From the IMG/VR virus record IMGVR_UViG_3300028418_000025, positions 1 through 25,699 of that record: a stretch of DNA of 25,699 bases, one strand, 5' to 3'. The position numbers were made by a program, and so were the translations under genes. How positions within the stretch are numbered: position 1 is the stretch's first letter; each line of letters opens with the position of its first letter. Below the pieces are notes generated by a model. The model was not told where the DNA came from. It did not search any database and saw only the letters and a list, made by a program, of their open reading frames with translations. Of the stretch, positions 1 to 25,699 are shown in pieces. This DNA is from a virus.

Positions 1-3000
1 TTCTTTTGATATGTCTCTTTTTTGAGCTGGAGTAGTAGTATTTAAAGTTTTTTCAGTAGATACAAAATTACCATCACCATCTACAAAACCTTGGTCTGGT
101 TGTTTCAAAGGAACTATAGCGCCATCACTGAATACTATATCAGTAGCTATCCAGCTTGGATTTTTACCTTTAGTAAAATAACCTTTTATTTCTTTTACAC
201 CAGGTATTGTAGATAAATTATTATCTGCAAAGTCTTTTTTGTTATCATATGTTTGATACCTTTTATATCTACTAGAAGCACCTGCAGAAGACTGATGACC
301 TGTCATCCACTTAAGACTAATAGTAATAGCGTCTATTGCTGCTGATTTTTCATCAAAACCATTTTTTAAATTTTTATCATATATATTATTAGTAAATCCA
401 GTAGATAATTCTCTTTGTTTCTTTTGACCTTTAGATCCTTTAGAAAACAACTGTGTAAAAGCTTTAGTCAAATTAAATATTTTACTTAAAGTAGTAGAAG
501 AACTATTTAAACCAATACCTTGAAATAAAAACTCTGCTGTATTAACATCTAGCAATAAACTTTCTTTATACAAATATCTTTTTAAAGGTTGGCTAATTTC
601 ATTAGCAAACTTTTTTAGTGTTTTTAATCCTTCTTCACCAGTAAAATTAACATTGTTAGGACTGTTATAAATTGTTTTCTTTAAAGCATTAAATATATTT
701 GCTGGTGTAGGGTTGACATCTAAATCTTTAAAGTCTTTAATAAAATCATCTGCTTTAGAACTAAATTCTGATCTTTGATCTGTATCTAAAGCTTCACTAA
801 ATTTAACAATATCTTGAGATCTTTGCTCTCCAGCTGTTTGATCAAGCACATCTTGCATATTACTCATTACATTATCTATGTAAAACGATGTAACTTCATT
901 ACTAGTCATACCTGTTCTATCAGATAAGTCAGCTATAAAATCTGGATCAGTACTTAATTTAAACAATTCTGTTTTAGCAAGTTCTTTAGCTATAGGCTTA
1001 ATTAAAGATCTTTGTCTTTCTATTAATGTAGTATAACCTCCTCTAGTAAAGTACTTAGCAAATTCTTGTGGATCTGGTTTTTGAACTTCAAATATTTGTT
1101 TTCTATAATTAGTTACTTTACCTTCATCACTGACTTTCTTAATATCTTCTCTACCTACTTCTTTTAATTTGAATATATTACTCCAAGCTTTACTTTTAGC
1201 TTTTTGCTTTATTAAGTCAATAGGCATAGCTCCTATTATAGTATCCCTGTTGGCATTTATAAAATCAACATATTGTTTTGGAGCAAAACCTAATACGCTT
1301 CTAGTTATAGGACCCATCTCAGCTTTAATAACTTTAGTTATTTCAGTTTCTATAGCATTATTAATTTCTTGAGTTACTGTTGTAGCTGTAACACCTTTTG
1401 TTATAGCTAATTTTTTCAATCTTTTAGAAACAATACTTCTAACTTCATCAAATATTTCAGGAGTAACTATAGACAACTCTTTAAATGATTTTAAATCTCT
1501 ACCTTCTGTAGCTACATCAGCATCTTTAACAACACCTCTTCTAAAACTAGTGACATCCATTTCCACGTCAAACTTGCCGGCTTTAGCGTCTTCTATTTGC
1601 TTGGCTGTTTCACTGTCTATAGACATATCGTTAGTTATAAGATCATTTGGTAAATAACCTAATATTCTTTGGTTAAGCTTAGCATTTATCCATTGAGCCA
1701 ATTCTATATCTTTAAACTTAGACATGTCTCTATTTTCATAAGCTTTAACTAATCCAGGTATACCAGATCCACCAGTAGCCATATCAGAAACAACATCTTC
1801 CAATATCTCAGTGCTAAATCCATCAAAATCTCTTGGTCTTATAATTGTTTTACCAACCCTAAACCCTTTGTTAAGTCTTGAAGTTATAAAGTTTCTATAT
1901 AAATTACCAATCTCAAGACCTTTGTCTTTTATTGATTTATCACTATTATACACGTTGTCAACTTCAGTAAATAATTTCCTATCTGTATTTGATAAATTAC
2001 TTGTTTCTGAAGCTTTAACCTTAGATGCTGCTATTCTATTTTGAGTTGTAGTTTCGCTAATAGATATAACTTTACCTTTTTTATTTACTACACTAAATTT
2101 ATCTTGAGCTTGAGCTAAGTCGGTGATACTTAAATCTCCTTCCGCTATCTTCTTACCAAAACCTAAGAAAAACTCTAATATATCTTTTTGCCCTTTAAAC
2201 TCTATATTATAATCACCATCAGACGCATTCATAAGACCATCATTCATTAGCTTACCCATTATAGCTTTAAAATTGTCCATCTTATCTAAATCGACTTTAC
2301 CTTCAGGAATTAACTCTATGAAAGAAGATATAACTTCGTCATAATCAAAATCTCCGTCTAACTCTAAGTTAGCGTTACTAGCACCCATAGCTTTTAAAGC
2401 GCTCTCTTGACCGGTGTAAACTAAATATTTTATAATTTGATCTCCTAAATTTTTAAATGCTTCAGGATTATTTTTTAATAATTTTCTACTAATAGTATGA
2501 GTGTTTTCGTGAAGTCCACTAGTAAATCTTTTGTTTTTTGTCATATTCTCTCTAACAACAAAATCTAAATTAAATCCTCCTCCAGATATAGATCCACCAT
2601 TCATTTTCCCTTTATATATAGAATTTAAAACATCTCTTCTATTATTTTGCAGATTAGCTTTTGCATCAGCGTTATTTTCTAGTTCTATAGCAACATCAAA
2701 AGCATCTCCAACTTGTTGAGCAGCTTCTTCTTTAGATTCAAAATCAATAAATGTATGACCTAATTTTTCTGACTGTTTTCTATCTTTAGCTAACTGCTTA
2801 TCCATTTGTTGCTCGAAAATTATATTATCAGCTTCTATTGCTATTTCAGAACCACTAGGATTATAATTTTGTTTAGGATTTTTTGAGTTTATATTGTTTG
2901 TTAAAAGATTTTGAGTTGCTTGATCAGTTATTTCTGTATATTTTTTTCTATTAGAATCATTTACATCTTTACCAGCTGCACTCATCATTAAAGCTCCATA

Positions 3001-5739
3001 TGGACTTCCAAATGTTTCTGTATTATTAAACATTTCCATACCTTTTGAAGCCATATTATAAACAGAACCTATAGTTTCTAGTTCTTGCTGTTTTTGTATG
3101 TCTGTTTTATTACTATTAGCTACTTGATAAGCCTCATTTCTTATATTATATAAATTAGTTTGACCTTCTATAAAATCTGTTGCAGCATCAGGTGTCATAC
3201 CTTGTTCTCTAACATTATTCTCAACAGTTAAATAAGCATCTACAGCGTTAGCTTCATAAGTTTCTATTAAACTTATATTTGAATTTATTTCAGCTTTAAC
3301 TTCTTCAACATTTACAGTGTTATCATTTTTAATACTGTTTACTAATTCAGAGTTAGCTCTTCTTAGTTCATTAGCTTTTCTTGTGTTAGTATTTATAGTA
3401 TTTAAATCAGCATTGTTTGTGAAATTCTTAGTTCCTGCTACATATAAGCTTGGCGCTCCACTCATTCCAGCACCCCAAAACCCAGAAGAAACTATAGTTT
3501 CCTTCATGTTTTCAAAGAAAGGTTTTCCATCTATCAAGTTTTGACCACCAGTTGTTAATCCTTCAAAAAACATTTCACCTAGCGTTTCTGGTATAATATC
3601 TTTTCTTAAGTGTTTAGATATTTCTTGAGAAAATCCCTCAGCTAATTCTCTTTCTAATAAATCATCACTGTTACCCGCTATTTTACCTACGCCTTTGTTT
3701 AACATTGGAGCCGTACTAAAATAAGCTAAAGTACCTTCAACTAAGCCATAACCTAGTGATTTTAACACAATCTCAGCTTCACTATATAATTTTTTTCCAC
3801 TCTTAAATTCTTCGTATTCCATTTCTGAAAACTTACCTCCAAAACTAGACATACCAACAAAAGCAGAACTTGATACATTAGATATAGTTTGAAGAGCTTT
3901 CCCTGTAATACCAGCACTTTTAGCAGCTACACCAGTTAAACCACCAGTAGCCATCATTGAAACAATTAAAGGAGCTTGACTAGCTATACTTTGATAAGTA
4001 TATTGACCAACATCTTGCCATGAGTCTATATTATTAAAGCTAATATCATCTTTATAATCATCTCTAACATCTTCTGTCCAGTTTTTCAAAGCCATCATAG
4101 CTTGCTCTACAGGATCTTCAATGCCTAAATTTTCTCTCATTAAGCTTCCAGCTATGCCGCTTATGCTTGCATATTTACCGAGCTGATAAATACCATATGC
4201 TGTATTGCTAATTAAATCTATTGTAGCTAAACCTAAGCCTACTCCAAACTTAGACATATCATTATAGTTTTTTCTAACTATATCTAACTGCTGAGCTTTG
4301 TCTTTACTTTTAGATATATCCTCGTTAAGCTCTAATGTTTCTTTCTTTATAGATTCACTTAAGAATTCAAATCTATTTATTTCTCCAACAAAACCATCAT
4401 ATAACCAAACTGGTATTTTTCTACCATCTTCTGTTTGATAATACTTTTCTCCAGGTTTTATTTCATATTGAATACTTTTATCTTTTTTAAATTCATTAAA
4501 TAAATTGTTATAATAAAAACCTCCTGACTCTTTGCCGTTAATATCTTTTTTTAAACTACCATCTTTATCTATTCCAAAATTATCTAATTCATTAACATAG
4601 ACTTCTAGTAACTTTGATTTTTTCTCTATATCACTATCAGTTTTATCTAAAGATACTTTAGATTTAAATTTAATTTCATTTCTTTCTGTTTCTGTTAAAT
4701 CTTTATTTCCTTTATCATCCCCTTGTTCAATATATTTTTCATATTGCTTAGCTGCTGCGTTTTTTAAATAATTTCTTTTAATTATTTTTCTAACTTCTTC
4801 TTCTACTATAGGTAATTCTTCTCCATTTTCATCAATAAAATTTATGCCAGATCTAGACAACTGGTTTCTAGCTTCATTAAACTCACTTTCGTAGCCAAGC
4901 TCTTTACTTACTTCCTTCGTTCTAAAAGCTTGACCAGTAAATTTAGTTGCACTTGATTCTGAAGACGGAACATAAGGTTCAAACGCATTTCCATTATCTC
5001 TTTCTATTTGTTCTAAAGAGTAAGTTGAGCCGCTAAATAAATCTGGAGCATAAGCCATGTCATCAGCATACTTTATAATATCATCAGGTATACCTGAGTA
5101 CATGCTGTTACTATTTTGTATATCGTAAGAGCTTAAATTAGCAAAGTCTTTTTCATTTGATTCTACGCTTTTTGCTAGCTCTTCTAAAGTATAATTACCG
5201 TTTTCATCTAAATTTAATAATATATCTGCTAATTGAGCTTGAACTATACTAGGGTCTTGAGAAAGATCTAAAACTACCTCTTCAGATGACAATCCATTTA
5301 TAAATATTTTATCTTCGTCTGTTTGTCCAAAAGTACCTGTTCTACCAGCACCAGCAGTAACTCCTAGCACTTCACTTAAGTAAGTTGAAAGCCCTGAAGC
5401 TTGTTCTTCAGTTGATAAAACATCTTCGTCTACCTCAAAAAGACTAACTGGTATTAGTCTATTAACTTTATCTCTTTTAGTTGATACAACTTCTTCTTTA
5501 ACTTCTACAGGTTGTTTTTCTTGGCTAGCTATGCCAGATTGTCCTCCAGCAGTAGACTGTCCAATTAACATTTCGTCAATAACCTTGTTTACTTCAGGGG
5601 TGCTATTATTATAAAGAGAATTTATAGTACCTACAGTAAACTCGGGATCACTAGCTATCTTTGCGTTAAACTCTTCTAAAGTTATATTTTCTCCTGTATA
5701 TTCTATATAGGCGTTATATAATATTTCTTCTGGATTCAT
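1..5739 (-). CDS. Giant internal virion / ejection-type protein, 3' end cut by the window edge (at least 1913 aa)
   Basis: The frame is open from an ATG at 5739 to base 1 without a stop, so 1913 residues are visible and the C-terminus is missing. The N-terminus (MNPEEILYNAYIEYTGENIT) has no signal peptide. Residues about 1-490 are charged and helical. A cluster of hydrophobic, Gly/Ala-rich segments follows: about 498-533, 582-614, 654-684 and 746-767. Further on, residues 1077-1081 read HENTH, a match to the HExxH zinc-peptidase motif, with an acidic DYDEV segment about 54 residues later (E1135) that could supply a third ligand. The rest is mostly helical and Lys/Asp/Glu-rich. It is the last gene seen, after two ejection-type proteins, the place of T7 gp16. 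By analogy it would be packed in the head and sent into the host with the DNA. I see no lytic transglycosylase motif in the visible part. The ejection role rests on position and size; the peptidase is suggested only by the short motif. Confidence 0.75.
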   Translation of the reverse strand, partial: MNPEEILYNAYIEYTGENITLEEFNAKIASDPEFTVGTINSLYNNSTPEVNKVIDEMLIGQSTAGGQSGIASQEKQPVEVKEEVVSTKRDKVNRLIPVSLFEVDEDVLSTEEQASGLSTYLSEVLGVTAGAGRTGTFGQTDEDKIFINGLSSEEVVLDLSQDPSIVQAQLADILLNLDENGNYTLEELAKSVESNEKDFANLSSYDIQNSNSMYSGIPDDIIKYADDMAYAPDLFSGSTYSLEQIERDNGNAFEPYVPSSESSATKFTGQAFRTKEVSKELGYESEFNEARNQLSRSGINFIDENGEELPIVEEEVRKIIKRNYLKNAAAKQYEKYIEQGDDKGNKDLTETERNEIKFKSKVSLDKTDSDIEKKSKLLEVYVNELDNFGIDKDGSLKKDINGKESGGFYYNNLFNEFKKDKSIQYEIKPGEKYYQTEDGRKIPVWLYDGFVGEINRFEFLSESIKKETLELNEDISKSKDKAQQLDIVRKNYNDMSKFGVGLGLATIDLISNTAYGIYQLGKYASISGIAGSLMRENLGIEDPVEQAMMALKNWTEDVRDDYKDDISFNNIDSWQDVGQYTYQSIASQAPLIVSMMATGGLTGVAAKSAGITGKALQTISNVSSSAFVGMSSFGGKFSEMEYEEFKSGKKLYSEAEIVLKSLGYGLVEGTLAYFSTAPMLNKGVGKIAGNSDDLLERELAEGFSQEISKHLRKDIIPETLGEMFFEGLTTGGQNLIDGKPFFENMKETIVSSGFWGAGMSGAPSLYVAGTKNFTNNADLNTINTNTRKANELRRANSELVNSIKNDNTVNVEEVKAEINSNISLIETYEANAVDAYLTVENNVREQGMTPDAATDFIEGQTNLYNIRNEAYQVANSNKTDIQKQQELETIGSVYNMASKGMEMFNNTETFGSPYGALMMSAAGKDVNDSNRKKYTEITDQATQNLLTNNINSKNPKQNYNPSGSEIAIEADNIIFEQQMDKQLAKDRKQSEKLGHTFIDFESKEEAAQQVGDAFDVAIELENNADAKANLQNNRRDVLNSIYKGKMNGGSISGGGFNLDFVVRENMTKNKRFTSGLHENTHTISRKLLKNNPEAFKNLGDQIIKYLVYTGQESALKAMGASNANLELDGDFDYDEVISSFIELIPEGKVDLDKMDNFKAIMGKLMNDGLMNASDGDYNIEFKGQKDILEFFLGFGKKIAEGDLSITDLAQAQDKFSVVNKKGKVISISETTTQNRIAASKVKASETSNLSNTDRKLFTEVDNVYNSDKSIKDKGLEIGNLYRNFITSRLNKGFRVGKTIIRPRDFDGFSTEILEDVVSDMATGGSGIPGLVKAYENRDMSKFKDIELAQWINAKLNQRILGYLPNDLITNDMSIDSETAKQIEDAKAGKFDVEMDVTSFRRGVVKDADVATEGRDLKSFKELSIVTPEIFDEVRSIVSKRLKKLAITKGVTATTVTQEINNAIETEITKVIKAEMGPITRSVLGFAPKQYVDFINANRDTIIGAMPIDLIKQKAKSKAWSNIFKLKEVGREDIKKVSDEGKVTNYRKQIFEVQKPDPQEFAKYFTRGGYTTLIERQRSLIKPIAKELAKTELFKLSTDPDFIADLSDRTGMTSNEVTSFYIDNVMSNMQDVLDQTAGEQRSQDIVKFSEALDTDQRSEFSSKADDFIKDFKDLDVNPTPANIFNALKKTIYNSPNNVNFTGEEGLKTLKKFANEISQPLKRYLYKESLLLDVNTAEFLFQGIGLNSSSTTLSKIFNLTKAFTQLFSKGSKGQKKQRELSTGFTNNIYDKNLKNGFDEKSAAIDAITISLKWMTGHQSSAGASSRYKRYQTYDNKKDFADNNLSTIPGVKEIKGYFTKGKNPSWIATDIVFSDGAIVPLKQPDQGFVDGDGNFVSTEKTLNTTTPAQKRDISKE

Positions 5740-5748
5740 ATAAATATG

Positions 5749-7053
5749 TTAAGGTGTTGGAGCTAAGGGTGTTGGAGTGCTGGGTGTTGAAGTGCCGGCA
5801 AACGGGTTGTTTAATAGAGGATTAGTAAATCCTGTGTTTGGATTTCCGTTAGTTGTGGCCGTTACATAATTAACCGTAGGAGTAACAGCCGTTACTGCTG
5901 ATGGGTTTGGTTGTGCAACTACTACTGTTGGGTCTTCAAGTTTGTATAAATTTATAAAATTTTCAATTAATAGATCATCAACTTTTTCTAAGCTATAATC
6001 CGCCTCGTTAAAACCACTAGCAACCCACAACTGTTGAGGAGTTACTCCAGCTGCTTTGTAATACCCGTTTAAGTATGCTTTACCTTGATCAGTTTCCATT
6101 GCTTTTCTAAAAGCAGGAGTATTTAAAATAGTAACATTTCCACCATTTTTTACAGACATTGCGCTAGTATTCACGTTTGGATCATACTCCATTGCTGGTA
6201 GACCACTTTGAGTTAACACTTTACGTTTCCTAAGTTCTCCAAAATCATTTTCACCACCTTGAAATATTTTAAAACCTTTATTTAAGTACTCTTTTCTTTG
6301 ATCTAAACTATCTGTTTTACTAAAATCAAAATAACCTTTTTTATCTTTTAATCTTTGATCTATTTCTCTCCTATATTCTGTTAAATTAACTGGCGCTACA
6401 GCTTTAGGTGTGTCAGTATCTAAATCTTTATATTCACTAACAACAAAACTTCCATCTTTACCAGGGAAAATACCCACACTACCATCGCCTTTGTCGTAAG
6501 CTTCGTATATACTAATAACCTCTGGTCTAAACGTAGTCATTAAATAATTAGGATCAGTTGGATCAATATCGGCTTTTTTAGCTTCTTGATAAAGTCTATA
6601 TCCTTCAACAAACGTTGCAAGATCTTTTTTTAAAGTTACCACCTGTGAAGAATATCTAGCTCTAATTTGATTTATATCTCTTAATGAAGCGTCTTGCCCG
6701 CCAGCTTGTCTAATCTCAGCTTCCATGTTTTCTCTTATAATTAAAAGATTATCTTCTAAAGCGTTTTTTTGAAAAACATCATCACCATCTAAATCTTTAA
6801 GTTTTGAAAGTATTTTATTTTCTTCAACTATAGAGTTAATACCAGTATCTATGTCTGAATAAGTATTTTTGTAAAATTCTTTTTCTTTTTTTCTATCAAT
6901 AGTTAGCTGTTTGTTTGCTCTTTCTCTGTTTAACGCAAATTGATTAGCAACATTAGCAAAACTACTAGAAATTGTTTTTTGGAAATTATCTAAAGCTCTG
7001 GTAGATAGCTCTACTCTTGTTTGTATTTGTTGCGGATTACTGTATGCTCCCAT
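5749..7053 (-). CDS. Probable internal virion / ejection protein (434 aa)
   Basis: A soluble, mainly helical protein without signal peptide or clear membrane segment. Residues 1-130 are rich in Lys, Glu, Gln and Asn and look coiled-coil-forming, and the middle is mixed. The last 45 or so residues are low-complexity Thr/Pro/Asn (ending STPTPLAPTP), like a flexible tail. It lies 18 bp after the 289-aa membrane-active protein and 9 bp before the giant protein, the position of T7 gp15 in the gp14-gp15-gp16 cassette. I infer that it is a head-packaged component of the DNA-ejection channel, but I recognise no family-defining motif. The ATG is preceded by an A/T-only stretch with no Shine-Dalgarno sequence, as for its neighbours. 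Confidence 0.7.
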   Translation of the reverse strand: MGAYSNPQQIQTRVELSTRALDNFQKTISSSFANVANQFALNRERANKQLTIDRKKEKEFYKNTYSDIDTGINSIVEENKILSKLKDLDGDDVFQKNALEDNLLIIRENMEAEIRQAGGQDASLRDINQIRARYSSQVVTLKKDLATFVEGYRLYQEAKKADIDPTDPNYLMTTFRPEVISIYEAYDKGDGSVGIFPGKDGSFVVSEYKDLDTDTPKAVAPVNLTEYRREIDQRLKDKKGYFDFSKTDSLDQRKEYLNKGFKIFQGGENDFGELRKRKVLTQSGLPAMEYDPNVNTSAMSVKNGGNVTILNTPAFRKAMETDQGKAYLNGYYKAAGVTPQQLWVASGFNEADYSLEKVDDLLIENFINLYKLEDPTVVVAQPNPSAVTAVTPTVNYVTATTNGNPNTGFTNPLLNNPFAGTSTPSTPTPLAPTP

Positions 7054-7071
7054 ATTTTTAATTTTAAAACT

Positions 7072-7941
7072 TTACGCCATGTTATTGTTTTCAAACATCT
7101 CTATAGCGTCGTTATACATGTCATCTGATGCTGATTGAGCAGTCCTGTCTTCTATGAAATTTCTTTCATCTTTTTTCTTTGTTCTTTCAATTTTATTTTT
7201 TGCTCTTTTATCTTGTCTAGCTATTTTTTTTGGGCTTGGTCCAGGTGTTGGGGCTGGTAACATATCAGCAGCTGCGCCAGCTCCAGCTATAAGAGTGCTA
7301 GAGGCTCCTGCAACTGCACCCAACATAGCGTTACTAGAAGCAACGCCATAATCCATTCCCATTTGTCCAGCATTAGTGGCTAATCCAGCTAACCTATCTA
7401 ATCGAGCTATAGTTCTACCTTCTTGTCTACCATAAACATTTATTTCTTCTTTTAATGCAGCTTGTTCTAGAGACATTATTGTATTTAATTTTTGTGCTTC
7501 ACCAGCTAGGTATTGTTTTTGATTAGCTAGTTCTTGATTCTCTAATTGAGCGGCAACTTTTAACTTACTAGCAGCGGCAGATCTAGCTAATTGAGTAGCA
7601 GCCCCAGCCCCAACACCAGCTCTATTCATATTGTTTAATATATTAGCTAGAGCTTCATCAGTTTCTTCCATTTGAAGTTCTATACCAGACATTGCAACTC
7701 CTAGATTTTGATATGGGTTTAGTACATCATCTTTCATGTCTCTAATTTCATCAGACATATCTACAACCTCTTGTCTACTCATTTCTAACTCGGCTATCTC
7801 AGCATTTCTTCTTCTTTGCTCTTTCATAGCGTCTTCTTGAAGTTGTGCTAGTCTTTGTGATTCTTTGCTACCTGCAAATAACTGTGCTCCTGTTGTAAGC
7901 AGAGTTACACCACCCATTATTATTGCTGCTACTGCTCCCAT
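7072..7941 (-). CDS. Membrane-active internal virion protein, T7 gp14-like in design (289 aa)
   Basis: The first 24 residues (MGAVAAIIMGGVTLLTTGAQ and on) are hydrophobic and Gly/Ala-rich. Residues about 25-180 form a long charged, Gln/Glu/Ala-rich coiled coil. A second Ala/Gly-rich hydrophobic stretch lies near 200-227, followed by a Pro-rich linker (PAPTPGPSP) and a very basic tail with KK and RTKKK runs. This arrangement, an N-terminal hydrophobic segment then an Ala/Gln-rich coiled coil, is common in podovirus internal virion protein B (T7 gp14), which forms the outer-membrane pore during DNA ejection. The stop is 18 bp before the next ejection-type gene, and the start is 1 bp from the end of the SET-cupin gene. 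The assignment is by architecture and order, not recognised sequence identity. Confidence 0.72.
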   Translation of the reverse strand: MGAVAAIIMGGVTLLTTGAQLFAGSKESQRLAQLQEDAMKEQRRRNAEIAELEMSRQEVVDMSDEIRDMKDDVLNPYQNLGVAMSGIELQMEETDEALANILNNMNRAGVGAGAATQLARSAAASKLKVAAQLENQELANQKQYLAGEAQKLNTIMSLEQAALKEEINVYGRQEGRTIARLDRLAGLATNAGQMGMDYGVASSNAMLGAVAGASSTLIAGAGAAADMLPAPTPGPSPKKIARQDKRAKNKIERTKKKDERNFIEDRTAQSASDDMYNDAIEMFENNNMA

Positions 7942-7942
7942 A

Positions 7943-8761
7943 TTATTGTTTTTTTAATTTTAAATGTTTTTTATATTCTTCTTTATTTATAGAGAATAAT
8001 CTTTTTTCAATAGCTTTTATATCTCTACCATTATCTGGGTTTGAATGAGTGTTTACCCATATAGCGTCTTCTAACACTTCTATAATTCTTTGATCACCTT
8101 CGTTAGACTTTGTATAATAAGGTGCTTTAAAGCACTTTAAGCCATTTTTATCAGCAACTAGAACAGTTCCATGAATTAAAAACCATGAATGAGATTCATT
8201 ATGTATACAGCCTGATACAATTGTACCTTTTTTTACATCCATACGTCTAATATATACACCATTAGTAAAGTCATCAATGATTTCCATTTCTTCACTTTCT
8301 CTAAGCATATTTTTGCCATCTCCTTTAATTAAGTCATGGTCAATGTTTTCTAGTATTTTTTCTGACAACTTTCTTATAAAGTTTTCTCTTTTGTTTATTA
8401 AATTTAATTCCATTTTTTTTGTTATTGTTTTTAAATTAGTAAAGTAATTTACCAACAATTCTGTACTTTTTTTTATATTTTTTAAAGCAAAAAATTTATT
8501 ATCTTTTAAATAAACGTTAGGATCTGATGAATGATTAACATATCTACCTAATTCTGTTTTATAGTTATTATTTAAAACTTTACCTATTAAAGAATTTTTA
8601 ACATAGTTCTTAGTAGTAAAACAACCAACGCCGTGTATAGAAGATTTTTTTAACTCTATTTCCTTGTTTTCATGTTTTACTTCATGAGAATTTACAACTT
8701 CTTTAATAAATCTATCTTCAGTATAACCTATAATATTTAAAAAATCTTCGTAAGTTTTCAA
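7943..8761 (-). CDS. SET-domain (lysine methyltransferase-like) protein fused to a C-terminal cupin-like domain (272 aa)
   Basis: Residues about 35-106 look like a compact SET domain. HGVGCF at 43-48 matches the N-terminal SET motif, RYVNHSSDPN at 73-82 matches the conserved NHSxxPN S-adenosylmethionine-binding/active-site motif, and ELLVNY at 101-106 matches the GEELxxxY motif with its catalytic Tyr. SET enzymes transfer methyl groups from S-adenosylmethionine to protein lysines. A helical linker (107-162) leads to residues 163-242, which look like a cupin barrel: NGVYIRRMDVKKGT, then His187 and His191, a HGTV turn, an AP turn, and a final WVNTHS with His239. The gene starts with TTG inside a TTGA overlap with the stop of the preceding tail gene, so translation is probably coupled. 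A stop lies just upstream in this frame and the next Met is residue 117, past the SET motifs, so TTG is the only sensible start. The substrate is unknown; a virion or host protein is possible. Confidence 0.8.
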   Translation of the reverse strand: MKTYEDFLNIIGYTEDRFIKEVVNSHEVKHENKEIELKKSSIHGVGCFTTKNYVKNSLIGKVLNNNYKTELGRYVNHSSDPNVYLKDNKFFALKNIKKSTELLVNYFTNLKTITKKMELNLINKRENFIRKLSEKILENIDHDLIKGDGKNMLRESEEMEIIDDFTNGVYIRRMDVKKGTIVSGCIHNESHSWFLIHGTVLVADKNGLKCFKAPYYTKSNEGDQRIIEVLEDAIWVNTHSNPDNGRDIKAIEKRLFSINKEEYKKHLKLKKQ

Positions 8762-10605
8762 GGCATGGACGATAATACGTAATTAGAAGAAACTGAAAAT
8801 AATTGCTTTGTTCCTCCGGAGTCTGTGCTATCATCTATAGATAATTTAACTGTCATTATATAACCTTTAACACCACTCATTTTAACACCACCAATAATCT
8901 CACCTGGTCTAACAAAGCTGTTATTTATTAAATTAGCTACATAGTGATTTTCTTTTCTGTCAAAACCAACTCTAAATATTGGTTGTGTGGCTGTAGGATC
9001 TAAAGCTGTAGCTCCTGTCAATGGTGGATTAGAAGAATCATACGCACCTTCTACATAGCTTTTTATTGATTTAGTTGAGTCTTGAAATTCTGAATAAATA
9101 CCAGTTCCGTTTATATCGTCAAAACCTTCAATATCTGATAAATAAGTGTCTACTTCCCATCCATTACTTCCTTCATAACCTATTGTATTAAAGTTTTTAA
9201 CCACAGTAGGGCTAGGATTGAATATAAATTCTACAAAAGCCTCTGCTGGTTTTGAAGCTCCATAGAATTTAGTTCTATTATTAGGTGTTGTTTCGTCGTA
9301 GTGTTGGTATATTTCTGAATCAATAAATGTAAAGAAATTATTTTTTAAACTACCAAACGCATTTGGTTTGTAACTATAGAAACTTGTCCATCCATTAACT
9401 CCTTCATCAAAACCTAAAGTATCAAAATTACCGCCAGAAGAATTTAAAGGCGTGACTGGGGTTGCTATTGATCTTGGTATATTTTGTAAGGACACGGTGT
9501 AAGAAGATTGATGAGCATCCCAACCACCTAATATTTGACCTCTTTTAAACGTGACAAAATTAATTTTATTATATACACCACCAGCTCCAAAGTCAATAGC
9601 TGGAAAAAAGTTAAAATCTTGACCAATTGCAAAATCAGTTTCAAAACTAGTAACCCTAGAGTTAGTAGCCACAACTGTCCCATCTGCTTTAACTAGTTCC
9701 ATTAAAGCGCCAATATCAACTCCAGAAATACCTCCTGAAAGAGTTCCAGCACCACCACTTAGAATACGAGCTTCAGTACGCACACCAGTCATAAGTGCAG
9801 TATTAATAACTCCAGTGTAAACTTGTCTTTGATAGGTGTCAGATATAAGAGCTAAGTTGTCTCTAAAATAATCTTTCATACCATATCCTGATATTTCAGT
9901 TATACCATCTCTAGACAGTCTAAGAATTGCAGCCCTGTCTTTATCTGCAAAGTATTTCCTATAACCATAAAAAGCAAAAGACTCTGGGTTTCTACTTATA
10001 CCATACTCACCTAAGTAAGGAACATCTTGGCCAAGTACATTGACTTCACCACCAGTTTCTAATGAGCCTTGCTCACCTGAATATATAGCATTTTTGTTTA
10101 CTAAGACTTTACTTATTTTATTTTCTTGAAGAACCATTAAGTTAGAATCTTCTGCAAAAAGCTTTTGTATAGAGCCATTTAAAGGATCTAAATCTCTTAC
10201 CAATGGATCAGCTATTGAAAAAACATTAGTTTCAATAAAGCTTGTTCTAGTATTTAATAGTCCGGAATATATTAAACTATGCTTTTTGTCTGTAGCATCT
10301 AAACTTTCATTGACAACATAGGCTCTAACTCCATTTGTTATATTAGCATTGTTAAATCCACCCTTAATTCTAGACTCTTCAATAAAAAACATATTATTGT
10401 TTAGATTTTTAAAACTACCAGGTGTATTAGGTGATAAACTACTCGCAAAAGGATATGCTGGGTAACCTAGACTATTATTAGCTCTAAACCACGGTAACCC
10501 AGGCCACTGTGGTGGAAGAGGTACGGGATCAGGGCTAGCAGGAGCCGGAATTACTTTTTTCAACAAAAAGCAATTAAAATATTTTACACCAATTTTATAG
10601 CTCAT
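8758..10605 (-). CDS. Tail structural protein, probable tail hub/stabilisation component (615 aa)
   Basis: A beta-rich protein without signal peptide. It opens with a Pro-rich linker (residues about 20-35, PAPASPDPVPLPP). A conserved-looking stretch near 77-100 (ESRIKGGFNN) and another at about 197-246 (GEYGISRNPESFA, then RLSRDGITEIS) follow. It carries two copies of a motif: NFDTLGFDEGVNGW near residue 392 and NFNTIGYEGSNGW near 469. The segment after the first copy, with SFYSYKPN, NNFFTF and EIYQHY, resembles sequences I recall in tail or nozzle proteins of marine and crAss-like phages. It follows the 1510-aa tail protein after 54 bp and overlaps the SET-cupin gene by 4 bp. I infer a distal tail/nozzle role; the family is not firmly identified. 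The ATG has only AT-rich sequence upstream. Confidence 0.7.
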   Translation of the reverse strand: MSYKIGVKYFNCFLLKKVIPAPASPDPVPLPPQWPGLPWFRANNSLGYPAYPFASSLSPNTPGSFKNLNNNMFFIEESRIKGGFNNANITNGVRAYVVNESLDATDKKHSLIYSGLLNTRTSFIETNVFSIADPLVRDLDPLNGSIQKLFAEDSNLMVLQENKISKVLVNKNAIYSGEQGSLETGGEVNVLGQDVPYLGEYGISRNPESFAFYGYRKYFADKDRAAILRLSRDGITEISGYGMKDYFRDNLALISDTYQRQVYTGVINTALMTGVRTEARILSGGAGTLSGGISGVDIGALMELVKADGTVVATNSRVTSFETDFAIGQDFNFFPAIDFGAGGVYNKINFVTFKRGQILGGWDAHQSSYTVSLQNIPRSIATPVTPLNSSGGNFDTLGFDEGVNGWTSFYSYKPNAFGSLKNNFFTFIDSEIYQHYDETTPNNRTKFYGASKPAEAFVEFIFNPSPTVVKNFNTIGYEGSNGWEVDTYLSDIEGFDDINGTGIYSEFQDSTKSIKSYVEGAYDSSNPPLTGATALDPTATQPIFRVGFDRKENHYVANLINNSFVRPGEIIGGVKMSGVKGYIMTVKLSIDDSTDSGGTKQLFSVSSNYVLSSMP

Positions 10606-10617
10606 ATTATAATTATT

Positions 10618-10630
10618 ACTTGTTTATTTT
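10618..10630 (-). promoter_or_regulatory. AAAATAAACAAGT element in the gap before the 615-aa tail gene
   Basis: On the coding strand this 13-mer lies 13 bases upstream of the ATG at 10605, inside the 54-bp gap after the 1510-aa gene. The 12-nt core AAATAAACAAGT occurs twice more, at 17849-17880, again in a noncoding gap. Reuse only in gaps suggests a promoter or other expression signal, but in AT-rich DNA three copies could be partly chance. No Bacteroidota -33/-7 promoter pair was recognised around it. Confidence 0.35.
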
Positions 10631-10659
10631 AAAATTTCCTATAAATAATGTCATTATGA

Positions 10660-13600
10660 TCATGGTTCAATAATTTTTAAACGCGCAGTACATACTGGAG
10701 AAGATAATCCACCTCCATCAGTAGCAACAATACTCAAGTTAAAAATATCGCCGGCGCTAGCTGCAGGACCATATAAGCTTGAATATGCGGCTTTGTTAAA
10801 ATTCATTGTTTGACTTTGTCCAAAAGTACCGCTAGAAGTAAAACTAAGGAATTGTTGAATATTTCTTGCTCCAGTAGCAACAATATCACCAGAATTAAGT
10901 ACTATTACCAAATTTGTTGATGAACCAATTTCACTAGAAGGAAATGATAGTACATCACCTACAGAATATCCACTACCAGAAACACTAGCTGTGGCTACAA
11001 TAACAATTCCATCGTCAACTGTTTCTGCTGCACCTACTGTTATATCTACTTCACCAGATGAACCACTTAAAGATCCACCATTCAATTGAAATGGTGCATC
11101 GGCGGTAAATCCTGAGGGAGCGTCTGTTGTGTTTTGTGTTATAGAACTAGTTAAACCTCCTGTAGTAGTGTCTAAACCACCTCCTCCAGATCCTCCACTA
11201 ACTTGAGTAGCTGTAACAGACATAGTAATTTCAGAAAAGCTAGAACTATTCGTCGAATCACCTCCATTTCTAACATTAACCCAAGTTGCTATAGGTTCTG
11301 AAGTTCCACTTCCATCAAATTCCCAGTCTGTTTGTCCACAAGAAGCTGTGCCAGTCACATCAGTGCCTAAAGTATCCAGCTGTAAAGCAGGTGGCGTTAC
11401 ATTAAACAAAGGAAAAGTAGGTTGTGGTATAAGATTACCATTAGGAAAAGTTAGTCCAGGTGCTAAGCTTAATGTTAAAGCAGTATTTGTTGTTGTTTGA
11501 TCAAGTGCATAAGTAGTACTAGCAGAGTTGACGTTTAAATTAAAAGTAAAAACATCTCTAGAGGCTGAACTAGCCCCAAAAAATCTATTAGTTAGATTCC
11601 TAATAATGTATGGTTGGCTAATTTGAACTGTAGGTCCAGGCACTACAGAAAAAGTAGATGTAACATCATTACCAAGAGCATCTACTGCACTTACCAATGT
11701 TATTATAGGATTAAAAGGAGCTCCGTTATTCTGGTGAATAGCTAATCCATTACTATTAGTAGCATAAAAAGGCGTTGGAGTTAATTGATTATTTATTGGT
11801 AAATACTCAGGATAAAACCAAACTATAGAATTAGTAGCTTGATTTGTAAAATCATAACTAGAAAACCCAGCTGGAGTTGTGTTGTCACTAGCAGTTATTT
11901 GTGTATTTAATTCTGATATTAATCCAGCTGTAGATGATTCCCAATATATATCTAGTTTTGATTCTAATGGTGTAGTTTCAAAAACAGTAAATATTGGTAG
12001 TAAACCAGTTTCAGTGTTTTCATAAGGTATTCTAGTAACTTTTACACTAAAAGTGCAGTCTGCGTTTCCAGCAGCTGATATTGTAGCTGTAGAACTTTTA
12101 CTTGGAACAGCATCTGATAAACCTATATCTTGCCATCCTTCGCCTGGGTTAGATAAAGTAACACTTGTAACCGCACCATTGTTTACTGTGAAGTTACATC
12201 TAATACCTTTATTTTTAAACAAATCTGAATAAATATCAGAACCAGCAGCACCTCTAAAAACAACCGGAATACTGTTACCACCAGTTGCTGGGTAATTAGT
12301 GCCTCCAGCTAATGTTCCATTTGGTATCTCTACTTCAAATTCAGCAGCATTAGGGCTTGGCCCAGGTTGCCCATACTTATTTATAACATTACTAGTGGTT
12401 GCACTGTAAACATTCATTCTAGCTATAAATGGATTTGATTGAAAGTTATAAAATCCTGGAGCTGTATCAAAAGGATATTCTACTAAATTACCTACTGCAA
12501 AAAGTCCTAAATCATTTCCTGTACCTATAGCTGTTACTACTTCTTTTACTGTTCCTGGATAATACTGTCTTGTTCTAGGACCAGCTGCAACAGCGGGAAT
12601 TGTGTCGTAATAATTGACAACTCTTGTAGCTAATTTGACAGAAGCGTTCTCTACTTGACTACCTGAGTCAAAATCTCTTTCTCTATCTCTAGTTTTTAAT
12701 AATTGTTCTCCTTCTTCAGTGTAAGGGTCTGCTTGGAAAAATACTCCATCAGTATTTGTAAACTGATAGTAAGAAGGATCTTCATTAAAAGAAGGTCTAC
12801 CTGTTCTAAATATGTTTTGATTAGGACCTACTGAAGTAACGTCTTTTGGTATTTTACTTAAATTATCTGACTGAACAGCAAAGTGAAATATAGGCTCATC
12901 AACACTTGCAGGTAAAGGACCTTCAGACTCTCCATCTATGTAGCCATTTAGAATACCAGCTGTGTATGTATTATAATAGTCTGTTTGATCTTGCTTTACA
13001 ACTATCTTATATGAATACCATCCAAGAGGGTTTGTATCCCTGTCATATAACCCAGGCGTGCCTAAGACACTATTGAATGTTGAATCTATTGTGTTAAAAA
13101 AATTAACCACCAAAGAATCACCAGGCCAAGTGTCAGTTGAATTAACTAAATGATTTGTTAAACCAGAAGGATATAGGCCAGTATCTAAAGCAGAATTGTA
13201 GTAACTAAAGTTATCATCAAAATCTTGGCTTAAATCATCCGTACCTGACTTATAAGGATTGAAAATAGTAGAAGCTTTGTTTTGGCTACTTTGAGAATCT
13301 AAGATAATGCTAGATAATATAACATCAGACTGTCTGCCATACCTATCAGAAAGAACAATACCAACTTGATAATTCCTATCTTGTTTTAAACTGTGGTTCT
13401 GATATTCTTTTCTTACTTCTGAATACTGTAAATTAGGATTTCCTCCAGACTCTTCTTCTTTAAAAGCGACTTCTGTTGCATAAGAAATTGATTCAGGTGG
13501 TGTATGTTTGTCTAAAAAATTACCAAATATTATTCTATTACCAGCAGCTTCTTGAGCTAATGCTCTTACTGGAGTTTGATCATAAACACGTAGTAAATCT

Positions 13601-15192
13601 CTAAGTGGTAAAGTTTTGTAAGGTTTTGCTGATTGATAATTGTATCTTAGTTTACCAGTGGTTATATTAGAAATTTGAGCTGTTTTTATAGTATCTAAAA
13701 CTTTTAAAGTTACCGAACTAGAATCTTTGTATATAATATCTATAGAGTCTATTTTAAAATCAGAAACAGCACTTGACCAACTAGAACTAGTTGAAGGAAC
13801 TGGAATTATTAATTCTATATCGTTTATTTTATTTTGCATAAACTCTACCTCTGTACTTTTAAAAGTTCTACTTTCGTCATCGCCTACAAAATAACCATCT
13901 TGTTCAGGAACAAAACAAGCTTGAGTAAATGGTGATATTAAAGAATATTCACCATCGTCAAATTGAAATCTATAAGCAAATCTTATAAATTTCTTTTTTA
14001 AATAATCTTTATCACCTGGCCAATTACTTTTATAAAACGGATTTATACTACCATTAGGTAAAGACGTTGATACAACGTCTTTCATGGTTGATTCAGCTGC
14101 TGCTGAAAGAGTTATAGTTCCTCCTGTTCCAGACAGTGGATTAAGAGTTAACACATCCCCATCGCTGTAATCTTCTCCAAATTGATTAATATCAACACTA
14201 GCAGCAGTTCCAGAAGCTCCACTCGCGGCTGTTACAGTGTACTCTGCAGTTATGTTTGAACCACCTTGTCTTAATGGTAATTCAACGGTGTCTCCTGTCG
14301 TGTAACCAGAGCCGGGGTTTGATATAGTAGCAGAGCCAGATGTTGATTGTATTGTTAATTGTAGACCACTACCAGAGCCAGTTACGTTAGTTGCGGTCAT
14401 TGTTGAACCAATAACGTATCCATTACCAAGAACAGATTGCTGTATGCTGATAGCCTCATTAACACCAGCGGTTATAAAAACATTAACAGTTAAACCAGTA
14501 CCATTACCACCTGTAGTTGGCACATTAAACGCAGTCCCACCAGCAGGCTGAAGGCCTGATCCTGTTGTAAAAGCTGTAATTCCAGTAACTTGAAAATCAA
14601 TTAAGCTAATAGGATCATATGGATAATATTTAGCTAAAGAAATTTGATCTTCATTGGTATAGTAGTTGGGATTTGCTATAGCTCTAGTTACATTTATCTT
14701 ACGTGGTTGATTTCTATTATCTGTAAAAAAAAGTCTATCATTTATTAAGTTTACACCATATATTGGTTGTGTTTTTGAAAAATTCAAAAAACTACCACTA
14801 ACTATTAATGTTGATGTTTGAGTATTAACATCGTAGCACCCGATATGACATTCTGAACCATTGGCGCCAGCAATAGCGGCAAAAGCAGGTGCAAAATTAG
14901 ATAGTCTATCTGCCGATGTATCAGAGAAATTAGTTATAAACACGAATATTCTATCACTATTAACGTCCATAAAGAACCCAATTATTGAGCAACTTTGTTG
15001 TGATAGTGTTGTTAGTCCAAAGTCAGTTAGCTTAATATTCCCTAATATGTTTTCTAAAGAACCTACATCTGATCCTTCAGACTTACTTACAGACACATTC
15101 ATTGCATCTCTATATTCTCCAGACGGTACAATTCTAGAGTCTAAGTCTTTATTCATCTTAGACTTTATAAAACTATTTCTTGCTTCTGCCAT
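10660..15192 (-). CDS. Large tail nozzle / stabilisation protein (1510 aa)
   Basis: The N-terminus (MAEARNSFIKSKMNKDLDSR, then a GEYRDAMN segment and SEGSDVGSLENILGN) resembles the start of large tail-stabilisation proteins in marine and crAss-like podoviruses. I infer it to be analogous to T7 gp12 or P22 gp10, the nozzle beta-propeller. The remainder is long, beta-rich and full of Ser, Thr, Gly, Asn and Tyr, with no membrane segment. Glycine-rich motifs of the form GxGYxxGDxxxL recur: GNGYVIGS near residue 255, GSGYTTGDTVELP near 291, GEDYSDGDVLTLNP near 336, a weaker GEGWQDIG near 1017, and GSGYSVGDVLSFP near 1405. The C-terminus (ATDGGGLSS near the end) looks like an immunoglobulin- or cadherin-like fold. 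The gene lies 5 bp after the 392-aa connector. A propeller-like core with inserted surface domains, possibly host-contacting, is the likeliest reading. Confidence 0.75.
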   Translation of the reverse strand: MAEARNSFIKSKMNKDLDSRIVPSGEYRDAMNVSVSKSEGSDVGSLENILGNIKLTDFGLTTLSQQSCSIIGFFMDVNSDRIFVFITNFSDTSADRLSNFAPAFAAIAGANGSECHIGCYDVNTQTSTLIVSGSFLNFSKTQPIYGVNLINDRLFFTDNRNQPRKINVTRAIANPNYYTNEDQISLAKYYPYDPISLIDFQVTGITAFTTGSGLQPAGGTAFNVPTTGGNGTGLTVNVFITAGVNEAISIQQSVLGNGYVIGSTMTATNVTGSGSGLQLTIQSTSGSATISNPGSGYTTGDTVELPLRQGGSNITAEYTVTAASGASGTAASVDINQFGEDYSDGDVLTLNPLSGTGGTITLSAAAESTMKDVVSTSLPNGSINPFYKSNWPGDKDYLKKKFIRFAYRFQFDDGEYSLISPFTQACFVPEQDGYFVGDDESRTFKSTEVEFMQNKINDIELIIPVPSTSSSWSSAVSDFKIDSIDIIYKDSSSVTLKVLDTIKTAQISNITTGKLRYNYQSAKPYKTLPLRDLLRVYDQTPVRALAQEAAGNRIIFGNFLDKHTPPESISYATEVAFKEEESGGNPNLQYSEVRKEYQNHSLKQDRNYQVGIVLSDRYGRQSDVILSSIILDSQSSQNKASTIFNPYKSGTDDLSQDFDDNFSYYNSALDTGLYPSGLTNHLVNSTDTWPGDSLVVNFFNTIDSTFNSVLGTPGLYDRDTNPLGWYSYKIVVKQDQTDYYNTYTAGILNGYIDGESEGPLPASVDEPIFHFAVQSDNLSKIPKDVTSVGPNQNIFRTGRPSFNEDPSYYQFTNTDGVFFQADPYTEEGEQLLKTRDRERDFDSGSQVENASVKLATRVVNYYDTIPAVAAGPRTRQYYPGTVKEVVTAIGTGNDLGLFAVGNLVEYPFDTAPGFYNFQSNPFIARMNVYSATTSNVINKYGQPGPSPNAAEFEVEIPNGTLAGGTNYPATGGNSIPVVFRGAAGSDIYSDLFKNKGIRCNFTVNNGAVTSVTLSNPGEGWQDIGLSDAVPSKSSTATISAAGNADCTFSVKVTRIPYENTETGLLPIFTVFETTPLESKLDIYWESSTAGLISELNTQITASDNTTPAGFSSYDFTNQATNSIVWFYPEYLPINNQLTPTPFYATNSNGLAIHQNNGAPFNPIITLVSAVDALGNDVTSTFSVVPGPTVQISQPYIIRNLTNRFFGASSASRDVFTFNLNVNSASTTYALDQTTTNTALTLSLAPGLTFPNGNLIPQPTFPLFNVTPPALQLDTLGTDVTGTASCGQTDWEFDGSGTSEPIATWVNVRNGGDSTNSSSFSEITMSVTATQVSGGSGGGGLDTTTGGLTSSITQNTTDAPSGFTADAPFQLNGGSLSGSSGEVDITVGAAETVDDGIVIVATASVSGSGYSVGDVLSFPSSEIGSSTNLVIVLNSGDIVATGARNIQQFLSFTSSGTFGQSQTMNFNKAAYSSLYGPAASAGDIFNLSIVATDGGGLSSPVCTARLKIIEP

Positions 15193-15197
15193 TTAAT

Positions 15198-16376
15198 TTA
15201 ACTTTTAATCCATTTAGACTTACCTCTCATAACTTGAACAACTTCTTGTAATTTAATATTTGATAGTCTTATTTTAGCATTTCTAAGAGCTGCTCTTTTT
15301 TCAATTTTATATCTATTTATTACGTACTCAGGAATACCCATCCTAGTAGATAAAATAGCATGAAGCATGTACATATACAGAGCTTGCTCTGCCATTTTTG
15401 GTATTTTCATGTCTTCATCTACTGATAATCCATCAGATATGTAATTCAATATTATTAACTGATTAGCTAAATTGCTACTAAACATTATCTTGCCTTCTCT
15501 TTCATTAAAATTAAACCAACCATTAGATTGGGAAGTTTCTGGATTTAAACCATATCTCTGCCCGTAACTAAGTTTATCCCAAGCCCAGTCATAAACACCT
15601 TCGTTGAACATTTGATCTGAAAAAGCTCCAGATATAGTGTAGTCTTCAGCACCTTGCCATCTGTCATTGGTAATAGAAGTTCCCTCAAGATTGTCAGCCG
15701 CGTCATCTTGTGTTGGTATTCCAGAGCCATCTTGCACTGGAACTTGTTGAGGGCTTTGGTGAAGTAAATTACTTGGATATATTGGATGCTGAACACCTGC
15801 TCCATCTATTCTAAATAGACTAACATAATTAACATAATCTTGAGGTATTAATAGAGATAAATTACTAGGTATAGTTAATTCCTGAGATCTAGTACTCTTC
15901 AAGGTGTCATAACTAAATTCTTGCAACCCTCTTTTAGCATGGAAAATTATATCAGCTCTATTAACTCTACTTATTAGTTTACCATCTCCAACATAAGCCA
16001 GTCGAAAATTATTTATAATATTCCTAATGCTTACATATTGATAAGTGTCGTGGTTGTTCCATTTACCAGCTTTTATATCTCTTAGTAATATTTTTACAAC
16101 ATCATTTAAAGTAGATCCAGTACCTAAAGTTATAGTATTTGTAGATGATAATTGATATTCACCTGCGCCAACACCTTGATTTATTTTTACATTATTTATG
16201 TATACTTCAAAGTTTGTCATACTAACACCATCAACAAAAGGTATTAAATTAACTCCATAAGCACTATTGCTTTTATCTGCGCCACCTGTCCACTTAAATT
16301 CTGTTTGAGCAGCCGTTGCCGTAAAAACTTGTTGACTTCCGTAGTATTGTTCGTTTGATTGAGTTAATAATCCCAT
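15198..16376 (-). CDS. Tail ring / adaptor protein (392 aa)
   Basis: A two-part protein. Residues about 1-105 are beta-rich (QQVFTATAAQTEF, then FVDGVSMTNFEVYINN) and look like a small sandwich domain. Residues from about 115 onward are mixed and helical (IRNIINNFRLAYVGDGKLIS, then RADIIFHAKRGLQEFSYDT), with a basic helical C-terminus ending RGKSKWIKS. The second part resembles head-to-tail adaptor or tail-tube ring proteins of podoviruses such as the T7 gp11 type. It sits 6 bp after the 358-aa protein and 5 bp before the large nozzle protein, so the three probably form stacked layers of the tail. Its exact ring position cannot be told from sequence alone. The ATG is preceded by an A-rich stretch with no Shine-Dalgarno sequence. 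Confidence 0.68.
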   Translation of the reverse strand: MGLLTQSNEQYYGSQQVFTATAAQTEFKWTGGADKSNSAYGVNLIPFVDGVSMTNFEVYINNVKINQGVGAGEYQLSSTNTITLGTGSTLNDVVKILLRDIKAGKWNNHDTYQYVSIRNIINNFRLAYVGDGKLISRVNRADIIFHAKRGLQEFSYDTLKSTRSQELTIPSNLSLLIPQDYVNYVSLFRIDGAGVQHPIYPSNLLHQSPQQVPVQDGSGIPTQDDAADNLEGTSITNDRWQGAEDYTISGAFSDQMFNEGVYDWAWDKLSYGQRYGLNPETSQSNGWFNFNEREGKIMFSSNLANQLIILNYISDGLSVDEDMKIPKMAEQALYMYMLHAILSTRMGIPEYVINRYKIEKRAALRNAKIRLSNIKLQEVVQVMRGKSKWIKS

Positions 16377-16382
16377 TTTTTA

Positions 16383-17459
16383 TTATCTTTTTGTGTTTGC
16401 TTCTTCTGATACAATTAATTGAGAAGCAGCTTGTACAACGCTTGGGTCTCTTATTATTATACCTGAATATTTTAATATTTCTAAAATAACTTCTGTTTGT
16501 TGACTGTCACTTATTTCAAAATCTTGTGAATAAGCACTTGAAGCTGTGTTTAACACAGTGTTATCGATTGTTATAATTACATCAGAAAGAGCAGCGCCGC
16601 TAGCAGCGAATAAAGACTTATCTATAGTTATTGTATCTCCTGGCTCTAGTCGATTACCTGTATCAACAACAGTCAGTGTGGTTAGCACAGGGTTACCTAT
16701 AGGAGGTAGTGTTGTTATAACTCTAATAGAGAAATCGGTACCTAAACCATCTGTTGTTACTAGAGGATTATCGGATTTTGCTAAAAAATTACTAACACTT
16801 CCACCACTAAAACTAGGCATTTGAGTTACCAAAGGTAACAAATTAGCACTAGTAATAAATTTATATAAAATATTAAACTCACCACTGTAGACGTATTGAC
16901 CTAGAGTGCCAACTGTGTAACCCCAGACGACGTCCTTAGGTTTTCTAATGTAATTAAATGTTACATCGCTACTAGAGTATGTGTTTGTAACTGTTGGAAA
17001 TACAGTTATTTTATTTTCCTTGTATTTAGCTATAGGAAAATCTGATGTAGGAGTTGTTAAAGGCGATAATGTTTGTTCAGTATAGTCTCTCGCACTCACT
17101 ATCTCTATCTCTGGACTATTAAAACCTTTATTATAATTTACTGAACCAAATCTATGTAGATCTGTTGGTTGGAGATACACGTTATCTGTTTGAGAACTAC
17201 CAGCTGGTATAGTTACTGAAGGACCGCTTTTTTGAAAAATTTCAAATTCGTTCCTTATGTGTTCTATCCTAGAAGCAAACTCAACGTTAGTTCTTGGCAT
17301 ACGTAAGTATTGATTGTAATCTTCAAAAAATCTTTCAAATATTTCTAGTTGAACTTGAGTAGCTAATTGATTAAATTCATACGGAGTTATATATCCACGT
17401 TGTTCTTTATTAAGAATACTTAATACTGTAGTATATACTGTGTTTACATTTATTGCCAT
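16383..17459 (-). CDS. Head-tail connector / ring protein (358 aa)
   Basis: The N-terminal 75 or so residues are helical (VNTVYTTVLSILNKEQRGYI, then TPYEFNQLATQVQLEIFERFFEDY) and look like a connector helical bundle. Residues about 85-330 are beta-rich, with a TIPAGSS turn and an LQPTDLHRFGSVNYN segment. The C-terminus is a helix (SQQTEVILEILKYSGIIIRD). It is the first gene of the tail half, after a 415-bp gap, and runs directly into the other ring protein. I infer a ring between portal and tail nozzle, as in crAss-like and marine podoviruses; I do not recognise a named family. The ATG follows a terminator-like hairpin and a long A-rich run without a Shine-Dalgarno sequence, which suggests that its expression is set by read-through or by a promoter in the gap. 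Confidence 0.68.
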   Translation of the reverse strand: MAINVNTVYTTVLSILNKEQRGYITPYEFNQLATQVQLEIFERFFEDYNQYLRMPRTNVEFASRIEHIRNEFEIFQKSGPSVTIPAGSSQTDNVYLQPTDLHRFGSVNYNKGFNSPEIEIVSARDYTEQTLSPLTTPTSDFPIAKYKENKITVFPTVTNTYSSSDVTFNYIRKPKDVVWGYTVGTLGQYVYSGEFNILYKFITSANLLPLVTQMPSFSGGSVSNFLAKSDNPLVTTDGLGTDFSIRVITTLPPIGNPVLTTLTVVDTGNRLEPGDTITIDKSLFAASGAALSDVIITIDNTVLNTASSAYSQDFEISDSQQTEVILEILKYSGIIIRDPSVVQAASQLIVSEEANTKR

Positions 17460-17475
17460 TTTAATTTTTTTTTAA

Positions 17476-17497
17476 AATAAAAAAAGGTACTACCTTT
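17476..17497 (-). terminator. Terminator-like hairpin just before the 358-aa connector gene
   Basis: On the coding strand the sequence is AAAGG, a TAGTA loop, CCTTT, then TTTTATTTT. The stem is short, but the following T-run is strong. It would end RNA made across the 415-bp gap, or act as an attenuator in front of the tail genes. Confidence 0.45.
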
Positions 17498-17613
17498 GTT
17501 AACAGTTCATTACCTCTGTAAAGAGTACACGCTGTTTTTTGATATTCAACATTTATCCATCAACTTAGAATCTGTCCAATAGTAAAAAAAAGTAAAATAA
17601 ATTCTAATTTCGT

Positions 17614-17727
17614 CTAATATCTTCTTGATGATAAATTAATTTCTAAAAGTCTCATAGAAAAAAACTTGCGCACTAGAAACTTGAGTAGCAAACTGGAAAC
17701 TTTAGTAGCACCTTTCTTTTTGGGCAT
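17614..17727 (-). CDS. Very small basic ORF in the gap, doubtful (37 aa)
   Basis: From an ATG at 17727 this frame encodes 37 residues, starting MPKKKGATKVSSLLLKFLV and ending in SSRRY. It is basic with a short amphipathic middle. Small basic proteins do occur in phage virions, but there is no ribosome-binding signal to judge by, no recognised relative, and the ORF overlaps the tandem repeat. A second, still smaller frame (17747-17803, 18 codons from ATG, starting MIILNAAPGVYSIV) lies just upstream. Both may be chance openings or remnants of a gene. Confidence 0.15.
   Translation of the reverse strand: MPKKKGATKVSSLLLKFLVRKFFSMRLLEINLSSRRY
17673..17712. repeat. Imperfect 20-bp tandem repeat in the gap
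   Basis: Two adjacent 20-base units, CTAGAAACTTGAGTAGCAAA and CTGGAAACTTTAGTAGCACC on the plus strand, agree at 16 of 20 positions. A more degenerate third copy may precede them. A protein-binding site or simple slippage duplication are both possible. Confidence 0.5.
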
Positions 17728-17848
17728 AGTATTGAATGAAGAACTATCATAAAGCTTCTCCAACGATAGAATAAACGCCTGGAGCTGCGTTTAAGATTAT
17801 CATATTACAATAATTCCGCACTTTTATACTATGCTTAGTTATAAGATC

Positions 17849-17880
17849 ACTTGTTTATTTTATTTCTTACTTGTTTATTT
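17849..17880 (-). promoter_or_regulatory. Two direct copies of AAATAAACAAGT, 20 bp apart
   Basis: The first copy (17869-17880) overlaps the stop codon of the 261-aa gene and the second (17849-17860) follows 8 bases later, both in the coding-strand direction. The same 12-mer recurs at 10618-10629. Helical spacing (20 bp is close to two turns) would suit a binding site or a phage promoter, but function is inferred only from placement. Confidence 0.35.
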
Positions 17881-18660
17881 AAGTTTTTTATCTATAGACT
17901 TATATACTTCAAGTCCTTCATCTGTCTTAAACCACGCAGCCATTGCTGAGTAAGGATTTTCTTCAAAAGGAGTTACCATTAGTTTTTTGCCGTTACTCGC
18001 CCATTTAATAGTTCTTTGATCTGACGCTAAAGTTATAATACCTGCTTCTTTTGCGTTAATAGCAAAGTTTCTAAGCACAACATTTTCATCATTGGCTAAT
18101 TCTAAAACTAAAGCTGGATTATGTTTAGCAAACAATAATATATCTCTTTTTAATTCTTTGCTTGACAAAGAAGATACATCAGAACCAAGTTCTACCCTTA
18201 ATATAGCTTCAGCTTGATCTATATCCATATTTTTAGCCGTATTAAGCGCTTCTAATTGAAGGTCTAACATTGCTAATTCATCGACCGCTTCAACTTGTCT
18301 ATCTAATTCTTTAAATATTACATTGCTATGTGGGTGATGTTTTAAAAACTCTTGAAGAGTTCTTTTTTCTTTTGCTACATTCAATACACCTTTTTCAAAA
18401 ACAATATGACTAAGTGTCACGGGTCCTTTTTGTTCATCTACAAAAATGCTTCTTTGGTTAGTAGCGTATCTTAACTCTCTTTCATAACCTTTTTCTGGAT
18501 CAAACCAAACTAAAGGATATCTTCTACTATGCTTACTAGGTATGGTATAAGTTAAAGGTTCTTTATTTCCTGTTAAGTAATAATTTCTATTTTTATATTC
18601 CCAAGTGTCTTTTTTAACCTCTTGCTTGGGAGCAGGAGCTTTTTTTTCTTTTGTTTCCAT
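17875..18660 (-). CDS. Conserved-looking phage structural protein of unknown function (261 aa)
   Basis: The N-terminus is a Lys/Glu/Pro-rich linker (METKEKKAPAPKQEVKKDTW). Residues about 20-95 follow as a compact domain with YLTGNKEPLTYTIPSKHSRR, a PLVWFDPEKG segment, RYATNQ and VDEQKGP. The middle (about 95-170) is helical and charged (TLQEFLKHHPHSN, then LDRQVEAVDELAMLDLQLEA). Residues about 170-261 include KELKRDILLFAKHNPALVLE and end KSIDKKLK. It has no signal peptide or membrane segment. It stands between the small paralogues and the connector genes, so a virion role (head completion or internal head protein) is likely, but I do not recognise the family. It is preceded by a terminator hairpin and the TATTATATTATATT leader shared with the scaffold gene. 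Confidence 0.65.
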   Translation of the reverse strand: METKEKKAPAPKQEVKKDTWEYKNRNYYLTGNKEPLTYTIPSKHSRRYPLVWFDPEKGYERELRYATNQRSIFVDEQKGPVTLSHIVFEKGVLNVAKEKRTLQEFLKHHPHSNVIFKELDRQVEAVDELAMLDLQLEALNTAKNMDIDQAEAILRVELGSDVSSLSSKELKRDILLFAKHNPALVLELANDENVVLRNFAINAKEAGIITLASDQRTIKWASNGKKLMVTPFEENPYSAMAAWFKTDEGLEVYKSIDKKLK

Positions 18661-18680
18661 AATATAATATAATATAATAA
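18661..18680 (-). promoter_or_regulatory. TATTATATTATATT start-codon leader of the 261-aa gene
   Basis: The 14 bases directly before the ATG are identical to those before the scaffold gene. There is no Shine-Dalgarno sequence. The AT-only, unstructured leader probably governs initiation, as usual in Bacteroidota. Confidence 0.45.
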
Positions 18681-18682
18681 TT

Positions 18683-18706
18683 AAAAAAGATCCTACCTAA
18701 GTAGGA
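18683..18706 (-). terminator. Intrinsic terminator after the 96-aa gene
   Basis: On the coding strand the stem TCCTAC, loop TTAG and GTAGGA form a perfect six-pair hairpin, followed by TC and six T. It lies about 30 bp after the stop of the 96-aa gene and about 23 bp before the next start, so it should cut transcript levels of everything downstream. Confidence 0.75.
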
Positions 18707-18737
18707 CCTTGTATTTGTTTTTTTATTTTATCTAATC

Positions 18738-19028
18738 TTAACTAGCTACACTTGCTTGAACGTCCGCAATCGGTGAAGATAATTCCACGTCTAATGACGA
18801 GCCAGAAGCTCCATTAAGAATGTTTACACCTTTGATAACGGCATTAACATCATCTTGAGTCATAGTACCATTGGCGTCTTCTAATTGAAGTAAAATCCCA
18901 GTACTATAAGCAATCTCTAAGACTCCACTATCTTCTCTAACTGTATCAACGTTTTCAGTGGAAATCAAACCACCGAAACCTGGAACTAAAGCGGTAGCTC
19001 CAGTTGTTTTATATTTTAAATATCCCAT
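18738..19028 (-). CDS. Small capsid-associated protein, paralogue of the neighbouring 89-aa protein (96 aa)
   Basis: A small acidic protein starting MGYLKYKTTGATALVPGFGG and ending in SSPIADVQASVAS. It lines up with the 89-aa product: both begin MG-aromatic-aliphatic-K, have an I-x-x-[VE] strand, then a [YF]STGxxL strand pair, a D-rich helix, and INGASG or IEGASG followed by PI..V near the end. The two genes are 11 bp apart and lie directly behind the capsid gene, where cement, decoration or head-fibre-base proteins are common. A structural role is inferred; the family is not recognised. The terminator at 18683-18706 follows it. Confidence 0.65.
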   Translation of the reverse strand: MGYLKYKTTGATALVPGFGGLISTENVDTVREDSGVLEIAYSTGILLQLEDANGTMTQDDVNAVIKGVNILNGASGSSLDVELSSPIADVQASVAS

Positions 19029-19039
19029 AATTTATTTTT

Positions 19040-19309
19040 TTAAGTTATTTTACTTTTAGAAACACTCGTTATAGGCACGCTTAACTTTTCTGGAGCAATA
19101 CCTTCTCCTGAAGCTCCCTCAATTTTTAAAGCAGCTTTCATTATTTTTTCAGCATCTTTACTTTCAACACTTGACATAGCTACAGTGAGTATAGTCCCAG
19201 TTGAGTATTTAAACACAATGGTTGTAGCAGTTGTCGCAACGCTTATTATGTCATCTGCAGGTAATAGATCAAAAGTTCTATCAGCCTTGAATAATTTTAC
19301 AAATCCCAT
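19040..19309 (-). CDS. Small capsid-associated protein, paralogue of the neighbouring 96-aa protein (89 aa)
   Basis: It starts MGFVKLFKADRTFDLLPADD, followed by a beta-like stretch (IISVATTATTIVFKYSTGTI), a helix with KDAEKIMKAALKIEGASG, and a C-terminal strand (PITSVSKSKIT). The shared YSTGT/YSTGI and GASG segments mark it as a duplicate of the next gene. It is the first gene after the capsid gene and sits just behind a hairpin at 19330-19358, so its level may be set below that of the capsid protein. A decoration or minor head protein is likely, not proven. The ATG has an A-rich leader with no Shine-Dalgarno sequence. Confidence 0.65.
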   Translation of the reverse strand: MGFVKLFKADRTFDLLPADDIISVATTATTIVFKYSTGTILTVAMSSVESKDAEKIMKAALKIEGASGEGIAPEKLSVPITSVSKSKIT

Positions 19310-19329
19310 TTTTCTTATTTTTTAAATGT

Positions 19330-19358
19330 TAATAAAGTGGAGAGCGTTAACCCTCCAC
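19330..19358 (-). terminator. Partial terminator-like hairpin after the capsid gene
   Basis: On the coding strand GTGGAG, a ten-base loop with GTTAAC, and CTCCAC form a GC-rich six-pair stem followed by TTTATTAACATTT. The T-run is broken, so partial termination (or RNA stabilisation) is more likely than a full stop. The hairpin starts 14 bases after the capsid stop codon. Confidence 0.55.
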
Positions 19359-19371
19359 ATTTATATAATAA

Positions 19372-20871
19372 TTATACAGTTTTAAATAACACGAAGTTAT
19401 TTGCTGCTTGTGTAACTAAACATCTTTCAGTTAAGAAATGTACAGACATAGAATCTGAACCGTCAGTATAAGCACCACCTACAGAACCTGTAATCCAGTT
19501 TTTATATCTTCGATCTTCAGTTTCAGAAGCTCTGTATCTTACGTGTAAGAAAGGACGTCTAATGTTAGATCCTAACATTTGATCATACACTGTAGATGTT
19601 CCAGCTGGTATCATAACACCATCAATGGCATTAGATAAACCTCTAGTAGAAGCATCGTTTAAGTATTTCCAGTCAGTTTTATAAAAGTCATAAGAACCTC
19701 TTCTAAAACCAGTGAAACCAAAGTTAAGAGCCATTTCAGCCTCATTATCAAATAGACCATAAGAAGCAGCTTGAGTAGAAGCAAATCCACCGTTCATAGC
19801 AGCAATCATATCATCAAAATCAAGAGCAGTAGCTCTAGACAAAAATAACATGTTTTCTTCTATAGCACCTTGCTTGTCTAACTGCTTAAGGATAGCATCA
19901 AAGTCACCCATTGCACCTGAACCAGGAGCAGCAGCACCAGCAAAACCAGAATATACATTACCTCTTGTTTCAATAGCATCAAATAAACCTTGAGTACCTT
20001 TTAAATTAACAGCTGTAGCATTAGGCATTACAGGAGCGTAACCAGTAGCTACTTTCTCACCTTCAACTAATGCCATTTCCATATAGTCTTCGAATCTTAA
20101 TCTAGTTTCAGACTCAGCTTTTAGATACCATAAGTATCCAGAAGTACCATCTTCAGTAGAAACTTCAATCCAACCAATTTGAGCAGCGTCAGAACCGTTT
20201 ACACGATACTTGTCTCTAATTATAATTGGAGAGTTGTTAAACTCAGTAAATCCAGGCTCTATAGATGTCATACTAGCATCATCAGATCCTTTTTCAAATT
20301 CTGAACCATACACGAATAAATTTAACGCGTCAACACCAGTGTTTTGTAATCCTGTTGTAATAGTAGCTTTATCATAAGGTACAACAACTATTTCAGCCTT
20401 AGTACCAGTACCAGTACCAACACCACCAACATCAATAGGCTGTGTTACAGTAGATACAATAACTTTTTGAGTTATTAAACCTGTTGCATTATCAGCTATC
20501 AATAAAGTTTGATTTGCTTTTATAGCAACAGTGTTATTACCACCATCAGCTACTGCGTTAGCTTCGTCTAGTTGAATTTCAAAAGTAGTTCCACTTTTCC
20601 ATTGAACTTGGTTGTAAGAAACGTGTAATCTATTTTGTTCAGACCAAATTACTTGATCAGACGTCATAGGCATTTCAGCGCCTACCATTCTCAAGAAACC
20701 AGACAAAGTCCTGTTTCCGTATCTTTCCACCTCTTGCTCATAAAGCTCAGGTAGATATTGTTGTGACCAGTCAGAAGTTCCGTCAGCAAAATTTAAATAA
20801 TTATCTTGCAACGCCATTTTTTTCTGTGCTGGAATAAGTGAAGCTGGAAAAGCTCCTCCGGATAATCCCAT
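19372..20871 (-). CDS. Major capsid protein (499 aa)
   Basis: The length and place, after terminase, portal and scaffold and before small head proteins, fit the major capsid protein. The N-terminal arm (MGLSGGAFPASLIPAQKKMA, then a YLNFADGTSDWSQQYLPELY segment) is followed by a helical part with YGNRTLSGFLRMVG. A beta-rich insertion lies at about 105-190, with IQLDEANAVADGGNN and VVVPYDKATITTG. A body with EMALVEGEK, then DFDAILKQLDKQG follows. The C-terminus ends in RCLVTQAANNFVLFKTV. Composition is even, with many Asn, Gly and Ala and almost no Cys. An HK97-type fold is expected for a tailed phage but cannot be read from the sequence. A hairpin follows the stop. The ATG has an AT-rich leader (CATATATT). 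Confidence 0.85.
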   Translation of the reverse strand: MGLSGGAFPASLIPAQKKMALQDNYLNFADGTSDWSQQYLPELYEQEVERYGNRTLSGFLRMVGAEMPMTSDQVIWSEQNRLHVSYNQVQWKSGTTFEIQLDEANAVADGGNNTVAIKANQTLLIADNATGLITQKVIVSTVTQPIDVGGVGTGTGTKAEIVVVPYDKATITTGLQNTGVDALNLFVYGSEFEKGSDDASMTSIEPGFTEFNNSPIIIRDKYRVNGSDAAQIGWIEVSTEDGTSGYLWYLKAESETRLRFEDYMEMALVEGEKVATGYAPVMPNATAVNLKGTQGLFDAIETRGNVYSGFAGAAAPGSGAMGDFDAILKQLDKQGAIEENMLFLSRATALDFDDMIAAMNGGFASTQAASYGLFDNEAEMALNFGFTGFRRGSYDFYKTDWKYLNDASTRGLSNAIDGVMIPAGTSTVYDQMLGSNIRRPFLHVRYRASETEDRRYKNWITGSVGGAYTDGSDSMSVHFLTERCLVTQAANNFVLFKTV

Positions 20872-20894
20872 AATATATGTTTTATTTTTTAGTT

Positions 20895-22046
20895 TTAGTT
20901 ATGTTTTTTTATTCTTAACTTCGAACTATCTACACCACTAATTGCTTTAATCTTCATACCATTAATAAACATTTCGCCAGAGCTTGTAGCTCTAACTTCG
21001 TTTGTCATGTTTTTAGATTTAGCACTAACATCTCTAATTGCATCAGTTTTACCCTGCTCATAAAAATGTTTTGCTATTTTATCGGCATTAGAAGCGGTAT
21101 ATAAGGCTTTATGATATTTTTTGTAATCTTTGATTTCACCTTTTTTATCTAGGAACTTCCCAACAAAATTATTTAAATCAGATTGATCTTTAACCACACC
21201 ACTAGTGTCATTCACATTATATCTAAAAGACTTTTCTCCTACGTTATATTCAAAACCTTTGAATTCATCAGAGAAAAATTTATTAGTATTGTTTGTAAAT
21301 ACTTCGTGACGTTTTTTAACAACCTCTTGTTCTTCGTTGTATCTATTGAAAAAGTCATCAGCTTTTGACGGTTCTTTTGATATAGAAGATTTCAACTTGA
21401 TCTCTTCATAATATTTATCTCTTGAACTCTGCAAAAAACCTTTGGCTTTGGCAATTTCTTCTTTGTAAGCTAGCTTTTTCTTTTTAATTGCTCTCTCTTC
21501 ATCGTCTTCGTTCCACGAAAAATTATCATCCATTAGAAAATTTATTTCTTCTGAATTCAAATGTGGCTTGCTTACACTATAATATTCTTTAAGTAATTTT
21601 TCTCCACTTAACTTGCTGTAATCTCTGTTTAAATTAACGTAATCTTCTACAGTACCACCAGTATCTTTCATAAAGTCTACTAACTTTTCAATGTTTTCTG
21701 GTAATTGTATTTGTGGATTTTCTACTACTTGTTGCTTAATTTCTTCAACAACCTCTTTAGTTTCTTCAACTTCCTCTTTCTTATCATCTACTTTTATTTC
21801 TTCAATGATCGGAGATTCTTCTACTTTAGTTTCTTCAACTATAGGTTGTTCAGCTTTAACTTCTTCTACTTTAGTTTCTTCAACTTTTGGTATTTCTATT
21901 TTAGCTTCTACTTTTGGCTCTTCTTTTTGAGCCATATTGACTTTAACTACCTCTTTATTTGTAGTTAATTTTTTCATTTTCTTTTTAATTTTAAAATCAC
22001 CTTGGGCTAACTCGCCACTGGGTGTTTCTTTTATCTCTTCTGACAT
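20895..22046 (-). CDS. Probable capsid scaffolding protein with Glu/Lys-rich N-terminus (383 aa)
   Basis: Residues about 25-125 are a low-complexity run of Lys, Glu and Val in VEETKVEE-like units, followed by a helical, strongly charged body (about 125-360, for example FMDDNFSWNEDDEERAIKKK). The C-terminus is basic and ends KIKAISGVDSSKLRIKKHN. No membrane segment or enzyme motif is seen. It lies between the portal and the capsid gene, the usual place of a scaffolding or assembly protein, and this composition is typical of scaffolds. An internal head protein is the main alternative. It shares the 14-nt leader TATTATATTATATT with the 261-aa gene. Confidence 0.7.
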   Translation of the reverse strand: MSEEIKETPSGELAQGDFKIKKKMKKLTTNKEVVKVNMAQKEEPKVEAKIEIPKVEETKVEEVKAEQPIVEETKVEESPIIEEIKVDDKKEEVEETKEVVEEIKQQVVENPQIQLPENIEKLVDFMKDTGGTVEDYVNLNRDYSKLSGEKLLKEYYSVSKPHLNSEEINFLMDDNFSWNEDDEERAIKKKKLAYKEEIAKAKGFLQSSRDKYYEEIKLKSSISKEPSKADDFFNRYNEEQEVVKKRHEVFTNNTNKFFSDEFKGFEYNVGEKSFRYNVNDTSGVVKDQSDLNNFVGKFLDKKGEIKDYKKYHKALYTASNADKIAKHFYEQGKTDAIRDVSAKSKNMTNEVRATSSGEMFINGMKIKAISGVDSSKLRIKKHN

Positions 22047-22060
22047 AATATAATATAATA
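22047..22060 (-). promoter_or_regulatory. TATTATATTATATT start-codon leader of the scaffold gene
   Basis: The 14 bases directly before the ATG are identical to those before the gene at 17875-18660. No Shine-Dalgarno sequence is present, so this AT-only leader is probably the initiation signal. Confidence 0.45.
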
Positions 22061-22071
22061 GTTATTAAAAA

Positions 22072-24480
22072 TTATCTAGGCATAAATTGCTCCATGCCAA
22101 TTCCACCTAGATTATCGTTGCCCTTTGATTCGAAGTTTATTGGTAAACCATCTTCTTTTCTTTGGGTTATCATTTCGCTTTGTTGTGTACCTTGTATTTT
22201 AACTCTTTTATCTTTTCTATCTTCAATATCTTGCTCTTTTTGTTTTATAACCCCAGCTTGCTCTTTAGCTAATTGAATGTTAAATTGGAATTCAGCTTGC
22301 ATAAGATCTTTTTTAATAGCAGCTTCTGTCTGTAACCTTTGTATTTCAAATTGAGATTTAGCTTGCTCTACTTGCACCTTACTATTTACCATGCTTTCTT
22401 GCTTTTGCAATTCAGCTAGCGTTGCCTTTTCATTTGCTTCTATTTGAGATTGAGACTGAGCTTGTATTTGTTGTAATTTTAATTCCTGATCTTTTTGTTG
22501 TTTTTCTACTCTTCTTTTTTTAATCATAGTGTTAGCAAGTTTTAAATTACTAACCTCTCTTATATCTATAGCATCTTCTAAATTTATAGATTGCGTTTGT
22601 AGAGCTATTTGTATATTTTTTTCTAAATTAGCTTTTTCTTCTTCATCTGGCTCAAGTTCTATAAATATACCAAAGTCATGTATATTAACTTGTGATAATT
22701 CAGCTAGTGTTTCAGTATTAAAATTAGATATACTATTTATTAATGACATTCTAGTTAGAGGAAACATTAAAGAGTCAGCAACTCTTAATGATATATTCTC
22801 ACATGTTTTTAATGTTAAATATAGACTCGCTTGTAGTATGTGTCTTGTTGCTACATTTGAATTAGCAGCTGCTAGTTTTTGCAAACCTACTAAAGCATTA
22901 GAGTCGGGCTGACTACCATCCCTAGCCTCATTAAGGCCTGTAGTATCTCTTATCATTTGTAAATAATATTGATAAGCATTTATTAAAGCTGATATTTTAC
23001 CACCACCTGAAGATGATTGTAATTCTTGTATAGGAACTTTGCCCCTGTTAGCCTCACCATCTTGAGTCAAAGATCTACCAACTACAGAACCAGTTTGAAA
23101 ATACATATTTAAAGCTTCTGCTGGGTTGTAGTTAGTTCCATTACCTAGATCAACTTCTGCTAAACCGTCCATGTCTAAGTAAACTCCATCAGGAACCATT
23201 CTTGACATTACCTGTTGTAATTTTAAATGAGTTAATTGAATCATATCAGCAAAACCGGTTATCCTACTCACTAAACTTTCTATTCTGCCTTGATACATTC
23301 TAGGAGCAGTTATATTATAGCTTAAGTTTACTCTTGAGGTATCAGCATAAGGCCTTGTCATGTTCTCTGCCATTCTCCAGTCTAGCATCATTTCTAAACC
23401 AAGAACTTTAGCTCCAGAATATAAAGTTTCAATAGATCTTGAAGCTTTATCAAAATTGTCTGTTAAATCTACTTGTAAAAAAGTATCTTGTTTTTCTATA
23501 GTTTTTTCTAAACCACTAGTTGTTTTTTTAATTTTAAATACTTGATCAATATAACTTTTCCATTCAAAGTAAAGCACTTGAACAGTGTTTTGATCATATC
23601 TACCATTAAAATTAGAAGAATAAGCAGTGTTACCGTTATAGTTTTGAAGTTTTTTTACTTGCTCAGGAGTTAAGCTTGGAAATTGTTTTTTTAACTCTAC
23701 TATAGGAACATTTTTTACTTCACCAACGTAGTATACGTCTTCAAAGTTAGGATCATTAGTGTAAGAATATACTAAATTAGCTGGATCTACGTATTCTACA
23801 ACTATACCTTCAGAAGGATTCCAACTAGTTTTAACACAAGATATTCCTAAAACTGTTAAATCATAATTTAATCTTTTTCTAATTAAATGATATTTATTTT
23901 TATTTAAAACTTGATCTATAACTTCCTCCTCCGCAACTTCAATAGCTTGCTTGTAGTTCATTTGCATGTGTAGAGGTATATCGTCTAGATTTTCTGGAGT
24001 ATTTTTATCTCTCGATTCTTTCATACTAATACCAAATTCTTGCATTACAACATCGTTGAAAGCTTTATTCTCTATATCCATAATAATACGCTGAGCATAT
24101 TCAGTTCTTTTCTTTAAAGAAGTTGGATCTTGAGCCATTGCTTTAACATCATAAGATCTTTGACCCATACCATTAACGACGATGTCTACAAATTTAGGTA
24201 TAATAGGAACTGGTTTCCAGTCTAAGTTAAGATAAGATAAATCACCATTTATTGCTAATTCATCTTTGTATTTTTGAACTGGCTGTTCTGCTCTAGCATA
24301 AAGTCTTAAATTGTGAAAATTATTTGCATTAGTCATATATCTATAGCCGTTGCCTTGAGAGTTTCTAAACCACTCGCCTTCTACCGCTCTTGCAACTTTT
24401 AAACCATATTCGTAAGTAGCTTTTTCTGCAGCAGGTACTACCTGATCCGGAAATGTACTATATGTTGTTGTAGCTTGCAT
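22072..24480 (-). CDS. Portal protein with long coiled-coil C-terminus (802 aa)
   Basis: The dodecameric portal sits at one capsid vertex, takes in DNA from the terminase and later joins the tail. Evidence is the place directly after terminase (4-bp gap) and the recognisable N-terminal core: LYARAEQPVQKYKDEL at about 60-75, GDLSYLNLDW at 79-88 and IPKFVDIVVNG at 93-103. This core resembles portals of crAss-like phages. A middle region (about 190-330) includes a helix-rich wing with NKNKYHLIRKRLNYD. Residues about 655-763 are a long Gln/Lys/Glu-rich coiled coil, the extension expected of the portal barrel in this group. The total length is close to the 800 or so residues I recall for such portals. 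No truncation is seen. The ATG has an AAATAT leader with no Shine-Dalgarno sequence. Confidence 0.88.
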   Translation of the reverse strand: MQATTTYSTFPDQVVPAAEKATYEYGLKVARAVEGEWFRNSQGNGYRYMTNANNFHNLRLYARAEQPVQKYKDELAINGDLSYLNLDWKPVPIIPKFVDIVVNGMGQRSYDVKAMAQDPTSLKKRTEYAQRIIMDIENKAFNDVVMQEFGISMKESRDKNTPENLDDIPLHMQMNYKQAIEVAEEEVIDQVLNKNKYHLIRKRLNYDLTVLGISCVKTSWNPSEGIVVEYVDPANLVYSYTNDPNFEDVYYVGEVKNVPIVELKKQFPSLTPEQVKKLQNYNGNTAYSSNFNGRYDQNTVQVLYFEWKSYIDQVFKIKKTTSGLEKTIEKQDTFLQVDLTDNFDKASRSIETLYSGAKVLGLEMMLDWRMAENMTRPYADTSRVNLSYNITAPRMYQGRIESLVSRITGFADMIQLTHLKLQQVMSRMVPDGVYLDMDGLAEVDLGNGTNYNPAEALNMYFQTGSVVGRSLTQDGEANRGKVPIQELQSSSGGGKISALINAYQYYLQMIRDTTGLNEARDGSQPDSNALVGLQKLAAANSNVATRHILQASLYLTLKTCENISLRVADSLMFPLTRMSLINSISNFNTETLAELSQVNIHDFGIFIELEPDEEEKANLEKNIQIALQTQSINLEDAIDIREVSNLKLANTMIKKRRVEKQQKDQELKLQQIQAQSQSQIEANEKATLAELQKQESMVNSKVQVEQAKSQFEIQRLQTEAAIKKDLMQAEFQFNIQLAKEQAGVIKQKEQDIEDRKDKRVKIQGTQQSEMITQRKEDGLPINFESKGNDNLGGIGMEQFMPR

Positions 24481-24484
24481 ATAT

Positions 24485-25699
24485 TTAGTTAATTTTTGAT
24501 ATTGTGCCTGTATTGTCGTAAGTCTTCATACTAATGCTTATTTTATTGGTATTTTTGTTAGCTGTTGGTCTATATAAATTTTTATTACAAGCCATTATTG
24601 CTAGTCCAGAACTTATAGTAGCATCGTGCTTGGTTCTATTATTTATGTTAAAAACAGCCCAGTCTTCTAATGTTTTTTGATGATACATATCTCCATAGCT
24701 ATTATCCCTTGCTCCAACAAAATTTTCTATATAAGTCTCTATAGCTGCTGCGTGAGCTTGTTTTATATCTTCGCTAGAATTAGGTATTCCTCCAATTTCT
24801 TTCTCTGTTACTGATAGTTTATTTATTAATTTATCAGGCCTATTCATTGAAAACCCTCTATAACCTCTACGTTTGAAATAGTAAAGTAATCTAGGTTTAT
24901 TATTTTCACATAATAATGGCATGCCATAAAATACACAAGCCATTAATACATCTTCAAAAAATATCTCAGCTGTTTGTGGTCTAGCTATATATTCTAAGAA
25001 AAAATGATTTGGAGGTGAGTTTTCCATAGAAAACTTAGTTAAACCATGTAAAGAACCATTAGACCCTTTACCATCTACAGTACCACTAATGTCGTAACTA
25101 TCACATCCAAAAGCTCCCATGTGTTCATTTGCTGGATACTTAATACTATTTCTAATAATAACTCTATTTTGTAATTCTAATGGAGGAACCCAGCTAATTT
25201 TAAACCTACCGTTTTTATCTGGATAAAAAGTTACATTAGAGTCTTGTATACCATTGTTCCATCTAAAACTACCTTGAGTTACACTTAGAGCATTACCTGC
25301 TGAATCATTGTAATCTATTTGTTGATATATTTTAGTTAGATTAAATAAACTCTGTTTAGACTCATCTCTGAATGCGTGCTGCTCTGTTCTTGGAAACTGT
25401 CTATAGTATTCGTTTAAACTATCTTGATCAGACTTTAAGCCGTCGACCTCGTTTTCCCAGTGTTCAATAACGCCTGTTGTAATTTCAAAACCGTCAACTC
25501 CTTTGATTGTATCTTTTTCTCTAACGAAAACAGGTGATCCGTAAGAATCCATGAATCCTTCGTAGTTCCATTCCATAGGGACGAACAAAGAATAGAGTCC
25601 AGAAGAAGTTTGTCCGTTACGATTTCTTTTTGTAACGTCTGAATTATAGTATAACTTTTTGAAGTTGTTTCCACCTTTATCTAACGCGTTTGAAGTTGA
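24485..25699 (-). CDS. terL: Terminase large subunit, C-terminal part (404 aa visible, 5' end cut by the window edge)
   Basis: The frame is open from the right edge to a TAA at 24485-24487, so the start lies outside the window; an internal TTG at 25588 is only an apparent start. The visible part covers the end of the motor and the nuclease domain. FPRTEQHAF at visible residues 102-110 matches the FPxTxxxAF segment of terminases. GCDSYDISG with D200 fits the first catalytic Asp of the RNase H-like nuclease, and RTKHDATISSGLA with D359 fits the final Asp-containing motif. The Walker ATPase motifs would lie beyond the edge. The enzyme packs and cuts genomic DNA at the portal. It precedes the portal gene by 4 bp. 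The C-terminus is polar, ending in NTGTISKIN. Confidence 0.85.
   Translation of the reverse strand, partial: STSNALDKGGNNFKKLYYNSDVTKRNRNGQTSSGLYSLFVPMEWNYEGFMDSYGSPVFVREKDTIKGVDGFEITTGVIEHWENEVDGLKSDQDSLNEYYRQFPRTEQHAFRDESKQSLFNLTKIYQQIDYNDSAGNALSVTQGSFRWNNGIQDSNVTFYPDKNGRFKISWVPPLELQNRVIIRNSIKYPANEHMGAFGCDSYDISGTVDGKGSNGSLHGLTKFSMENSPPNHFFLEYIARPQTAEIFFEDVLMACVFYGMPLLCENNKPRLLYYFKRRGYRGFSMNRPDKLINKLSVTEKEIGGIPNSSEDIKQAHAAAIETYIENFVGARDNSYGDMYHQKTLEDWAVFNINNRTKHDATISSGLAIMACNKNLYRPTANKNTNKISISMKTYDNTGTISKIN

Follow-up and report, generated by a model that had tools for sequence, protein, structure and literature searches.

The stretch of DNA analysed here (the window; 25,699 nucleotides) belongs to a marine virus that infects bacteria. 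The preliminary description of one of its genes had claimed a SET-domain methyltransferase fused to a cupin-like domain, and both parts were found: the SET domain by Pfam, profile search and fold, the cupin by PHROG matches and predicted fold. The gene, its parts and its neighbours are as follows.

7943..8761, minus strand: SET-cupin fusion gene, an intact open reading frame of 272 amino acids with a TTG start, assigned from its translation and Pfam/PHROG matches
8414..8761, minus strand: SET module, residues 1–116 (Pfam SET: residues 27–106), a unit present or absent among relatives
8528..8536, minus strand: Asn-His-Ser of GRYVNHSSDPN, residues 76–78, from the alignment of homologues
8444..8446, minus strand: presumed catalytic Tyr106 of ELLVNY, from the alignment of homologues
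7943..8413, minus strand: RmlC-like cupin part, residues 117–272 plus stop codon; its first codon is the ATG used as start in SET-less relatives
8758..10605, minus strand: muzzle-like tail gene, upstream (Pfam crAss_MUZ_C, 9.2e-8; PHROG 14478, 1.7e-38), overlapping the SET-cupin gene by 4 bases
7072..7941, minus strand: probable first ejection protein gene, downstream (289 aa), assigned from its position, size and hydrophobic Gly/Ala-rich N-terminus

The four bases TTGA (8758–8761) are common to the TTG start of the fusion gene and the TGA stop of the muzzle-like gene, and the product of 7072–7941 resembles a first ejection protein; the proposed coupling to a tail gene and the proposed place directly before the ejection proteins were both borne out. 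The 289-aa downstream protein is 47–50% identical to its equivalents in two other viruses with the fusion (L002 and L013) and gave no PHROG match. It is followed by a protein of 434 aa and then by one that is very large and runs off the contig (ORF 1–5739, 1913 or more aa), for which no Pfam family was found. The latter contains HENTH (2497–2511, minus strand), a zinc-peptidase-like HExxH motif. The portal protein of the window is 41–50% identical to portals of Flavobacterium (elemo), Maribacter and uncultured spring-water podoviruses, and the similarity to the Flavobacterium and Maribacter phages makes a host among the Bacteroidota likely.

The hallmark motifs of SET enzymes on which the preliminary description relied (NHSxxPN, HGxG and ELLVNY) are all present, as HGVG (residues 43–46), GRYVNHSSDPN (72–82) and ELLVNY (101–106). 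The Pfam SET match over residues 27–106 has an E-value of 4.2e-7 and scores 30.8 bits at a curated cut-off of 22.4 bits. A profile of 11 SET homologues compared with PDB sequences retrieved KMT2A (7.5e-12) and vSET of PBCV-1 (7.1e-9), and the N-terminal part also matches the SET region of PHROG 34170. An AF2 model restricted to the SET part was confident (mean pLDDT 88.3), and its top Foldseek match in the PDB was again vSET (1.1e-5, prob 1.0, TMq 0.57), so that the predicted structure, too, agrees with a SET fold. A chance SET-like motif is ruled out by the Pfam match, the profile search and the fold.

The closest solved SET fold, vSET (A612L), is a small single-domain viral histone H3 Lys27 methyltransferase. 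Whereas vSET is free-standing and acts on a eukaryotic histone, the SET core of the window is shorter, fused to a cupin and encoded in a bacteriophage virion operon. Its HGVG and NHS motifs are spaced by about 27 residues, a stretch that is longer in KMT2A according to the alignments. The SET-I insert is absent in the alignment with KMT2A, and no Cys cluster follows Tyr106, so a cysteine-rich post-SET region is lacking. Both elements are features of eukaryotic histone enzymes and do not occur in every SET protein; vSET is likewise devoid of a cysteine-rich post-SET.

Among 25 distinct SET sequences, the second Gly of the GxG cofactor motif is present in all 25 and the first in 23, and the GRY positions vary little or not at all. 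In the R-x-x-N-H-S motif, R, N and H are each found in 24 of 24 homologues, with S invariant in the 11 aligned, and Glu and the Tyr at the catalytic position of ELLVNY are both conserved in 23 of 23. The NHSxxPN signature is accordingly no peculiarity of the window, its NH being as constant as GRY and the catalytic Tyr. Comparison of the window SET with two close copies gave dN/dS of about 0.15 (0.042/0.27 and 0.078/0.51), which indicates purifying selection at the codon level. With catalytic residues that do not vary across about 24 homologues and so low a dN/dS, the SET part is probably a catalytically active enzyme.

The C-terminal half matches PHROG 24280 (8e-19) and PHROG 12032 (3e-15), which are labelled tail fiber adhesin and short tail fiber. 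All top Foldseek matches of the C-terminal model are RmlC-like cupins (E about 1e-5, prob 1.0), as expected from the cupin-like C-terminus first described; the full-length model is of moderate quality only (pLDDT 62.7, about 70–78 in the cupin region). These PHROG labels are the argument for a C-terminal tail fibre or adhesin that is modified by the SET part. Such a role appears highly improbable: judged by its fold alone, the model is one small cupin without fibre repeats, and for a cupin of phage phiAP1 a fibre role has no experimental validation (PMC8703784). The label short tail fiber, which is widely copied, is probably wrong for this cupin family. The RmlC-like phage cupins of PHROG 12032 and 24280 share family and genomic position with the window cupin, but have no SET domain, and their fibre label is unsupported by the predicted fold. 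The most conserved cupin residues are Y-x-R, glycines and ED-x-W. As candidates for the metal-binding histidines of motifs 1 and 2 in cupin enzymes, the window cupin possesses H187, H191 and H239, and His occupies these positions in 61/79, 63/79 and 65/78 homologues, respectively. A function of the cupin as a conserved metal enzyme is unsupported, because these candidate metal ligands are replaced in about one fifth of the homologues.

A census of viral, phage and bacterial contigs yielded 92 open reading frames with a cupin and/or a SET domain (near-copies counted, window excluded), comprising 66 cupins alone, 20 cupin-SET fusions, 5 SET-cupin fusions and a single SET alone. The fusion first noticed in one genome hence recurs in 25 further reading frames, at a near-fixed place before the first ejection gene, and is seen in both orders and in different podovirus lineages; a one-off fusion or an assembly artefact is ruled out by this recurrence, even though near-copies are included in the count. 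The gene directly downstream matched an ejection profile in 68 of the 92 cases, a number that is partly circular because some of these neighbours went into the profile; a similar Gly/Ala-rich reading frame was recognised by eye in 17 more, and six lie at contig ends. PHROG independently calls the neighbour a DNA ejection protein in 7 of 10 tested cases, the remaining three being the window, L002 and L013. The exception in the census is the lone SET gene (L015, 6001–6372), which lacks a cupin and is separated by a few genes from a downstream portal-like gene that is similar in general kind to that of the window. Outside the census, the cupin of Alteromonas phage H4/4 precedes a head-tail adaptor gene. 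A genome scan with the SET profile gave no match; with the cupin it gave four loci, one being a cupin-SET in a bacterial MAG. The cupin, present in many podoviruses either alone or in one of the two fusion orders, is the core, constant part and SET the variable part.

Databases already hold phage SET proteins, namely PHROG 34170 and A0A6J5PTS6 (SET domain containing protein, uncultured phage). PHROG 34170, which includes gp30 of Rhodoferax phage P26218 and gp49 of Pseudoalteromonas phage PH1, shares with the window protein both domains and the place before the first ejection gene, but has the cupin first and SET second, and carries no function label. Cyanophage P-RSM6 (L024, 5034–5333) encodes a stand-alone compact SET protein of 99 aa (PHROG 28741) directly before a gp25-like baseplate wedge gene, so that small phage SET domains occur in another virion context as well.

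The position of the SET-cupin gene, before a gp14/gp7-like ejection gene, is that of T7 gp13 and P22 gp14. The stretch from the tail nozzle, needle or muzzle gene to the first ejection gene houses these two as well as the GNAT-like gp21 of Flavobacterium elemo phages, yet they are members of other families (PF11090, PF11039 and PHROG 17252, respectively) with no sequence relationship detected; the window protein itself did not match PF11090 or PF11039. P22 gp14 is annotated as head morphogenesis protein and Pfam calls T7 gp13 a probable scaffold protein. Together with the cupin alone as the commonest form, this would suit a cupin that serves as an assembly factor or minor virion component with SET as a non-catalytic binding module. 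The invariance of the SET catalytic residues, unneeded for mere binding, makes this explanation rather improbable.

Each of three SET-carrying viruses has a close SET-less relative. Synonymous divergence (dS) of the muzzle gene is 0.05 between the window and its SET-less partner L003 and 0.07 between L002 and L037; for L013 and L034, dS is 0.03 in the cupin and 0.45 in the muzzle. Between the window and L002, synonymous divergence is lower in SET (0.27) than in the cupin (0.89), the muzzle (1.38) or the ejection gene (1.47). Nucleotide identity in 100-base windows rises from about 0.72–0.73 before SET to 0.88–0.95 inside and drops to about 0.60 just after it, a jump at the SET borders with Fisher p values of about 1e-16 (L002) and 1e-8 (L013) when sites are treated as independent. 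The insertion point is exact, extending from the muzzle stop to the cupin's own ATG. On the cupin tree, which has many unresolved forks and also long branches, SET presence requires 9 changes (11 before removal of L109 and of L140 and L141, first counted as SET-less, all three cut at contig ends), and for the no-SET state well-supported branches alone force at least 4 changes. On the SET tree, neither the N-terminal nor the C-terminal arrangement forms one clade, which means that the fusion arose more than once or that the domain order was rearranged. These comparisons of sequences and trees indicate that SET is a mobile, dispensable module which moves as a unit into the muzzle-cupin junction.

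The SET-less L003 contains, before its cupin ATG, the spacer TTAATTAAAAACAA, which resembles the 3′ end of SET and is absent from other SET-less relatives. Read as a leftover of SET loss, it speaks against the view that SET was never present in L003; in this AT-rich DNA, the resemblance is no more than suggestive. Within the fusion gene of the window, the cupin's own ATG (8411–8413, minus strand) is still in frame after an A-rich stretch, and a cupin-only form could possibly arise by internal initiation there.

At 51 loci with a related muzzle gene, the next position is occupied by SET-cupin in two cases (besides the window), by a cupin alone in 11, by a GNAT-like gene in one, and directly by an ejection-like reading frame in about 34. 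Most close relatives and clade members thus have no gene between muzzle and ejection gene. Relatives of this GNAT-like gene (L055) occupy the corresponding place in Flavobacterium elemo phages, Maribacter phage Panino and MW202828. The L055 gene gave a weak PHROG match (0.0018) and two weak PDB matches to acetyltransferases, one of them the top match, and the depositors' annotation of MW202828 agrees; it is a probable acetyltransferase, judged by these similarities. In Sphaerotilus phage SnaR1 (L008, loci 230–667 and 8001–8432), a GNAT gene stands ahead of the connector and the T7 gp13 position is taken by a cupin, and in Alteromonas phage H4/4 (L007, 7866–8339) it is the cupin that precedes the connector, as if GNAT-type and cupin-type genes traded places.

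Modification of a neighbouring virion protein, favoured as a guess in the preliminary description, is still the leading guess, and the recurrence at one genomic position strengthens it. Tentatively, and with somewhat more doubt than confidence, we propose an optional, active, late protein-lysine methyltransferase that is carried by a cupin and most likely methylates a co-assembled virion protein, the ejection proteins being the first candidates. The protein would be expressed late, coupled to the muzzle gene. The RmlC-like cupin would provide docking or oligomerisation and bring SET to a partner made or assembled beside the ejection gene, where SET would methylate one or more lysines of a co-assembled virion protein; such methylation would tune infection rather than be essential to it. 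The cupin is regarded as the targeting part because it was joined to SET repeatedly in both orders at a near-fixed place by the ejection gene, and a compact SET in which some of the ordinary substrate groove is missing agrees with docking by an external domain. As the constant neighbour, the first ejection protein is the first-choice substrate. In SET-carrying and SET-less sister viruses, the lysines of this protein hardly differ, and therefore methylation cannot be essential and the ejection protein is not singled out as the target; the existence of near-identical SET-less viruses also argues against an essential role of SET. Against the proposed role, the cupin of most phages may work independently of SET.

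The main rival, which we consider unlikely, is that the enzyme is packaged and ejected alongside the pilot proteins and, early in infection, methylates a host protein, for example in takeover or counter-defence. Phages can inject enzymes, as T4 does with Alt, and the constant place next to the ejection genes would suit such an effector. The gp13 homologue of the T7-like phage phiPsa17, a different protein at the matching position, was however not reported among the detected virion proteins (PMC4517105). For the phages that carry the fusion, no virion proteomics was found. Somewhat less probable still is a late-made enzyme that stays out of the virion and methylates cytoplasmic proteins of the host, its operon position setting only the timing. 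Some SET enzymes do modify non-histone cytoplasmic proteins, and SET, being dispensable and patchily distributed, resembles an accessory gene, but one position recurs across podovirus lineages and in both domain orders, which suggests a tie to the neighbouring proteins.

Returning to methylation of a virion protein, a broader and more speculative idea is that short-tailed phages keep an exchangeable modification slot by the first ejection gene, filled by SET, cupin, GNAT or nothing, which might covalently tune the DNA-injection machine; the window gene would be its lysine-methylating form. The literature searched, in which few subscription journals were covered, contained no description of the two-order fusion, its position, its mobility or a swappable slot. 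Work on SET with phage virions or cyanophages and on cupins with podoviruses included nothing on a SET-cupin protein, and the literature searched did not describe methylation of lysines in phage virion proteins. Proteins at the T7 gp13 and P22 gp14 position are poorly understood, and the natural sister genomes with and without SET, together with the cultured fusion carriers PH1 and P26218, make the question directly testable.

Elsewhere in the window, two adjacent proteins of 96 and 89 aa with similar sequences are encoded behind the capsid gene (18738–19028 and 19040–19309, minus strand), a pair that may have arisen by tandem duplication.
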